A stretch of 64,000 nucleotides of DNA, taken from the NCBI RefSeq assembly GCF_023617305.1, contig NZ_CP081485.1, forward strand, positions 920,501-984,500. The letters are read 5' to 3'. The position numbers were made by a program, and so were the translations under genes. Below are positions 1 to 64,000 of the stretch, piece by piece. The notes beneath the pieces are model-generated. The model was not told where the DNA came from, did no database searches, and saw only the letters and a list, made by a program, of their open reading frames with translations. The stretch is from Methanobrevibacter sp. TLL-48-HuF1 (GTDB lineage Archaea; Methanobacteriota; Methanobacteria; Methanobacteriales; Methanobacteriaceae). Within the stretch, counting starts at the first letter, position 1; every line of letters begins with the position of its first letter.

Positions 1-1045
1 CCATTTCAATCAAACCTAAAATAATGACACAGCATAAAAATGCCAGAACAAATGTCAGTATTACAATTCCAACAAAATTATCTAAAAATGAAATATCCAC
101 AAATGTAGTTAATATAAGCAATAATGACTGGTTAAGCAAATAAACTCCGTAACATGCTCTACTAATTGTCATTACAGAATAATTGAACTTTTTGCTATTA
201 TGAATTCTTTTTAGAATCCTGTTGTTCTGGAGCTTTGGATCATTTAAATATTTAATCATTACAAACACTCCTGCCGCCTGCAGGATAGCTACCACACTTA
301 CATCTACATAGTTTTCTGTAAGGAAATTATAATGATGCAGGAATATTGTTTTCTGAATTCCATTTACAAATATATCAAAATTTATCATATAAGCTGTTGT
401 TATTAAAAATATGATAAATCCAACTAAAATCAGCCATTTGGATTTTACATTGAATTTATGATTTTCCAAATAATATCCCAGAAACATGTAAAGGATAGGG
501 CCTATGAAGAAAGTTAGATTAAAATAGGTTGGAGACCCGATATATGCAATTAGTTGATAGATAAGTGATGCAGATATTGCAAGGATAAGGAAATATTTTG
601 CACCTTTTAATTTTGTTGACCTAACATAAGGGGAAAATATAGGTAAAGACAGGTAAAGCCCAAGTAACATCCATGCATACCAATGCTGAGTCATGAATTT
701 AGATGCAAAATAAGCTACACATCCAAAGCTAAAGCTAAGCTTGCCTGCAGATGCCGTCATAAGTAAAGCCAGTAATGTATTCCAAATTAAAAAAGGAATG
801 AAAATCCTTAGAAAATCCGTTTTAATAAATGTTTCAATATCTGAGTAATCCCTGTCAATCATTAACAAACCTAAAAGCATGAGAAATATTGGAACACCGA
901 ATCCGAAAGTCGTAAAAACAACATATTCCTGTAAATTTCCTACACTTTTATACTTAAAAACCATAGCTACGTTTATTGCAATTAAGAAAAGTATACTGAC
1001 TGCCCTTAATTGATCAACATATATTATTCTTTCACCAATTTCCAT
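1..1045 (-). CDS. Acyltransferase-3 family membrane protein, C-terminus cut by window edge
   Basis: An open frame runs from an ATG at 1045 to the left edge without a stop, giving 348 residues. The start follows a GAGGG ribosome-binding site 9 nt upstream. The opening GERIIYVDQLRAVSILFLIA matches the first membrane helix of the acyltransferase-3 (OafA/YrhL-like) family. About ten hydrophobic segments follow, including QHWYAWMLLGLYLSLPIFSPY, which resembles the family's WFL-like central helix. Such proteins move acetyl or other acyl groups onto surface glycans or lipids, so it may decorate a cell-envelope polymer; the substrate is unknown. Family length is 340-380 aa, so only a short tail should be missing. 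It is divergent from the Nudix gene on its right. Family assignment is by eye and fairly sure; function is inferred. Confidence 0.8.
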   Translation of the reverse strand, partial: MEIGERIIYVDQLRAVSILFLIAINVAMVFKYKSVGNLQEYVVFTTFGFGVPIFLMLLGLLMIDRDYSDIETFIKTDFLRIFIPFLIWNTLLALLMTASAGKLSFSFGCVAYFASKFMTQHWYAWMLLGLYLSLPIFSPYVRSTKLKGAKYFLILAISASLIYQLIAYIGSPTYFNLTFFIGPILYMFLGYYLENHKFNVKSKWLILVGFIIFLITTAYMINFDIFVNGIQKTIFLHHYNFLTENYVDVSVVAILQAAGVFVMIKYLNDPKLQNNRILKRIHNSKKFNYSVMTISRACYGVYLLNQSLLLILTTFVDISFLDNFVGIVILTFVLAFLCCVIILGLIEM

Positions 1046-1207
1046 TGAACTTTACCCTCTTTAAAGTTGAACTATTAACTAATAATTAGTTATAAAATTT
1101 AATATATTATAAACATTACTCTTGAAATGATACTAAAAATGAACATAACAGATAAATCAAAATAATTAAATATCACCGTGGCAAACAGTAAAGCAGGTGG
1201 ATTTAAA

Positions 1208-1612
1208 ATGGACAAACCATATGGACTTACAATGAGAGGAATCGTTAAAAACAAAGATAATGAAATATTAATACTTAGAAGACATCCAAAATCCAGAACA
1301 AACCCTCACAAATGGGAATTGCCCGGAGGAAAAGTAGATCCCGGAGAATTTTTCGACGAAGCATTAGTACGTGAAATAAAAGAAGAAACTAATTTAGATG
1401 GAGCAGTTGGTGACTTTTATGAAGCAATACAAGATGATTATGTCCATAAAAGAACTGTTCAAGTTATTATGTATTTAAAAAATATCACAGGAAATGTAGC
1501 TATCAGTGATGAACATGATGACTGGATGTGGGCTAATTTAGAAAAAATAAAAACATTGGAATTGTCAACAGCATTTGAGAAAGTTTTAAAAAAGAAAAAT
1601 TGGAAAATTTAA
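1208..1612 (+). CDS. Nudix hydrolase
   Basis: A 134-residue Nudix-fold protein. The Nudix box is visible as GKVDPGEFFDEALVREIKEE, with the REIKEE metal-binding helix intact. Nudix enzymes hydrolyse nucleoside diphosphates linked to another moiety; the substrate cannot be read from the sequence. The frame is open back to a GTG at 1178, but GGTGG at 1196-1200 is a good ribosome-binding site 7 nt before the ATG at 1208, so I prefer 1208 (MDKPYGLTMRG). The 3' end overlaps the convergent argD gene by 4 nt, with no room for a terminator between them. An oxidised-nucleotide sanitation role (MutT-like) is possible but unproven. Confidence 0.85.
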   Translation: MDKPYGLTMRGIVKNKDNEILILRRHPKSRTNPHKWELPGGKVDPGEFFDEALVREIKEETNLDGAVGDFYEAIQDDYVHKRTVQVIMYLKNITGNVAISDEHDDWMWANLEKIKTLELSTAFEKVLKKKNWKI

Positions 1613-2775
1613 AGAGCTTTATCTAAAGCTTCAACAAATTTATCAATTTCATCTTCAGTAATTATGAGAGGGGGAACAAATCTTAATACATTGCCTGCAG
1701 TACAGTTAATTAAGAATCCCATTTCTCTTAATTTATCAACATAAGCAGCACCATTTTCAGACAATTCAACACCAATCATCAATCCGTGTCCCCTAACATC
1801 AACTATTTTATCGTGTTTTCCTTTTAATTCATTTAATTTATCTTTAAAGTAAGCTCCAACTTTTTTGGAGTTTTCCAATAAACCTTCATCCAGAATAGTA
1901 TCTAAAACAGAATTGGCTGCAGCACATACTAAAGGGCCACCGCCAAAAGTAGTTCCATGATCACCAGGTACAAAACCACTAGCTACTTTTTCAGTTGCAA
2001 GAAATGCTCCCATAGGAACTCCTCCTCCAACACCTTTAGCTATAGTCATAATATCTGCTTTTATATCAAAAAGTTCATGAGCAAATAATGTTCCGCATCT
2101 TCCAAAACCAGTCTGAACTTCATCTAAAATCAAAAGAATATCATTTTCAGCACAGATTTTAGTTATTTCATCAAAATACTCTTTGGACGGAACATTTACC
2201 CCTCCTTCTCCCTGAATTGGTTCAACCATAATTGCTGCAGTTTCATCACTTATAGCTTCTTTAATAGCTTCAATATCATTATATGGAACTTCAATAAATC
2301 CCTGTGGGAGATTTTTTAAATAAGGCTCTTTGTATTCTTCATGACCTGTAGCAGCTAATGTCAGTAAAGTTCTTCCGTGAAAAGAGTCTTTAGCTGTAAT
2401 AATTTCACTTTTGCCGGTGTATTTTAAAGCTAATTTAATAGCTCCTTCATTAGCTTCTGCTCCACTGTTTGCGTAGAATATTCTGTCAAATTCTGTTAAA
2501 GGAAGTAATTTTTTAGCATATTCAATAGCTGGCTCATTATAATAAATGTTTGAAACATGAATAAGCTTTTCAACTTGGCCTTGAAGTGCATTAACTAATT
2601 TAGGATGTGCATGTCCTAAAGCATTTACAGCAATTCCTGCAAACATATCAATATATTCATTTCCATCTTTATCCCATACTTTTACACCTTTACCATGGTC
2701 TAAAACAATTGGTTGTCTTGTAAAAGTGTTAATAAAATATTTATCTTCAGCTTCAATAAGTTCATTTGTGTTCAT
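1609..2775 (-). CDS. argD: Acetylornithine aminotransferase
   Basis: A 388-residue class-III PLP aminotransferase that converts N-acetylglutamate semialdehyde to N-acetylornithine in arginine synthesis; the same enzyme may serve lysine synthesis. Visible motifs are NSGAEANE (103-110) for cofactor phosphate binding, SFHGRT (131-136), the DEVQTGFGR motif (218-226) that contacts the pyridine ring, and the Schiff-base lysine K247 in TIAKGVGGG. Length and motifs fit ArgD better than GABA or ornithine aminotransferases, although class-III specificity is easily confused. It has its own GGAAG ribosome-binding site and is divergent from the cyclophilin gene. No other arginine genes lie in the window. 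Confidence 0.92.
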   Translation of the reverse strand: MNTNELIEAEDKYFINTFTRQPIVLDHGKGVKVWDKDGNEYIDMFAGIAVNALGHAHPKLVNALQGQVEKLIHVSNIYYNEPAIEYAKKLLPLTEFDRIFYANSGAEANEGAIKLALKYTGKSEIITAKDSFHGRTLLTLAATGHEEYKEPYLKNLPQGFIEVPYNDIEAIKEAISDETAAIMVEPIQGEGGVNVPSKEYFDEITKICAENDILLILDEVQTGFGRCGTLFAHELFDIKADIMTIAKGVGGGVPMGAFLATEKVASGFVPGDHGTTFGGGPLVCAAANSVLDTILDEGLLENSKKVGAYFKDKLNELKGKHDKIVDVRGHGLMIGVELSENGAAYVDKLREMGFLINCTAGNVLRFVPPLIITEDEIDKFVEALDKAL

Positions 2776-2849
2776 AAAATACTTCCATAAAATACTTATA
2801 TTAACTATATTTATAGTATTAATGATATTTAAAATTTAAAAGTGATAAA

Positions 2850-3284
2850 ATGAAAGTTGCAATAATTGAAACTGAAAAAGGAACAATTGAATTAGAATTA
2901 TTCGAAAAAGATGCTCCAAATACTGTAGCTAACTTTGAAAAACTTATAAACGAAGGATTTTATGACGGATTAACTTTCCACAGAGTAATACCAGATTTTG
3001 TAATTCAAGGAGGATGTCCTAACGGTAACGGTACTGGAGGACCTGGCTACACCATTAAATGTGAAACCGAAGGAAACCCAAACAAACATGGAACCGGTGC
3101 ACTTTCAATGGCTCATGCAGGAAAAGATACTGGAGGAAGCCAATTTTTCATTACCCATTCACCGCAACCACACTTAGATGGAGTACACACTGTATTTGGC
3201 CATGTTATTGGTGACGGTATGGATGTTGTAAATAAAATCCAACAAGGAGACAAAATGCTCCATTTATATGTTGAAGAAAGATAG
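2850..3284 (+). CDS. Cyclophilin-type peptidyl-prolyl cis-trans isomerase
   Basis: A 144-residue single-domain cyclophilin that catalyses proline isomerisation during protein folding. The core signature [17 protein letters not shown] begins near residue 43; GGSQFFI and [11 protein letters not shown] follow, which supply the catalytic Arg-Phe-Gln and substrate-pocket residues. There is no signal peptide or membrane segment, so it should be cytoplasmic. It is short, like other prokaryotic PpiB-type enzymes. A GTGAT element sits just before the ATG. It converges on the MFS gene, 10 nt away, with no clear terminator between them. Confidence 0.93.
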
Positions 3285-3294
3285 TTATTTCTAA

Positions 3295-4674
3295 CTATCC
3301 TTTTACTATTTTTTTAGATTTAATTCCAATTAAAGAAGCAAATACTGAAACTATACATAACACCATACAAATAAAACAGGTTATTTGAGAACTGGCTATC
3401 AGTAATGAGAAATATTTAGGAATTATAGGAACATTACCCATCACAAAAGCAAATACTAATGTAAGCATTCCCATACTCATTGACTGACCAATAACTCTCA
3501 TTGTAGAGACTGAAGCAGAAGCTGTAGGAGTATCTTTTGGCGGAACTGCTCCCATAATTGCACTGGTATTTGGAGAAGAAAATATTCCGAAACCTAAACC
3601 TTCCAAAGCTAGGGCAAATATCAATAACCATAATGGAGTACTGGAATCCAACATGGCAAGCAATCCAATAGCTACAGCAGCGATTCCAATTCCAAGTGCA
3701 GATAGTTTTTGAGGATTTACCTTATCAGAAAGTTTTCCGGCATAAGGAGCAACAATTACCTGAATCAGAGGTGCTGCAAGGAGAAATATACCTGCAAGTT
3801 GTGAATCAAAGCCTCTAATATACTGCAAATGATAATTGACAATTGTAACAAGTGAAAAAGATGCTAAATATGCACATACTGCTGCGAAATTAGCTGATGC
3901 AAATTCAGAATTTTTAAATAATTTAACATCAAATACAGGATATTTCACTTTCAGTTCAATAGCTACAAATATAGCTAATGTAATCAATCCTAAAACTGTT
4001 AAAATAACACCTAATGTTTCATTCAATATTGTAAATCCATAAATAAACAATACAATACCGATACTATAAACTGCAGAACCTTTCCAGTCTATAGAAGTAT
4101 CTTTTAAAGAATTCCATTCCTTATTTACTTTTGTAATCAACAGCACAAGAATCAGTACCAAAAATGGAATTGTAAATACGAATATTGATCTCCATCCTAC
4201 AGTATGATTTAAAAATCCTCCAATAACCGGAGATAATGAAGTAGCTAAATAAACACCAGTAACAGTAATTCCAATAGCTTTACCACGTTCTTGAGGTTTA
4301 AATGCAGATACAACCAAAGCCATAGATGCAACACTTAAAAATGCCCCTCCAATTCCCTGAATTATACGGGAAATAAAAAATATTTCACTAGACATTGAAA
4401 AAATAGCTACAACTGCACCAATAATATATAAAAGAGTTGCCACAACCATAGACTTTTTAAGACCATATTTTCCTGAAATTTGTCCAACTGGAACTGTAAA
4501 AATTGCAATAACAAAGAAAAATACCATTGTTACCCAATTCTGAAGAATATTATTCATTGAAAATTCACTGGCTATACTGGGAACAGCAATTGTTAAAGCA
4601 GATGATAAAAAAACCGTGAAAAATGATGATAAAGTAGCTATAATAAGAACTACATTTTCTAATTTAAGATTCAT
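3295..4674 (-). CDS. MFS drug/solute exporter, DHA2-like
   Basis: A 459-residue integral membrane protein with about 14 hydrophobic segments, as in the DHA2 (EmrB/QacA) group of major facilitator transporters. Family motifs are visible: motif A-like GQISGKYGLKKS after the second helix and RIIQGIGGAFLS in the fourth. These proteins export hydrophobic compounds using the proton gradient; the substrate here is unknown. It begins 3 nt after the end of the VOC gene, and the chain continues back through the DNA glycosylase to hisF, so it is probably the last gene of that operon. VOC proteins beside drug exporters often concern antibiotic or toxin resistance, but this is only suggestive here. Confidence 0.87.
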   Translation of the reverse strand: MNLKLENVVLIIATLSSFFTVFLSSALTIAVPSIASEFSMNNILQNWVTMVFFFVIAIFTVPVGQISGKYGLKKSMVVATLLYIIGAVVAIFSMSSEIFFISRIIQGIGGAFLSVASMALVVSAFKPQERGKAIGITVTGVYLATSLSPVIGGFLNHTVGWRSIFVFTIPFLVLILVLLITKVNKEWNSLKDTSIDWKGSAVYSIGIVLFIYGFTILNETLGVILTVLGLITLAIFVAIELKVKYPVFDVKLFKNSEFASANFAAVCAYLASFSLVTIVNYHLQYIRGFDSQLAGIFLLAAPLIQVIVAPYAGKLSDKVNPQKLSALGIGIAAVAIGLLAMLDSSTPLWLLIFALALEGLGFGIFSSPNTSAIMGAVPPKDTPTASASVSTMRVIGQSMSMGMLTLVFAFVMGNVPIIPKYFSLLIASSQITCFICMVLCIVSVFASLIGIKSKKIVKG

Positions 4675-4677
4675 TTT

Positions 4678-5028
4678 CTAAGCTCCGTGCTGAATTAGAA
4701 CTATATTAACACCATTCGGGTCAATAACCCTTGCCATGATTCCAACAGATATTCTGGTAGGTTCCATGGCTATTTCAACATTGTTTTTCCTGAAATTTTC
4801 CATTTCCTTATGGATATCTTCAACATCCAAACCTACAGAATAAAAACCTGTTTTAAATGTGCTGTTCTGTATTAATTCAAAACCCGTTTCATCTCCGTTG
4901 CTAAGCAGTACAATTTTTCCGCCGGGCAAATCAAATACATCATCAACTTCAAAACCTAAAACTTCTGTATAGAACTCAATAGACTTATCCATATCATCTA
5001 CAATAATCGTAACATACTTTATCTTCAT
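4678..5028 (-). CDS. VOC (glyoxalase/bleomycin-resistance fold) protein
   Basis: A 116-residue VOC-fold protein with the usual paired beta-alpha-beta-beta-beta layout: KIKYVTIIVDDMDKSIEFYT opens the first half and GFYSVGLDVEDIHKEMENF the second. It ends with ARVIDPNGVNIVLIQ, the typical final strand pair with a metal-ligand-like position. VOC members include glyoxalase I, dioxygenases and antibiotic-binding proteins; the sequence does not say which. It is packed between the glycosylase gene (4 nt gap) and the MFS exporter (3 nt gap), so co-expression is likely. A binding or detoxification role linked to the exporter is an inference. Confidence 0.82.
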   Translation of the reverse strand: MKIKYVTIIVDDMDKSIEFYTEVLGFEVDDVFDLPGGKIVLLSNGDETGFELIQNSTFKTGFYSVGLDVEDIHKEMENFRKNNVEIAMEPTRISVGIMARVIDPNGVNIVLIQHGA

Positions 5029-5032
5029 AGCA

Positions 5033-5968
5033 TCACCTCCCCTTAAGTTTTTTCATTAAACCAGACATTCTGGCATAATGGAATAAATATAATTGAACAT
5101 ATCCTGCATAATCTCCAAATTCTTCCATGCCAAATTCCCTTATTTTAGAAACATCAACATCATTACCATCAAAATAAAGATAAGAAACTATACGTTTAAT
5201 CCAAACATCACTGGGAAAAGCCTGTCTAAAATTAAAACCGTAAAGCAGTATGCAGTCAGCTACTTTAGGTCCAACACCAGGAACTTTCAGTATTGTGTTA
5301 AATGCCTCATCATAAGACATTTTTGAAATATCCTCCAGGTCCATTTCAAGTGTAAAAATTTCACTGGCTTTTTTCATGTATGGAGCTCTATATCCCACAC
5401 CGCAGCTTTTTAAATTATTAATACATTCATCAGGATTATTCAGATTGCTGCAACATTCCAGCTCTTCTAAATCATCACAGTATACATTTTTAAGAGCAGA
5501 AACATCAGGAAATGTAAAATAGTCTTTTCCCAAATAAGTGAATTTATTTCCCCATGATTTTTTAATATCATCAATGGATTTTGTCCATCTGACTATTGAA
5601 TTATTTGCAGAACATATTGAAGAAATTACACATTCAAATTTATCTTTAGCTAAAAATAATCTTAAATCTCTGCAAAAATTAGTCATGTCAGCTAATTCCG
5701 GCTGATTATTTAAATATTTATAAAATTTATTTAAATTGAAATCCAAATCAAAAATAGTCTTTATTTTATTGGTAGCTTCCTTATTAGAAATATCTCCAAC
5801 AAAATCAAATTCCAAATTATTTCCTTCCTGTTTAACTTGAAATAAAACTGCATTATTATCCACTACAACAACATCAGAGTAAACATTACTTTCTAATTTC
5901 CAGGGAGGTTGAGATGTTTGGCCTGAATTTTGAGTTAAATTCAGGTCAACAGGAGCTTTAATTATCAT
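5033..5968 (-). CDS. 8-oxoguanine DNA glycosylase/AP lyase, OGG1 type (HhH-GPD)
   Basis: A 311-residue base-excision repair enzyme that removes 8-oxoguanine and nicks the abasic site. Residues 1-110 resemble the OGG1 N-terminal domain. The helix-hairpin-helix is [19 protein letters not shown] (227-245). The Schiff-base lysine is K235 and the catalytic aspartate D254 in FPSDVWIKR, a 19-residue spacing like that of OGG1. It lacks the C-terminal iron-sulfur cysteines of Nth/MutY. Its ATG overlaps the hisF stop as ATGA, so it is translationally coupled to hisF. In an anaerobe it would repair damage from occasional oxygen exposure. AlkA is the main alternative, but the lysine favours OGG. Confidence 0.88.
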
Positions 5969-6789
5969 AATCTCACAGAAATGTTATTTTCCTTTAAGTA
6001 TTCTTTAACATCACTGATTGAATACTGGTTAAAATGAAAAATACTCGCTGCAAGAGCTGCACTAACATCAGTTTTTTGAAATACCTCTAAAATATGTGCC
6101 GGATTTCCTCCCCCACCACTAGCTATTACAGGAATATCAATTGCATCATTAATAGCTTTATTTAGAGCAATGTCATATCCTTCTTTAGTTCCGTCACCAT
6201 CCATACTTGTTAAAAGAATTTCACCAGCGCCTAATTCCTGACATTTAGCTGCCCAGTCTATAGCATCCATACCAGTAAATTCCCTTCCGCCATAAATACT
6301 GCAATCAAACCAGCAGTATCCTTCATCAGTTTCTACAACATTTTTATCTGGAGCATCTGACGGATCATCTACATATCGTCTTTTTGCATCGATTCCAACA
6401 ACAACAGCCTGAGAACCCACAACTTTAGAAGCTTCAGTAAGCAATTCCGGATTTTTAATAGCTGCAGTATTTGTAGAACATTTATCTGCCCCTGCTTTTA
6501 GCATTTTTGTATAATCTTCAACTTTTCTAATTCCCCCACCTACACAAATAGGTATGAAAACATTTTCAGTTAAACGATCAATTACATCAGCCATTGTCGC
6601 TCTTCTTTCATAAGATGCAGTAATATCTAAAATAACTATTTCATCAGCACCCATTTCATAGTAACGGGTAGCTAAATCTACAGGATTTCCAGCATATTTA
6701 ATTTCTTTAAATTCCACACCTTTAACAACTCTTCCTTCAGGAACCTGTAAATCACAATCTAAACAAGGAATAATTCTTTTAGTTAACAT
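5965..6789 (-). CDS. hisF: Imidazole glycerol phosphate synthase, cyclase subunit
   Basis: A 274-residue (beta-alpha)8-barrel subunit. With HisH it converts PRFAR and ammonia into imidazole glycerol phosphate and AICAR for histidine synthesis. The catalytic aspartates are D11 (CLDCD) and D134 (VVGIDAKRR); the phosphate-binding loops are ICVGGGIRK (81-89) and VIASGGGG near the end. It is about 20 residues longer than typical bacterial HisF because of an insertion after D134 ([20 protein letters not shown]). It heads an operon with the glycosylase, VOC and MFS genes. No other his genes are in the window, so the histidine pathway is scattered. Confidence 0.94.
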
Positions 6790-6802
6790 TTAAATTACCT
6801 AA

Positions 6803-6839
6803 ATATAAAAAAATAGCTTGTTTTTTTAAAAAAAACAAG
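6803..6839 (-). terminator. Hairpin plus U-run downstream of the Sec61-beta gene
   Basis: An inverted repeat with arms CTTGTTTTTTT (6817-6827) and AAAAAAACAAG (6829-6839) is followed, reading leftward, by a U-rich run at 6803-6814. It lies 16 nt past the Sec61-beta stop and before hisF, so it probably ends the small secretion transcript. Archaeal termination depends mainly on the U-tract. Confidence 0.5.
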
Positions 6840-6854
6840 AAAAAAGTCTGGATT

Positions 6855-7016
6855 TTATCCAGAGAATCTTAAAACAAAACAGAAAATAGCTAAAATAACT
6901 GTAATAACTATAACATGTTCAGGAGAAAGTTTTGGACCTACACTTTCTTCATCAAAATATCTTACTAAACCAGCACCAGTTTGAGGCATGCTAATTTTAT
7001 CATTCTTTTTTGACAT
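6855..7016 (-). CDS. secG: Preprotein translocase subunit Sec61-beta (SecG-like)
   Basis: A 53-residue tail-anchored protein. The N-terminal half has the family signature MPQTGAGLVRYFDEESVGPK, followed by one membrane helix (about 33-49, HVIVITVILAIFCFVLR). It is the small third subunit of the archaeal SecYE-beta protein-conducting channel. The start ATG at 7016 is preceded by GGGAG 6 nt upstream. The gene stands alone, with a terminator-like hairpin after it. Length and motif match archaeal Sec61-beta closely. Confidence 0.9.
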   Translation of the reverse strand: MSKKNDKISMPQTGAGLVRYFDEESVGPKLSPEHVIVITVILAIFCFVLRFSG

Positions 7017-7085
7017 AATAAACTCCCTTCAAATTAATTTATAAAAATAATTGACTATATTTATTTTTTTCATAGTATATAAACT

Positions 7086-7553
7086 TTAGATTTTCTCTTT
7101 TTTAATTACGCAAATGTCACTTATTCTTGTATCAGGATACTGTCCGTTTTCATCTTTCTCAACTGCCTTAACCATGTCCCATATTGTAAGCAAACTAACA
7201 CTTACACCAGTTAAAGCTTCCATTTCAACACCAGTTTTTCCTAATGTTTTAACACTGCATGTTGCAGTTATTTCAGTTGATTTAACATCAAAATCTATTT
7301 CAATCCCAGTTAAACTTAACGGATGACAGAGCGGAATAATTGAAGAAGTGCCTTTAACTGCCTGAATTCCAGCTATTTGAGCAGTAGTTAATACATTTCC
7401 TTTCTTAATTTCTTCATTTTGAATCATTTTAATGGTATTTTCATCTAAATGTATTTTTCCACTAGCTATAGCTAATCTTTTTTGATCCGGCTTTTGGCCA
7501 ACTTCAACCATATGTACTCCACTGTCTGTAAGGTGTGTAAACTCTTTACCCAT
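7086..7553 (-). CDS. moaC: Cyclic pyranopterin monophosphate synthase
   Basis: A 155-residue MoaC. It turns the cyclic GTP-derived product of MoaA into cyclic pyranopterin monophosphate in molybdopterin cofactor synthesis. The signatures are [17 protein letters not shown] in the middle and [20 protein letters not shown] plus DTRISDI near the C-terminus, with the catalytic KAVEKDE region present. The ATG at 7553 has GGAG 8 nt upstream. It follows pus10 by 11 nt and may share its transcript. moeA lies 30 kb away, and methanogens need this cofactor for formylmethanofuran and formate dehydrogenases. Confidence 0.94.
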
Positions 7554-7564
7554 TATTATTTCTC

Positions 7565-8779
7565 CTATTTTTCACTTACTTCTACAACATCCAGCTGTTC
7601 ACAAATAGATTTAACTCCTAAAACTTCGCCGACATTAGGTTCGGTTCTGTTTTCATCACCGGAAATTAATTCCTTAATATACAGACCGCCTTCTGTTTTA
7701 ACAGTCATTTCAAAAGTAGTATCATCAATTATTTCGCAGGAAACATTATGAACATGCTTAATTCTTACTTTATCAGCTCTCCTATGAATTACTCTTAAAG
7801 GTGTTTGCTGATGAATTTCATCCAAATTGTTTAAAGTAGCTAATTTGTCCTTGTCATAAGGCTTATCGCATTTTACCAATGCTTTATAAATTTTATAAGC
7901 ATCACTTGAAGATACTTTAATTTCTGCTTTTCTGTTCCGTTCACAGAATTTTAAATTATGATAAGCTGTTTTTCCCTCATTTATTTTATTTATTTTTTCT
8001 TCCAAAGCAGGCAAATCAATTTTTCTAATTTTAGGCTCTTTTATTTCAAGAACAAAAGGTCTTCCAGAACCCAACATCAATACATCAATGTCTTCACGAC
8101 CCGCACCATGGAATTTAGCCTGCCAGCCATTTGTAGCTTCCAAAATATGCTCAGACAATAATTCTTCTACAGATTCGGCATATTGCTTGCCTGTAAAATT
8201 ACATTCTTCACATCCTTTTCCATTACATTTGCTGCATGGCCATTTTGTTTGAGGAATTCCCCTGACTAATTTGTTATATTTCCCTTCAATAAAAAGAGGA
8301 TTAATTTGAATTCTAACTTTAGGTTCTTTTCTTAAATCAACATTAATTACAATATCCTGTTTTTCAAATTCAACTTCCTTTTCTAAAGTTTTTTCAATTT
8401 CACGACCAATTATTCTATTTATTTCTTTTTTAATCGGTTCAACATCTAAATCAAATTTTTCACTTAATTCATCATCACGGGTTTTAATTTGCTTATCAAT
8501 TCTGGATCCTACAAGAAAAGTATCAAATTCTATATCTAAAAAGTCAATTTTGTCATAAACTTTTTTAAACAGGTCATCGTTGATTTTATCAAATATATTA
8601 CCACAAATCACACATTCTTCAGGCTCCTGGATTTCCAAATCTTCAAATATCTTTTCACCACGATTTATATTATCCCTGCCATCTACAATATGGGAAAGTT
8701 TACGCCCTAAACAGTGTTTGCAAATTTGACCGTCAGTTTCTGCTAATATTTTTTTGGCTAAATCATACATATTAATCAT
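7565..8779 (-). CDS. pus10: tRNA pseudouridine synthase Pus10 (positions 54/55)
   Basis: A 404-residue archaeal Pus10. It isomerises uridines 54 and 55 in the T-loop of tRNA. An N-terminal zinc site is seen as CKHC (20-23) and CVIC (56-59), then a THUMP-like region. A second cysteine cluster, [12 protein letters not shown] (182-193), precedes the catalytic core [20 protein letters not shown] (228-247), which holds the catalytic aspartate. The C-terminus [21 protein letters not shown] is typical of the family. Its ATG overlaps the srp54 stop (AAATGA), so the two are translationally coupled. The second CxxC cluster looks like a zinc-knuckle insertion. Confidence 0.93.
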
Positions 8780-10119
8780 TTCATGAAGTGACCCATCATA
8801 CGGTTCATTGAGCCATTACCAAAGCGTCCACGTTTTCCAATACCTTTCATAGTCTTTTTAGTATTGTTATAATATTTCAATAAGTCTCTGACTTCTGCTT
8901 CTTCAACACCTGAACCCATAGCTATTCTTTTAATACGTGACTGTTTAATTAACTTCGGATTTTCCATTTCCTTTTGAGTCATTGAGGACATTATGATTTT
9001 ATATCCCTCAATTTTATCTTCCGTCATTTTAGATGCTTCTTTAGATACTTTATTTCCAAGTCCAGGAATCATACTTAAAACTTGCTGCATTGGCCCCATA
9101 CTGTTCATCATTTCAAATTGGTTTTTCATATCCACCAATGTGAATTTACCGGACATCATGTTTTTCATGGTTTTTTCAGCCATGTCTTCATCAATGTTGT
9201 CTTCAGCTTTTTCTATAAGACTTTGAATATCACCCATTCCAAGCAATCTTGAAATAAACCTTTCAGGATCAAATAATTCAAAATCATCAATACGTTCACC
9301 AGTACCGACAAATTTAATTGGAGCACCAGTTTCAGCTACTGCAGACATTGCTCCCCCACCTTTAGCTGAACCGTCGAGTTTGGTAATAATTATAGAACCA
9401 ACATCTGTTGCTTGTGAGAATGCTTTAGCCTGTTCACCAGCTTGCTGACCAATTGTTCCATCAATTACAAGAATAGATTCAGTCGGTTGGATAATATCAT
9501 CCAAAGTATCCATTTCAGCAATTAAGTCTTCTTCCTGTTTATGTCTTCCTGCAGTATCAAAAATAATAACTTTCCTATTTTTAAACTCTTTTAAACCTTT
9601 TTGAGCTAAATCAAGAGCATCTTTATTGTCAGGATCTCCGTAAAGAGGCACTTGCATTTCTTCAGTTAATTGCCTTAATTGTTCATAAGCAGCAGGTCTC
9701 CATGTATCTGTACATACAACAGCAGGGTTGAAACCTTTTTTCTGTAAATATCTGCATAATTTACCAATAGTAGTTGTTTTACCACTACCTTGCAAACCTA
9801 AGAATAAAATTTTATAAGGTTTAACATCAATATCCAATCCTGCTGCGTCACCACCTAAAAGATTTACCATCTCTTCATAAATAATTGTTATAACATATTC
9901 CCTTGGAGTAATACCTTTCGGAGGTTCCTCTTCAAGAGCCCTACTTTCAATTTTTTTGGATAAATCTAAAACTAAAGCGATATTAACATCAGATTGAATT
10001 AAAGCACGTTGTATTTCTTTTACAACTTCTTTTATTGTTTTTTTATCAATAACTGACATCCCTACTAATTTTTTCATGGTTTTAGTAAGATTTTCACCTA
10101 AATTTCCAAGCATCGCCAT
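8776..10119 (-). CDS. srp54: Signal recognition particle 54-kDa GTPase
   Basis: A 447-residue SRP54/Ffh protein. It binds signal peptides on the ribosome and, as a GTPase, docks to the receptor FtsY. It has an N-domain four-helix bundle (1-85), then the G domain with [28 protein letters not shown] and [11 protein letters not shown], then a methionine-rich M domain (about 300-447) that binds 7S RNA and signal sequence. The C-terminal MMGHFMK is typical. No 7S RNA gene was recognised in this window. It starts the srp54-pus10-moaC run and is divergent from hpt across a nearly pure A/T spacer. Confidence 0.96.
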
Positions 10120-10223
10120 AATATCACACGATTAAAATTAATTTTTTAAGAAAAATTTATATTAAATTTTATATTAAATATATATTATATTTAATTTAAT
10201 TTTTAAATTTTTGTGTGAGATAA
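10120..10223. promoter_or_regulatory. Divergent promoter region srp54 / hpt
   Basis: This 104-bp spacer between divergent genes is almost only A and T from 10131 to 10212, with several TATA-like words (for example 10156-10166 and 10180-10195). It must carry core promoters in both directions. The overlapping T/A words do not allow the individual TATA boxes to be separated by eye. Confidence 0.45.
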
Positions 10224-11799
<1,576 letters not shown>

Positions 11800-11867
11800 T
11801 TTTAAATATTAATAAAAATAAAATTATTATATTAATATTAATAATTCCTTATTTTGGTGATTTGATT

Positions 11868-12440
11868 ATGAGTATAAAAAACGGGGCATTCGTAATGCCT
11901 GGAGATAAACTAGGGATAATTGAGCAATATTTACTTGGAAAAGGTACCTATGAAGATAACGGCGAGATTAAATCATCAGTATTAGGAAATGTTCAAATTG
12001 ATTCAAAAATGAGGACTATTACTGTAAAAGCCAAATCTGGCCAACCAGCTCTTTTAAAAATAGGTGACACCGTTTACGGACAAATCACAGATATAAAAAC
12101 TCAAAGAGCTAATGTAAATATTGATTGTTTAACAAATAGTAGTAGACCTTTAGCACTTCCATATATGGGTGCAATTCATATATCCCAAGCAAAATCAGGA
12201 TATTTAGACAAATTAACAGATGCTTTTAGAATTGGAGACATTATAAAAGCAAAAGTAGTGAAAATTACTGGAGATAATGTTGATTTAGCTACAGTGGATG
12301 AAGATTGTGGAGTATTAAAAGCAATGTGTACTCGTTGCAGAGATTATATGAACACCACACAAAAAGAAAATGAAGTCCAATGTAGAACATGTAATAAAAA
12401 AGAAAAACGTGAAGTTTCTATAAATTATGTTAATAGCTAA
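11868..12440 (+). CDS. csl4: Exosome RNA-binding subunit Csl4
   Basis: A 190-residue cap subunit of the archaeal RNA exosome. The N-terminal domain contains VMPGDKLG, the S1 RNA-binding domain lies in the middle (GDTVYGQITDIKTQRANVNI), and a zinc ribbon closes the protein (CTRCRDYM...CRTCNKKEKRE). It helps feed RNA into the Rrp41/42 ring. GGTGA at 11856-11860 is a strong ribosome-binding site 7 nt before ATG 11868, so the upstream TTG at 11862 is not needed. It is followed 11 nt later by rpoL, an arrangement common in archaea. Confidence 0.93.
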   Translation: MSIKNGAFVMPGDKLGIIEQYLLGKGTYEDNGEIKSSVLGNVQIDSKMRTITVKAKSGQPALLKIGDTVYGQITDIKTQRANVNIDCLTNSSRPLALPYMGAIHISQAKSGYLDKLTDAFRIGDIIKAKVVKITGDNVDLATVDEDCGVLKAMCTRCRDYMNTTQKENEVQCRTCNKKEKREVSINYVNS

Positions 12441-12451
12441 TTAAGGTTGAT

Positions 12452-12742
12452 ATGATGGATAACAATACCAATATTGAAATTATTGAAGATAAAACATTAG
12501 AACTTGAATTTATTGTACATGGCGAAAGCCACGGAGTATGTAATGCACTTAGACACATCTTAATGCAAGATAATGATGTCGAATATGCTGTTTACAATAT
12601 TGATCATCCTCTTACTGGTGAACCAGATATGACCATCAAAACAAAAAGAGGAAAAAGACCTAGAAAAGTATTAAAAAAAGCAGCTAGCCAACTTAAAGAT
12701 GATGCTGCAGACTTTAAAAAACTTATTGAAGAAACCTTATAA
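12452..12742 (+). CDS. rpoL: RNA polymerase subunit L
   Basis: A 96-residue Rpo11/RpoL subunit, which pairs with subunit D to form the assembly platform of archaeal RNA polymerase. The diagnostic stretch is GESHGVCNALRHILMQDNDV (residues 24-43), which matches the alpha-like motif of Rpb11/AC19. AGGTTGA precedes two consecutive ATG codons (12452 and 12455); either may be used. It lies immediately after csl4 in the same orientation and probably shares its transcript. Confidence 0.94.
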   Translation: MMDNNTNIEIIEDKTLELEFIVHGESHGVCNALRHILMQDNDVEYAVYNIDHPLTGEPDMTIKTKRGKRPRKVLKKAASQLKDDAADFKKLIEETL

Positions 12743-12777
12743 CTTCAATAAAAACTTATTTTATTTTTGAGGGAGAT

Positions 12778-13209
12778 ATGATGAAAAATTATAAAATTCC
12801 TTCATTAACCACAGACATTTTTATTTTTGATGACAACACTAATTTTATTCTTATTAAAAGAAAAAATGATCCTTTTAAAAATTATTGGGCGCTTCCCGGA
12901 GGCTTTGTAGAATATGGTGAGAGTGTGGAAACAGCAGCTATTCGTGAAGCTAAAGAAGAAACCAGTATTGATGTAGAATTAATAGATTTAGTTAATGTTT
13001 ACTCAAAACCGGACAGAGACCCCCGCGGACACACAATAACCATAGCATATATAGCTAAAGGAAATATGGATAATAAAAAAGCAGATAGTGATGCTTGTGA
13101 AATAGGTGTTTTTTCCCAAAAAGATTTGGCCAACATTGAACTTGCTTTCGACCATGAAAAAATTATTAAAGATTGTTTAAAGGCCGTTTCAAGTAAATTT
13201 CAATGTTAA
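12778..13209 (+). CDS. Nudix hydrolase, MutT/ADP-ribose pyrophosphatase-like
   Basis: A 143-residue Nudix protein with the box GGFVEYGESVETAAIREAKEE plus its final T and S, the metal-binding glutamates intact. The opening PSLTTDIFIFDDNTNFILIKR resembles ADP-ribose pyrophosphatase-like members more than classical MutT. It would hydrolyse a nucleoside-diphosphate derivative; the substrate is not determined. GGGAG precedes two tandem ATG codons (12778 and 12781). It sits between rpoL and tfs and is unrelated in close sequence to the Nudix gene at 1.2 kb except in the box. Confidence 0.87.
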   Translation: MMKNYKIPSLTTDIFIFDDNTNFILIKRKNDPFKNYWALPGGFVEYGESVETAAIREAKEETSIDVELIDLVNVYSKPDRDPRGHTITIAYIAKGNMDNKKADSDACEIGVFSQKDLANIELAFDHEKIIKDCLKAVSSKFQC

Positions 13210-13298
13210 AAAATAGTAAAAATATAAATAACTTAAGAATATAATTTAAAATGTTATAAAAGTTTTAATGAGAAAAAATATATAAGGGGTTAAAAAAT

Positions 13299-13613
13299 AT
13301 GGAATTTTGTCCTGAATGTGGATCAATGTTACTTCCAACAGAAGATAATGAATTAAAATGTAGTTGCGGATATACTAAAAAATTATCTGAAGATAAATCT
13401 GAATATAATGTTAATGAAAAAATTAAAGAAACTGATAATGTTATTGAAAAAGGAGAAGATGTAAATACACTCCCAACTACAAAAGCTGTTTGTCCAGAAT
13501 GTGGTCACACAGAAGCTTCATGGTGGTTGCAACAAACCCGTAGTGCTGATGAAGCAGAAACACGTTTCTTTAAGTGTCTTAAATGCGGACACACCTGGAG
13601 AGAATACGATTAA
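13299..13613 (+). CDS. tfs: Transcription factor S (TFIIS/RPA12-like cleavage factor)
   Basis: A 104-residue archaeal TFS. It rescues backtracked RNA polymerase by stimulating transcript cleavage. The N-terminal zinc ribbon is CPECGSMLLPTEDNELKCSC (4-23). The C-terminal ribbon starts CPECGHTEASWW and ends CLKCGHTWREYD, with the acidic tip RSADEAETRFF that enters the active site. A RNA-polymerase subunit M reading of the same family is equivalent. It is followed 11 nt later by the acidic membrane protein gene. Confidence 0.94.
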   Translation: MEFCPECGSMLLPTEDNELKCSCGYTKKLSEDKSEYNVNEKIKETDNVIEKGEDVNTLPTTKAVCPECGHTEASWWLQQTRSADEAETRFFKCLKCGHTWREYD

Positions 13614-13624
13614 GAGGATAGTTT

Positions 13625-14638
13625 ATGAAAAAATCTAAAGAAAATGAGCATAGAATTTCTAATTTAAAGGATATGCTAAATAATGTCAAAGATGAAGATA
13701 TAAACGAACCTAATGACAATTCAGAAGATGTATTCGACATAAAAGATGATGAAGAGTATGAAGAAGATAAAGAATTGCTTGCATACCTTCATGACACAGA
13801 CAAAGAATACGAAATAAATGATGAATTTATTTATCGCCCTGATTCTGATTCAACACCTCGGGAAAATTTAGAAAAAAAAGAAATAAATGAAGATTACATC
13901 ATCAAAACTAAATTAGAGGATACTGAATTTTCTGAAGATAATGAAGAATACAATGACGAATCCTCTGATTTAGATGGAAGCATATCAGAAGGTTTTGATA
14001 ATTTATTAAATACAAAAATAGGTGGAACACCAATAATTGGAATAATTAGTTTAGCTATAGGAATATTGTTGCTTATTGGATCACTTATTATGTTTACAGG
14101 AGCTAGTGATAGGGTTATTGATAATGTATCCTCTGGAGAACATAATAGTATTATGGTATTTACTATAATACTCGGAATATTATTTGTAATAATAGGAGCA
14201 TACAAAATATTTGGATTTAAACATGTAGATAAACTAGCGGATTCAATTAAAAATATAGATAATAAAGAAAAATCTGAAAAAGAAGAAATAAAAAAACCAA
14301 AAGAAAAAATTATTCCAAAAAGTAATATTCCATTAGACAAAGAATCTTACAAAATTGGAGAATTTGACATTGGTGAATTTAAAGAAAACCTTAAAAAACC
14401 TGTTTCTAAAATAAATGAATCTACCAAAACCAAACAGACAACATTAGATGATGTTCCTCCAGCTAAAGAAAGACCTGAAGAAGAAAAAGGACTTAGTCAA
14501 GAAGAAATTGAGGAAATAGAATACGAAAAAGCTAGTTTAGATAATGAATCTATTGATGATATTTTCTCAAATGTTGAAGAAATAGACGAAATTCCTATTG
14601 TTTCTGTTGATTCAAAAAAGAAAAATAAAAAAGAATAA
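13625..14638 (+). CDS. Acidic two-helix membrane protein, unknown function
   Basis: A 337-residue protein that I do not recognise. Residues 1-130 are very acidic, low in hydrophobics and probably disordered. Two membrane helices follow (about 135-157 and 175-197) with a short loop containing ASDRVIDNVSSGEHNS. The C-terminal 140 residues are charged, Lys/Glu-rich and proline-spotted, again probably disordered. Both tails should be on the same side of the membrane. The helix pair GIISLAIGILLLIGSLIMF and FTIILGILFVIIGAYKIFG looks like a small hairpin module. GAGG lies shortly before the ATG, and the gene follows tfs directly, ending 9 nt before the tRNA. Function cannot be proposed from sequence. 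Confidence 0.75.
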   Translation: MKKSKENEHRISNLKDMLNNVKDEDINEPNDNSEDVFDIKDDEEYEEDKELLAYLHDTDKEYEINDEFIYRPDSDSTPRENLEKKEINEDYIIKTKLEDTEFSEDNEEYNDESSDLDGSISEGFDNLLNTKIGGTPIIGIISLAIGILLLIGSLIMFTGASDRVIDNVSSGEHNSIMVFTIILGILFVIIGAYKIFGFKHVDKLADSIKNIDNKEKSEKEEIKKPKEKIIPKSNIPLDKESYKIGEFDIGEFKENLKKPVSKINESTKTKQTTLDDVPPAKERPEEEKGLSQEEIEEIEYEKASLDNESIDDIFSNVEEIDEIPIVSVDSKKKNKKE

Positions 14639-14647
14639 ATATAATCT

Positions 14648-14732
<85 letters not shown>

Positions 14733-14740
14733 AAAATGTT

Positions 14741-16579
14741 TTAATCTTTAAGCCTAACAATAGCTTCCTTAAAGAAATCAGGAATTAGAGAGCGGTATAA
14801 TGGGCTTTTAAGAATCATATTAATATCCGAATCTAAAACATAAGTATAACATGAATCATCTTCTGCACGCATTCCACGACCGTAAGCCTGCATAAGAGTC
14901 ATTACCGTTTTATATGCATACCATTTTTGGTCTCTTTTACGTCTCATATTAACCTGCTTATCTCCAAGATAAGGGAAAGGAATCTTATAAATAATCTGGA
15001 ATCTGCATTTATCATAAGGTAAATCCACACCTTCACTCATTGACGGAGATACCAAAACCAAAGGATTCTCATCTTTTTCAAAATAATTCAATACTTCTTC
15101 CCTATTTTTTGAAGTATGTGAAATTAACCTTGAATTAGGCAAATTCTGATTAATATATCTTTGACATTTATAACTGTTAGTATGAATCAGACCTTTGTCA
15201 TTTTTATGTTTTTCAAGAATCTTTTGTAAAATAGGAATTGTTTTAGGTGCAGTATTTTTAATTCTGTTTGCAGACATTTTACCTGCCAAATCTAAAATAA
15301 TAGGCCTTTTTTCTTTTGAAAATGGACTGTCAACTTTAATATGATACACTTCATTAGGATTTAAACCTAACCATTTTGAAAACATCTTATGGGAAAGAAT
15401 AGTTGCACTCATAAAGATAACAACATCACCATATTTTAACAAATAATCATTAGCATAGTGATGAACTCTTAATGGCTTAAATTCAACACCTTTCTCATCA
15501 GAATCAATAACCCAGTTTTTAGGTTCTTTTTCAAGGTTATTTTTAAGTGATTTAAGTCTTCCAATAGTTGATCTTATTCTTTCTGCCTTATTTTTAGAAA
15601 CATCTTTAATATTAATATCCTCATAGCTTTCTGTAATAGCTGCAATTTCCATTATCCAATCTTCAATCTCGCCATCTTCCAATGTTTCTTTAGAAATTAC
15701 CTTATTAATATCCTTTTCTAAACTATGATTAAATAAATCAACTTCCATTGTATTCATTAATTTGTTTTCAATATTGTGAGCCTCGTCTAAAATCAGTAAA
15801 GACCTTGTACCGAAATGTTTTACATAATTTAACTCTAAAATTCCATAATCATAGTTCATTAAAGTAATTGGAGAATTGACTGCATTTGCTTTTTGATTCC
15901 AATAATGGCAGTGCTGGCCAGACTGATAAAATATAGTTCCGCCATGAGAATCTTCAAAAGCCAATTCTGCATCCAAAGTTGGATTTTTAGCTACTCCATA
16001 TGGGCAAAAAAAGTTACTTGAAGTTGGAGATGTCTTACAAGTCCCCATATCACAGGTAGACTCCAAATTATCATTTAAACAGGCAAAATTCCGCCTACCT
16101 TTAACTAATGGGAAATCAAACTCATCAGCGTATTGGGCCTGTAACTGTTTTGTCATTGTTAAAATATAAGCAGAACCATACATTTTAGCTAGTGTTGTAG
16201 CTATTGCAGATTTACCTGTTCCAGTTCCTGCTTCTAAAACGATGTATTTATATCCCTGACGAATTGCATCATTAATATCCTGTATAATATCCAGCTGTCC
16301 CATCCTAGGTGTTTCAAAAGGGAAATTTTCAATTATGTCCCTTTCAATGTGAGGGCATTTTCCTTGAAGATATGAAACTGTATCTTCATTTAATCTATGA
16401 TCTTCAATAGAATAAACTTCAGGAATTTCATCATCTAAAATAGAAGAAGTTCTTGGCTTTTGAAAGCTAAATAAATCAACAGAATCCTCATCTGATGAAG
16501 AAACCTCATTATTTGAATGACTGCAAGTACAATTACTTTTTAACATACCACAATTTGGACAAAAAATAGAATTAGACAT
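14741..16579 (-). CDS. XPD/DinG-type superfamily-2 DNA helicase with Fe-S cysteines
   Basis: A 612-residue helicase of the Rad3/XPD-DinG family. An N-terminal zinc-ribbon-like CPNCGMLKSNCTC is followed by an acidic linker. The motor has Walker A AGTGTGKSAIATTLA, an insertion with spaced cysteines (FACLNDNLESTCDMGTC...FFCPY) in the position of the family's [4Fe-4S] domain, and a DEAH box LLILDEAHNIENK. Motifs V and VI are seen as VSPSMSEGVDLP and AYGRGMRAEDD. It should unwind DNA 5' to 3' in repair. ATG 16579 is preferred over the TTG three bases upstream. Its 5' flank runs into the left copy of the direct repeat. Confidence 0.88.
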   Translation of the reverse strand: MSNSIFCPNCGMLKSNCTCSHSNNEVSSSDEDSVDLFSFQKPRTSSILDDEIPEVYSIEDHRLNEDTVSYLQGKCPHIERDIIENFPFETPRMGQLDIIQDINDAIRQGYKYIVLEAGTGTGKSAIATTLAKMYGSAYILTMTKQLQAQYADEFDFPLVKGRRNFACLNDNLESTCDMGTCKTSPTSSNFFCPYGVAKNPTLDAELAFEDSHGGTIFYQSGQHCHYWNQKANAVNSPITLMNYDYGILELNYVKHFGTRSLLILDEAHNIENKLMNTMEVDLFNHSLEKDINKVISKETLEDGEIEDWIMEIAAITESYEDINIKDVSKNKAERIRSTIGRLKSLKNNLEKEPKNWVIDSDEKGVEFKPLRVHHYANDYLLKYGDVVIFMSATILSHKMFSKWLGLNPNEVYHIKVDSPFSKEKRPIILDLAGKMSANRIKNTAPKTIPILQKILEKHKNDKGLIHTNSYKCQRYINQNLPNSRLISHTSKNREEVLNYFEKDENPLVLVSPSMSEGVDLPYDKCRFQIIYKIPFPYLGDKQVNMRRKRDQKWYAYKTVMTLMQAYGRGMRAEDDSCYTYVLDSDINMILKSPLYRSLIPDFFKEAIVRLKD

Positions 16580-16887
16580 CAAACAATATATTAGTTACAA
16601 TACTATAAATAAATTATAGAAGTGCATATGAAAACTAATATTCACAAAAATTAAATCATAAAGATGATAATATTACCAATACTAAAAAAATATTAGGAAT
16701 GTGAAATAGTCACCACTGATTAGAAAGAAAAATTATTTATATACTTATAAAAAATAAACAAAAAACTGATTAATTAAATTAAAATTTATACACTTAACCA
16801 TAAAATATTAATAGCTACTTTTAATTTAAAGTGTAAAGTTTAATGTAAAGTTTTTTAGTTTCATGCAAAGTTTTTTTATGGAAAATT
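16580..16887. other. Gene-free 308-bp stretch: direct-repeat copy plus AT-rich DNA
   Basis: It holds the helicase leader, the left copy of the direct repeat (16597-16673), and the unique left end of the inserted segment. Near the right end three related words, TGTAAAGTTTAA (16832), TGTAAAGTTTTTTA (16844) and TGCAAAGTTTTTTT (16864), lie just after the stop of the frameshifted gene; read on the minus strand they are A-rich and end in AAACTTTRCA. A TATA-like word lies near 16736-16742. No gene was seen. Confidence 0.6.
16597..16673 (+). repeat. 77-bp direct repeat, left copy
   Basis: Matches 18460-18536 over 77 bp with two differences (16603 C against T; 16614 T against C); the last 59 bp (16615-16673) are identical. 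It starts 18 bp upstream of the helicase ATG. The right copy ends inside the ATG of cbiL, so this copy is a duplicated cbiL leader without the gene. It therefore carries the same TATA-like ACTATAAATAAA, pointing into the inserted segment. Confidence 0.9.
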
Positions 16888-18459
16888 TTATTTAACATAA
16901 TATATGTAAGATCTGCCCTTTTTTACTTTATTAATCAAATTTAAACTCTCTAATTTATTTAAATCTTTTGAAGCAGTAACTCTAGATATTTCAAAACAAT
17001 TTAAATAATTATTGATAGTGAAAGTTTTATTTTCATTAACCATTAATGCAAATGCTTTTATTTGTCTTTCATTTAAACCTAATTTATCCAAAGGGTTCCT
17101 ATTATTTTTATATAATTCTGGATCAATAGTATTTTCATCCCTTGCCCATAATGTTACTTTAAAAAATTCCCCCATTTCTTCAAATTTAGGTTCTTTTAAA
17201 CCTTCCTCCAACATGGTTTTTTTCATTCTTGAAATACCCGTCCCATAATGTTCCATATATCCTGTTTTTGAAAATATATCACATATTATTTTATTTCTAT
17301 GTAATGGATTAGCTGACTCTAAAGTGGCTATAGTTAATGGTGGAATTAATTTACCCGGACTTGTAATTTCTATCCTATTATCATATATATAAAATGTAAT
17401 GGGTGATGAATTTATTTTATAGTCTCTATGTGCTACTGCATTTACAATAGCTTCTCTTACAACTTCAAATGGATACTCATTAAGGTCTATCCTATCCATA
17501 CCTACTACCACGAACTAGTTTTTGTATTTCTACTGAAAAATAATCGAACATCCTCCATTAAATCAATTAACGTATTATATGAATTTTTTCTATCAATTAT
17601 ATCTGCCCTAGTTCCATTTTTAAATTTAGCCATTTTGATTTCATGAGGTATGTTAAATTTATTGATATTTTTAGCAAAGAATAACGCACCAGCATTATTA
17701 AAATGAAATATATTATTTTTCATACTACCTGCATTAATTATAGTTAACATTTCCTCAGGAGTTTTTTCTTCTTTTAATTGTTTTAAACTATTATTATTAA
17801 CCGATTTAAAAAAAAGATTATAAGAATCCATATCAATATCTTTAGAACTTGAATAATCAATTATTCTTTTATCAAAATCATTTTCAACTATCTGATTATG
17901 GAGAAAATGCGTCAAACTTTTTTTAATTTCTTTAATTAATACTTCAATAGTGCCAAATGGTTTATATATGTGATTATCACTTATCTTAGCAATAAATTTT
18001 TCAATTTTACCATCCCTTTTAACAGAATCTTTTATAAAAATAAATACCTCATTTGATTTTTCATTAAATAAATCATATTCTGTTTCAGTAGGAGATAAAC
18101 CCGTGTCTAATATTGTTCCATATTCAGACCCTATTAATCCAATATAAATATCTGAATCTAAAACATTTTTTCTCCAAGTATCATTTGGTGATTGTCCAGA
18201 AGAAGGAATATTTTCAAAGACAAAAACTTTAAAAAAATCATTAAGGAAATCATCGTTTTCAATCGTACTTACAATAGCTTCCCTTTCTTCTTTAAATTCG
18301 ACCATATTACTGCTGATAAAAACTTTATATGCCATTTAAACCACCAAATATATTATATATTTTAATAATTTTAAAATTTTATTTTTATATACTAATTTTA
18401 TTTATAAGAATAGATGAATATTATTCCTACTACTTTTCAAATACAAAAGTGTATTATAA
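16674..18459. mobile_element. Inserted cargo segment between direct repeats
   Basis: About 1.79 kb of unique sequence lies between the two repeat copies (repeat-start to repeat-start 1,863 bp). It separates the helicase gene from cbiL, which would otherwise be divergent neighbours with about 110 bp between them. It carries only one frameshifted gene, which is visibly more AT-rich than its neighbours. No integrase, transposase or terminal inverted repeat was seen, so how it arrived is unknown. The duplication of the flank shows it is an insertion or a tandem-duplication derivative. Confidence 0.6.
16888..18335 (-). pseudogene. Frameshifted DUF4062 - GHKL ATPase - wHTH gene
   Basis: Two adjoining frames, 17505-18335 (276 aa) and 16888-17511 (207 aa), make one multidomain protein of about 480 aa. 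The first starts MAYKVFISSNMVEFKEERE, a DUF4062 (TIR-like fold) N-terminus to about residue 150, and continues with NNAGALFFAKNINKF, the region that precedes the ATPase in AlbA_2/Schlafen-type proteins; the AlbA_2 module itself is absent. The second has EYPFEVVREAIVNAVAHRDY, ITSPGKLIPP and EHYGTGISRMKK of the HATPase_c_4 domain, then a winged helix. The join at 17512-17513 has two bases where a codon is expected, so one nucleotide is missing. Start: GGTGG at 18341-18345. Programmed frameshifting or a sequencing error remain possible. Confidence 0.8.
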
Positions 18460-18536
18460 ACAATATTATAAATAAACTATAGAAGTGCATATGAAAACTA
18501 ATATTCACAAAAATTAAATCATAAAGATGATAATAT
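18460..18536 (+). repeat. 77-bp direct repeat, right copy (cbiL leader)
   Basis: Right partner of 16597-16673. It holds the TATA-like word near 18465-18475 and the whole cbiL leader down to the first two bases of its ATG. It also contains a 7-codon ATG frame (MKTNIHKN) ahead of cbiL, present in both copies. Confidence 0.9.
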
Positions 18537-19239
18537 GGCGAAAAAAGGAAAGTTAATTGGAATTGGTGTTGGACCTGGAGATACAGAATTACTTACTTTA
18601 AAGGCAGCTAAAGTTTTAGAAAGTGTGCCAGTAATATTCTCACCAAAATCAGCAAAAGAAAAGAAAAGTATAGCATTATCAATTGTAACACCAATTTTAG
18701 AAAAAAGACAGGATTATAAAAGATTAATGGTTGTAGAACCTTTATTCCCAATGATTGAAGATAAACAGGAGCTTGAAAAATATTGGAATAGTGCTGCAGA
18801 ATTAATAGCTAACTATTTAGATAGCGGAAGGGATGTGGCTTTTATAACTCTTGGAGATCCTTCAATATTCAGTACTTATTCATATACTCAAAAGAAACTG
18901 GCTAATAATTATGAAATAGAAACAATACCTGGAATTACTTCATTTACTGCTTGTGCAGCTGCTAAAAATGAACCATTAGTTGAAAAAAATGACATATTAA
19001 CTATTGTTCCAAAAATAGATGACAGACTAGACAATTTCCTGGAACACAGCGATTCAATTGTTTTAATGAAAGCTTCAAGAAATCCAAAAGAATTAGAATC
19101 AGCTATCGATGAAAAAAACAGACCTAAAGAAGTATTTTCAGTACAAAATTGTACCAGAGAAAATGAAAAAATAGTGGAAGGTTTCTCAACTGAAAAACCA
19201 TACCTTACAACAACTATAATCAAATTTACAGATGACTAA
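18535..19239 (+). CDS. cbiL: Cobalt-factor II / precorrin-2 C20-methyltransferase
   Basis: A 234-residue SAM-dependent tetrapyrrole methylase that methylates C20 in anaerobic cobalamin synthesis, needed by methanogens for methyl transfer. The family signature GIGVGPGDTELLTLKAAKVL is at residues 9-28, the second motif FITLGDPSIFSTYSY is in the middle, and ETIPGITSFTACAA follows. Length fits CbiL/CobI. Its leader lies wholly inside the right copy of the direct repeat; the ribosome-binding site is weak (GATGAT). It converges on the regulator gene with a 4-nt overlap. No other cobalamin gene is nearby. Confidence 0.92.
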   Translation: MAKKGKLIGIGVGPGDTELLTLKAAKVLESVPVIFSPKSAKEKKSIALSIVTPILEKRQDYKRLMVVEPLFPMIEDKQELEKYWNSAAELIANYLDSGRDVAFITLGDPSIFSTYSYTQKKLANNYEIETIPGITSFTACAAAKNEPLVEKNDILTIVPKIDDRLDNFLEHSDSIVLMKASRNPKELESAIDEKNRPKEVFSVQNCTRENEKIVEGFSTEKPYLTTTIIKFTDD

Positions 19240-20003
19240 ATTTCTTTAGGTTTGAAAGGCTCAACTTCAAAAACACAGTTTTCATCACCCATTGTACAAC
19301 ATTGAATTTCGATTACACGAACAGGTAATCCGAAAAATTCACTAAACAATGCTTGAAAAATACCTGTATCCAAATAACATGCAGGTTTTCCTGTTTTTGG
19401 AAGTAATTCGCATTCAAAACAGTCCGCAGCTGTGATTTTGATAATTTGACCTAATTTAAAAGATAATTTACCTAAACCTTTGGTTTCCCAAAATTCAGCA
19501 ATATTTCCTATAAACACCTCCAAATCATCATCATACAACTTATTATATAAAGATTGACCCATACGTATTCCTGTAGAATGCAATACCGGATCAATGTTTA
19601 TTCCTTCCTGTATAAGCATTGATCTCAAAGTATGAAATAATAAAACTGTAAAATCTCCATCATTTTCAACAATATTCTCAATTAAATATTCAGCTCTTGT
19701 TTCTTCAATTTCATTTTTCTTTGATACTTCTACAGAACCAAGATATTTTGAATTTAAATAAAAAATTTTTCTTCTGCTGTCTGACTCGCCTAATCTGTAT
19801 GAGATTATTCCATCTTCCCGTAAACTTTTTAAATGTACAGAAATTGTAGATTTTGATTTACCCGTATTTCTAACAATTTCATCAAATTCCATGTCATTGC
19901 TACGAAGCATTTCCAAAATTGTAAGTTTGACTGGGCTTTTAACAACATCAATACCCATATCCGCATCTTTAGAAAATATCTGAAGTGGTTTTTGTTTAAT
20001 CAT
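19236..20003 (-). CDS. msvR: MsvR-like redox regulator: HTH plus V4R domain
   Basis: A 255-residue regulator. An ArsR-like winged helix occupies about 24-95 (KLTILEMLRSNDMEFDEIV, then SKSTISVHLKSLREDGIISY). The C-terminal half is a V4R domain with cysteines that could sense redox or bind metal: ADCFECELLPKTGKPACYLD and QCCTMGDENCVFEVEP. This matches MsvR, the methanogen-specific V4R regulator that controls the F420H2 oxidase operon in Methanothermobacter (established knowledge, from memory). The divergent partner here is that same oxidase gene, which strengthens the call. GGAG at 20012-20015 precedes the ATG. It probably represses its own gene and the oxidase when reduced. Confidence 0.85.
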   Translation of the reverse strand: MIKQKPLQIFSKDADMGIDVVKSPVKLTILEMLRSNDMEFDEIVRNTGKSKSTISVHLKSLREDGIISYRLGESDSRRKIFYLNSKYLGSVEVSKKNEIEETRAEYLIENIVENDGDFTVLLFHTLRSMLIQEGINIDPVLHSTGIRMGQSLYNKLYDDDLEVFIGNIAEFWETKGLGKLSFKLGQIIKITAADCFECELLPKTGKPACYLDTGIFQALFSEFFGLPVRVIEIQCCTMGDENCVFEVEPFKPKEI

Positions 20004-20016
20004 TAAAAATATCTCC

Positions 20017-20038
20017 GTTTGTAACTATACTAACAAAC
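20017..20038. promoter_or_regulatory. Palindrome in the msvR-like promoter
   Basis: A 22-bp imperfect palindrome with arms GTTTGT and ACAAAC and a mostly symmetric centre. It lies between the regulator's ribosome-binding site and a leftward TATA-like word (20042-20051), so it covers the expected start of transcription of the regulator. It is a candidate autoregulatory operator. Confidence 0.5.
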
Positions 20039-20133
20039 TAAATTTATATAAGTATAATATAATATTCGTATCTAATAAAATTAACCCTTCATTTATAAAA
20101 TGTTCAACTTAAGGATATATCAAAGACCCAATA

Positions 20134-20144
20134 AATTTATATAT
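20134..20144 (+). promoter_or_regulatory. TATA box of the F420H2 oxidase gene
   Basis: The word AAATTTATATA lies 85-95 nt before the oxidase ATG. With usual archaeal spacing, transcription would begin near 20165-20170, directly before the operator-like palindrome. Confidence 0.5.
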
Positions 20145-20170
20145 TAGTTCATACATAATACAATTTTAAT

Positions 20171-20189
20171 CATGCGAATTATTCGTATG
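20171..20189. promoter_or_regulatory. Palindromic operator candidate before the F420H2 oxidase gene
   Basis: CATGCGAAT-T-ATTCGTATG is a 19-bp palindrome with one mismatched pair. It lies just downstream of the expected transcription start. A matching half-site ATTCGTA occurs at 20064-20070. From memory, published MsvR boxes are built of TTCGTA/TACGAA half-sites; the same hexamers occur here, but with the arms in the opposite order. Confidence 0.6.
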
Positions 20190-20229
20190 AAATAAAACAA
20201 AATTCAAAAAGACATATAAGGCGATTCAA

Positions 20230-21456
20230 ATGAAAGCAAATGCTCAAAAAATCGGTGATGGAGTATATTGGATTGGTGTACTCGATTGGGACTTAAGAAG
20301 TTACCATGGATACACTTTAGACGGAACAACCTATAATGCATACATTGTATTTGGTGAAGACCACGTAGCTGTTATTGATAATGCTTACCCTGGTAAAACT
20401 CAAGAAATGATGGCACGTATTGAAGATGCTTTCGCACAAGAAGGCAGAGATGAAGTAGTTGTAGATTACATTATTCAAAATCACGTTGAAAAAGATCACT
20501 CAGGAGTTCTTGTAGATTTACATAAAAGATTCCCTGAAGCACCAATTTACTGTTCAGAAATTGCTGTAAAAGGTCTTTTAAAACATTATCCTGCATTAGA
20601 AGGTGCAGAATTTGTTACTGTAGGTACAGGCGACACTTTAGAAATGGATGGCAGAACCTTTGCATTTTTAGATGCATTCTTATTACACTGGCCTGACAGT
20701 ATGTTTACCTTACTTGTAGAGGATGGAATTTTATTCCCAAATGACGCATTCGGTCAACATTTATGTTTCACAAAAAGATTCGACCACGAAGTTCCAGAAT
20801 ATGTGTTAATGGATGCTGCACAAAAATTCTATGCTAACTTAATCACTCCACTTTCCAAACTTGTTCTTAAAAAATTAAACGAAGTAGTGGAATTAGGTTT
20901 ACTTGAACAAATCAAAATGATTGCACCATCCCACGGTCAAATCTGGACTGACCCAATGAAAATTATCGGAGCTTATACTGACTGGGCACAAGGTGTATGT
21001 GAAGACAAAATTACAATTGTCTACGATACTATGCACTACTCTACCCAAAAAATGGCTCATGAATTAGCTGAAGGTGCTATATCTGAAGGTTACGATGTTG
21101 AAATATTCTACTTGCACGAAGATGAAAGAAGTGAAATCGTTAAAAGTATTTTAACCAGTAAAGGAATAGCTATCGGAGATCCTACCATTAATGACGAACC
21201 ATACCCAAGTATTGGGGACATCATGTACTACTTAAAAGGTCTTAGATTTGATAAAACAAACATTAACAGAAAAGCTGTCACATTTGGTTCCATGGGTGGA
21301 AAAGGAGGAACTGCTAAAAAACTCGCTGAAAAACTTGAAAATTACGGATTTGACGTAGTGGACTCTCAAGAAATTTATTACATCCCAACTGAAGAAGAAA
21401 ATATTGACAGCTATGAGTTAGGAAAAACTTTAGCTAAAGCATGTAAAGAATTATAA
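20230..21456 (+). CDS. fpaA: F420H2 oxidase (flavodiiron protein)
   Basis: A 408-residue A-type flavodiiron protein that reduces oxygen to water with F420H2. The N-terminal metallo-beta-lactamase domain has diiron ligands H85-x-E87-x-D89 in [10 protein letters not shown]153, D172 and H235. The C-terminal flavodoxin domain begins [16 protein letters not shown] (261) and binds [14 protein letters not shown] is near its end. GGCGA precedes the ATG by 5 nt. It is divergent from the MsvR-like gene and followed by a rubrerythrin-like gene, as in the Methanothermobacter oxidative-stress operon. A nitric-oxide reductase role is possible in the family, but context favours oxygen defence. Confidence 0.93.
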
Positions 21457-21504
21457 AATATGAAATATAAATTTATTAATTACTAATAATTGGAGGTTAT
21501 TATT

Positions 21505-21918
21505 ATGATTAAATACGAACATAAAATAGGTAGTACTGTTGGTACTGGAGTAGAAAAAGAAGTGCAAAACAATTTCAACGGAGAAACCCAAGAAGTAGGT
21601 ATGTACTTAGCTATGTCTAGACAAGCATCAAGGTCTGGTTATGGGGAATTAGCTGAAGTATTCAAAAGATTAGCTTGGGAAGAAGCAGAACACGCAGCAA
21701 GATTCTGTGAAATGAACGGAATCATTAAAGATGATCTCAAAGCTAACATTGAAATGATGTTAGAAGGAGAAAAAATGGCTAATGCTGAAAAAAGAGAAGC
21801 TTCTGAAAAAGCAGCTAGTGAAAACCTTGAAGACGCTACTGACTTCTTCAAAGAAAGTTCCAAAGATGAAGGACGTCACTACAAAATCTTAGAAGGAATT
21901 TTAGAAAGATACTTCTAA
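21505..21918 (+). CDS. Rubrerythrin-like diiron protein without rubredoxin domain
   Basis: A 137-residue ferritin-like four-helix protein. The diiron ligands are visible as GETQE (26-30), the ExxH of WEEAEH (58-63) and EGRH near the C-terminus. It ends in ILERYF and lacks the C-terminal rubredoxin-type CxxC domain, so it would need an outside electron donor to reduce peroxide. GGAGG at 21492-21496 sits 8 nt before ATG 21505, making this the start rather than the TTG at 21490. It follows the F420H2 oxidase by 48 nt and probably shares its regulated transcript. Confidence 0.9.
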
Positions 21919-21933
21919 ATAAACTTCTAATTT

Positions 21934-21976
21934 AGGGAGGAATTCCTGATTCTTCCTTTAAATCTCTTTTTTTAAG
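21934..21976 (+). terminator. Terminator after the oxidase operon
   Basis: A short stem, GAGGAAT against ATTCTTC (one G-T pair, 5-nt loop), is followed by a T-rich tract ending in seven T (21967-21973). It lies 15-60 nt past the rubrerythrin stop. Confidence 0.55.
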
Positions 21977-22725
21977 AACAATGTTAATAATTTAGTTTTT
22001 TGATGTTTTTTCTTCTTTTATTTGTTTTTGAGTGCTGTGATAAGTTTATTTTTTGTTGATTTTGGCATACTTGTTTATGATACAACATGCAGTTGTCTGG
22101 AAGACTATCCTCATTATAGGGTTTTCTATGTTTCATAGTTTTAACTTTTATTAAACTCATAAAATATCCAAAAGAACAGCCATATCCATTTTTAACTCTT
22201 TTTTGATGAACTTTTTTTTCAAGTTCGTTTTTTTTTGCTGTGCTTTATTGTTATGTGCTTCAGATAATTTTTTAGGCATTGTTAATAGATGGATAATAAA
22301 GGTTTTCTGTTGAGAAATACACTGAATCTGAGATTAAAATATGTTCTTGGAATCTTCATTGTATTTCACTGTAGTTTTTTTGCCCCAAATTCTCTTTGCA
22401 TCTCAATAAAAAGTTTAATAGTTTCATGCATTTTTAAGCACATATCCTATTGTTGTTCGATTAATTGATTGTAATATGTTATTATGTAATAAATCTCATT
22501 TTGAAAATTTATTTAAAACTAAAAATAATGGATAAAAAGTGGAATTAATAAAAATAAAAACTAAATAAATATAAAAATTTAAAAAATAAGAAAAATTAAG
22601 AAATTATAGATTTATTGACAGGATTCAAAAAAATAAGAAGAATTTAGAGAATAATTATGCTATAGCCAGAAATAAATTTAGAGCACATTAGGTGTTTTTA
22701 CTCAAATCAGACACAGAACAACAAA

Positions 22726-22739
22726 TTGGATAAATCCAA
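22726..22739. promoter_or_regulatory. Palindrome upstream of the giant adhesin gene
   Basis: TTGGAT-AA-ATCCAA has perfect 6-bp arms. It lies 60 bp upstream of TATA-like words and 120 bp upstream of the adhesin start, a reasonable place for a regulator site. No known regulator can be assigned. Confidence 0.3.
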
Positions 22740-22798
22740 CTAATAAAGTAATAGCTCGTTTAAAGTTGATTTGAAAAAACTTAAATATTATCTGATTG

Positions 22799-22808
22799 TT
22801 ATATATTA
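22799..22808 (+). promoter_or_regulatory. TATA-like element of the giant adhesin gene
   Basis: TTATATATTA lies 50-60 nt before the preferred ATG at 22858, giving an expected transcription start near 22830 and a short leader carrying GGGTGA. The similar TTAAATATTA at 22781 is an alternative. Confidence 0.4.
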
Positions 22809-22857
22809 ATTGTATTTAACATGATTTTTAAATACAATTTTTTGGGTGAAAATGAAG

Positions 22858-25800
22858 ATGAAATTAAAAAACATAATGCTGATAAGTTTAGTCTTATTAG
22901 TTTTTTTAACAATTAGTGCAGCAAGTGCTACAGACAATAGTGTAACTATTTCTAATAGTGATTATGCTGCAACTAATGTAGACTCAAATATGAATTTTGG
23001 GGGGGAAAATCCTTCATCAAATTCTGTAAATATTTATGTTAATACTACTGGTTCTGATGATGGTGCTGGTAGTAAGGAAAGTCCTTATAATAGCTTAAAT
23101 AAAGCAATATCAAGTGTAACTGAAACACAGGATACAGTTATTTATTTAAGCGAAGGAACATTTAGTGGAGAAAAAAATACAAATTTGAATATTGATTCTT
23201 CAGGCGGTAGTTTAACTATCATCGGTCAAGGTAGTGATAAAACCTTTATAGATGGTAAATATACAGGTATTGTATTTACATCAATGAGTAAAAATTCACT
23301 AGTAACATTGAAAGATATTGCTTTTGTAAATTGTAACTCCAGTACTGCTGCTCAAAATCAGGCACCAGTTATAACAAGTAATGCTATTTTAACAATAGAA
23401 AACTGTGTATTTGAAAATAATTATGGAACTGATGCTTATGGTGCTATTTATCAACGAAGTAATAATTTAACTGTTATAAATTCTACTTTTAAAGATAATT
23501 CAAATTTAAATAGAGCAGGAGCTATTCGAGCAGAAGGTCTGGATAATGTTAATTTAATTAATAATACATTTATTAATTGTTATGGAAGATCATCTAATAC
23601 TCAGGGATCATCAGTCTATTTAAATAGTATAACTAAAGCAAACATTGTTGGAAATAAATTTGCAAATATCATATCAAACGGTTATGATGCAAGTATATAT
23701 TTAAACTCTAATAATGGTTATTTAATTAACAATACTTTTATAAACTGTACTAATCAAGGAACGGATTATTCTATTGTATATTTAACTGGAAAGAATTATG
23801 TAAGTGGAAACAAATTCATTAATGCAAGTAATAATATGGGTAGTATCTACAGTCAGGGGACAATGAATTTACTTTTTACCCTATCGAATATTACTACAAA
23901 TAATACTAATTTTAGCATAACTGCCCGTGTAAGCGATATTGATGGAAATAATGTGTCACTATACAGATATGCATATGTTTATTTTTATCTAAATGGAACT
24001 TCATTAGGCCACTCCAGAATTATTAATAGTGTATCAACTTTAAATTATGCTGGTTTATTAGATAATGGAAAATATACTTTAACTGCTGATTGTTCTTATG
24101 GTGATGAAAATAGTAAGTGTATAGCTGGTAATTTAATTGTAAACATTGATAGGACTCCTTTAAATATTTGGGTTTCTGTTAATGGTAATGATACTTCCGG
24201 TTTAGGAACTGAAACAAGCCCTTTTAGAACTATTAAAAAAGCATTAGAATATGGTTTTAATAATAAAGTAGAAGTTATTATTCATTTAAAAGAAGGTAAC
24301 TATTCTGGTGCAGGTAATGTTAATTTAACTTTCGATACCGTAGGAATTTTAACTATAATTGGTGAAAATTATAATAAAGCTATTATTGATGGTAATTATA
24401 CTAGCCCTATATTTTTATCAATGAATAGGAATTCAATAGTAACATTGAAAAATATTACTTTTATAAATTGTAACTCCAGTACTACCAGTCAGGCTTCAGT
24501 TATAAAAAGTAATGCTCTTTTAACAATAGAAAACTGTGTATTTGAAAATAATTATGCTGTTGGTAGATATGGTGCTATTTATCAGCAATATAATAATTTA
24601 ACTGTTATAAATTCTACTTTTAAAGATAATTCAAATTCAAATAGGGCAGGAGCTATTTATGCATCTGACCTCAGTGTTAATTTAATTAATAATACTTTTA
24701 TTAATTGTTATGGAAGATCATCTAATACTCAGGGATCTGCAGTCTGTCTTCTTGGCGTATCTAAAGCGAATATTATTGGAAATAAATTTATAAACATCAC
24801 ATCAAACGGTCATGATGCAAGTATATATTTAAACTCTAAAGATGGTTATTTAATTAACAATACTTTTATAAACTGTACTAATCAAAGAACAGGTTATTCT
24901 ATTGTATATTTAGAAGGAAATAATTATGTAAGTGGAAACAAATTCATTAATGCAAGCAATAATCAGGGTAATATTTACAATGGTGGATATATGAATTTAC
25001 TTATCACTTTACTAAATACTACTACAAATAGCACTAATTTTAACTTAACTGCTCATGTTACTGATATTGATGGAAATAATGTGTCAATTAGTAGTTATAG
25101 TAGGTATATTTATTTTTATGCAAATGGAACTTTATTAGGACAAACCAAAGGTGTTACTAACAGTGTAACAACTTTAAATTATATTGGTTTATTAGATAAT
25201 GGAAAATATACTTTAACTGCTAATTGTTCTCATGGTACTGAATATAGTAAGTGTATAGCTGGTAATTTAATTGTAAATGTTGATAGGACTCCTTTAAATA
25301 TTTGGGTTTCTGTTAATGGTAATGATACTTCCGGTTTAGGAACTGAAACAAGCCCTTTTAAAACTATTAAAAAAGCATTAGAATATGGTTTTAATAATGG
25401 AGCGGATGTTATTATTCATTTAAAAGAAGGTAACTATTCTGGTGCAGGTAATGTTAATCTAACTTTAGATGCAATAGGAACTTTAACTATAATTGGTGAA
25501 AATTATAATAAAACCATTATTGATGGAACATCTACTAGTACATTCTTTAGTACAACCATATCTAATAAAATACTTTCACTTAATTTTGTAAATTTAACTT
25601 TTAATAATTTTGCAAGTGATGCATTTCAAAAGGCGGGTGTAATGACTTCACAGGCAGGAAAAACTATTATTAACGATTGTATTTTTACTGATTGTTTTTC
25701 TAAACATTATGTAGGAGCATTGTCTGTAAGCAATCTTATAATGGATAATTGTATTTTTGAAAAAATCATATCTGATTTAAATTCTGGTGAAGGAGCTATT

Positions 25801-28800
25801 ACCACAAAAAATGCTACTATTACTAATTCAATTTTTAAAGACATAATCGTCGGTGGTGGAAAACGTACTCAAGTTGAAAAGAGGTATAGTTATTTATCTG
25901 GAGCTATTATTGTATATACATTTAATAAAGATGAAACTGCTTATTTATATAGTGCAAATAATAAATTTGTCAATATAACTTCAAAATATTATGGAGGTGC
26001 AATAAGTTTTTCAGTAAAAGCTAGTTTTGGTTTGGGTTATGGTGTTTCTATTAATGATACTTTTATAAATAATACTGCCCAATATGGCGGAGCTATATTT
26101 GGTAATTGTAATGTATCTGGAGCTAAATTTATTAATAATACAGCTACATTTTCTGGAGGAGCATTATATTTAATTAACAACTGTACACTTGTAAATAATG
26201 AATATATTAATAATACTGCTAAAGGAGTTTTAAATGATATTTGTTTAAGTGATTATTACATTACTCAGATGGCGGGTTTAACTTTAACATTTACAGATAT
26301 CACTTCAAATACTTATATGAACGATATTGTTGCTACATTATCCAATAAAGATAATGCAATTATTTCCGGAGGCATTGTTAATTTTTATGTTGATGGAGTT
26401 CTAATTGGAAATTCTGCTTTGTCTAATAATAAGGCAAATTTAAATTATGTATTTAAAAATGGCCAGTATACTATTTCTGGAAATTATAGTAATGCATTAA
26501 ATGATTTAGTTATAAATAATGGAACTGCAAAAATCAATGTGATTCCTTTAACTATTACAGATTTATATGTTTCAGACAGTCTTGGAAATGATAATTATAA
26601 TGGAAGTTTATTATATCCATTTAAAACTATTAAAAAAGCAGTTTATTATGCTTATGGTTATGATAATGTAACAATTCATATTTTAGATGGTATTTATTCT
26701 GGAAATGAAAATACAAATATTATAATTAACACCGGTTTATTAACTATTACAGGAAGAAATGCTGTAATTGATGGAGGAAATAGTAATACATTCTTTACAA
26801 TTAATAATGCAAAAAACCTTATCATTGATAATTTAACATTTATTAATGGATTAATGTCTTCTAATGGAAATATTTACATTTCCAAAACATCAGGAGTAAC
26901 CTTAAAAAATGTTATATATATGAATAATAATGCAGTTGCAAGTTTAACTGCTGATGTTAGAAACATTTATAATAATGGTTATTTAACAATTATTGATTCT
27001 ATTTTTAAAAATAATGGTGCTGATAATAGCTATATAGATTCTGGTGTAATTTATAATAATGGTGATGTATCTCTTACAATTAATAATTCTAAATTTATAA
27101 ATAACACTGGTAGTTTCTCTGCTTGTATTTACCATATTAGAAATTATTTTGATAATTCATTAAATAATTGTTATTTCGATGATAATTATGGAAGGTATGT
27201 TAATTATGGTGCATTTAATATTACTGGGTGTAATTTTGTAAATAATCATGGAATATGTGTTCAAGGAAGTTTCAATGTAATTAACTCTAATTTCACCAGT
27301 AATCCAGTTATAGATGATCATTATGGTACTGGTGCGGCTTTAAATGGTCAAGGTGATGTTTTCAATTGTAACTTTATTAATAATTCTGCTTATGGTGATG
27401 GTGGAGCTATTGTAATAAGTGGAGGTTCAATTATAAAATGTAGTTTTATTAATAATACTGCAGGAGCTACTGGTTCTGGTAGTGGTGGAGCTATATTTAG
27501 CAATGAAAATACTGTTATAAGTAACTGTTATTTTGAAGGCAATAGTGTTTCAAATGGTAATCCTTCTCAAAATGGAGGTGGAGCTATCATGAATAGAGGT
27601 AGTTTAACTGTTATGAACTGTAATTTTGTTAACAATACTGCTTCTACAATTGGCGGAGCTATTCGTAATGGTATGGGATATTCTACAGATACTATTACTA
27701 TAATGTATTCTAATTTCACCGGCAACCATGCTGGAAGTTGGGGCGGTGCAGTTGCAAGTTATACTGATCCAAGTCAATACCAACAAGTAGCTAAAACTTA
27801 CATGACTGGCTGTATTTTTACTAATAATACTGCTGGCAGTCTTGGTGGGGCATATTATACAGCTCGTAGTTTAGGAAATACTATTGATGATTGTATTTTT
27901 AATGGTAATCAGGCTCCTTCTGGCGGTGCATTGATGATTAGTTCAGATTTAAAAATAACTAATTGTAGTTTTATAAAAAATAATGCTACTGAAGGTGGAG
28001 CTATTAGAAGTGGATATAGTTACTCTATTTCTGATTCTTATTTCTTTGAAAATAATGCTGTTGATGGCGGAGCAATATATCATTCAATTTATACTACTTT
28101 AAATATGATTAATTCTGTAATTTTAAATAATACTGCTTCCGGTTTAGGTGCTGCTGTATTTGGAGGTTCTAATACTATTTTAAATGATAATTGGTGGGGT
28201 TCTAATGATAATCCTAATAATGTATCTAATTTAGTTTATGGAGTACAAAATATTACCAACTGGTTCGTAGCTACTATAGATAATAATATCAGTAGTGTTT
28301 TTGTTGGAACTAATAATACTATTTCAATTGTGTTTAAAAATAGTAATGGTACTGATGTTACATATATAATACCTAATCGTGTTTTAGAGATTGTTTCTGC
28401 TAGTGCTAGTGTTAATTCTTCAACTGTTAACTTTAATAACAATACAGCTACTTTCACTGCCGTTACAAATTCTGAAGGAAATATTATCTGTACTGTTGAT
28501 AATCAAAAATTCTTAATTGATATTGTTAAAATGGAGTCTCTTATTAATGCAAGTGTTAATGGTAGAGTATATGGAAATAATGTCAGTATTGGTGTTGCTG
28601 TTACCGGTGTAGATAAAAGTCTTGCTAGCGGTACTGTTAATATAATTGTTAATGGTAAATCTTATACTGTTAATTTAATTAATGGAACAGCTTCTCTTAA
28701 TTTAGGAATTTTAAATGTTAATACTTATTCATTTACAGTTAATTATAGTGGAAATGATATGTATAAAAATTCATCTGCCACTTCATCATTTACTATAGTT

Positions 28801-31800
28801 AAGGCGGATACCAATGTTGTTATTACTGTTAAAGATATTCAATATGGTGAAATTGAAACTATAACTGTTAAAACCAATCCATTGTATAATGGAACTGGTA
28901 ATATTCTATTTGGATGGAGTACTAGCTATCCTGTTACTTTTGTAAATGGTGTTGCTGTTAGAAATTTCACCAATTTAGCTGTAGGATCTTATATTGTTAC
29001 TGCAACTACTGCAGGTAATGATAATTTCAATTCTCATGATTATGATCCATCTGGTAGTAGTTTCCGTGTTTCTGTTGCTGATACTAAAATTAGTATTAAA
29101 ACTGAAGATATAATTTTCGGTGATCCTGCTAAAGTCGTTATTACATCTACTCCATTGTTAAATGGAACTGTAATTTTATCTGTAGACAATGGTAATCCAA
29201 TTAATCTTAAGTTAATTAATGGTAGAGTTGAGTATGTATTGAATAAATTAGAACCTGGTAAACATAGTTTAAGTGCTGTTTATAATGGTGATGCTAATCA
29301 TAAACCTGCTTTTACTTCCGGTACTATTAATGTGGCTTATGTAGGTACTGTTACTAATGATACTTTCTTTAGTTTCTTTGATAGTAACGGTAATTTAAAA
29401 TCCGCTTTTGTTGGTAGTAATTTAACTTTTGTTGGTACTTTTAGTGGTCTTGATATAACTTCCATTAATATTAATCGTCCTATTGATTTATCAGGCAGTA
29501 ATGCTACTTTATTGGATATTATGTTAAATATTAGTGCTGATAATGTCAGTGTCAATAATTTTACTGTTGATATTTCTGATGATAGTGCTTTGACTTACGG
29601 TGTTTTAGTTAATGGTGATAGTGTTGTTTTAAGCGGTAATGTGATTAATGTTACTGGTGCTTTTGATTGTGATGCTTATGGTGTTTTAGCCGATTCTTGT
29701 AATGATTTAACTTTATTTAACAATACTGTTATTTTTGTTGGTAAAACTAATGGTACTGGTATTAATAAGGCTTTATCTTTTGATAATTGTACTGATTTAA
29801 ATATTATTGATAATATTATGAATATTACTATTCCTTCTGGTGCTATTTATGATGCTTCTTGGAATCTTGATATTAAAACTGGTGGTGTAGAAGTTACATC
29901 TTGTGACGGTGCTGTTATATCTAACAATATAATTGACCTTAGCTATGATGGTGTTTTTGGTTCTTATGATATTATTTATGCTGTTATGCTTTCTGATTCC
30001 GCTGATGTGATTGTTAGTGATAATATTATTGATTGTATCGGTAACTCTTATATTTATGGTCTTAGTTTAAGCAATTTAGATAATTTCACTGTTGTTGACA
30101 ATGTTATTGATTCATTTACTAGTAATCATTATGCTAATACAGTTGTTATTGGTGGTGAATCTTCCGGTATTGTAATGAATAATAATTTAAGTGCTGTTGC
30201 AAGTGCTGTTGCATATCCTGTTTATTCTTCTGTTTATGGTGCTAATTTAACTGTAGATTATGTTAACAATACTGTTTATGGTTTAGCTAATTCTGTTTAC
30301 GGATTTGAAGTAATGGGAACTGAAGAATCTATAATCAATAACACTATCTCTGCAGATGGTAATTTCACTATAGGTATTGCTTCTGCTTGTAAAGATTTAG
30401 TTGTTTCAGGTAATACAATTGTTACTAATGGTGCCGGTCTTGGAACTCCAACTACTGGTGATTCTATTAGTTCTGAAAATGTAGGTATTAAAATAAATTC
30501 CGGAAAAGCTGTAATTTCAGACAATAGTGTTAAAACTACTGGTAATTATACTGTTAAGTTAAATACTGAAGGTAATACTGTTGTTGATAATGAGCTAATT
30601 TCTCCTTATTATAAAGGTGATGTTAGTGTAACACCTTCTTCCGGTAACATTATTGCTAATAACACTCCTGTAATGTCTGCAAGTGTTTTAACTGGTAATG
30701 ATGTTATTATGTTCTTTAAAAACGGTACAAGATACGAAATTACTTTAACTGATATTAAAGGTAATGCTTTATTTAATCAAAGTGTTGTTATCAATATTAA
30801 TGGTGTAGATTATGTTAGGTTCACTGATAAAGATGGTAAAGCTAGTATAGGTCTTAATTTAAATACAGGTAATTATACTGTTACTGTTACATATAATGGT
30901 ACTGAGGATTATACTAAATCATCAATAACTAATAATGTGACTATTTTATCTACTGTTGAAAGTAAAAACATTACTAAAATCTATAGGAATGATACTCAAT
31001 ATCATGCTGCTTTTGTAGACGGAACTGGTAAAGTTTTAGCTGATAAAGAAGTTACTTTTAACATAAATGGTGTTTTCTATAAAAAAAATACTAATGCTAA
31101 CGGTGTAGCTACTTTAAATATTAATTTAAACAGCGGAACATACATCCTAACTGCTATTAACCCAGTAAATAATGAAATGGTTGGTAGTACAATTACTGTT
31201 TTATCTAGTATTCAGAGCAACAACATTACTAAATACTTCCAAAATGATACTCAGTATAGTGCTACTTTCTTAAACAAAGACGGTAGTTTATTAACCAATA
31301 CTGAAGTTACTTTTAACATAAATGGTGTTTTCTATAAAAAAAATACTAATGCTAACGGTGTAGCTACTTTAAATATTAATTTAAACAGCGGAACATACAT
31401 CCTAACTGCTATTAACCCAGTAAATAATGAAATGGTTGGTAGTACAGTTACTGTTTTATGTACTATTCAGGGTAATAATATTACTAAATACTTCCAAAAT
31501 GGTACTCAATATACTGCTACTTTCTTAAACAAAGACGGTAGTTTATTAACCAATACTGAAGTTACTTTTAACATAAATGGTGTTTTCTATAAAAAAAATA
31601 CTAATGCTAACGGTGTAGCTACTTTAAATATTAATTTAAACAGCGGAACATACATTTTAACTGCTATTAACCCAGTTAATGGTGAAATGTATTCTAACAC
31701 TATTAAAGTTTTACCTACTTTAACTGGTGAAAATTTAGTTAAAACATACGGAAATCCTGATCAGTATAAGGCTAAGTTAGTTGATGGTGTTGGTAAACCT

Positions 31801-31968
31801 GTTAATGGCGTTAATATTACTATGAATATTAATGGTATTTTCTACAACAAATTAACTGATAGTAATGGAGTAGCTAGTTTAAATATTAATTTAATGCCTG
31901 GTGAGTATATTATTACTTCATCTTATGGTCAAGCGGTGGTTTCTAATACTATTAAAGTGAATAGATAA
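22858..31968 (+). CDS. Giant adhesin-like protein (beta-helix and Ig-like modules)
   Basis: A protein of about 3,036 aa, the largest in the window. A signal peptide (MKLKNIMLISLVLLVFLTIS, then AASATD) directs export. It then has a long right-handed beta-helix region with NNTF/INC and GGAI repeats (to about 1890), three Ig-like modules (about 1890-2155), a second beta-helix (about 2160-2600), and five C-terminal Ig-like modules. It is very rich in Asn, Thr and Ser, with many possible glycosylation sites. No C-terminal membrane helix, LPXTG-like motif or pseudomurein-binding repeat was seen; it ends NTIKVNR. GGTGA at 22845-22849 fits ATG 22858 (8-nt gap); the GTG at 22846 is part of that site. 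Methanobrevibacter adhesin-like proteins are the nearest known group. Ligand unknown. Confidence 0.88.
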   Translation: MKLKNIMLISLVLLVFLTISAASATDNSVTISNSDYAATNVDSNMNFGGENPSSNSVNIYVNTTGSDDGAGSKESPYNSLNKAISSVTETQDTVIYLSEGTFSGEKNTNLNIDSSGGSLTIIGQGSDKTFIDGKYTGIVFTSMSKNSLVTLKDIAFVNCNSSTAAQNQAPVITSNAILTIENCVFENNYGTDAYGAIYQRSNNLTVINSTFKDNSNLNRAGAIRAEGLDNVNLINNTFINCYGRSSNTQGSSVYLNSITKANIVGNKFANIISNGYDASIYLNSNNGYLINNTFINCTNQGTDYSIVYLTGKNYVSGNKFINASNNMGSIYSQGTMNLLFTLSNITTNNTNFSITARVSDIDGNNVSLYRYAYVYFYLNGTSLGHSRIINSVSTLNYAGLLDNGKYTLTADCSYGDENSKCIAGNLIVNIDRTPLNIWVSVNGNDTSGLGTETSPFRTIKKALEYGFNNKVEVIIHLKEGNYSGAGNVNLTFDTVGILTIIGENYNKAIIDGNYTSPIFLSMNRNSIVTLKNITFINCNSSTTSQASVIKSNALLTIENCVFENNYAVGRYGAIYQQYNNLTVINSTFKDNSNSNRAGAIYASDLSVNLINNTFINCYGRSSNTQGSAVCLLGVSKANIIGNKFINITSNGHDASIYLNSKDGYLINNTFINCTNQRTGYSIVYLEGNNYVSGNKFINASNNQGNIYNGGYMNLLITLLNTTTNSTNFNLTAHVTDIDGNNVSISSYSRYIYFYANGTLLGQTKGVTNSVTTLNYIGLLDNGKYTLTANCSHGTEYSKCIAGNLIVNVDRTPLNIWVSVNGNDTSGLGTETSPFKTIKKALEYGFNNGADVIIHLKEGNYSGAGNVNLTLDAIGTLTIIGENYNKTIIDGTSTSTFFSTTISNKILSLNFVNLTFNNFASDAFQKAGVMTSQAGKTIINDCIFTDCFSKHYVGALSVSNLIMDNCIFEKIISDLNSGEGAITTKNATITNSIFKDIIVGGGKRTQVEKRYSYLSGAIIVYTFNKDETAYLYSANNKFVNITSKYYGGAISFSVKASFGLGYGVSINDTFINNTAQYGGAIFGNCNVSGAKFINNTATFSGGALYLINNCTLVNNEYINNTAKGVLNDICLSDYYITQMAGLTLTFTDITSNTYMNDIVATLSNKDNAIISGGIVNFYVDGVLIGNSALSNNKANLNYVFKNGQYTISGNYSNALNDLVINNGTAKINVIPLTITDLYVSDSLGNDNYNGSLLYPFKTIKKAVYYAYGYDNVTIHILDGIYSGNENTNIIINTGLLTITGRNAVIDGGNSNTFFTINNAKNLIIDNLTFINGLMSSNGNIYISKTSGVTLKNVIYMNNNAVASLTADVRNIYNNGYLTIIDSIFKNNGADNSYIDSGVIYNNGDVSLTINNSKFINNTGSFSACIYHIRNYFDNSLNNCYFDDNYGRYVNYGAFNITGCNFVNNHGICVQGSFNVINSNFTSNPVIDDHYGTGAALNGQGDVFNCNFINNSAYGDGGAIVISGGSIIKCSFINNTAGATGSGSGGAIFSNENTVISNCYFEGNSVSNGNPSQNGGGAIMNRGSLTVMNCNFVNNTASTIGGAIRNGMGYSTDTITIMYSNFTGNHAGSWGGAVASYTDPSQYQQVAKTYMTGCIFTNNTAGSLGGAYYTARSLGNTIDDCIFNGNQAPSGGALMISSDLKITNCSFIKNNATEGGAIRSGYSYSISDSYFFENNAVDGGAIYHSIYTTLNMINSVILNNTASGLGAAVFGGSNTILNDNWWGSNDNPNNVSNLVYGVQNITNWFVATIDNNISSVFVGTNNTISIVFKNSNGTDVTYIIPNRVLEIVSASASVNSSTVNFNNNTATFTAVTNSEGNIICTVDNQKFLIDIVKMESLINASVNGRVYGNNVSIGVAVTGVDKSLASGTVNIIVNGKSYTVNLINGTASLNLGILNVNTYSFTVNYSGNDMYKNSSATSSFTIVKADTNVVITVKDIQYGEIETITVKTNPLYNGTGNILFGWSTSYPVTFVNGVAVRNFTNLAVGSYIVTATTAGNDNFNSHDYDPSGSSFRVSVADTKISIKTEDIIFGDPAKVVITSTPLLNGTVILSVDNGNPINLKLINGRVEYVLNKLEPGKHSLSAVYNGDANHKPAFTSGTINVAYVGTVTNDTFFSFFDSNGNLKSAFVGSNLTFVGTFSGLDITSININRPIDLSGSNATLLDIMLNISADNVSVNNFTVDISDDSALTYGVLVNGDSVVLSGNVINVTGAFDCDAYGVLADSCNDLTLFNNTVIFVGKTNGTGINKALSFDNCTDLNIIDNIMNITIPSGAIYDASWNLDIKTGGVEVTSCDGAVISNNIIDLSYDGVFGSYDIIYAVMLSDSADVIVSDNIIDCIGNSYIYGLSLSNLDNFTVVDNVIDSFTSNHYANTVVIGGESSGIVMNNNLSAVASAVAYPVYSSVYGANLTVDYVNNTVYGLANSVYGFEVMGTEESIINNTISADGNFTIGIASACKDLVVSGNTIVTNGAGLGTPTTGDSISSENVGIKINSGKAVISDNSVKTTGNYTVKLNTEGNTVVDNELISPYYKGDVSVTPSSGNIIANNTPVMSASVLTGNDVIMFFKNGTRYEITLTDIKGNALFNQSVVININGVDYVRFTDKDGKASIGLNLNTGNYTVTVTYNGTEDYTKSSITNNVTILSTVESKNITKIYRNDTQYHAAFVDGTGKVLADKEVTFNINGVFYKKNTNANGVATLNINLNSGTYILTAINPVNNEMVGSTITVLSSIQSNNITKYFQNDTQYSATFLNKDGSLLTNTEVTFNINGVFYKKNTNANGVATLNINLNSGTYILTAINPVNNEMVGSTVTVLCTIQGNNITKYFQNGTQYTATFLNKDGSLLTNTEVTFNINGVFYKKNTNANGVATLNINLNSGTYILTAINPVNGEMYSNTIKVLPTLTGENLVKTYGNPDQYKAKLVDGVGKPVNGVNITMNINGIFYNKLTDSNGVASLNINLMPGEYIITSSYGQAVVSNTIKVNR
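23017..25600 (+). repeat. Large internal duplication of about 1,134 bp in the adhesin gene
   Basis: Two successive units of about 1,134 bp (378 codons), near 23017 and 24151, align along their whole length. The start of a third at 25285 keeps near identity for roughly 200 bp before diverging. The shared opening VSVNGNDTSGLGTETSPF occurs at about 24168 and 25302. Near identity at DNA level marks a recent duplication or gene conversion. Confidence 0.85.
30952..31968 (+). repeat. Four tandem 255-bp Ig-like repeats at the adhesin C-terminus
   Basis: Units begin at 30952, 31207, 31462 and 31717, each of 85 codons (the last slightly short, plus the stop). The first two share 144 identical bases (31048-31191 against 31303-31446). 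Units two and three are also nearly identical, and the fourth is divergent. The shared core is FNINGVFYKKNTNANGVATL. Confidence 0.92.
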
Positions 31969-31984
31969 AAGTATTTTTGTAATG

Positions 31985-32020
31985 AGGGTTTTATTTTATT
32001 AAAACCCTTTTTCTTTTTTA
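31985..32020 (+). terminator. Terminator of the giant adhesin gene
   Basis: A perfect 9-bp inverted repeat, AGGGTTTTA (31985-31993) against TAAAACCCT (32000-32008), is followed by two T-runs. It lies 17 nt after the adhesin stop. Confidence 0.75.
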
Positions 32021-32132
32021 AAGTATTAATATGCTTTAAAGAAGCAATAAATGATGTAAAAATGTTAAGAACAAATAAAATAAATGAATTTAATTATATT
32101 GTGCAAATGTAAATTTTTAATTAAGGCTAAGG

Positions 32133-32161
32133 CACAATCATTCTATTTAAGTGTGATTGTG
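32133..32161 (+). promoter_or_regulatory. Inverted repeat in the intergenic region before the second adhesin gene
   Basis: CACAATCA (32133-32140) and TGATTGTG (32154-32161) form perfect 8-bp arms with a 13-nt loop, followed by a T-rich stretch. It lies 75-100 nt before the GTG start of the second adhesin gene. It could be a regulatory hairpin, an operator or a second terminator; the sequence does not decide. Confidence 0.35.
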
Positions 32162-32235
32162 GGTTATTCTTCTTTTTAATTTAAAAGTACGTATAACTAA
32201 TTTTATAATACAAGTGTAAAGGGAGGTGAAAAAAA

Positions 32236-35200
32236 GTGAAAAAAAATGCAATCTTTATATTAGTACTTATTTCAAGTATTTTAATATTACTTAATAATGT
32301 TAGTGCAACTGATGTGAATTCCACCGATGTTGATTGTTCTGTTAGTAATGCTGATGTTTCTATCAGTTCTGATGATAGTTTAAATGTGATTTCTGAACAT
32401 GAGGCTGTTAGTTCTGGTTCTACCCAGCATGTAATTTCTAAATATAATTATACTCAATATTTTGATGGATTTGGTAATTTAGATTCTGCTGCAGTAAAAA
32501 ATGGAGATACCTTGATTTTATCAGGAGAATTTGATAATAAACATTTCAATATTAATCGTCCTGTAAATATTGTTGGTAATAATAGTATAATTCGTGAAGG
32601 TTATCTTTATATCACCTCTTCTGATGTTAATGTTAGTAATATTAGGATTATTAACAATAATAGTCCTGGTTTAATTCTTTATAGGGCTTTAAATTGTAAT
32701 ATTTGGAATAATTCCATTGTAACTTATGGAGCTTTTGCCAGTATAGTTAATCCTGGTTCTAAATATAATAATATTTCTAATAATTATTTTAAATCTGGAA
32801 CTGTAAGTGGTAAATCCTATTCTACTATGGTTTTAGGTGGTGCTGATTATAATTATATAGCTAATAATTATTTAGAATGTGATAATGCCAATATAATTTA
32901 TATTTCCATTTGGGGCAGTGGTGCTTTCCATGGTGGTGAAGCTAACTTTAATATTTTTTATAATAATACTTTAAAATGTATGATTGATAATCCTGATGCT
33001 TTTTGTTATGGAATGCAAATGATGGGTTTTAATAACACCATTGATTCCAATGTTATTATAGGAACTTTCAGAGGGATTTCTACTTATGAAAATTCCACCG
33101 TGATTAATAATAAAATTTTTAATTTAACTGGTGTTGCTTATTTAAGTGCTGATCGTATTGGTGCTGATTACGGTATTTTTGTTGGAGATAATTGTTTAGT
33201 TTCCAATAATACCATTGCCAATTGCCTTATTAGTTCTTCAGCAATTTATTGCGGATCCAATTCCATTATATCCAATAATAATATTGACATTACTGGTGAT
33301 GGTTACGGTATTTATGCTGATGGAGATAATATTAATGTATTAAATAATATTGTTAGTACTGTAGGTAAAGCCAGTATTTATCAAACTGGTAATTTAACAG
33401 GACTTACTCTTTATGGCAATATTATTAATTCTTCTTCCGGTGTTGGTATTTTACTTGTAAAGTCATCTAATTCCAAATATCCCTCTAATGTTAGTGTAAT
33501 AAATAATATTGTGGTGATGTCTAGTAAATATTCTATTAATATTAAAGATGTAGATAAAAACAGCTATAATATTTCTGATAATAAATGTTATGGTATAATT
33601 TTAACTCCAGATAGTGAAATAAGTCATGGTAATGGAAGTTATACTATATATAATGTTTATGGCAGTTTTGATAATTTAACTGAGGCAATTAACAGTATTG
33701 TTGATGGTGGTGTTATTAATTTAATTGGAAATATTGAACTTATAAGTAGTGATTATTATTTACGCTCCGGTATTGTTATTGACAAGAATGTAACTATTTT
33801 AGGTAATAATTTCCAGATTAATGCAAATAAGTTTAATACTCGTATTTTCAATATTACTTCTACCGGTTCATTAGTTTTAAGGAATGCTGTTGTTTTAGGT
33901 GCTAATTTATTATTTAGTGATCTTCACTCTGAAGATATTAAAGGTATTGAGAAAGAATATTCCGGCGGTGCTATTTTTAATAGTGGAAATCTAACAGTTA
34001 TAGATTCCTCTTTCATACATAATAATGCTAATTTAGGTGGTGTAATCTATAATGAGGGTGTTGCTACTTTGATTAATTCTAACTTTAGAGATAATAAAGC
34101 TGTTTCTGTGAATCCTTACAAGTGGGATGATTATGGTAACTCTTTAGAAGATGATACTATTCTTGTTTTTCCTGAGGAAGGCGGTTGTGCCGGTGCTATT
34201 TATAATGATGGCTATTTAACTGTAATTGACTGTTATTTCTTTGGTAATGATGCTGAAAGAAGTTCCGGAGTTATTTTTAATAATGGTTTTTTAAATGTTA
34301 GTAACTCTGAATTTTTATCTAATAAGGCTTCTGGACCTGCTGCTTTTTGTGGAGCTATTTATGCAAACAGTACTACAATTCTTAAAGAATCCAATTTCCA
34401 CAGTACTCAAGCCAGTAGTGGTGGTGTGATTAATTCCAATAATGCTAATTTGACTATTGAGGATTGTAATATTCATAATAATATTGCTTATTATGATCAT
34501 TGGGGCTCTCAAGGTGGAGTAATTTTTTCTTCCGGAGGCAATATTGATTTAATCAATACTAATTTCACTGCCAATAGTGCTGGTGCTTCTGCAGGTGTTA
34601 TTGAAATATATGATATTCGTGGAAAAGCTAATACCAATTTAAGCATTACTGGCTGTAATTTTGATGATAATTATGGTGGTAGTAATGGTGTAATTGACAT
34701 GTTTTCTTCAGGTAAATTATACATTGAGAATTCCTCTTTTACCCGTAATAAAGGTGGTTTGGAAGTCAGTGTTATTAATAATCGTGGCGGTGCTGATATG
34801 ACTATTATCGATTCTGTTGTGAAAAATAATAATGCTGTTGGTGGTATTAGTAATGTAGCAGCTACTATTTATTCTAATGGAGCTAATAATGTGATTTCCG
34901 GTTCTGTTTTTGATAATAATAAAGGATCAAATGGTGGTGCTTTGTGGGTTACTGGTAAGACTATTGTTAGTGGTTCTAATTTTACTAATAATAAAGCTAT
35001 AATCGATGGTGGTGCAATTAAGAATACAGGTTCTTTAACCATTATAGACAGTTATTTTATTGGTAATAAAGGTAACGGTAATGCTATTCATACTTATAAC
35101 CGATTTAAGCCTAATGAGTTGATAGATAACGGTTATTTTGATAAAGATGGAAAGTATCATGTTATTATAATTAAACCTACCGAACCTGTTGTTCCTAGTA

Positions 35201-35757
35201 ATCCCGATGTTCCTACTAAGCCAGATGTCCCTAGTAAACCGGAGGTTCCTACTAAGCCAGATGTTCCTAGTAATCCTAATGTTCCTGTAACTCCAAGTAA
35301 TCCTTCTCAAGGAGGAAATACCGGTGGTGAGTCTAAAGGTAATACTTCAGCTGATAATGTGACTGGTGACGGAAATGGTACCTCTAGTGAGAATCCTGTA
35401 AATGGCAATACTAGTTCTGAGATTGTTGATGTTGTTATTGATGTGGTAAGTAATGGTAGTTCTATTAGTTCTGATTTAGATGGTCATTTTGCTGTTGGTG
35501 TAAGTGACATTATATTTACCGGTGTAGACAGTGCTGTTTCAAGTCCGTCCTCATCTTCTAGTTCTAGTTCTAGTAGTTCTATAGGAGAATCCAGTTCTAA
35601 TGAGCAGGGTTCTGAGTCTAAATCTTATGAGGTTTCTAAGAGGGTTAATAAGAGTGCAATATCCACTAATAATATTATTGTTACTATTGTTGTTATTCTA
35701 CTTGTTGCTATTCTAATTGGACTTGGTTATTATAGAAATAAGAAAAATGAAATTTAG
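32236..35757 (+). CDS. Membrane-anchored adhesin-like protein
   Basis: A 1,173-residue surface protein. A signal peptide (KNAIFILVLISSILILLNNV, then SATD) is followed by a beta-helix region to about residue 960 with NNxI and GGVI/GGAI repeats. A stalk follows: a proline-rich 6-residue repeat (VPTKPD/VPSKPE type, about 979-1025), a Gly/Asn/Ser stretch, and a run of about 12 serines near 1105. A membrane helix (about 1145-1165) and a basic tail YRNKKNEI end the protein, so it should be anchored with the helix region outside the wall. The GTG start is supported by a strong GGAGGTGA 6 nt upstream, with no competing ATG. It is separate from the first adhesin by a terminator. Confidence 0.9.
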   Translation: MKKNAIFILVLISSILILLNNVSATDVNSTDVDCSVSNADVSISSDDSLNVISEHEAVSSGSTQHVISKYNYTQYFDGFGNLDSAAVKNGDTLILSGEFDNKHFNINRPVNIVGNNSIIREGYLYITSSDVNVSNIRIINNNSPGLILYRALNCNIWNNSIVTYGAFASIVNPGSKYNNISNNYFKSGTVSGKSYSTMVLGGADYNYIANNYLECDNANIIYISIWGSGAFHGGEANFNIFYNNTLKCMIDNPDAFCYGMQMMGFNNTIDSNVIIGTFRGISTYENSTVINNKIFNLTGVAYLSADRIGADYGIFVGDNCLVSNNTIANCLISSSAIYCGSNSIISNNNIDITGDGYGIYADGDNINVLNNIVSTVGKASIYQTGNLTGLTLYGNIINSSSGVGILLVKSSNSKYPSNVSVINNIVVMSSKYSINIKDVDKNSYNISDNKCYGIILTPDSEISHGNGSYTIYNVYGSFDNLTEAINSIVDGGVINLIGNIELISSDYYLRSGIVIDKNVTILGNNFQINANKFNTRIFNITSTGSLVLRNAVVLGANLLFSDLHSEDIKGIEKEYSGGAIFNSGNLTVIDSSFIHNNANLGGVIYNEGVATLINSNFRDNKAVSVNPYKWDDYGNSLEDDTILVFPEEGGCAGAIYNDGYLTVIDCYFFGNDAERSSGVIFNNGFLNVSNSEFLSNKASGPAAFCGAIYANSTTILKESNFHSTQASSGGVINSNNANLTIEDCNIHNNIAYYDHWGSQGGVIFSSGGNIDLINTNFTANSAGASAGVIEIYDIRGKANTNLSITGCNFDDNYGGSNGVIDMFSSGKLYIENSSFTRNKGGLEVSVINNRGGADMTIIDSVVKNNNAVGGISNVAATIYSNGANNVISGSVFDNNKGSNGGALWVTGKTIVSGSNFTNNKAIIDGGAIKNTGSLTIIDSYFIGNKGNGNAIHTYNRFKPNELIDNGYFDKDGKYHVIIIKPTEPVVPSNPDVPTKPDVPSKPEVPTKPDVPSNPNVPVTPSNPSQGGNTGGESKGNTSADNVTGDGNGTSSENPVNGNTSSEIVDVVIDVVSNGSSISSDLDGHFAVGVSDIIFTGVDSAVSSPSSSSSSSSSSSIGESSSNEQGSESKSYEVSKRVNKSAISTNNIIVTIVVILLVAILIGLGYYRNKKNEI
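35191..35286 (+). repeat. 18-bp repeats coding the proline-rich stalk
   Basis: Five to six degenerate 18-bp units encode VPSNPD, VPTKPD, VPSKPE, VPTKPD, VPSNPN and similar. Such repeats usually form an extended wall-spanning stalk and can change length by slippage. Confidence 0.8.
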
Positions 35758-35793
35758 AGTATTTAAAATCTTTTTTTAAATACTCCTTTTTTT
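35757..35793. terminator. Strong terminator between convergent genes
   Basis: GAGTATTTAAAA (35757-35768) is complementary to the arm ending at 35785 (TTTTAAATACTC) and is followed by seven T. The symmetry may also serve the opposite-strand protease gene, whose stop is at 35869, though its own U-tract is less clear. Confidence 0.8.
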
Positions 35794-35868
35794 ATTTATT
35801 GATTTTTTTGTGTTCAAGTTGAAATTACTAAAATATTGACATTACCATGAAAAAAATAATATTCTGGA

Positions 35869-37014
35869 TTATAAAAATCCATAAACCAAACTAAATATTA
35901 TAATCATCCCTAAAACCAGGGACAGTGAATTTGTAATTGGCTTGTAATACTTTTCAGAGACTTTATAACTAAGTAATGTCTCAAACATATGTCCTCCGTC
36001 AAGAGGTTTTATCGGAAGCAGATTAAATAAACCAATACCAAGATTCAACATGAATATCCACTGGAACAGCTCCAGAATATTAAACCAGATCCATGGCAGA
36101 GAATCTCCATAAGTACTAGCTACACCATCATTTAATTCATAATGTTTAGCTGCTTGAATACCCATATATCCTTTAGACTCATTGTTTGGATTTTTATCTA
36201 AAACTATAGAATAATCACCTTCATTCGTTCCTATAGTTATGTTTTGACCTGGTTTAAGATTATTGACTGCATTTACATAGCTGTTTGAGTCATGAACCTT
36301 ATGATTATCAATTGATTCAATAACCATTCCTTCCTTAAGAACCTTACTGGCGGGAGAGTCTCCTACAAGTCTGTCAATTTCAATCCCATGTTCTTCAAAA
36401 GTAGATGGAATAACATAAGACCCTACTGCAGAAACTATTAAAAGAGCTATCACTGCCAAAGTAATGTTTGCCATTGATCCTGCAGCATATATTCTTAATT
36501 TAGAAGATTTTTTAGCTTCTTTCATTTCTTCATCATCAGGTTCCATAAATGCCCCCGGAAGAATTGCAAAAAGCATCAGACCTACTGATTTAACATTTAT
36601 TTTCTCAGCAACAGCCAATATACCATGAGAAAATTCATGAACTATCAATACAGTAGCTAATGCAACCAATCCATAGCCTAAAGGAACATAAATTGATGAA
36701 CCAGGAAGTTCAACTCCAGGAATAACTAAAGAAACTGAAGGAGCATATAACATTGAGGATAATGAACTAAGCAGTGTCCATGTAATGTATATCATTGCAA
36801 TATATGAAATTACAATCCCTACATTCATAAACCATTTCCAAAACCGTGGAGAAAGATTAGCCATCCTTTTTATAAAATTTTTAAACTTTTCAGTTCTCCA
36901 CATAATAAGAGGAAACTGAATTTCAAATCCATGATTGGTTAATTTGCTTTTTAATCCGAATGCCAATATCCAGATAACAATGAAAGCGATTAAATAATAA
37001 TAAATACCATTCAT
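35869..37014 (-). CDS. Site-2 protease family intramembrane metallopeptidase (M50)
   Basis: A 381-residue membrane protease. The zinc motif HEFSH (126-130) lies in the hydrophobic segment ATVLIVHEFSHGILAVAE; the third ligand motif is NLLPIKPLDGGH, with D339. A PDZ-like domain (about 205-300, DRLVGDSPASKVLKEGMVIESI) sits between them, as in RseP-type enzymes. Six or so membrane helices are visible. It would cut membrane-bound regulators or remnant signal peptides; its target is unknown. GAGGT precedes the ATG. It lies 16 nt after moeA and is probably the last gene of a purL-moeA-protease unit. Confidence 0.9.
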   Translation of the reverse strand: MNGIYYYLIAFIVIWILAFGLKSKLTNHGFEIQFPLIMWRTEKFKNFIKRMANLSPRFWKWFMNVGIVISYIAMIYITWTLLSSLSSMLYAPSVSLVIPGVELPGSSIYVPLGYGLVALATVLIVHEFSHGILAVAEKINVKSVGLMLFAILPGAFMEPDDEEMKEAKKSSKLRIYAAGSMANITLAVIALLIVSAVGSYVIPSTFEEHGIEIDRLVGDSPASKVLKEGMVIESIDNHKVHDSNSYVNAVNNLKPGQNITIGTNEGDYSIVLDKNPNNESKGYMGIQAAKHYELNDGVASTYGDSLPWIWFNILELFQWIFMLNLGIGLFNLLPIKPLDGGHMFETLLSYKVSEKYYKPITNSLSLVLGMIIIFSLVYGFL

Positions 37015-37030
37015 TAAATGACCTCTTAGT

Positions 37031-38248
37031 CTACCAAATTAATGAATCAAAGAAGACAACATCAACTATATCGCCCTTTTGATATCCTTCATCATTTTCA
37101 TCTATTATGATGTAGCTGTTTGCCTCCACCATAGACCTAATTATACCAGAACCCCTGTTCAACACATGCCTTGCAAAATCATCATCTGAAAATGCACGGA
37201 CAAAATCGGTTCTTCCAAGCTGAGAAGGAATTTTTAATAAAGATTCTCTTTGAACAATATGGAAATTAAAGTCTCTGCCCTGCATATTAAATAAATATTT
37301 CCTCGCAAAAATATCAAATTGAGTCATAGCTGCAACTGGCTGTCCTGAAAATGTAAATATCATTTTATTATTAGCAATACCTGCACCAATAGGTTTTCCA
37401 GGCCTTATAGATACACCATGGAATAATATCTCCCCAATATCACCAACAACATCCAAAACCACATCACCTTTACTGATAGCTGTTCCCCCAGTAGTCATTA
37501 TAACATCATATTCATCTAATGCTTCCAAAATAGCTTTCTTAACTTCTTCAAAACTATCTTTTACATGACAAATATCAAAAACAACTCCACAATCTTCAAG
37601 CATGGAGCCAATTGTGTACTGGTTAGAGTTGATTATTTTAGCTTTAGATATTTCTTCCTTAGTTGGATCTACAAGTTCATTGCCTGTAATAATTACCTTT
37701 ACTTTAGGTTTTTTAAAAACTTTAACTGTATTATATCCTGCAGACGCTATTAAGCCCATTTCCTGATATCTGATAAATGTATTTTTAGATAAAACCACAT
37801 CCCCCTTGCTGATATCTTCAGCTTTCGGACTTACATTTTCACCAGGAGTTACCTGACTGTAAATGGTTAACTCATCACTCTGTGTTGTAGTATACTCCTT
37901 CATTAAAACAGCATCTGCACCTGCAGGAACAGGAGATCCAGTAGCTATTACAATAGCTTCATTTTCACCTATTATCTTGTCACAAAAATCTCCTGCACCA
38001 ATTGAATCAACAATTTTTAAATGTTTAGGATTGCTTTGTGATGCTCCAAAAGTATTTACTCCCTTAAGGGCAAAACCATCCATTGCAGATTTATCAAAAG
38101 GAGGAGAATCATGAAAAGAAATAATATCTTCAGCCAACACTCTTTTATGAGCATCTTTTAAAGGTATTTCTTCATAATCCATTACCCTCTGATTACTTTC
38201 CATTAATTTCAAAGCATCTTTTAGAGAATCTAATTTAGACAAAAACAT
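37031..38248 (-). CDS. moeA: Molybdopterin molybdenumtransferase MoeA
   Basis: A 405-residue MoeA. It inserts molybdate (or tungstate) into adenylated molybdopterin. Visible are the N-terminal AEDIISFHDSPPFDKSAMDG, the central VVIATGSPVPAGADAV-like region, the MoCF-binding MTTGGTAISKGDVV and the Ser/Gly-rich loop FSGQPVAAMTQFD. Length is normal. GGTG lies 5 nt before ATG 38248, and the gene follows purL by 12 nt. Methanogens use this cofactor in formylmethanofuran dehydrogenase; moaC lies elsewhere in the window. Confidence 0.93.
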   Translation of the reverse strand: MFLSKLDSLKDALKLMESNQRVMDYEEIPLKDAHKRVLAEDIISFHDSPPFDKSAMDGFALKGVNTFGASQSNPKHLKIVDSIGAGDFCDKIIGENEAIVIATGSPVPAGADAVLMKEYTTTQSDELTIYSQVTPGENVSPKAEDISKGDVVLSKNTFIRYQEMGLIASAGYNTVKVFKKPKVKVIITGNELVDPTKEEISKAKIINSNQYTIGSMLEDCGVVFDICHVKDSFEEVKKAILEALDEYDVIMTTGGTAISKGDVVLDVVGDIGEILFHGVSIRPGKPIGAGIANNKMIFTFSGQPVAAMTQFDIFARKYLFNMQGRDFNFHIVQRESLLKIPSQLGRTDFVRAFSDDDFARHVLNRGSGIIRSMVEANSYIIIDENDEGYQKGDIVDVVFFDSLIW

Positions 38249-38260
38249 CAGCGCACCAGC

Positions 38261-40411
38261 TTAAGCCATGTATTTTTCAATAACTCCATGATAAGAATTA
38301 TTTAATTCATCAATGGTAAATTCATTATCTCCAAGTTTTAAAACAGTTCCTTTAACTTCCCCTATAATAGCTACAGGAACATTTATTTTATTTAATATTT
38401 CATCAACAGCATCAGCCTTTACTGTTACAATATATCTACCATGTGATTCACTATAAATTAAATCTGATTCTTCCAAATCATCAGAAGTTATAACTGAATC
38501 CAAATCTATTTCACAACCAATATTACCTTTCATAACCATTTCAGATAATGCAACAGCTAATCCGCCATTAGATATATCATGAATAGCTGTAATATTTTTA
38601 GATGAATCTTCATCAAGTAATTTTAAGATAGTTTTACCATTAGCCAATTCATCTTCAATCCTAATTCTTGGAGCCATACCTTTTTCAATATTATGAATAG
38701 CCCTATGATATTCCGAACCGGTTACTTCATCATAAGTAGTACCAATTAAAAGGATTTTATCACCGGAGTTTTTAAAGTCCATTGTTCTGATATTTTCAAT
38801 GTTCTCAACACCTATAACACCAACAGCAGGAGTAGGATTGATTTTAATACCTTCAGTTTCATTATAAAAACTTACATTTCCACTGATAACCGGAGCATTA
38901 AAATTCTCAGCTACAAGTGACATACCTTCAATTGTTCTTTTAAATTGCCATAATATTTCAGGAGTTTCAGGATTTCCAAAGTTAAGACAGTCCACAACAG
39001 CATAAGGAGTTGCGCCCATGGAAATTACATTACGAATAGCTTCAGCTACACAACCTGCACCGCCATCAAACGGAGACAATTTAGTGTGGATTGTATTTGC
39101 ATCAGTTGCAAGTGCAATAGCTGTCTCATCATCAATTCTTAAAACAGCTGCATCATCACCAGGTTTTACAACAGTTCTTACCTGAACTTCGTGGTCATAC
39201 TGTTTGTAAACCCATTGTTTGGAAGCAATATTGGGTGAAGATAAAAGTCCAAGTAAGGATTGCCTAACTGGAGGGTGCTCTACTTCAACTTTTGATGTAT
39301 CTTCAGGTATTTCTTTTAATTCACGATTAAGTGAAGGAGGATCAGCTAACAGTATAGTTGGCAAATCAGCTAAAGAAGAACCTTCATCATCAATTATCAT
39401 GTTGTTTCCGTCAATAACTTCCCCAATAACTGCTGAAACAATTTCATGTTTATCACAGATTTCCTGTGCTTTTTCAACATCTTTAGGATTAATTACAAAA
39501 ACCATTCTTTCCTGAGATTCTGAAAGCATGATTTCATATGGAGTCATTCCTGTTTCTCTTAAAGGAATATTACGTAAATCAACTCTTGCACCATTATCTG
39601 ATTCATCAACAAGCTCTGAAATACAGCAGGTTAATCCTCCACCACCTAAATCTTTAACTCCGCTAACATTAATTTCATCTAAAATTTCAAGAGAAGCTTC
39701 CAAAACTCTTTTTTTAGTAAATGGATCAGCTACCTGTACAGCAGGCCTGTCTTCTGTTTCACTATCTGAAGTTAACTCTTCTGATGCAAAGGTTACACCA
39801 TGAATTCCATCACGGCCAGTTGTACCTCCCATCAATAAAAAGACATCCCCAACATATGGAGCTTTTCCACGAACGATTTTATCTTTTTCAACAAGTCCTA
39901 CACACATTACATTAACTAAAGGATTTGTTCTAAATGAATCATCAAATTCAACTTCACCTGCCACTGTTGGAACTCCTACCCTATTACCATAGTCAGAAAT
40001 TCCCTCTACAACATGTTCAAATAAATATTTTGATTTCTCATCATCCAATGATCCAAAACGTAAAGAATCTAAAAGAGCTATTGGTCTTGCACCCATAGAA
40101 ATAATATCTCTTAAAATTCCTCCAATTCCAGTACCTGCTCCACCATAAGGCTCAATAGCTGAAGGATGGTTGTGACTTTCCATACCAACAGCCAAAGCAT
40201 ATTTATCAGTTACTGAAACTAAACCTGCATCATCTCCAGGACCTAAAATAATATTTTCCCCTTCAGTAGGAAATGTACCTAGAATTGGTCTGCTGCTTTT
40301 GTAGGAGCAATGTTCTGAAAACATTACATCCAACATCCCTTCTTCCAGTTCATTCATTTTCCTGCCAAGGATTCCTTCAATATATTCCATTTCAGAATCT
40401 GTTAAAGTCAT
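38261..40411 (-). CDS. purL: Phosphoribosylformylglycinamidine synthase subunit PurL
   Basis: A 716-residue small-type PurL that converts FGAR, ATP and ammonia to FGAM in purine synthesis, working with PurQ and PurS. Signatures are [12 protein letters not shown] near the N-terminus, the nucleotide-binding GPGDDAG and [11 protein letters not shown], and [20 protein letters not shown]. Two AIRS-like halves are evident. ATG 40411 is preferred, because the in-frame GTG at 40420 is part of the GGTG ribosome-binding site, which overlaps the ileS stop. ileS, purL and moeA are tightly packed, suggesting one transcript. purQ and purS are not in the window. Confidence 0.95.
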
Positions 40412-40420
40412 TTTAAACAC

Positions 40421-43400
40421 CTATTGCACTAATCTTATAGAAATACAGACTTCCTCGCCTTCAATATCCCAATTTTTAGTATAAATATCTTCGCCATCTA
40501 AACATTCTTTTCCATCAGAGCTAATTAAGCTGCGTGCCCTGATTTCATTAACAATAAATTCAGATTGTGGAAGTATTAATTCTTTAAATTCGCTAGAAGT
40601 ACTTACAACAGCATCAATACTAGCTTCCACATCTAAATCTAAATCTTTCCTCATGTCCTGAACTCTTCTAATAAGTTCACGAGCCATTGCTTCTTGTTTA
40701 ATTTCAGTAGTTACATTAGTATTTACAAATACATTACCAAATTCAAATTCAGAACTTACAAAATCATCAGGGAGCTCTGTATCAAATAGTATATCATTAC
40801 TATCTAATTCAAATGATTTCCCATCTGCTTCAACAGTGAATTTACCTGTATCATCCAATTCGCTTTTAATTAGATTACCGTCAGCTTCTTCAAGATATTT
40901 TTTAACAATACCCATATCTCCTTTAAGTCTAGGACCCAAAGTTTTAAGATTAGGTTTTGCATTAAATGACAAGTTTTCAAATTCTGCAGCAGTTAACACT
41001 TCTTTCGTATTTGATTGGTCTTTAATAATATCCTGTAACTCTTCAATAGCTTTAAGAACATCTTCATCCTGAGACACAATAGTAATATCAGATACAGGCC
41101 ATCTAAGTTTGTATCTGGCTATATCCCTTGCTCTTGCAGATGCTTCAATTACTTCTCTTACTACATCCATTTTTTGCTCTAAATCAGAATTGATTTTAGA
41201 TTCATCATATCCCCAGTCAAGCATGTGAATACTTTCAGGAGCGTTTTCATCAACTCCTTTAACTAAGTTTTCATAGATTTCTTCACAAACATGAGGAGCT
41301 ATCGGACATAAAACTGAAATCAGTTTGTAAATAGCTGTGTATAGACTGTAATAAGCTCCAAGTTTATCCGGATCATCACTTTCTACCCATGTTCTTCCAC
41401 GAATAAGTCTTACATACCAGCGGCTTAAATCTTCAAGTATAAAGTTATTGATTTTTCTTGTAGCCTTATGGAATGATAACTCTTCCAAGTCCTGACCAAC
41501 TTCTTTTATTAAAGTATTGGCTCTGGATATAATCCAATTGTCCTCATCTCTTAAAATGATATCTTTTTCAGTTATTTTAGTTGGATTGAATTCATCTAAA
41601 GACATATAAGTAGTTGAAAATACATATACATTCCATAAAATATTAAACATCTTATTTACATTAAGCAATTCATCCCATACGAATTTTAAATCATCCCATG
41701 GCTTGCTTGCCCATAATAAATAGAATCTTAATACATCAGCACCATATTTCTCAATAACTTCTTCAGGAGAAACTACATTACCTAATGATTTACTCATTTT
41801 CTTACCGTGTTCATCTAAAACAAAACCGTGCATCAGTACTTTCTTATATGGTACCTGTCCCATGGAGATTACACCAGCACCTAACTGTGAGTAGAACCAT
41901 CCTCTAGTTTGGTCATGGCCTTCTGTAATGAAGTCATATGGGAACCACTGATTAAATTTATCTTGCTGCTGAGGATAATATAATGAAGCCCATCCAGCTA
42001 CTCCTGAGTCAATCCAAACATCTAAAACATCAGGAATTCTTTTTACTTCAGAACCGCATTTATCACATTTCATTACGATTTCATCAACATATGGTCTGTG
42101 AACAAGCTCATCATCATCAACAGAGATATCATTTAAAGCTTCGTTTTTTAATTCCTCTACAGAACCTATTACTTTTAATTCACCGCAATCAGGACATTCC
42201 CAAATAGGAATTGGAATACCCCAGTATCTTTGTCTTGAAATTGTCCAGTCTTTAGCATTATCTACCCAATCTCTGAATCTTCCCTGACCTGCCCATTGTG
42301 GCACCCATTCCACTTTGTCAATTTCATCAAGCATTTTTTGTTTAATGTCTGTTACTTTTAAAAACCATTGTTTAGTAGCTAAATATATGATAGGAGTTTT
42401 ACATCTCCAACATACACCATACCTGTGTTCTATTGTTTCGTTTCTATACATTAAACCGCTGTCCTGCAAATCAGCCATGATTTCATCATTAGCAGCTTTA
42501 CAGAATTCACCGGCATATTTGCCAGCATCATCAGTGAAATTACCGCTTTCATCAACAGGACAGAAAATCGGCAAATCATAAGCTTTACCTACTTCAAAAT
42601 CGTCAGGACCATGTCCCGGTGCTGTATGTACGAATCCTGTACCTTCACCAAGTTCTACATGATCTCCAGGCAAAATAGTGTGAACATTTTCATTTTTATC
42701 AAATTCATCATGTATTGAAACTTCTTTTTCCAATGGATAAATGTATGATTTATGAAGTAAACTTTCACCTTTGACAACTTTAATTATCTCATAGACAACT
42801 TCAGTTTCTTTTATGATTTTATCTTCTTCATCTTCATTTTCAGCAGGTATTTTAGTTTTATGTACAATGGTAGCAGGACCTAAAACTGTTTCTACCAGGT
42901 TTTGAGCAAGAAGTAAAATTTCTCCATCAATTTTAACAAATGCATAATCAAATTCAGGATTTACACAGATAGCAAGGTTTGCAGGAAGTGTCCATGGAGT
43001 TGTTGTCCATACCAAGAAATATTCCGGCAAATCGCTGTCTTCCAGCAATGGAGTTTTAAGTGGAAATTTAACAAAAATTGAAGGGTCAACTTTTTCTTCA
43101 TAATCAATTTCTGCTGCGGCCAATGCTGTTTCACAATGAGGACACCAGCTAATTACTCTTTTATCATTTACAAGTAAATTCTGTTCATTAGCTCTTTTTA
43201 ATGTCCACCATGCAGATTCCATATATTTGGGATCTAAAGTCATGTATGGGTCTTCCCAATCCATCCAAACTCCCAAATCATCGAATTCTTTTTCCATAGC
43301 TAATTTATTGTCTATTGCAAATTCCTTACATTTATCAACAAATTTAGCTATTCCAATGTTTTCTTCAATTTCCTGTTTGCTTTTAATACCCATCAATTCT

Positions 43401-43693
43401 TCCACTTTGTGTTCAATTGGAAGACCATGCATATCCCATCCTGCCTGTCTTCTTAAGCTAAATCCATTCATACTTTTATAACGTAAGTAAGAATCTTTAA
43501 TAACTTTATTCCAAGCAGTTCCTAAATGTATTTTACCACTACAATATGGAGGTCCATCTAAAAAGGAATATTGAGGACCATTAGCTCTAAGTTTATTTAC
43601 TTTAGAAAAAGTATCTTCTTCTACCCAGAAGTTTTGAATCTTTTTTTCTATTTTTTTATGATCATATGATTTGTCTGCCTCTTTTATTGGCAT
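40421..43693 (-). CDS. ileS: Isoleucyl-tRNA synthetase
   Basis: A 1,090-residue class-I synthetase that charges tRNA-Ile. The HIGH motif appears as [12 protein letters not shown] (48-59) and the KMSKS motif as [12 protein letters not shown]. The editing domain contains [13 protein letters not shown] and [17 protein letters not shown] zinc-binding pair is seen at CPDCGELK and [18 protein letters not shown]. The long C-terminal extension ([17 protein letters not shown] onward) marks the archaeal/eukaryote-like type. GGGAG lies 7 nt before the ATG. It heads the ileS-purL-moeA-protease run. Confidence 0.97.
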
Positions 43694-43856
43694 GATAATT
43701 CTCCCTATATTAAATAAGAAATTAATTGATATGTTGTGTTGAATAATTTAAAAAAAAATAAAAATCTCTAAAGAATAGAAATTTAATTTAGTTGAAAAAA
43801 CGAGAAAGGAAATTTAATATATAGTTATCAAACTATAATTAAATTATACCTATAAT

Positions 43857-45062
43857 CTAAAAGGTTCTTGTTTTTCCTTGAACAACATTTTCTGTAATGA
43901 TTGATATATCTTCAAGCCACCTGTCAACAATTTGTTCTACTTTTTTATCAACATCTTCAAGTTTGACGCCATCTTCTAAAATAAGTTGAGTAGAAGCTGC
44001 TTTCGGCTGGTCAATAGGTTTACCAATTTGGCTTAAAATCATAACATTCATCTGTTTGATTCCTTCAACATTTTCAACAACGTCATTAGCTATTTCATTA
44101 GATAATATGTTGTAAATTTTACCTACGTGGTTAATAGGATTTTTACCGGAACTAGCTTCCATTGACATTGGTCTGCATGGAGTGATTAAACCGTTAGCCC
44201 TATTTCCTCTACCTACAGAACCGTCATCACCCATTTCAGCAGAAGTACCTGTTACAGTTAAATAATAACCTGATTCATCAGTTGCATCATCATTGTCTGC
44301 AGTGTTAACAAATACTTCAACTTCCCTGTTGGTGTATTTGGTTGCAAGATCAGATACAATATCTTTTAATTCTTCACGAACAGCAATGTATTCTTCCCTG
44401 TTTGCAACAAATTTTGAAACCATTGCACATCCAATAGTTAAGGTAATTTTTTCTCCTTCTCTTAAACCCATAACTTTGATATCTTCACCGACAGCAGGAT
44501 GTTTAGCTTTGAAAGCTTTGGAGTTTAATAATTCTTCAGTAGCTTTAACTAAATTTTCAGTTTCTGAAAATGGAGCATAACCTACACCAAAAGAGGTATC
44601 ATTTGAAGAAGGTGCACCTTCCCTTTTAAATACATCTACCAAATCTCCGGATCCGTGTCCAATTTTACATTCAACAACAGTATCCAATTCAACATCTAAA
44701 TTAATGATAGTTTCATCTAAAAAGTTTTTAGCTGCTTCAATAGCTACTCTGTCAAGAGGGAATTTAACTCCATCATATTCTGAAACTCCCCTACCAGTCA
44801 ATAAGATATCAATAGGTTTTAAGATTTTACCTCCGCCGAATACAGGATTGGATTCCCCTGCAGTAATTTGAACTTCGTCAGTGTTATGGTGAAGAACTCC
44901 TCCTAATTCATCCATGTACATTTTACATAAAGCTTCACTTACAGTTTCACCGATACCGTCACTAATACTGTCTGGGTGACCTATACCTTTTCTTTCAACG
45001 ATTTCAATATCGATATCTTCAATATAAGTTTGATTTAATTCTTTTACAATTATGTTTCTCAT
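43857..45062 (-). CDS. mat: S-adenosylmethionine synthetase, archaeal type
   Basis: A 401-residue archaeal methionine adenosyltransferase (a family distinct from bacterial MetK) that makes SAM from methionine and ATP. Visible are [17 protein letters not shown] (23-39), [47 protein letters not shown] and [13 protein letters not shown]. It stands alone, divergent from the DUF192 gene. The ribosome-binding site is weak. SAM made here serves cbiL, Dph2 and other methylations. Confidence 0.96.
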
Positions 45063-45222
45063 TTTATCAACACATATCAGTTATTTATATTATATTTTTT
45101 TAGTTTAATTAATAAATAAATGTATGGGATTTTAACTTTCAAACTAAATTTCTTAAAACAAAAGCAATATTCCCTAATCAGATTCTAAAAACTTAAAAAC
45201 AATAAAAACAAAAGCTAAGCTA

Positions 45223-45576
45223 ATGAAAAAAGGAATTTACAACAAAACAACTAAACAAAACATCAATATGAAAATTAAATTTGCAGACACATATTTTAAA
45301 CGGCTTAAAGGATTGATGTTTAAAAAAAATATTGATTACGGACTGGTTTTTATTATAAAAGCTAAAAGCAGATTTAATTCAGGAATTCACACATCATTTA
45401 TGAAATTTAACATAGATGTGTACTTTTTAGATGAAAATTTAAAGATTTTTGATATTCAAACTCTGAAACCCTGGGAAAAATATACCCCTTCAAAAAAAGC
45501 AGATTACATAATTGAGTTTGAAGAAAATAAAATGAAAAATAAATTAAAAAAAGGAGATGAAATAGAATTCATCTAA
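45223..45576 (+). CDS. DUF192 family protein
   Basis: A 117-residue DUF192 protein of unknown biochemical role. The family core is clear: KIKFADTYFKRLKGLMFK, then SGIHTSFMKFNIDVYFLDEN, with the conserved IHT-F and I-V-FLD pattern, and a C-terminal YIIEFEENKMKNKLKKGDEI strand pair. No signal peptide is visible, unlike many bacterial members. A later ATG at 45268 (MKIKFADTY) would start right at the domain, so the first 15 residues are uncertain. It overlaps the end of the convergent flavoprotein gene by 4 nt. Confidence 0.85.
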   Translation: MKKGIYNKTTKQNINMKIKFADTYFKRLKGLMFKKNIDYGLVFIIKAKSRFNSGIHTSFMKFNIDVYFLDENLKIFDIQTLKPWEKYTPSKKADYIIEFEENKMKNKLKKGDEIEFI

Positions 45577-46274
45577 TAATCTTTTAAAAAGTCCAGTAAC
45601 TCATTAGGATTTTCAAATATTTCAATATCTCCAATACCAGTTAATTTTTTAGTATTTTCAATATCAATATTCCTCATATACATTGTTATGATTTTACCTT
45701 CAGATATTGCTCCATTTGGACATATGTCTTTACAAAGACCACATCCAATACATTTTAACAAGTCAATTTCTTTGTGAGGAATAATTGCTTTCTGTTCACA
45801 TGTCAAAGATGCAACACACTCACTGCAAGCCTCACATTTAGAAACTTCCATTTTTGAAGGTAAAACTGTATCAATAGGACCTGGATGAATATCTACTGGA
45901 ACTATAAGTGTTTTAACAGCTCCTTTACCAGCCTGAGCCACAGCATTTGTAACCAAAGTATCTGAAATACCATGAACAATCTTTGCAACTGTATTGGCAG
46001 TAGCTGGAGTCACAATCAGCAAATCATATTTACCAAGTGAAAGTCTTCCAGTAATTGGATAGCTAAATTTTTGAGTCCTGTCAGTAGCTAATTCCCTATA
46101 TTTTCCGCCAGTTAAACTAACTACTCTTTCATAAAGACCATACATTTTTAAAACATCTTCACCAGCACCAGATAAAAATATAGTTAATTCATGATCCTTA
46201 GCTAGTTTTTCAGCTACCTGAACAGACTCATTAAGTAAATGACCAGCTCCAGTAAATGCAAATCCTATTCTCAT
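45573..46274 (-). CDS. Archaeoflavoprotein, dihydromethanopterin reductase DmrX-like
   Basis: A 233-residue flavoprotein-ferredoxin. The N-terminal 150 residues are a flavoprotein fold (MRIGFAFTGAGHLLNESVQ, IVTPATANTVAKIVHGISD). The C-terminal part has cysteine clusters CEACSECVASLTC and CIGCGLCKDICPNGA, typical of iron-sulfur sites. This fits the MJ0208-type archaeoflavoproteins, of which DmrX reduces dihydromethanopterin to tetrahydromethanopterin. Its gene begins 5 nt after glyA ends, and serine hydroxymethyltransferase of methanogens uses tetrahydromethanopterin, so the pairing makes sense. The exact substrate is inferred. Confidence 0.82.
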   Translation of the reverse strand: MRIGFAFTGAGHLLNESVQVAEKLAKDHELTIFLSGAGEDVLKMYGLYERVVSLTGGKYRELATDRTQKFSYPITGRLSLGKYDLLIVTPATANTVAKIVHGISDTLVTNAVAQAGKGAVKTLIVPVDIHPGPIDTVLPSKMEVSKCEACSECVASLTCEQKAIIPHKEIDLLKCIGCGLCKDICPNGAISEGKIITMYMRNIDIENTKKLTGIGDIEIFENPNELLDFLKDY

Positions 46275-46279
46275 ATTAT

Positions 46280-47548
46280 CTAAAGTTTATGGAACCTGTA
46301 ACCTTCGTTTTGTGAGAATGAATAGTGAACAGTAGTGTACTGATCCATGAATTCACGTACTTCGTCTTTAATGTTTTCTTTATCAACAGCAACTCTTTTA
46401 ATGAATTCAGCTACTTCATCCATTTCTTTTTCTTTTAATCCTCTTCTGGTGATTTCCTGAGTTCCTATTCTTAAACCGGAAGGATTATCACTATCATTTA
46501 CATCATCGCCAGGAAGAAGGTTTTTGTTTAAAATAACATCATTATTAGCTAAATCACGTGCAATATCACTAGCACTTCTAATATTTGAAACATTAATAGC
46601 TAATTGGTGAGATTCTGTAAATCCTAATTCTTCACATAATACATCAAATCCACGCTCATATAAGCTTTGAGCTAATGCTTTGGAATTTTTAACAATCTGT
46701 TTAGCATAGTCTTGTCCAAATTCCAACATTTCTGCAGAAGCAATTCCTAAACCAGCTAAATGGTGGAGATGGTGATTACTTACAACACCCGGAAATACTG
46801 CATTGTCAATAACTTCCTTGTTTTCTTTATGAGAAAGAATAATTCCTCCTTGTGGACCAGGGAATGATTTGTGAGTACTTCCCATCATTAAATCTGCTCC
46901 TTCCGCTATTGGTTGTTGGAATTGACCACCAGCAATAAGTCCCAAAACATGCGCTGCATCATACATGATTTTTGCTCCAACTTCATCAGCTGCTTCACGA
47001 GCTTCTTTTACAGGATGAGGGAATAAGAATAAACTTCCTCCGAAAAGAACTATTTTTGGTTTTTCTTCGAGGATTTTTTTATTCATTGCATCAATGTCAA
47101 TGTTCATAACTTCTTTGTCAAAAGGCTGACTTATAGTTTTTAAACCAGCAATTCCTGCTGCACTAACTTTAGCATGGCTAATGTGTCCTCCATAAGGAAC
47201 ATCTAATGCCATTAATTTGTCACCATAATTAGAATAACCGAAAAATGCTGCTAAATTAGCTGTTACTCCAGAAATAGGCTGAACATTTGCATAGTCAACA
47301 TTGAATAATTTTTTAGATAAGTCAATAACACGATCTTCTATTTCATCAATATACTGACATCCTTCATATAATCTTTCATGAGATTGTCCTTCTGCATATC
47401 TATGAGCTAAATCAGAAGCTACAGCCTCAGTTACATCTGAACTTGTAATATTTTCACTAGCAATGAGATTTATACTGTTTCTCATATAATTAGTGTGTTC
47501 TTTCATGATTCTTTCAAATTCTAAAACTTCGTTTTGATAATCAGTCAT
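46280..47548 (-). CDS. glyA: Serine hydroxymethyltransferase
   Basis: A 422-residue PLP enzyme that interconverts serine and glycine while loading a one-carbon unit on the pterin carrier, tetrahydromethanopterin in this group. Visible are [42 protein letters not shown] and the Schiff-base lysine in [13 protein letters not shown]. It is of the archaeal type, with little similarity in the C-terminal third to bacterial GlyA. GGTG lies 6 nt before the ATG. It is followed by the DmrX-like gene in one operon. Confidence 0.95.
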
Positions 47549-47765
47549 TTACTACACCTAAGTATCCAATTAGTATTAAAAATTAACGATACACAAATAC
47601 ATTATGTTTATCTTATAATATAATATTTTTGCAGTAATTATAATATAATTCAAATGTCAATAATCCACTTACCAACATCTAATTAAGGAAGTAAAATAAG
47701 TTATTAAGTGTTAAAAATAGTTTAAAATTTTAAAAAAAAAGAATTGGAGATAAAAATCTCCGCAT

Positions 47766-49754
47766 CTATTTACCTACGTCTTCAAGAGCAGCACTGATTT
47801 GTGCCATAATTTGATCGGTTTTGAAGTGTTGTTGATCCATAGCTCCAGATGGACATGCACCTACACAGGTACCGCATCCTTTACATAATGCAGCGTTAAT
47901 TTCTGCGTGAGCAGCATTGTCATCTCCAACAATGGAAATAGCACCATATGGACATAATTCAACACAAACTTCACAAGCACCACAAACTACATCGTCAGTA
48001 CGTGCAATAATAGGTTCGATTTCTACTTGACCTTTAGCCATTGGGATAGCTGCCCTGGATGCTGCAGCTGAACCTTGTGCTACAGAGTCAGGAATATCTT
48101 TAGGACCTTGTGCTACACCAGCAATGTAAACACCATCAGTTAAGGTGTCAACAGGCCTGAGTTTAGGGTGAGCTTCCATATAGAATCCGTCGGAAGATTT
48201 GGAAACACCTAAAGTTTGTCTGAGTTCTTCTGAACCTTCAGGATGTTCAAGACCAACACTTAAAACAACTAAGTCGTAAGTGTATTCAGTTACTTTACCA
48301 AGTAAAGTATCTTCTGCTCTGATAGTTAAAGTTAAATCATCGTTTTCGAAGATTTGAGCAGGTTTACCTCTGATAAATTCAATACCATATTTTTCTTGAG
48401 AGGTTTTGTAGAACTCTTCGTATCCTTTACCAAATGCACGAATATCCATGTAGTAACAGGTTACTTCGGTATCTGGTTCGTGGTCAATACATAATTGAGC
48501 GTTTTTCATGGAGTACATACAACATACTCTGGAACAATATGGTTTACCGATTTGTTCATCCCTAGAACCGACACAGTGGATGAATGCAACACGTTCAGGT
48601 TCTTTACCATCAGATGGTTTTACAACGTGTCCACCAGTAGGACCAGATGCGTTAATCATCCTTTCAATTTCCATACCAGTAATTACATTGGAGAAACGTC
48701 CGTATCCATATTGGTAAATACCTGATGGGTCAAATGGATCGTAACCAGTAGCTGCGATAATAGTACCAACATCTAATTTAATTTCAGATGGTTGTTGATT
48801 GTGGTCAATAGCTCCACGTTCACAAGCTTGGTCACATAACATACATTCAATACAGTAATCTTTATCAATTGTTGCACATAATGGTACAGCTTGAGGGAAT
48901 GGAATGTAAGCAGCTTTTACCATACCTACACCTTCATCGTAGTAGTTAGGTATTTCAATTGGACAAGCTTCTACACAAGATCCACATCCGGTACAATCTT
49001 CTTCGATTACGTATCTTGCTTTTTTACCTACAGTTACATGGAAGTTACCAATGTATCCGTCCACTTGTTTAACTTCTGCATAGGTAATTAATTCGATGTT
49101 TTCATGTTTGGAAACGTCTACCATTTTTGGTGCTAAAATACACATTGAACAGTCAAGAGTTGGGAAAGTTTTATCTAATTGTCCCATCCTACCTCCAATA
49201 GTAGGGTGTCTTTCGACCATGTAAGTTTTAAAGCCCATGTCACCTAAATCTAAAGCAGTTTGAATACCACATACTCCACCACCGATAACTAATGCTTTGT
49301 TATCTACTGCTACTTTAGTAGCTTCTAATGGTTCGAGTAATCTTGCTTTAGCAACAGCCATACGAGTTAAGTCTTTAGCTTTTTCAGTTGCTGCTTCAGG
49401 TTCAGCCATGTGTACCCAAGAGTCTTGTTCCCTTAAGTTTGCGAATTCAAATAAGAATTTGTTTAAACCAGCTTCTTCTACACATCTACGGAAAGTAGGT
49501 TCGTGAAGACGAGGAGAACATGCAGCTACAACAACCCTGTTAAGGTTGTGTTCTTTAATATCTTCTTGGATCATTAATTGACCTGGGTCAGAACACATGT
49601 ATTTGTAGTCTTTTGCAACTACAACATCAGGCAAATTACCTGCGTATTCTGCGACATCCGGACAGTCTACAACTCCACCAACGTTTACACCACAGTGACA
49701 GACGTAAACACCAATCCTTAATTCTTCATTATTATCTCTTTTTTCTTCTGCCAT
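47766..49754 (-). CDS. hdrA: Heterodisulfide reductase subunit A
   Basis: A 662-residue electron-bifurcating flavoprotein subunit. With HdrBC and the Mvh hydrogenase it couples CoM-S-S-CoB reduction to ferredoxin reduction. The N-terminal [19 protein letters not shown] is the methanogen HdrA signature. The FAD site is [16 protein letters not shown] (156-171). Ferredoxin-type clusters are at [12 protein letters not shown] (254-265), [12 protein letters not shown] (301-312), [12 protein letters not shown] (591-602) and [12 protein letters not shown] (624-635). It is encoded alone, as is usual in Methanobacteriales where hdrBC lie elsewhere. GGTGA is 7 nt before the ATG. All cysteines are ordinary, with no in-frame UGA. 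Confidence 0.97.
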
Positions 49755-50035
49755 ATTTAATTCACCTTGTACAAGTCGTGAAAATAATCTAATTATATTA
49801 ATAAAAATTTAATGCAAAAAAAAATTATTATAATTTTTAGAAATTAATTAGATATTAAATATGTAGTAAACCCACATTAATAAAGATTTCTATAGAAATT
49901 AGTGAGTAAAGTTTATATATAATAAAAAAATAAAAACTTTAAACCCATTGGTTAAGCTAAAAAGCTGTTAAAAATAGGTTTCTAAAAGCTAAAAAATAAT
50001 AAAAATTATTCTTTAAGAAAAATAATAAATTTAGG
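49755..50035. other. AT-rich leader/promoter region of hdrA
   Basis: No gene was seen. TATATATAATAAAA at 49915-49928 reads as a TATA box toward hdrA on the minus strand and would give a leader of about 135 nt; closer A/T words near 49790-49810 are an alternative. Together with the decayed AEC copy it makes up the 527-bp gap between hdrA and the intact AEC gene. Confidence 0.4.
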
Positions 50036-50240
50036 CGAAGTTAAATTTTGAAATTTTGGGGCTCATAACAGCAATATCAACATATGCAGAGCCACTAATG
50101 AAATCAATAGCATTTACTAAAATATCAGCTGCAGGTTAATCCTAGCTAACAAAAGAATATAAACTTAAAATATCGATACCCCATTTACTTAAAAAATCAA
50201 TTCCTTTAAGAAAATATTCAGTACCAATCATTGAAAAAAA
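50036..50240 (-). pseudogene. Decayed 5' fragment of a second AEC transporter gene
   Basis: Read on the minus strand, this encodes MIGTEYFLKGIDFLSKWGID, close to MIGLGYFLKRIDFLSEKDID of the intact neighbour, then breaks at stops and continues as VNAIDFISGSAYVDIAVMSPKI. The DNA match is plain between 50187-50236 and 51105-51154. It lies directly downstream of the intact gene in the same orientation, so it is probably the remnant of a tandem copy that lost most of its length. Confidence 0.65.
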
Positions 50241-50281
50241 TAAAAGAATAGAACAGAAAAAAACTGTTCAAAAATCAACAT

Positions 50282-51187
50282 TTACAAAAATGTCATTATG
50301 ATTGGTAATGTTATTAATGAAATAACCGTATTTATTAAAATACAATCTGAAGTTAATTCATAATCTAATTTATAAGTAATAGCCAGTAATAAAGACAACA
50401 TACCAGAAGGCATAGCTGCCTCAATAATTCCTACATCATGTTGTAAACCAGTAAGTCCTAATAATGATACAACAATCAAAGCAATTAACGGAAATACACC
50501 TAATTTAATAATTGAAGTAAAAATAACCATTGCTTTACTTCTAGCAAGGCCACCAAGCTCAATTGATAAACCAAGTGAAATCATAATTAAAGGAATAGCA
50601 CCATCAGCAAGATAATTAACTGTTTTATCTAAAACCGGACCAATAGGAATATTTAATAAATTAAATGAAATACCTAAAACAACAGCCCATAACGGCGGGA
50701 ACAGTAAAATTTCCCTAAATGCCCTTTTAACAGTTCCTCCAAACTTAAGAACAAGGACAAATGACAATAATAAGAACATACATGTTGTAGCTAAATCACA
50801 AAATATAGCTCTTAAAAATCCCGGATGACCATAAACACCTAAATTGACAGGATATCCCATGAAAGCTGTATTAGCTATCATTACAGTTACTAAAACGCTC
50901 CAAATTTTTTTATCATCATAATGAAGTCTTTTAAGAATAATATAAGCTATAACTCCTGAACCAATTGATGCTGTTAAAATAACAAATGGTAAAATTCCTA
51001 AAGTAGGTAACAGACTCATATCTGCAGAATAAAGTGCAGAAAAAATCATACAAGGCATAAGGATATACATTACAATCTTATTTAAGGGATCAATATCCTT
51101 TTCACTTAAAAAATCTATTCTTTTAAGAAAATAACCTAAACCAATCATTAAAACAATAGATATAATTGTAATTTCAATTGCATTCAT
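50282..51187 (-). CDS. AEC (auxin efflux carrier) family transporter
   Basis: A 301-residue membrane protein with about ten hydrophobic segments in two inverted halves, typical of AEC permeases. Signature stretches are GYFLKRIDFLSEKDIDPLNK, YILMPCMIFSALYSADMS, AFMGYPVNLGVYGHPGF and AAMPSGMLSLLLAI. Prokaryotic members export or exchange small carboxylates such as malate or malonate; the substrate is not readable. GAGGT precedes the ATG by 6 nt. A degraded relative follows it at 50.04-50.24 kb. It is divergent from the small zinc-ribbon gene. Confidence 0.88.
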   Translation of the reverse strand: MNAIEITIISIVLMIGLGYFLKRIDFLSEKDIDPLNKIVMYILMPCMIFSALYSADMSLLPTLGILPFVILTASIGSGVIAYIILKRLHYDDKKIWSVLVTVMIANTAFMGYPVNLGVYGHPGFLRAIFCDLATTCMFLLLSFVLVLKFGGTVKRAFREILLFPPLWAVVLGISFNLLNIPIGPVLDKTVNYLADGAIPLIMISLGLSIELGGLARSKAMVIFTSIIKLGVFPLIALIVVSLLGLTGLQHDVGIIEAAMPSGMLSLLLAITYKLDYELTSDCILINTVISLITLPIIMTFL

Positions 51188-51288
51188 ATTAATACCTCGA
51201 AGTATAATTATTGAATTATGATATTTATAAATATTTCTTATAACTAAAACAAAAAATAGTTATGTAAATTCAAAAGGAGGATTGCGAA

Positions 51289-51444
51289 ATGTTGAGAATA
51301 TGTCCAAAATGTGGAGAAGAAGTTCCTGAAGAATATAACCTGTGTCCTTATTGCGGAACTGGAATTAGCTTTGCTGAATTCAGCGATGATTATGAATCAA
51401 ATGATGACGTAGATTATGAAACCTATACAGGTTATAGTGACTAA
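51289..51444 (+). CDS. Small zinc-ribbon protein
   Basis: A 51-residue protein that begins MLRICPKCGEEVPEEYNLCP and continues YCGTG, giving CPxCG-x(10)-CPYCG, a complete zinc ribbon. It is followed by an acidic, Tyr/Asp-rich tail (SDDYESNDDVDYETYTGYSD). AGGAGG (51275-51280) lies 8 nt before the ATG, a strong sign that it is real. Such small ribbon proteins are common in methanogens and mostly uncharacterised. It is convergent with radA, which ends 37 nt away. Function unknown. Confidence 0.85.
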   Translation: MLRICPKCGEEVPEEYNLCPYCGTGISFAEFSDDYESNDDVDYETYTGYSD

Positions 51445-51481
51445 TATTTAACTGTAAAAAAAGAGGGGTTGAAAGGTATAA

Positions 51482-52417
51482 TTAATCAACAATACCTTCT
51501 GTTTTAATTTTAAATACACATTCACCTTCAGGCAAATGAGGACTGTCTACTAAACGAGCAATTCTTTTACCTGCTAAACCTTTTTTAAGCCAGATTCTAT
51601 AAGTAGATGCATGTCCTAAAACATGTCCACCAATAGCTTTAGTAGGGCTTCCAAAGAAGGAATCAGGTTTAGCTTGAACTTGGTTTGTTATGAAAACAGC
51701 TACATTATAAGTATTAGCTATTTGTTGAAGTGCATGTAAATGCTGATTTAGTTTTTGTTGTCTTACAGCTAAAGATTCCCTTCCAACATATTCTGCTCTG
51801 AAATGAGCCATTAAAGAATCAACAATAACTAATTTAATATTATTACCTTGTTGAATAAGTTCATTAATTTTTTCAGCCATTAAGATCTGGTGAGAAGAAT
51901 TAAATGCACGAGCTACATGAATCTTTTGTAAAACTTCTTCAATATCCAATTCAAAACCATTAGCTATTTGTTCAATCCTTTCTGGACGGAAAGTGTTTTC
52001 AGTATCAATAAATACACATTCACCATCAAGTCCACCTTTTTCAGGAGGCAATTGTACAGTAACAGCCAGTTCATGAGAAATTTGACTTTTACCAGAACCA
52101 AACTCACCAAATACTTCAGTAATTGATTGAGTTTCAATTCCGCCACCAATCAAATCATTGAAGCCTTCACTTCCAACAGAAATGTGACCTACATCCCTTC
52201 TTCTTTCAAGAACATCATACGCTGTTTCAAAGTCTATTTTTTCAGATTTACGAGCTGCTTCAATAACCTTCTCAGCTACACCTTCACCAATTTCTGCTTT
52301 AACAGATAATTCTTTAGGGGTTGCAGTAGCTAATCTCATCATATCTGCAAAACCTGCATCTCTTAATTTTTCTGCTGTTTTTTCACCAACACTTGGTAAA
52401 TCTTCTAATTCCACCAT
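51482..52417 (-). CDS. radA: DNA repair and recombination protein RadA
   Basis: A 311-residue archaeal RecA/Rad51 homologue that forms filaments on single-stranded DNA and drives strand exchange. An N-terminal helix-hairpin-helix domain ([19 protein letters not shown]) is followed by the ATPase core with Walker [10 protein letters not shown] and Walker [14 protein letters not shown]; the L2 and C-terminal parts are normal. No intein is present. The preferred ATG is 52417, as GAGG sits 10 nt before it and too close to the ATG at 52426. It follows the RPA-like gene by 30 nt, a sensible pairing because RPA coats the same DNA. Confidence 0.96.
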
Positions 52418-52447
52418 AATAATCATGCCTCATTAATTTGTTTTATT

Positions 52448-54829
52448 TTAGTAATATTTAGATAAAATTCTTTTAGGATTAAGCCTAATTTCTTCATTAT
52501 AATCATCAAAACTAACATTAGTAATAACTTCAACAGTTAAACCGTTTAAATCATCTATTCTACCTTCCATAGGTCCTAAATCGGAACCATCATCAGTAAG
52601 ATTAATTATTTCTTCTTTTTTCATGTCAAGAAGTTCTTCAGCCAGGTTATCAAAGAAAGTAATTGAAATTTCGCCAGTGTCATCTTCAAGTCTTGCCGGA
52701 ATCATTAAAAGATATTTAGGTTCATCTACAGCTTCTCCGCAGAATTCACAGACAAAATCCTCTGATGACTGATTTACAGTATTTCCACAGTTAGGACATT
52801 TTGTAATTAATATTTTATTGCCAAATACTTCTTTAAGAGTACCAGTTATACGAACGTTTCTGTCATCATCTTCTAAAGCCTCAATGGTTTTAGGAACATA
52901 AATTGATTCTTTTAATTCATCATAAGTTGGCAAATCATTAATCTCTGATTCATCAGGTTCAAGAATAGAAGTGGATCTTGATACATTAATTTCCAAACTG
53001 TCATTTCTAAATGAAATTTGAGGATCCTGGAACTTAATAGCGTCTCCAACATTCCAATCTTTTTTAGCATATTCATTCCATAAAGTAACATTGATAGAAC
53101 CAGAATTATCAGCTATTTCTAAAGATTTAACATATCCTTTAGTTCCATCATCTCTATCAAATTCACGAGTATTGCTTGCATCAATTATTCTACCCATAAC
53201 AATAAGATTTTCATCATCTTCTTCAACATCAGATATTGATTTATGAGTATAAATCATTGCTTCAATAGTTTTAAATGACGGTAAGAATCTTGCTTGGTCA
53301 CTGTCTTCAGGCAATTCCATTACGCGTGCAGAAGTTCCAATGTTTAATTCGACTTCATACATTCCCAATCTAACCTTTGCATTTTCAATTTTGTATGCTC
53401 CGCCAGGTTTGTATTCCTGTTTAGCTTTCTGATCCCAAAATGTTAAATTAACACGTCCTTCACCGTCAGAAAATTTAGCTGAACGTGCATATCCTACACT
53501 GCCATCATCTCTTTGAAACTCGTTTATTTCTCCAATAGCAAACATTCTTCCTATAACATCGACTTCAATTCCGTCTTCATCATATTCTTCAACTTCACTA
53601 AGTCTTTTAATTTGAGAAACTTTCTGTTTGATTTCATTAAAGATATCCAATTCCTCATCAGACAGGTTTTCAGGATTTATTGAAATTTGAGTGTTGAAAT
53701 TTGTATTAAGTGAATATCCACTGTCAGTATAATCATCAAAACGAGCATCAGCACCTATAATCTTGACAATGTCTCCTTTAGTTAACAAAATATCTGTATC
53801 ATGTCCCCATATGGTAGTTCTAATAGAACCTGTATCATCTGTAACATCAAAGTTTCTTAATTTACCTTCAGAGCCATCAGATTTTCTTGTGAATGTTCTG
53901 ACATCTTGCAATTTAGAAATAACTCCCTTAATAGCTATATTACTTTGCTCTGTAATATTTCCAATTTTAATAAATTCCTGACTGAATTCGGGAACATCAA
54001 AATCTCCTTTGATTATCCTACCGTCCCAATGAGTTAATGACAATTCCCCGTTTCTTTCTCTTACCTGTGCACTTAAGATTTTTACAGAATCTCCGGCATC
54101 CAAACCTAATTCCTCAATCAAATCAACATTTTTATTCCACAAGGTATAAGATATTTCACCAGTTGCATCTTTTAGCTCAAGAGAAGCGACTTTTCCTTCT
54201 TTTCCATCTTTTTCATAAGTTCTTGGAGTTGGAATTCTTATAATTCTAGCAATAATATTTGCTTTTGTATCGGGAACAAGGTCTTCAATATCAGTTATAT
54301 TCTCCTCGTATGTCGGGAATTTTGATAAATCTGCTTCTTTAAAATGAGTTATAGTTGATCTAGGTCTTAAATTAGCTTCATTATCTCCCCTATAACCCTC
54401 TTTTATATCAACATCAGTAATTTTAACAATGTTTCCTTCTTTAAAGTTTTTAAGAAGTTTAATATTTTCTGTCCATAACACTACTCTAATTTCACCAGTG
54501 TTATCCTTTAATTCCATATTACAGACTTGTCCAGATTTACCTTTACGGGTTTTAAAAGATTTCGGATTTGAGATACTGTTAATCATTCCAACAATAGCTG
54601 GTTGGGATCCAGGTTCCAAATCACCAATATCCAAAATTTCACCATTGGATTTTTGGTCATCTTTACTGGCTCCAAGTATATTGTTTACCACCTGTTCAGC
54701 AGCATAATAATCATCCACAAAACCTAAATCTTCGTTTTCTTTAGAAATATCATTTATTTTTGCTTGAAATTCTTCCATCGTCAATTTATCTTTGACTTGT
54801 TCATATAATTCTAAAATTTCATTATCCAT
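52448..54829 (-). CDS. Replication protein A-like single-stranded DNA-binding protein
   Basis: A 793-residue protein with a series of OB-folds. Repeated units open with a D-L-P/A-x-I-G-R-I pattern and contain R-x-F/Y-x-R-x-D/K-G-x-x-G, followed by a strand with D-x-T/S-G-x-I-x-x-x-L/I-W. At least five units are visible (about 65-165, 180-275, 285-380, 405-505 and 525-625). A zinc finger CPNCGNTVNQSSEDFVCEFCG lies in a last OB-like region near the C-terminus, like the RPA70-type zinc motif. It should coat single-stranded DNA in replication and repair. GAGGGG precedes the ATG, and radA follows in the same direction. Confidence 0.92.
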   Translation of the reverse strand: MDNEILELYEQVKDKLTMEEFQAKINDISKENEDLGFVDDYYAAEQVVNNILGASKDDQKSNGEILDIGDLEPGSQPAIVGMINSISNPKSFKTRKGKSGQVCNMELKDNTGEIRVVLWTENIKLLKNFKEGNIVKITDVDIKEGYRGDNEANLRPRSTITHFKEADLSKFPTYEENITDIEDLVPDTKANIIARIIRIPTPRTYEKDGKEGKVASLELKDATGEISYTLWNKNVDLIEELGLDAGDSVKILSAQVRERNGELSLTHWDGRIIKGDFDVPEFSQEFIKIGNITEQSNIAIKGVISKLQDVRTFTRKSDGSEGKLRNFDVTDDTGSIRTTIWGHDTDILLTKGDIVKIIGADARFDDYTDSGYSLNTNFNTQISINPENLSDEELDIFNEIKQKVSQIKRLSEVEEYDEDGIEVDVIGRMFAIGEINEFQRDDGSVGYARSAKFSDGEGRVNLTFWDQKAKQEYKPGGAYKIENAKVRLGMYEVELNIGTSARVMELPEDSDQARFLPSFKTIEAMIYTHKSISDVEEDDENLIVMGRIIDASNTREFDRDDGTKGYVKSLEIADNSGSINVTLWNEYAKKDWNVGDAIKFQDPQISFRNDSLEINVSRSTSILEPDESEINDLPTYDELKESIYVPKTIEALEDDDRNVRITGTLKEVFGNKILITKCPNCGNTVNQSSEDFVCEFCGEAVDEPKYLLMIPARLEDDTGEISITFFDNLAEELLDMKKEEIINLTDDGSDLGPMEGRIDDLNGLTVEVITNVSFDDYNEEIRLNPKRILSKYY

Positions 54830-54982
54830 ACCAAACCCCTCGTTAGAAAGTTAATTATTATTTTAAATTAAAATGTATATAAACTATTAGAGACAGCATT
54901 TGAAAAGTAATTTTTAAAATAATTATTAAAAAAATAGAATATAAATTTTAATAAACTACACTGAAGTGCAAATGTGTAAAAT

Positions 54983-56386
54983 CTAATATGCATTAGGATT
55001 TCTCTTTACAGCTGTTTTAATCATTATAGCTAAGTCCAAACCCATATGCCAGTTTTCTACATACTCAATATCAAATTCTATACGTTTTTTAATAGAAGTA
55101 TTACCTCTGCATCCATGAATTTGAGCCCATCCAGTTAACCCTGGCTTAACCTGATGTTTAACCATGTATTTTGGAATTTTTTCTTTAAATTCTTCAACAA
55201 AATACGGCCTTTCAGGTCTGGGACCAACAACACTCATATCTCCTTTTAAAACATTAAAAAATTGAGGCAATTCATCAATGCTTGTTTTTCTGATAAAATT
55301 ACCTACTTTAGTTTTTCTTGGGTCATCCTTTGTTGTCCATTCTGATTTTTCTTCGTTAGGATTTTGGACTTTCATACTTCTGAACTTATACATCATGAAT
55401 GGTTCTCCATGATAACCGATTCTTTCCTGTTTAAATATAATCGGTCCTTTAGAAGTCAGTTTAATAGCTATTGCAGTAATCAGCATAATTGGAGATGTAA
55501 TTATGATAGCTATAACAGATATTATGTAATCAGATAAGGATTTTAAAAAATTATTAAATGCATCATCTAACGGAACATAACGTATATTGATAATCGGAAT
55601 ATCTTCAATCATGTCTACTGATGGCTGTGCCGGGAAATACCTTATATAATCTGGAATAATCTCTGCTTTAATTCCTACCTTTTCACAGCTTTCCACAAGC
55701 TCGTTGATTTTAAAATAATACTTTAACGGAATAGCTAATACAACCCTATCAAAATTATTTTTCTCAAGAACTTCATCTAAATCTTTAAAAGCGCCTATGA
55801 TTTTGCTTCCTTCAATTTCCAAACCTACATGATTACTTTTACCTAAAAATCCGCTAACAGCAAAACCTAAATATGGATTATTTCTAATTCTACGTGCAAA
55901 AGTATAAGCTAAATCATTATCCCCAACAATAAGAATATGCTTTAAGTTCTTGTTATTAGATCTGATTTCTTTTAAGAAGCTCCTAATAACAAATCTTTCA
56001 ATTATTCCAAAAACAGTAGCTATAATAGCTAAAAGGAATAGCATGATTCTTGAAAAGTTAGGTTCGTTAACAATAAATAAAATAGCAACTAAAACAAAGA
56101 ATGCAACAATATTAACTTTTATAAGTTGAGTTGCTTCTGAAAAAATTGTTTTGTGAGTTCTGTAGGGTTTATAAAGACCAAAAGAAAAGTACAATATTAA
56201 GTATGTTGGTATTACAGCAAATGTTAAAAAAATAACATAGCTTTGTAAACCTAAATGACCTCCAATCGGACCAAATAAAGTGGTTTTAAAACGTAACCAC
56301 CATGCACAGAAAAGAGCTATAGTTACAACTAATGCATCCGTTAAAACCATAACTACATTTAATACTCTCTGATTCTGCTTAATCAT
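54983..56386 (-). CDS. Polyprenyl-phosphate sugar-1-phosphate transferase (WbaP/WcaJ type)
   Basis: A 467-residue membrane glycosylphosphotransferase that would start glycan assembly by moving a sugar-1-phosphate onto a polyprenyl-phosphate lipid. Four to five N-terminal helices are followed by a Rossmann-like region (LKHILIVGDNDLAYTFARRI), another helix, and the catalytic domain: FKQERIGYHGEPFMMYKFRSM, KTSIDELPQFFNVLKGDMSVVGPRP and VKPGLTGWAQIHG. All conserved residues are present, so it should be active. It is the last gene of the glycan locus in transcription order. The sugar could be a hexose or an N-acetylhexosamine. Confidence 0.92.
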   Translation of the reverse strand: MIKQNQRVLNVVMVLTDALVVTIALFCAWWLRFKTTLFGPIGGHLGLQSYVIFLTFAVIPTYLILYFSFGLYKPYRTHKTIFSEATQLIKVNIVAFFVLVAILFIVNEPNFSRIMLFLLAIIATVFGIIERFVIRSFLKEIRSNNKNLKHILIVGDNDLAYTFARRIRNNPYLGFAVSGFLGKSNHVGLEIEGSKIIGAFKDLDEVLEKNNFDRVVLAIPLKYYFKINELVESCEKVGIKAEIIPDYIRYFPAQPSVDMIEDIPIINIRYVPLDDAFNNFLKSLSDYIISVIAIIITSPIMLITAIAIKLTSKGPIIFKQERIGYHGEPFMMYKFRSMKVQNPNEEKSEWTTKDDPRKTKVGNFIRKTSIDELPQFFNVLKGDMSVVGPRPERPYFVEEFKEKIPKYMVKHQVKPGLTGWAQIHGCRGNTSIKKRIEFDIEYVENWHMGLDLAIMIKTAVKRNPNAY

Positions 56387-56434
56387 TTTATCACAAAAAT
56401 AGATTTAAGTATATCTTTAAATTTCTTATAATAT

Positions 56435-57292
56435 TTAATTTTTCTTTTTAAAGAAATTTAGAATCAATTTTAAAATGCATAAACAAGCAATTCCCAAATA
56501 AACAATCAGATTAACAAAAAATGAAGTGTTGTTTGCATGGTGTTTTTTATAATAAATATACATTGCCCTATAAAATTCATATAGCAATTTAGATTTTTGT
56601 TTTTTACTGCTTGCTCCTTTAAAATGAGTTATTTTAGCCTTGCCAAAGTAAACTATCTTCCAATTGTCCTGTTTAATCCTATAACATAAATCAATGTCTT
56701 CACCATACATGAAAAATGTTTCATCCAGTAATCCAACGGAATCCAGACATTTTTTACGAAGAAAAATAAATGCTCCAGTTAAGCAGTCAATTTCATAAAT
56801 TCCATCATCAGGCAGATTATCCAAATTATAATTATCCTCTTTGCTGTTTGTTGGAATGTGAAATAATCTGTAAAATGAATTTTTAACATTTGGAAAAGAC
56901 CTTTTACATGCCTTATCCAGAGTTCCATCAGCTAAAAGAACTCTGCAGCCACATGCCCCCACAAAAGGATTATTTTCCATGAAACTATAAATTTTTTCCA
57001 ATGTATTTTCCCAAACAATAGTATCTGAATTTAATAAAAGAATGTATTGTCCACTAGCTATCTTTAAACCCTGATTATTACCTGCTGCAAACCCATTATT
57101 TTCTTTTGAAGAAATAAATTTAACTGAATCTTTAAAATAATTTTTTAAATTACTTAAACTATCATCAGCTGATGCATTATCAACTACAATTATTTCATAG
57201 CTAAAAGGATACTCATATTTTAATATGGAATTTATAGTATTCCTTGTCAGGTCAAATGTCTGATAATTTACAATTACAATTGAAAGATCCAT
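56435..57292 (-). CDS. Family-2 glycosyltransferase (rhamnosyltransferase-like)
   Basis: A 285-residue GT-A fold transferase. DLSIVIVNYQTFDLTRNTIN starts the nucleotide-binding domain; ILLLNSDTIVWE is the DxD-like motif, preceded by NNGFAAGNNQGL. The base ETFFMYGEDIDLCYRIKQ is typical of rhamnosyltransferase-like GT2 enzymes, and a hydrophobic C-terminus (SFFVNLIVYLGIACLCILKL) suggests membrane contact. ATG 57292 is preferred over the TTG nine bases upstream. It follows the neighbouring GT2 gene by 6-15 nt. Donor and acceptor are unknown. Confidence 0.88.
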   Translation of the reverse strand: MDLSIVIVNYQTFDLTRNTINSILKYEYPFSYEIIVVDNASADDSLSNLKNYFKDSVKFISSKENNGFAAGNNQGLKIASGQYILLLNSDTIVWENTLEKIYSFMENNPFVGACGCRVLLADGTLDKACKRSFPNVKNSFYRLFHIPTNSKEDNYNLDNLPDDGIYEIDCLTGAFIFLRKKCLDSVGLLDETFFMYGEDIDLCYRIKQDNWKIVYFGKAKITHFKGASSKKQKSKLLYEFYRAMYIYYKKHHANNTSFFVNLIVYLGIACLCILKLILNFFKKKN

Positions 57293-57307
57293 AATTCTCA
57301 ACTAATT

Positions 57308-58273
57308 TTATTTTTTTAAAAATTTAAAAGTGTTAACAATTAATTTCCATTCTATTTTAAAGTAGTTTCCGGTATTTTTTCTGTTAAATTTAACTTTATC
57401 AATTTTATTTCTTGTTTTTAAACCTTCTTTAAGGCCTTCCAAATATGTTTTGCCAAATCCTTTTTTAACAAAGAACAAATATTTAATTAAAAATCCTAAA
57501 AAGAGGAATATAAAATTTAAAATCTTTTGAGGGACTGGAAAATTCTTATAAACCGTCCACACATTGTTTCTTGCAGCCAGCTTAACTTTAAATTTATTAT
57601 ACCTGCTTCCGCTTGTTGCACTTCCAATATGATAAACTACAGAATCAGGACAGAACAGGTTTTTATAGCCATTGATTTTCGCTCTGTAGCTTAAATCAAC
57701 ATCTTCCATATATGCAAAGAAATTTTCATCAAAAAGACCTATTTTATTTAAAATAGCCTTATTATACATAGCTGCTCCGGCACAGCTGGAAAATATTTCA
57801 TATATTTCATCATAATTTTCTGCAGGCTGATTTTCACCTGTTTTTTTAGTCCATGCCAGAATATTGTATTCATCTCCGGCATCATCTATCAAAGTTTTAT
57901 TGTCAAATTTAACCATTTTAGAAGCAACTGAAAAAATATCCTCATCTGAAGAAATTAAATCCATTAATGACTTAACAGCTCCTTTTTCAACTTCAGTATC
58001 ATTATTTAGAGAAAATATATAATCATAATTAGATTTTAAAATACCCTGATTTACTGCTTTTGCAAATCCTAAATTTTCAACATTTCTAATCATAATAACC
58101 GGGAAATCTAAATTTTTTGAGTAATCTTTTATAAATTCAATACTCCCATCAGTTGATCCGTTATCTACTAAAATAACTTCACCGACTGAATCTTTATTCC
58201 TGTTTAAAGAATCGAAGTATGTTTTTAGAAATTTTTTCCCATTATAATTTGGTGTTACTACAGAAGCTTTCAT
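57308..58273 (-). CDS. Family-2 glycosyltransferase (rhamnosyltransferase-like)
   Basis: A 321-residue GT2. KASVVTPNYNGKKFLKTYFD opens the fold; FSLNNDTEVEKGA is the DxD-like motif and NFFAYMEDVDLSYRAKINGY the acceptor-side signature. A hydrophobic stretch (KILNFIFLFLGFLIKYLFF) lies near the C-terminus. It is a paralogue-like neighbour of the gene at 56.4 kb and probably adds another sugar in the same chain. The ribosome-binding site is weak; translational coupling to the upstream gene (6 nt gap) is likely. Confidence 0.88.
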   Translation of the reverse strand: MKASVVTPNYNGKKFLKTYFDSLNRNKDSVGEVILVDNGSTDGSIEFIKDYSKNLDFPVIMIRNVENLGFAKAVNQGILKSNYDYIFSLNNDTEVEKGAVKSLMDLISSDEDIFSVASKMVKFDNKTLIDDAGDEYNILAWTKKTGENQPAENYDEIYEIFSSCAGAAMYNKAILNKIGLFDENFFAYMEDVDLSYRAKINGYKNLFCPDSVVYHIGSATSGSRYNKFKVKLAARNNVWTVYKNFPVPQKILNFIFLFLGFLIKYLFFVKKGFGKTYLEGLKEGLKTRNKIDKVKFNRKNTGNYFKIEWKLIVNTFKFLKK

Positions 58274-58278
58274 AATAA

Positions 58279-59241
58279 TCAGATAGTATTTTTAAATTTT
58301 TTCCACATTTTATAATATAATTTTGGATTTAATAAAAATAGCTTTATTTTAAACTTAAATTTAGAATCTCCTTTGAAGCGGGACAATTTTGAAAATAAAT
58401 CCAAATCCTCCATTTTAGAAATTACTTCATCAAAATCATAATTATGGTAGAAAAAATAATTCATATTTCCAAAAATGGCTCTGGGAATCCTGCTTGTAAT
58501 TACCAGATTTGCCAGTTCATTCTGCCCACGGGATTTATAAAATTCTGAAAGCTTTTCTAAGGTTTCAATGAAATTAAATCTATTAAGACCTGCCTTACTT
58601 GTAGCTGAATCTTTTCTTTGAATGTAGAGGTAAGTTATTTCTTCACCAATAGCTACACTTTTCCCATAGCTTAATGCTTTAAGGGCAAATTCAGTATCTT
58701 CACCATAAACGGCTTTCGAGTCAAATTTCAAACTGTTATCTTTAATCAAATCCGCTTTATACATCAGCTGACAAAAACTAAATTCCGGAATCATCATCTG
58801 AAGTTCCATTTTAATCAAATCATGAGCAGATAGCGGAAGTTCCGGATAATTAATTGAATTGACTGCTGATTTTACACCTTCTTTTGCCATTTGAGTTAAT
58901 GTGAAATCTGTTTTTCCATTATACAATTCAGACAGGTGATTTGTTAAGATGTAGTCATCACTATCAACAAATACCAAATAATCTCCTCTTGAAACTTCAA
59001 TTCCATGATTTCTAGCTACACTTACACCGGAATTTCTTTGATGAACCAGCTTATATGGAATATCAGCTTTACTTAATAATTCCTGTGCAATATCTAAACT
59101 ATTGTCAGTTGATCCGTCATCTACAACGATTATTTCATAAGTTTCACTAAATTCCTGATTTATTATAGAAGATATGGAAGTTTGTATATATTCCTCATCA
59201 TTATACACTGGAACAATTACACTTACTTTAATATTATCCAT
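58279..59241 (-). CDS. Family-2 glycosyltransferase
   Basis: A 320-residue GT2. NIKVSVIVPVYNDEEYIQTS and EIIVVDDGSTDNSLDIA form the nucleotide-binding start; YLVFVDSDDYIL is the DxD motif, followed by KAVYGEDTEFALKA. The C-terminal third is basic. The frame is open to an ATG at 59256, but GGTGG lies 5 nt before ATG 59241, which I prefer; the gene then overlaps the end of the upstream TagB/F-like gene by 8 nt. It belongs to the glycan locus; the sugar is unknown. Confidence 0.87.
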   Translation of the reverse strand: MDNIKVSVIVPVYNDEEYIQTSISSIINQEFSETYEIIVVDDGSTDNSLDIAQELLSKADIPYKLVHQRNSGVSVARNHGIEVSRGDYLVFVDSDDYILTNHLSELYNGKTDFTLTQMAKEGVKSAVNSINYPELPLSAHDLIKMELQMMIPEFSFCQLMYKADLIKDNSLKFDSKAVYGEDTEFALKALSYGKSVAIGEEITYLYIQRKDSATSKAGLNRFNFIETLEKLSEFYKSRGQNELANLVITSRIPRAIFGNMNYFFYHNYDFDEVISKMEDLDLFSKLSRFKGDSKFKFKIKLFLLNPKLYYKMWKKFKNTI

Positions 59242-60328
59242 TTTTGCCACCATCATTTAATAAGAAATCAACTACTCTTTTAGATGCTTCACCATCAATT
59301 GAATTAAATTGTGTTTTTCTAAACTCGGAAATTTTATTTTTATCAAAATCATTATTTTTAACTTCAGCTATCAGCTCATCAGTTGTATAGACAACTGGAC
59401 CTGGAACATTTTTTTTAAAATCAAAGTAAAATCCCCTGTCTTTAGACATGTATGTATCATAATCATAAGTGAAAAATATTATAGGTTTATTCAACAAGGC
59501 AAATTCAATCATTATTGATGAATAGTCACTTATTAAAATATCAGAAATTAACAGCAGCTCCTGTTCATTTTTAAAATCACTGCAATCAACATATTTCTGA
59601 TTAACTTCAATTTTATCTTTAAAAAACTTTTTAATCTTAGGATGGAGCCTTAAAACTAAAATATACTCCTCACCTAACTCTTTATTGAATTTTTCCAAAT
59701 CCAAAAAGTTAAAAACATTATTATCTTCAGGATTGTCCCTAAATGTAGGTGCATAAAGAACTATTTTTTTATTTTCAGCTATCGGGTATTTGAAATTGAA
59801 ATTTGACCTTAATTTGTCCAAGTCATGATTTTTAAAGTAATAATCTGCTCTTGGAAGACCTAAAGACTTAATTTTAGATTTATTTATTTGGAATGCTTCA
59901 CTATAATAATCTTCAATATCCTCTGAAGAGGTAATCAAATAATCTATATTCTGACTAATCTCAGCTAAAATATTTCTAGATTTAACATCACTTGATGCAC
60001 CAAATTTTTTAAAAGCTCCTGGAGCATGCCATAGCTGAATTACCTTTGTATCCTTTTTAAAGTTCATAAAAGCTAATGGAAAAAAATTATCATTCAGAAA
60101 TACATATTTGGAAGTGGCTAATTTTTTAAAAGCCAAAAAAGATAATTTGTCTTTATAAAAAAAGTTAAACTGGAAATCTCCTCTTTTTTCAAATTCCTGT
60201 TTAATACAATCCAAATTTCCTTTAAATGATTCAGCAGAATCTAAAATAAAAGATATCTGCTTATCATTAATTGAAAACTTTGTAAATAAATTGAAGAGTT
60301 TTCCATAAATTTTATGTTTAAGATACAT
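59234..60328 (-). CDS. CDP-glycerol glycerophosphotransferase family (TagB/TagF-like)
   Basis: A 364-residue enzyme of the Glyphos_transf family, which builds glycerol- or ribitol-phosphate chains in bacterial teichoic acids. Clear signatures are KVIQLWHAPGAFKKFGAS, DYLITSSEDIEDYYSEAF, LGLPRADYYF, VLYAPTFRDN, LVLRLHPKI and LLISDILISDYSSIMIEFALL, including the H and DYSS active-site elements. In an archaeon with a pseudomurein wall, it suggests a phosphodiester-linked surface polymer or a related transfer. It lies 2 nt after the ABC ATPase gene, consistent with polymer synthesis linked to export. Polyol phosphate identity is inferred. Confidence 0.88.
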   Translation of the reverse strand: MYLKHKIYGKLFNLFTKFSINDKQISFILDSAESFKGNLDCIKQEFEKRGDFQFNFFYKDKLSFLAFKKLATSKYVFLNDNFFPLAFMNFKKDTKVIQLWHAPGAFKKFGASSDVKSRNILAEISQNIDYLITSSEDIEDYYSEAFQINKSKIKSLGLPRADYYFKNHDLDKLRSNFNFKYPIAENKKIVLYAPTFRDNPEDNNVFNFLDLEKFNKELGEEYILVLRLHPKIKKFFKDKIEVNQKYVDCSDFKNEQELLLISDILISDYSSIMIEFALLNKPIIFFTYDYDTYMSKDRGFYFDFKKNVPGPVVYTTDELIAEVKNNDFDKNKISEFRKTQFNSIDGEASKRVVDFLLNDGGKNG

Positions 60329-60330
60329 AC

Positions 60331-62091
60331 TTATACAAGCTCTAAATCTTTAATTTCATCTGCAGATGCTTTTTTAGCTGCTTCAATATATGCATCACAG
60401 ACATAATCAACATTACCATCCATTATAAGCTTACCTTTATCTAACCAAATAGCTCTGGTACATAATTCCCTTATTTTGGCAGTTGAATGTGATACTAAAA
60501 GAACAGTAACTCCTGACCCCATCATAGATTTAAGTTTGTCTCCACTTTTCTTTTGGAACTTTACATCCCCAACAGATAAAATTTCATCTAAAATTAATAT
60601 ATCAGGTTCAACAACAGTAGCTACTGAAAAACCGAGTTTAGCAACCATACCTGAGGAATAATTCTTAATTGGAATTTCCATAAAGTCACCAAGTTCTGAA
60701 AACTCAACAATTTCATCATATTTGCTTAATAGAAACTCTTTGGAATAACCTAATATTGCTCCATTTAAAAATACGTTTTCTCTTCCACTGTAATTATGGT
60801 CAAAACCTGCACCAAGTTCCAATAATGGAGCTATCTTTCCGGCAGTGTATATTTTACCTTTAGTCGGTTTAAATACACCGGACAATACTTTTAAAAGAGT
60901 ACTTTTACCTGCACCATTAAATCCTATAATTCCTACCCTTTCACCTTTGTTAATAGTAAATGATAAATCATTAAGTGCTTTGAAATTTGTTTTAGGTTTA
61001 AGTTCCCTTTTAACCCATTTAATACAATACTCTTTTAGATTATCCACTTTTTCTTGAGGCATATCAAATTCCATAGATACACTGTCAACATCAATAGCTA
61101 CTTCCTGATTTAATCTTTGAAATTCTTCATTATCTTCTAATTCAGAAGCCCAAACTCCGGAAGTTTCATCAAACATATTGACCGGACTTTCAAATCCTTC
61201 AGGATGAACTTCAACATAAAAATTAGGAGTTGCACCATAATTTTTAGTATAGGCATTTATATGAGTAAATCCTTCACAGGTAGCTTTAAGAATTAATCTT
61301 AATCCAGACATTCCTTTTCCACGTGCTGAAGGAGTCCAAATATAATTTGTTTCATCAAATATATCTTCAGCTACCTCCACATCTTTTTCAGATAACTTAT
61401 TAACTTTCCTAGGTTTGAAATAATATTTTACAAGTTCAAAACCTTCAGGAATGTTGATTTTAACTTCCTGAGGTTCTTTTGAAATACCATTTACATTTCT
61501 AAAGTAAATAGAATATCTTAATTCTTCACCTACAGCTATTTTTATAGGTTTTTCCTTTGTTGGGAAATAATTGTTAGTTTCACCGGAAGTTATAAGATAT
61601 CTTTTAACCTCAAAAACTAATTTGACACGAATATAATCAAAATAAAGTAATCCGTCATTTTCACTGGTGTTTTTAGGAAATTCTACTTTAATGGCGAAAT
61701 TATTATTAATATCCTTACCTTCTATGTCATCAACAATTATTTTTACAGACCTGTCTGCAGGATAAACATCTGCATGAACAAAAGATTCTTTTTCAAATTC
61801 ACTGTCTCCTATAACTGCTTTAATCATAGGAGGATCCATTTTAATAGGATTTTCAGAAGAATCTTTATGAAAATCATGCTCTACAATAACTTCTGATACT
61901 CTGGCATCATCAGGAATATTAAAATCAAAATGACTTGTACACATAACCTGAGGAGCTTCATTTGATTCAACTACTGTAGAAGCTAATTCATCCCAATCAT
62001 CGATTTTAACATTATCTAAATCATTCCATTCAGATTTACTGGAATTTTCTTCTTGAGTAATAACTTTTGGATATCTTACTTGAATAGTCAA
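60331..62091 (-). CDS. ABC transporter ATPase for polysaccharide export, with N-terminal extension
   Basis: A 586-residue protein. The ATPase is the C-terminal 240 residues: Walker A IGFNGAGKST (389-398), signature NYSSGM (477-482), Walker B ILILDE (498-503). It resembles Wzt/TagH, which drives polysaccharide or teichoic-acid export with an ABC-2 permease. Residues 1-330 look like two beta-sandwich domains (about 40-165 and 170-300) followed by an acidic linker; bacterial Wzt instead carries its sugar-binding domain at the C-terminus. The start is TTG, supported by GGAGG 9 nt upstream, with no ATG near. It is followed by the TagB/F-like gene and preceded by the permease gene. Confidence 0.87.
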   Translation of the reverse strand: MTIQVRYPKVITQEENSSKSEWNDLDNVKIDDWDELASTVVESNEAPQVMCTSHFDFNIPDDARVSEVIVEHDFHKDSSENPIKMDPPMIKAVIGDSEFEKESFVHADVYPADRSVKIIVDDIEGKDINNNFAIKVEFPKNTSENDGLLYFDYIRVKLVFEVKRYLITSGETNNYFPTKEKPIKIAVGEELRYSIYFRNVNGISKEPQEVKINIPEGFELVKYYFKPRKVNKLSEKDVEVAEDIFDETNYIWTPSARGKGMSGLRLILKATCEGFTHINAYTKNYGATPNFYVEVHPEGFESPVNMFDETSGVWASELEDNEEFQRLNQEVAIDVDSVSMEFDMPQEKVDNLKEYCIKWVKRELKPKTNFKALNDLSFTINKGERVGIIGFNGAGKSTLLKVLSGVFKPTKGKIYTAGKIAPLLELGAGFDHNYSGRENVFLNGAILGYSKEFLLSKYDEIVEFSELGDFMEIPIKNYSSGMVAKLGFSVATVVEPDILILDEILSVGDVKFQKKSGDKLKSMMGSGVTVLLVSHSTAKIRELCTRAIWLDKGKLIMDGNVDYVCDAYIEAAKKASADEIKDLELV

Positions 62092-62105
62092 ACTAAAAAA
62101 CCTCC

Positions 62106-62891
62106 CTATATATTAAGTACAAATTTATCCTGATATTTGAAGAATATGTAAACACCAATGATAAGTGAAATTATTGAAGTTACAACCAAAAACAGGAATG
62201 GCCAGGTATCTGGGAAAGTCCCGCCAAGTATAATGTTTCTGAAACACTCAACAGCTGAATATAAAGGATTTAATTTATATGCAAATAGGTACTGTTGAGG
62301 AATAATATCTATCGGATAGAACAAAGGAGTCATAAATGATAAAAGCATTACAAGAACTCCGTATAAATATTTAATATCTGTAAAGAATGTTGTAGCTGTT
62401 GCAAGGATTAAACCTACCCCCATTGTTAAAACCAATAAGAAAAACAATGGAATTGGTGAATATATTAATGCAAAATGGAATGGAGCGCCAGTAACTATCA
62501 TCACAGCAACCAATACCACCAGAGAGATTAAAAAGTTAATAAATTCTGAACAGACAATTCCTACTGCAAACATGTATTTAGGAACATAAATCTTTTTAAT
62601 AATCTCAGAATTTGCCTTAATGGAATCCATGGCTCCAGTAGTAGCATTAGCAAATAAATCAAATACTAATTTACCACTTAACAAATAAACTGGGAAATTC
62701 TCAATAGTATTTGCAAATATTAAAGAGAAAACCATTGTTAAAACAATCATAGATAATAATGGATTTAAAAAACTCCAAAATAAACCTAAAGTAGAATCCT
62801 TATATTTTCCGCTTATATCCCTTTTAATTAATTCGGTAAGCAGAAAAGTATACTTATTAAAATTTTGTACATACACATTGTTTTCAAACAT
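62106..62891 (-). CDS. ABC-2 type polysaccharide export permease (Wzm/TagG-like)
   Basis: A 261-residue membrane protein with six hydrophobic segments. The N-terminal LLTELIKRDISGKYKDSTLG and SFLNPLLSMIVLTMVFSLIF are typical of the Wzm/TagG permeases, and the end TPLFYPIDIIPQQYLFAYKL contains the family's proline-rich motif. It would form the pore for the glycan with the ATPase whose gene follows 14 nt later. ATG 62891 is chosen over the TTG at 62897. It is 130 nt downstream of the glycosyltransferase at the window edge, so the operon may have its own promoter in that gap. Confidence 0.92.
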   Translation of the reverse strand: MFENNVYVQNFNKYTFLLTELIKRDISGKYKDSTLGLFWSFLNPLLSMIVLTMVFSLIFANTIENFPVYLLSGKLVFDLFANATTGAMDSIKANSEIIKKIYVPKYMFAVGIVCSEFINFLISLVVLVAVMIVTGAPFHFALIYSPIPLFFLLVLTMGVGLILATATTFFTDIKYLYGVLVMLLSFMTPLFYPIDIIPQQYLFAYKLNPLYSAVECFRNIILGGTFPDTWPFLFLVVTSIISLIIGVYIFFKYQDKFVLNI

Positions 62892-63023
62892 GAACAAGAA
62901 CTCTCTAAAATAAATTTTTTTAAACTGTTAGTTATTTTTAATAAAAGAATTATAAAAAGATTGCTTATCCGAAGATTATTTAGTCTTATTATCTCCACAC
63001 ATTAAACACATATCTTTAATGGA

Positions 63024-64000
63024 TTATCCCAATCCAAAAAAAGACTTGATTTTATCTTTCCTGGCTCTTGATTTTTTAATTTTAGTTATTTTTCTGACTG
63101 TTTCATCATAATCCCCTGCTAAAATAGGTTTAGTCAAAGGTGAATAAATTCTTTCATCAAAATCCGAAGTTATATTTACTTGTTTTCTAAGTAATGGATT
63201 AATAGCTGCTACTAACTCTCTTTTTTCAGTATCGGAAATATCACTAGCTACCAAACTTGTTAACCAATAAACAAAATGTCTTTTAAAGATATTTGAGAAG
63301 AATTCCTCATTATTTAGTTTATTTAACAAGTTATCTATCTCAAAATAACCATCAACCATGCTGGCCAAGTATTTTTTATTTCTAATATGAATTGTAGATT
63401 TATTTCCGTCAGCATCACGTATACTATAATTATAGCTATAAAAATCATCCAGATAAACTGTTCTTTTAGATTTAAGAAGTGCATAAACATAAACATACAA
63501 GTCTTCAGCAAGCATTCCTTCTAAAAATCTAATATTGTTTTCAGTCAGGAAGTCTTTTTTAAATAATTTTGTCCAGATACTCGGAGCAATATCAAATAAC
63601 CGTAAATCCTCTCTAAAACTGTTTACAGCAATATTTTCCCTATTGAAAACTGTTTTTTCTTTAACAGATTCATTTTCATAAACTTTATAGAAGTTAGTAA
63701 TTAAAAAATCAGCATTTTCTTTGGTTATTTCATTATACATTACTTCAAAAGCATTTTCTACATAGCTATCATCATGATCAGCAAAGATAACATACTCACC
63801 CCTGGCCAAATCCAAACCCCTATTTCTGCCGGTTCCGGGAAACCCTGAATTTTCATCTAAAAATACAGCCAAAACATTAGAATACATTTCATCAAAATTA
63901 TGCAACAACTCCAAAGTATAACTGTCAGTTGAAGCATCATCAACAAAAATAACCTCAATATCCTCAAAACCTAAACTCTGAGACATGATAGAGTCTAAAA
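63024..64000 (-). CDS. Family-2 glycosyltransferase, N-terminus cut by window edge
   Basis: The reading frame is open to the right edge: upstream of the internal ATG at 63986 it still encodes LDSI, continuing the family's SLDSI-like segment, so the true start lies outside the window. Visible are VIFVDDASTDSYTLELLHNF, the DxD-like VIFADHDDSYVENA and ENSGFPGTGRNRG, typical of GT2. About 325 residues are seen. The C-terminus is basic (KKSRARKDKIKSFFGLG). It belongs to the surface-glycan locus and precedes the ABC exporter genes. Confidence 0.87.
   Translation of the reverse strand, partial: LDSIMSQSLGFEDIEVIFVDDASTDSYTLELLHNFDEMYSNVLAVFLDENSGFPGTGRNRGLDLARGEYVIFADHDDSYVENAFEVMYNEITKENADFLITNFYKVYENESVKEKTVFNRENIAVNSFREDLRLFDIAPSIWTKLFKKDFLTENNIRFLEGMLAEDLYVYVYALLKSKRTVYLDDFYSYNYSIRDADGNKSTIHIRNKKYLASMVDGYFEIDNLLNKLNNEEFFSNIFKRHFVYWLTSLVASDISDTEKRELVAAINPLLRKQVNITSDFDERIYSPLTKPILAGDYDETVRKITKIKKSRARKDKIKSFFGLG

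What the first reader, a model, noticed from the sequence alone, without database searches (positions are those of the whole stretch)
16597..18536. 77-bp duplicated flank around a small cargo insertion
Two copies of a 77-bp sequence (75 of 77 identical, last 59 identical) bracket a 1.79-kb segment between a helicase gene and cbiL. The right copy is the real cbiL leader; the left copy is an orphan leader ending 18 bp before the helicase ATG. The segment therefore entered by a process that duplicated 60-77 bp of target, far longer than most transposons make. No integrase or transposase lies inside. Options: recombination between an attachment-like site and an element lost later, homologous capture of a DNA circle carrying the same leader, or a helper-dependent mobile cassette.
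Basis: partly seen in the sequence, partly recalled or inferred. Interest (0 to 1): 0.7.

Follow-up and report, generated by a model that had tools for sequence, protein, structure and literature searches.

The report
Foreign defence gene inserted beside cbiL
A gut methanogen gained one foreign, now broken, antiviral-type gene between two housekeeping genes, and in the process the shared promoter between those genes was copied so that both still have one; it is a clear but apparently one-off accident of recombination, not a demonstrated mobile element.

Summary
Two copies of the helicase/cbiL intergenic leader (77 bp, 75 identical, last 59 identical) flank 1.79 kb of AT-richer DNA, against at most 18 identical bp by chance. 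It is an insertion: all Methanobrevibacter loci that could be read across the site, and several other Methanobacteriales, have helicase and cbiL divergent with one leader. The nearest relative (93-94% nucleotide identity, almost certainly M. smithii ATCC 35061) has the exact empty site, identical to the left copy. So the left copy is no orphan: it is the native bidirectional promoter. The right copy carries the only differences, both in the 18 bp beside the insert. The cargo is one gene: a TIR-like DUF4062 / HATPase_c_4 / winged-helix protein, split by a frameshift, of a family scattered in 24 of 67 genus genomes, elsewhere without flanking long repeats. No hotspot, integrase, terminal repeats or second such event was found in about 0.9 Mb of this genome. 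Best reading: a single acquisition by short-homology or illegitimate recombination with DNA carrying a slightly diverged leader; a lost integrase is possible but unsupported. Far more striking, seen in passing: a Cas1-Cas2-only locus in this genus whose 36-38-bp repeats are separated by 0.24-4.3 kb of captured DNA.

The parts
14741..16582 (-). DinG/Rad3-like DEAD_2 helicase gene, left host flank (ATG at 16577-16579)
   Evidence: Pfam Helicase_C_2/DEAD_2; orthologue beside cbiL in relatives
16597..16673 (.). Left leader copy: native helicase/cbiL bidirectional promoter region, identical to the empty site of the sister species
   Evidence: alignment with G043; 217-bp identical run across the rejoined flanks
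16603..16619 (.). CTATAA-ATAAA-TTATAG dyad, conserved in many Methanobrevibacter species; probably the TATA region of both divergent genes (inferred)
   Evidence: intergenic sequences of relatives; both mismatches of the right copy fall in it
16615..16673 (.). 59-bp exact core of the duplication, left
16674..18459 (.). Inserted DNA (about 1.79 kb, GC 24% against 31% for the window)
   Evidence: absent from all relatives at this site; GC
16888..17511 (-). 3' part of the cargo gene: HATPase_c_4 + winged helix (207 aa)
   Evidence: Pfam PF13749 E 1.5e-24; alignment to intact homologues
17505..18335 (-). 5' part of the cargo gene: DUF4062 (TIR-like) + linker (276 aa); frameshift at about 17505-17511 separates it from the 3' part
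   Evidence: Pfam PF13271 E 7e-19; KpSwz structure 10wc E 2.6e-8; nine uninterrupted homologues of 466-485 aa
18460..18536 (.). Right leader copy, serving cbiL; differs from the native sequence at 18466 and 18477
18478..18536 (.). 59-bp exact core of the duplication, right
18535..19239 (+). cbiL (precorrin-2/cobalt-factor II C20-methyltransferase), right host flank
   Evidence: TIGR01467 231.7 bits against cut-off 163

Best explanation
A single foreign gene (DUF4062/TIR-like - HATPase_c_4 - winged helix, a predicted defence or regulatory protein) entered the helicase-cbiL intergenic region in this species' lineage after it split from M. smithii. Shown: empty ancestral site, duplication of 59-77 bp of it, native left copy, differences confined to the insert-side end of the right copy, foreign-like composition, frameshifted cargo. 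Inferred: entry by a one-time recombination in which one end was joined through the short homology of the leader (about 59 bp, on incoming DNA that already carried a slightly diverged leader copy, either a circle by single crossover or a linear fragment with one homologous and one illegitimate end). The outcome was tolerated because each divergent gene kept a full promoter copy; the right copy, being bidirectional, may also transcribe the leftward cargo gene. The cargo then lost its frame.
For: Empty site in the sister genome and in every locus readable across it. Left copy identical to the sister over the whole intergenic region, inside a 217-bp identical run, although its cbiL half has been idle since insertion: the insertion is recent. 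Yet the right copy has 2 differences, both in the 18 bp next to the insert (P 0.05 within the 77 bp, 0.013 with both copies pooled, 0.004 with the flanking identical block; post hoc), so they more likely came with the incoming DNA than by drift. The 59-bp core is particular to this species pair, so the homologous end came from within the clade. No integrase, terminal repeats, hotspot or second event.
Against: No donor molecule or donor locus was found: no virus contig holds the left junction or the core, and phage and plasmid records hold no close cargo homologue. 59 bp is short for efficient homologous recombination. Relaxed selection on the helicase-facing half of the right copy could also explain two substitutions. 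Donor DNA with the cargo already next to this leader needs an earlier joining event, which pushes the question back one step.
Confidence: 0.5

Rival explanations
1. Target-duplicating break repair: two nicks about 77 bp apart gave a long staggered break; a foreign fragment was ligated in and fill-in copied the leader on both sides, with the two differences from error-prone synthesis or later drift.
For: Gives an insertion with a duplication of arbitrary length, without an enzyme encoded inside, as a one-off; needs no donor leader.
Against: Predicts identical copies at birth; the differences sit only beside the insert while 217 bp of rejoined flank and the rest of both copies are unchanged. The duplication covers nearly the whole divergent promoter, which selection could equally explain.
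Confidence: 0.25
2. Site-specific integration: the repeats are attL/attR of a small element whose integrase was lost or acts from elsewhere; the attP copy carries the two mismatches and restores the cbiL promoter.
For: Long direct repeats with slightly different attP-like and attB-like ends and a restored host gene are typical of integrase-made islands; three tyrosine recombinases exist elsewhere in the genome.
Against: The site is empty in all relatives read; no integrase or remnant inside; no tRNA gene or Rfam RNA at the repeat; no third copy of the repeat in the genome.
Confidence: 0.18
3. Off-target insertion by the genus's unusual Cas1-Cas2, which places 0.24-4.3-kb DNA segments between exact copies of its own repeat.
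For: This genome has such a locus; the 1.79-kb insert is in its size range.
Against: That enzyme's repeat is 37 bp in this genome, not 59-77; cbiL leader and CRISPR-like repeat look unrelated; no cas1 beside DUF4062 homologues.
Confidence: 0.03
4. Old tandem duplication of the leader or an assembly artefact, with no insertion.
For: None found.
Against: Empty site in the sister species and all relatives read; single-contig genome of 99.95% completeness; unique gene between the copies.
Confidence: 0.02

Closest known systems
Homology-facilitated illegitimate recombination / short-homology gene capture (known from natural transformation in bacteria; own knowledge)
   Same: Foreign DNA inserted with one homologous and one non-homologous junction, no recombinase inside, variable duplication or deletion at the target.
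   Different: Not shown in Methanobrevibacter; donor unknown; homology here only about 59 bp.
Strain-specific insertions and repeat-bounded indels of Haloquadratum walsbyi (PMC3119063)
   Same: Archaeal lineage-specific genes at exactly mappable places, bounded by direct repeats with one copy in the other strain; mechanism undetermined.
   Different: There the repeats of such indels are 4-19 bp and many insertions replace DNA; here 59-77 bp and nothing was lost.
Integrase-made genomic islands
   Same: Long direct repeats at the ends, host gene restored.
   Different: No integrase, no tRNA target, site otherwise never used.
Swarozyc (DUF4062 TIR-like NADase antiphage systems; PMC13174449)
   Same: Cargo N-terminus is a DUF4062 domain with a sequence match to KpSwz 10wc; patchy, apparently transferred distribution.
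   Different: Cargo joins DUF4062 to HATPase_c_4 and a winged helix; activity untested; the gene is frameshifted.

Membership tests
Transposon / IS / MITE insertion | transposase inside or terminal inverted repeats at the ends | tested here: not met
   No such ORF; no inverted repeat at the insert ends in the repeat search or by eye
Transposon / IS / MITE insertion | short target duplication (about 2-15 bp) | tested here: not met
   59-77 bp
Integrase-made genomic island | direct repeats att-left/att-right with an empty attB elsewhere | tested here: met
Integrase-made genomic island | integrase in the element | tested here: not met
Integrase-made genomic island | site used repeatedly, different cargo in relatives | tested here: not met
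   only empty sites in relatives readable across it
Integrase-made genomic island | excised circular form | not testable with these tools
   needs DNA from the strain
Casposon or Cas1-mediated insertion | duplication equal to the enzyme's fixed target (14-15 bp for casposons from own knowledge, 37 bp for this genome's Cas1 locus) | tested here: not met
   59-77 bp against 37 bp
Swarozyc / DUF4062 defence protein | DUF4062 TIR-like domain | tested here: met
   PF13271 68 bits, cut-off 24.7; KpSwz match
Swarozyc / DUF4062 defence protein | conserved catalytic glutamate | tested here: inconclusive
   a Glu in an SxTE motif is invariant in the family and aligned to a KpSwz Glu; that it is the catalytic one was not checked
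Swarozyc / DUF4062 defence protein | NADase activity and antiphage protection | not testable with these tools
   gene is frameshifted here; no assay

The most novel reading that the evidence does not exclude
A trans-acting recombinase of this genus (a helper integrase that recognises divergent promoters, or its kilobase-DNA-capturing Cas1-Cas2) moves single genes into promoter regions while copying the promoter, so that neither neighbour is silenced.
Probability: 0.06. Interest if true: 0.75.

Novelty: new member of a known kind. Interest (0 to 1): 0.33.

Why it matters
It is a clean, relatively datable case of how an archaeon gains a single defence-type gene without a visible mobile element and without harming its neighbours: nearly the whole divergent promoter was duplicated. 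The exact empty site in the sister species makes the event testable at base resolution. It does not reveal a new system by itself.

Tried and rejected
Hotspot or alternative cargo at the site: none in the relatives. Long repeats around the other DUF4062-HATPase genes: none in 20 loci; one 34-bp, 85% match in L151 is low-complexity AT sequence. Cargo on phages, plasmids or virus contigs: none, or only weak DUF4062 matches of about 25-35% identity. Left junction or core in virus contigs: none. tRNA or Rfam RNA at the repeats: none. Other similar events in about 0.9 Mb of the genome: a 40-bp pair at 71523/73373 is the promoter region of paralogous TPR genes; the 93-103-kb family is the Cas1 array. 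Homology continuing beyond the core (12/21 left, 16/30 right; genome-wide P about 0.01 and 0.003-0.006) is suggestive but was chosen after the fact and is not relied on. A model of an intact homologue was only moderate (pLDDT 67.5, pTM 0.42) and was not used.

Full report
Observation. The two copies are at 16597-16673 and 18460-18536; 75 of 77 bases agree and the last 59 (16615-16673, 18478-18536) are identical. Dinucleotide-preserving shuffles of the region never gave an exact repeat above 18. No other direct repeat of >=40 bp and >=85% identity within 10 kb exists in the window, and the leader has only these two copies in the 1.95-Mb genome.

It is an insertion. In the Methanobrevibacter genomes where both genes could be read, and in several other Methanobacteriales, the helicase and cbiL are divergent neighbours separated by one intergenic region, 55-133 bp wherever both starts could be placed. 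The closest genome held, G043, has 1,853,160 bases, the length I remember for M. smithii ATCC 35061 (own knowledge). It matches the window at 93-94% on both sides and has the empty site. Its intergenic sequence is identical to the left copy throughout, and when the host flanks are rejoined the identical run is 217 bp in a background of about 93.7%. The left copy is therefore the native divergent promoter, not an orphan leader.

Age and direction. The cbiL-facing half of the left copy has had no cbiL to serve since the insertion, yet it has no change against the sister species, so the insertion is recent. The right copy has two changes, both within the 18 bp that touch the insert, and both inside the CTATAA-ATAAA-TTATAG dyad. 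Under uniform drift the chance of that placement is 0.05 within the copy, 0.013 over both copies and 0.004 with the identical flank included; these are post hoc figures. I read the changes as probably brought by the incoming DNA, which favours recombination with a slightly diverged leader over copying at a staggered break, but not decisively.

Cargo. The segment has GC 24% (gene 26%) against 31% and holds one gene read leftwards in two overlapping ORFs: DUF4062 plus linker (17505-18335) and HATPase_c_4 plus winged helix (16888-17511). Nine homologues from the genus are single uninterrupted proteins of 466-485 residues, and the two ORFs tile them end to end, so a frameshift at about 17505-17511 (or a sequencing error there) splits the gene. 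The family occurs in 24 of 67 genus genomes at under 50% identity, without long flanking repeats in 20 loci examined. DUF4062 matches the solved KpSwz protein (10wc), which a 2026 preprint describes as a TIR-like NADase of an antiphage system (PMC13174449). Defence is thus the likely role of the intact family, but the HATPase_c_4/winged-helix part is not covered by that work as far as I read it, and activity is untested.

Mechanism. No transposase or integrase, no tRNA target, no second user of the site and no similar event in about 0.9 Mb of this genome argue against a dedicated mobile element. The most economical account is one recombination event through a short stretch of leader homology with an illegitimate or circular partner. 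The result survived because each neighbour kept a full promoter. Break repair with fill-in is the main rival; integration by a lost integrase is third.

A second matter found while sampling the genome. At G000:C1:93,156-102,958 twelve copies of a 37-bp repeat (the distal one degenerate, as in CRISPR arrays) are separated by 414-2623 bp, directly beside cas1 and cas2; the ORFs listed beyond cas2 show no obvious effector cas gene (by eye). This is the only cas1 in the genome. Two of the long segments are near-exact copies of this genome's own chromosome: 525/529 of window 753-1281 and 498/499 of 1,382,517-1,383,015, neither flanked by the repeat at the source; a third resembles DNA at 218.7 kb at 87.5%. 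The same layout stands next to the homologous cas1 in M. smithii and in six other genomes examined, with inter-repeat segments of 240-4299 bp; 38 segments were taken from the eight loci. Full-text searches found no description, but subscription journals are mostly missing from that library. This looks like Cas1-Cas2 storing gene-sized DNA and deserves its own study; its 37-bp duplication does not fit the cbiL insertion.

Noticed in passing
G000:C1:93156-104358 (L170:13156-20000 and L171:1-4358): CRISPR-like array beside the genome's only cas1 and a cas2, no effector cas genes seen nearby: twelve 37-bp repeats separated by 414-2623 bp of captured DNA holding whole or partial genes (Mu F-like protein, ion channel, acyltransferase, adhesin fragments). 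Possibly a Cas1-Cas2 system that stores kilobase DNA.
   Followed up: partly
L226:11003-16374 (G043, probably M. smithii); L228, L230, L231, L234, L237, L238: Same layout beside homologous cas1 in seven further Methanobrevibacter genomes: repeats of about 36-38 bp spaced 0.24-4.3 kb apart, starting next to cas1; 38 long segments from the eight loci including G000, some with full genes such as a DNA ligase-like and an SDR dehydrogenase-like protein.
   Followed up: partly
window 753-1281: Source of one long array segment: 525 of 529 bases are found in inverse orientation at G000:C1:96957-97485 between two repeats; the window copy has no repeat at its ends.
   Followed up: yes
L239:6010-6453 (G043:C1:1372009-1372452): Array segment 3 of this genome (94803-95436) is 99% identical over 444 bp to chromosomal DNA of the sister species just beyond the point, near window 21980, where the two genomes stop aligning.
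   Followed up: partly
window 19663-21662: About 2 kb at 96.5-100% identity to the sister species in a 92-94% background: probably a recent recombination tract between the two species, or strong conservation.
   Followed up: no
G000:C1:661984-662490 (L163) and G043:C1:514726-514998 (L241): A second DUF4062-family gene shared by both species; its 5' part and neighbourhood are masked as N, which creates the apparent giant open frames.
   Followed up: partly
G000:C1:261604-262977 and 292362-293732: Two 99.6% identical copies of about 1.37 kb that look like a transposase element near an integrase gene at 264103.
   Followed up: no

What the first reader, a model, noticed from the sequence alone, without database searches (positions are those of the whole stretch)
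16888..18335. DUF4062-GHKL-wHTH protein: a candidate defence or signalling gene, without AlbA_2
The reconstructed protein joins a DUF4062 (TIR-like) N-terminus, the linker normally found after AlbA_2/Schlafen, a HATPase_c_4 ATPase and a winged helix. DUF4062 seems to replace AlbA_2. Small cargo genes with TIR-like effectors are often anti-phage systems, so this is my best candidate for an undescribed defence gene. The defence role is an inference from domain types and the cargo-like setting.
Basis: inference. Interest (0 to 1): 0.68.

Follow-up and report, generated by a model that had tools for sequence, protein, structure and literature searches.

The report
Broken archaeal TIR-like NADase defence gene
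A methanogen carries an inserted but frameshifted copy of a gene whose intact relatives join a TIR-like, probably NAD-destroying domain to an ATP-binding module, a likely anti-virus suicide protein that in many bacteria sits beside restriction-modification genes.

Summary
Window 16888-18335 (-) carries two overlapping ORFs: ORF1 is DUF4062 plus a linker, ORF2 a GHKL ATPase (HATPase_c_4) plus a winged helix; no AlbA_2. Relatives encode both halves as one 463-511 aa protein, so the window copy is frameshifted and probably dead. It is an insertion between dinG and cbiL, flanked by a 59-nt exact direct repeat; 29 of 29 other genomes examined have the empty site. DUF4062 was reported in May 2026 as a TIR-like NADase domain (Klebsiella Swarozyc). 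ORF1 alone matches the solved KpSwz chain (2.6e-8), keeps the catalytic Glu (window E86; Glu in 47 of 47 full-length relatives) and is predicted to fold as TIR. The C-terminal half is the chassis of AlbA_2-HATPase_c_4 proteins (DIP2311, Z 25.8), on which the N-terminal domain was probably swapped several times. In 16 of 26 loci outside Methanobacteriales restriction-modification genes lie nearby, in four an upstream hsdM overlapping by 4 nt; Methanobacteriales loci lack a clear defence context. Best reading: a TIR-like NADase with an ATP-dependent sensor half, acting by abortive infection; a new variant of a known kind. NADase activity and defence are inferred, not shown.

The parts
17505..18335 (-). 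ORF1, 276 aa: TIR-like DUF4062 domain (Pfam 4-88; fold match 1-149) plus Schlafen-type linker
18078..18080 (-). codon of E86, aligned with the residue mutated in the solved KpSwz chain (taken to be E97A); Glu in 47 of 47 full-length relatives
16888..17511 (-). ORF2, 207 aa: HATPase_c_4 GHKL ATPase (residues 36-121, 17149-17406) and winged helix (about 141-205, 16897-17091)
17505..17511 (-). 7-nt overlap of the start of ORF2 and the stop of ORF1, at the frameshift that splits the gene
16615..16673 (+). left copy of the 59-nt exact direct repeat (about 77 nt with the less exact part), identical to the empty site
18478..18536 (+). right copy of the direct repeat, ending in the start of cbiL
14741..16582 (-). 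left neighbour, dinG-like helicase (name recalled): side of the insertion site
18535..19239 (+). right neighbour, cbiL/cobI-like methyltransferase (name recalled): side of the insertion site

Best explanation
This is a frameshifted copy of a mobile anti-virus gene. The intact form is one protein in which a TIR-like NADase (DUF4062) takes the place of AlbA_2 on a linker-GHKL ATPase-winged helix chassis. Proposed mechanism: the C-terminal half, using bound ATP, senses infection or the failure of another defence system; it changes its association so that DUF4062 domains come together and hydrolyse NAD+, and the infected cell stops growing or dies before the virus matures. Shown: domain composition, conserved catalytic Glu and ATPase motifs, predicted TIR fold, insertion with direct repeat, patchy distribution, frequent neighbourhood of restriction-modification genes in bacteria, broken frame here. 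Inferred: NADase activity of this subfamily, ATP dependence, the trigger, the defence role, loss of function of the window copy.
For: Pfam DUF4062 and HATPase_c_4 well above cut-offs. ORF1 alone matches KpSwz in the PDB at 2.6e-8. Catalytic Glu 47 of 47; ATPase-region residues E19, N23, R28, G52, N72, G89, G91 of ORF2 47 of 47, H27 46 of 47. TIR and DNPH1-type folds Z 13-14 for the ORF1 model. DIP2311 Z 25.8 for the linker-ATPase part of an intact relative. Empty site in 29 of 29 other genomes fetched. Restriction-modification genes near 16 of 26 loci outside Methanobacteriales. Published: DUF4062 NADase, phage defence and abortive infection by KpSwz (PMC13174449; parts 1-2 of the text, Discussion and figure legends read).
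Against: No activity or defence was tested. The fold match is as good to nucleoside hydrolases (DNPH1 14.3) as to TIR (SPARTA 13.7, SARM1 13.1), and the paper reports no NADase activity for three of four human DUF4062 proteins. None of the 20 Methanobacteriales loci showed a clear restriction-modification gene; two copies of one locus hold a weak HsdM-like match (26% identity, 8e-6 or weaker power). Some relatives lie between housekeeping genes. The random-gene control was from Methanobrevibacter only.
Confidence: 0.6

Rival explanations
1. An ATP-sensing transcription regulator: the winged helix binds DNA, and DUF4062 binds a nucleotide or NAD-like ligand without being a toxin.
For: The C-terminal half resembles DIP2311, which Pfam's DIP2311-like_C model calls a transcriptional regulator, and has a winged helix. 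The fold is shared with nucleoside hydrolases. In Methanobacteriales the gene stands alone, mostly away from defence genes.
Against: The Glu needed for NAD+ cleavage in KpSwz is Glu in 47 of 47 relatives; patchy, inserted and often broken copies; restriction-modification genes near 16 of 26 bacterial loci.
Confidence: 0.2
2. The window pair is still functional as two proteins, translated by coupling at the 7-nt start/stop overlap.
For: Start and stop overlap. A natural two-gene form exists: L130 has a free 218-aa DUF4062 ORF overlapping a 517-aa HATPase_c_4 protein by 4 nt; one Legionella plasmid record also lists two overlapping genes.
Against: The window split falls after the linker, inside the stretch that aligns to DIP2311 as one unit (model 153-405). 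17 of 20 loci in the genus have one ORF. Broken copies are common in the family.
Confidence: 0.1
3. The frameshift is an error of the assembly and the window gene is intact.
For: The frames differ by a net single base with both otherwise open, and homology runs across the junction without visible loss.
Against: The genome is one contig, 99.95% complete; other copies in the family are broken too (6 of 40 near-full-length matches in the family carry one internal stop). No second assembly of the species was available.
Confidence: 0.15

Closest known systems
Swarozyc (KpSwz), DUF4062 TIR-like NADase, PDB 10wc/11cq/11cv, PMC13174449
   Same: N-terminal DUF4062 with the same catalytic Glu; ORF1 matches at 2.6e-8
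   Different: Our profile matches only residues 5-154 of the 326-residue chain. KpSwz has a helical stalk and an HTH/winged portal-sensing domain; here a linker, a GHKL ATPase and a winged helix follow
AlbA_2 (Schlafen)-HATPase_c_4 proteins, DIP2311 (PDB 3lmm)
   Same: Linker, HATPase_c_4 and winged helix; Z 25.8 over model residues 153-405
   Different: The N-terminal AlbA_2 is replaced by DUF4062; AlbA_2 found in 6 of 7 other-type and 0 of 3 DUF4062-type proteins scanned. That DIP2311 itself begins with AlbA_2 is recalled
SIR2-Schlafen proteins of prokaryotic argonaute operons (PADLOC Aga_SIR2-PNTD1-PNTD2; orthogroup og_40 in PMC6299218)
   Same: An NADase-type N-terminus (function recalled) joined to a Schlafen-type protein; ORF2 matches the PADLOC model at 2.7e-13, positions 439-567 of 876
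   Different: SIR2 instead of DUF4062, and linked to argonaute and APAZ, which were not seen here
PrrC-type guards of type I restriction systems (recalled)
   Same: A toxic protein encoded beside hsdM/hsdS/hsdR; AAA_13 proteins, the domain of PrrC/RloC as I recall, also occur in L130 and L137
   Different: The predicted effector is an NADase, not an anticodon nuclease; no guard function is shown

Membership tests
DUF4062 (PF13271) | Match above the curated Pfam cut-off | tested here: met
   68.3 bits against 24.7
DUF4062 TIR-like NADases | Catalytic Glu conserved | tested here: met
   Window E86 aligns with the Ala of the solved chain taken to be E97A; Glu in 47 of 47 relatives
DUF4062 TIR-like NADases | TIR-like fold | tested here: met
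   Predicted model of ORF1, Z 13-14 to TIR and DNPH1-type chains over residues 1-149
DUF4062 TIR-like NADases | NAD+ cleavage | not testable with these tools
   Needs an enzyme assay
Swarozyc (KpSwz type) | C-terminal helical stalk and portal-binding HTH/winged auxiliary domain | tested here: inconclusive
   Sequence match covers only KpSwz chain residues 5-154 of 326; a remote relation of the winged helices was not excluded
AlbA_2 (Schlafen)-HATPase_c_4 proteins | HATPase_c_4 with the preceding linker | tested here: met
   86.3 bits against 26; DIP2311 Z 25.8 for an intact relative
AlbA_2 (Schlafen)-HATPase_c_4 proteins | N-terminal AlbA_2 domain | tested here: not met
   No AlbA_2 at E <= 1 in either window ORF
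Functional defence gene (window copy) | Intact reading frame | tested here: not met
   Two ORFs in different frames; one ORF in 17 of 20 loci of the genus
Defence-associated genes | Relatives near known defence genes | tested here: met
   16 of 26 loci outside Methanobacteriales near restriction-modification genes; not clear in the 20 Methanobacteriales loci

The most novel reading that the evidence does not exclude
The linker-GHKL ATPase-winged helix is a general sensor chassis whose N-terminal part is exchanged among AlbA_2, the TIR-like NADase DUF4062, SIR2 and even the methylase HsdM. In bacteria the DUF4062 form guards restriction-modification enzymes: it is made with HsdM, or between Res and Mod, and kills the cell by NAD+ depletion when a phage disables restriction. 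Methanogens carry the same effector as a free-standing, mobile and often inactivated gene.
Probability: 0.3. Interest if true: 0.76.

Novelty: new variant of a known kind. Interest (0 to 1): 0.52.

Why it matters
DUF4062 was assigned an NADase activity only in 2026, from proteins with another C-terminal half. This subfamily couples it to a GHKL ATPase and, in several bacterial phyla, lies beside restriction-modification genes. That makes it directly testable whether restriction systems carry an NAD+-depleting back-up, and would extend TIR-like immunity to gut and rumen methanogens, whose virus defences are little studied (recalled).

Tried and rejected
Giant protein: the second copy in the same genome was listed in an open frame of 3724 aa, but that frame runs through withheld bases read as X. 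Whether that copy has DUF4062 is unknown.

Viral carriage: 28 viral-contig loci matched, all within query residues 183-437, none reaching DUF4062. The patterns came from the ATPase part, so free DUF4062 genes of viruses would be missed.

Flanking repeat as a family trait: an exact repeat of 16 nt or more flanks the gene in only 1 of 19 other loci (18 nt, A/T-rich).

Programmed frameshift: no slippery motif seen by eye in the short stretch where a shift would have to occur; not tested otherwise.

KpSwz did not appear among the 50 entries shown in either structure list; that library ends in April 2026, so this says nothing. It was found by sequence.

Literature: 'DUF4062' gave 9 papers; by titles and abstract starts only PMC13174449 concerns its function. 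'HATPase_c_4' gave 3, none relevant by title. 'AlbA_2' + 'phage' gave 6, of which passages of PMC6299218 were seen. 'Swarozyc' gave 0, probably because it is printed with an accent. 'Schlafen' + 'type I restriction' + 'HsdM' gave 0. 'Methanobrevibacter' + 'defense systems' + 'TIR' gave 12, listing only. The supplement of PMC13174449, which holds its architecture figures, was not readable here, so this architecture may be shown there.

Counting: a first count of restriction-modification loci was 13 of 26. It left out L143 because one 'methylase' neighbour looks like a wrong-frame ORF. L132, which also has HsdM- and HsdS-like neighbours, is outside the 26 because it has no single full-length ORF. 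Neighbours under 80 or over 1000 aa, and family members, were left out of the 132-gene tally.

Full report
Observation. The window holds two overlapping minus-strand ORFs, 17505-18335 (276 aa) and 16888-17511 (207 aa). Pfam finds DUF4062 in the first (7e-19), and HATPase_c_4 (1.5e-24) plus a winged helix in the second; AlbA_2 is absent at E <= 1. No NCBIfam family reaches its cut-off. The best PADLOC match of ORF2 is to a SIR2-containing, argonaute-linked model (2.7e-13), over its middle part (the link is recalled from the label).

The gene is broken. In the window's genus 25 of 67 genomes, its own included, match ORF1. Of 20 loci from 17 of these genomes fetched with flanks, 17 hold one ORF of 463-511 aa, 38-47% identical to ORF1, in 16 genomes; 3 are broken. 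In L033, for example, ORF1 covers residues 2-276 and ORF2 277-480, so the window differs by a net one-base shift with no visible loss. The start of ORF2 overlaps the stop of ORF1 by 7 nt. In the wider family, 89 of 138 genomes have some match, often to the winged helix or ATPase alone; of 40 near-full-length matches that I count in the listing, 34 have no stop and 6 have one.

It is an insertion. dinG (14741-16582, -) and cbiL (18535-19239, +) flank it (names recalled). All 67 genomes have cbiL; 30 loci were returned, one of them the window's own, and in the 29 others dinG lies next to cbiL, about 80-130 nt away, with no gene between. Against the nearest genome (CbiL 97% identical) the window has one extra block, 1863 bp from repeat to repeat, and the site sequence on both sides of it: 59 nt exact, about 77 nt in all. 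The left copy lies in a stretch identical to the empty site over 113 nt. The right copy is 95% identical over 109 nt, its differences lying towards the insert. The repeat has no other strong match in the genome. How it was inserted is unknown. The genus is Methanobrevibacter by the titles of public contigs that match these loci; the nearest genome has the length that I recall for M. smithii PS.

The N-terminal domain. A May 2026 preprint (PMC13174449: parts 1-2 of the text, Discussion and figure legends read) reports that DUF4062 is a TIR-like NADase. Klebsiella KpSwz is activated by a phage portal protein, needs E97 and causes abortive infection. Of four human DUF4062 proteins only TEP1 was active. 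The main text names no HATPase, GHKL or Schlafen partner. ORF1 alone matches the KpSwz chain in the PDB at 2.6e-8, and the family profile at 1.4e-6. An Ala at chain position 84, which I take to be the published E97A, aligns with window E86. That column is Glu in 47 of 47 full-length relatives, while the Glu two residues before it is not invariant. A model of ORF1 from 29 sequences (pLDDT 86.5) aligns over residues 1-149 with TIR domains (SPARTA 13.7, SARM1 13.1) and as well with DNPH1-type nucleoside hydrolases (14.3). The fold class is supported; the reaction rests on the literature.

The C-terminal half. A model of the intact relative L102 (42 sequences, pLDDT 87.0, pTM 0.63) aligns with DIP2311 (3lmm) over model residues 153-405 at Z 25.8, rmsd 2.1 over 220 residues. 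Of ten proteins scanned, AlbA_2 was found in 6 of 7 that are not of DUF4062 type, the seventh being an HsdM-HATPase fusion, and in none of 3 DUF4062-type ones. A quick tree of the shared part (47 DUF4062-type rows, 22 others, ORF2) needs 6 changes of N-terminal type, at least 4 forced by well-supported branches. So the swap probably happened several times, but the sample was chosen by similarity to the DUF4062 form and some branches are long.

Distribution. One scan of public genomes kept the best 80 of 520 relatives. Forty-seven proteins in 46 loci are full length by my criterion (profile start <= 41, end >= 400): 20 in Methanobacteriales, 27 in 26 other loci of many bacterial phyla. In a quick tree of these the Methanobacteriota and the window ORF1 form one side of a branch (98), while Pseudomonadota, Myxococcota, Bacteroidota and others are scattered; one Casimicrobiaceae and one Chthoniobacter protein are close neighbours, which suggests transfer.

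Neighbours. PADLOC finds type I methylases in up to 13 of 132 genes within two positions of the 46 loci. In 132 genes sampled from 186 in 16 arbitrary stretches of 11 Methanobrevibacter genomes, no type I methylase is among the 25 families listed of 55, though single type II methylases and other models occur; this control is not matched for bacteria. By Pfam, N6_Mtase matches 12 of the 132; by the loci these belong to the 71 genes of the 26 loci outside Methanobacteriales. Among 64 neighbours of 24 relatives of AlbA_2 or other type it is not among the 25 families listed of 43, so in at most 1. By locus, 16 of 26 have restriction-modification genes within four genes: L124, L126, L129, L130, L133, L134, L135, L137, L141, L143, L144, L145, L149, L150, L154, L165 (L141 and L144 by fragments, L165 by a partial HsdS match). 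The same BLAST check, with seeds from these loci, shows such genes in 2 of 22 other-type loci, L178 and L181; the comparison favours the first set, which was also annotated by Pfam. In four loci an upstream hsdM overlaps the gene by 4 nt. In L149 the gene lies 5 nt after a ResIII gene and 66 nt before an N6_N4_Mtase gene; L154 and L144 are similar. A Sulfuritalea protein fuses HsdM to the same chassis and is followed by HsdS and HsdR.

In the 20 Methanobacteriales loci the check finds only one weak HsdM-like match (26%, L106, the same locus as L038). Other neighbours there are KAP NTPases in three loci, AbiJ, FRG and an OLD-like ATPase, a DUF4062-NACHT protein, and in six loci a recurrent protein that I took by eye for an integrase, though the one tested had no Pfam match. 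Several copies lie between housekeeping genes. This context alone would not show defence.

Verdict. The architecture and the TIR-like effector are well supported. A defence role by NAD+ depletion, controlled by an ATPase and winged-helix half, is the most likely reading (0.6). The window copy is very probably inactive. The effector is known since 2026; I did not find this architecture or its tie to restriction operons described (searches; supplement unread).

Noticed in passing
L178 2-2719 (Sulfuritalea): HsdM fused to the linker-HATPase_c_4-winged helix chassis, followed by HsdS, a 296-aa ORF and HsdR: a natural fusion that suggests physical contact of chassis and methylase.
   Followed up: partly
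L130 9115-9771 and 9768-11321 (Chlorobiaceae): A free 218-aa DUF4062 ORF overlaps a separate HATPase_c_4 protein by 4 nt, followed by an AAA_13 protein: a two-gene form of the same pair, in the same operon as the fused form.
   Followed up: partly
L145 3904-5463 and 5998-7590 (Casimicrobiaceae): Two DUF4062-HATPase_c_4 proteins of different branches in one operon with HsdM and HsdS-like genes.
   Followed up: no
L035 2119-6330 (G021): A 1403-aa DUF4062-NACHT (NPHP3_N) protein in the same stretch as an intact copy of the gene and a KAP NTPase.
   Followed up: no
window 16597-16673 and 18460-18537: The dinG-cbiL intergenic sequence is present on both sides of the insert, the right copy diverging towards the insert; how a single gene came in with so long a repeat is unexplained.
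   Followed up: partly
L034 2412-2729: A 105-aa remnant of the C-terminal part of the family directly beside an intact copy.
   Followed up: no
window 22846-31968 and 32236-35757 (+): Very long ORFs (3040 and 1173 aa), perhaps surface proteins; not examined.
   Followed up: no
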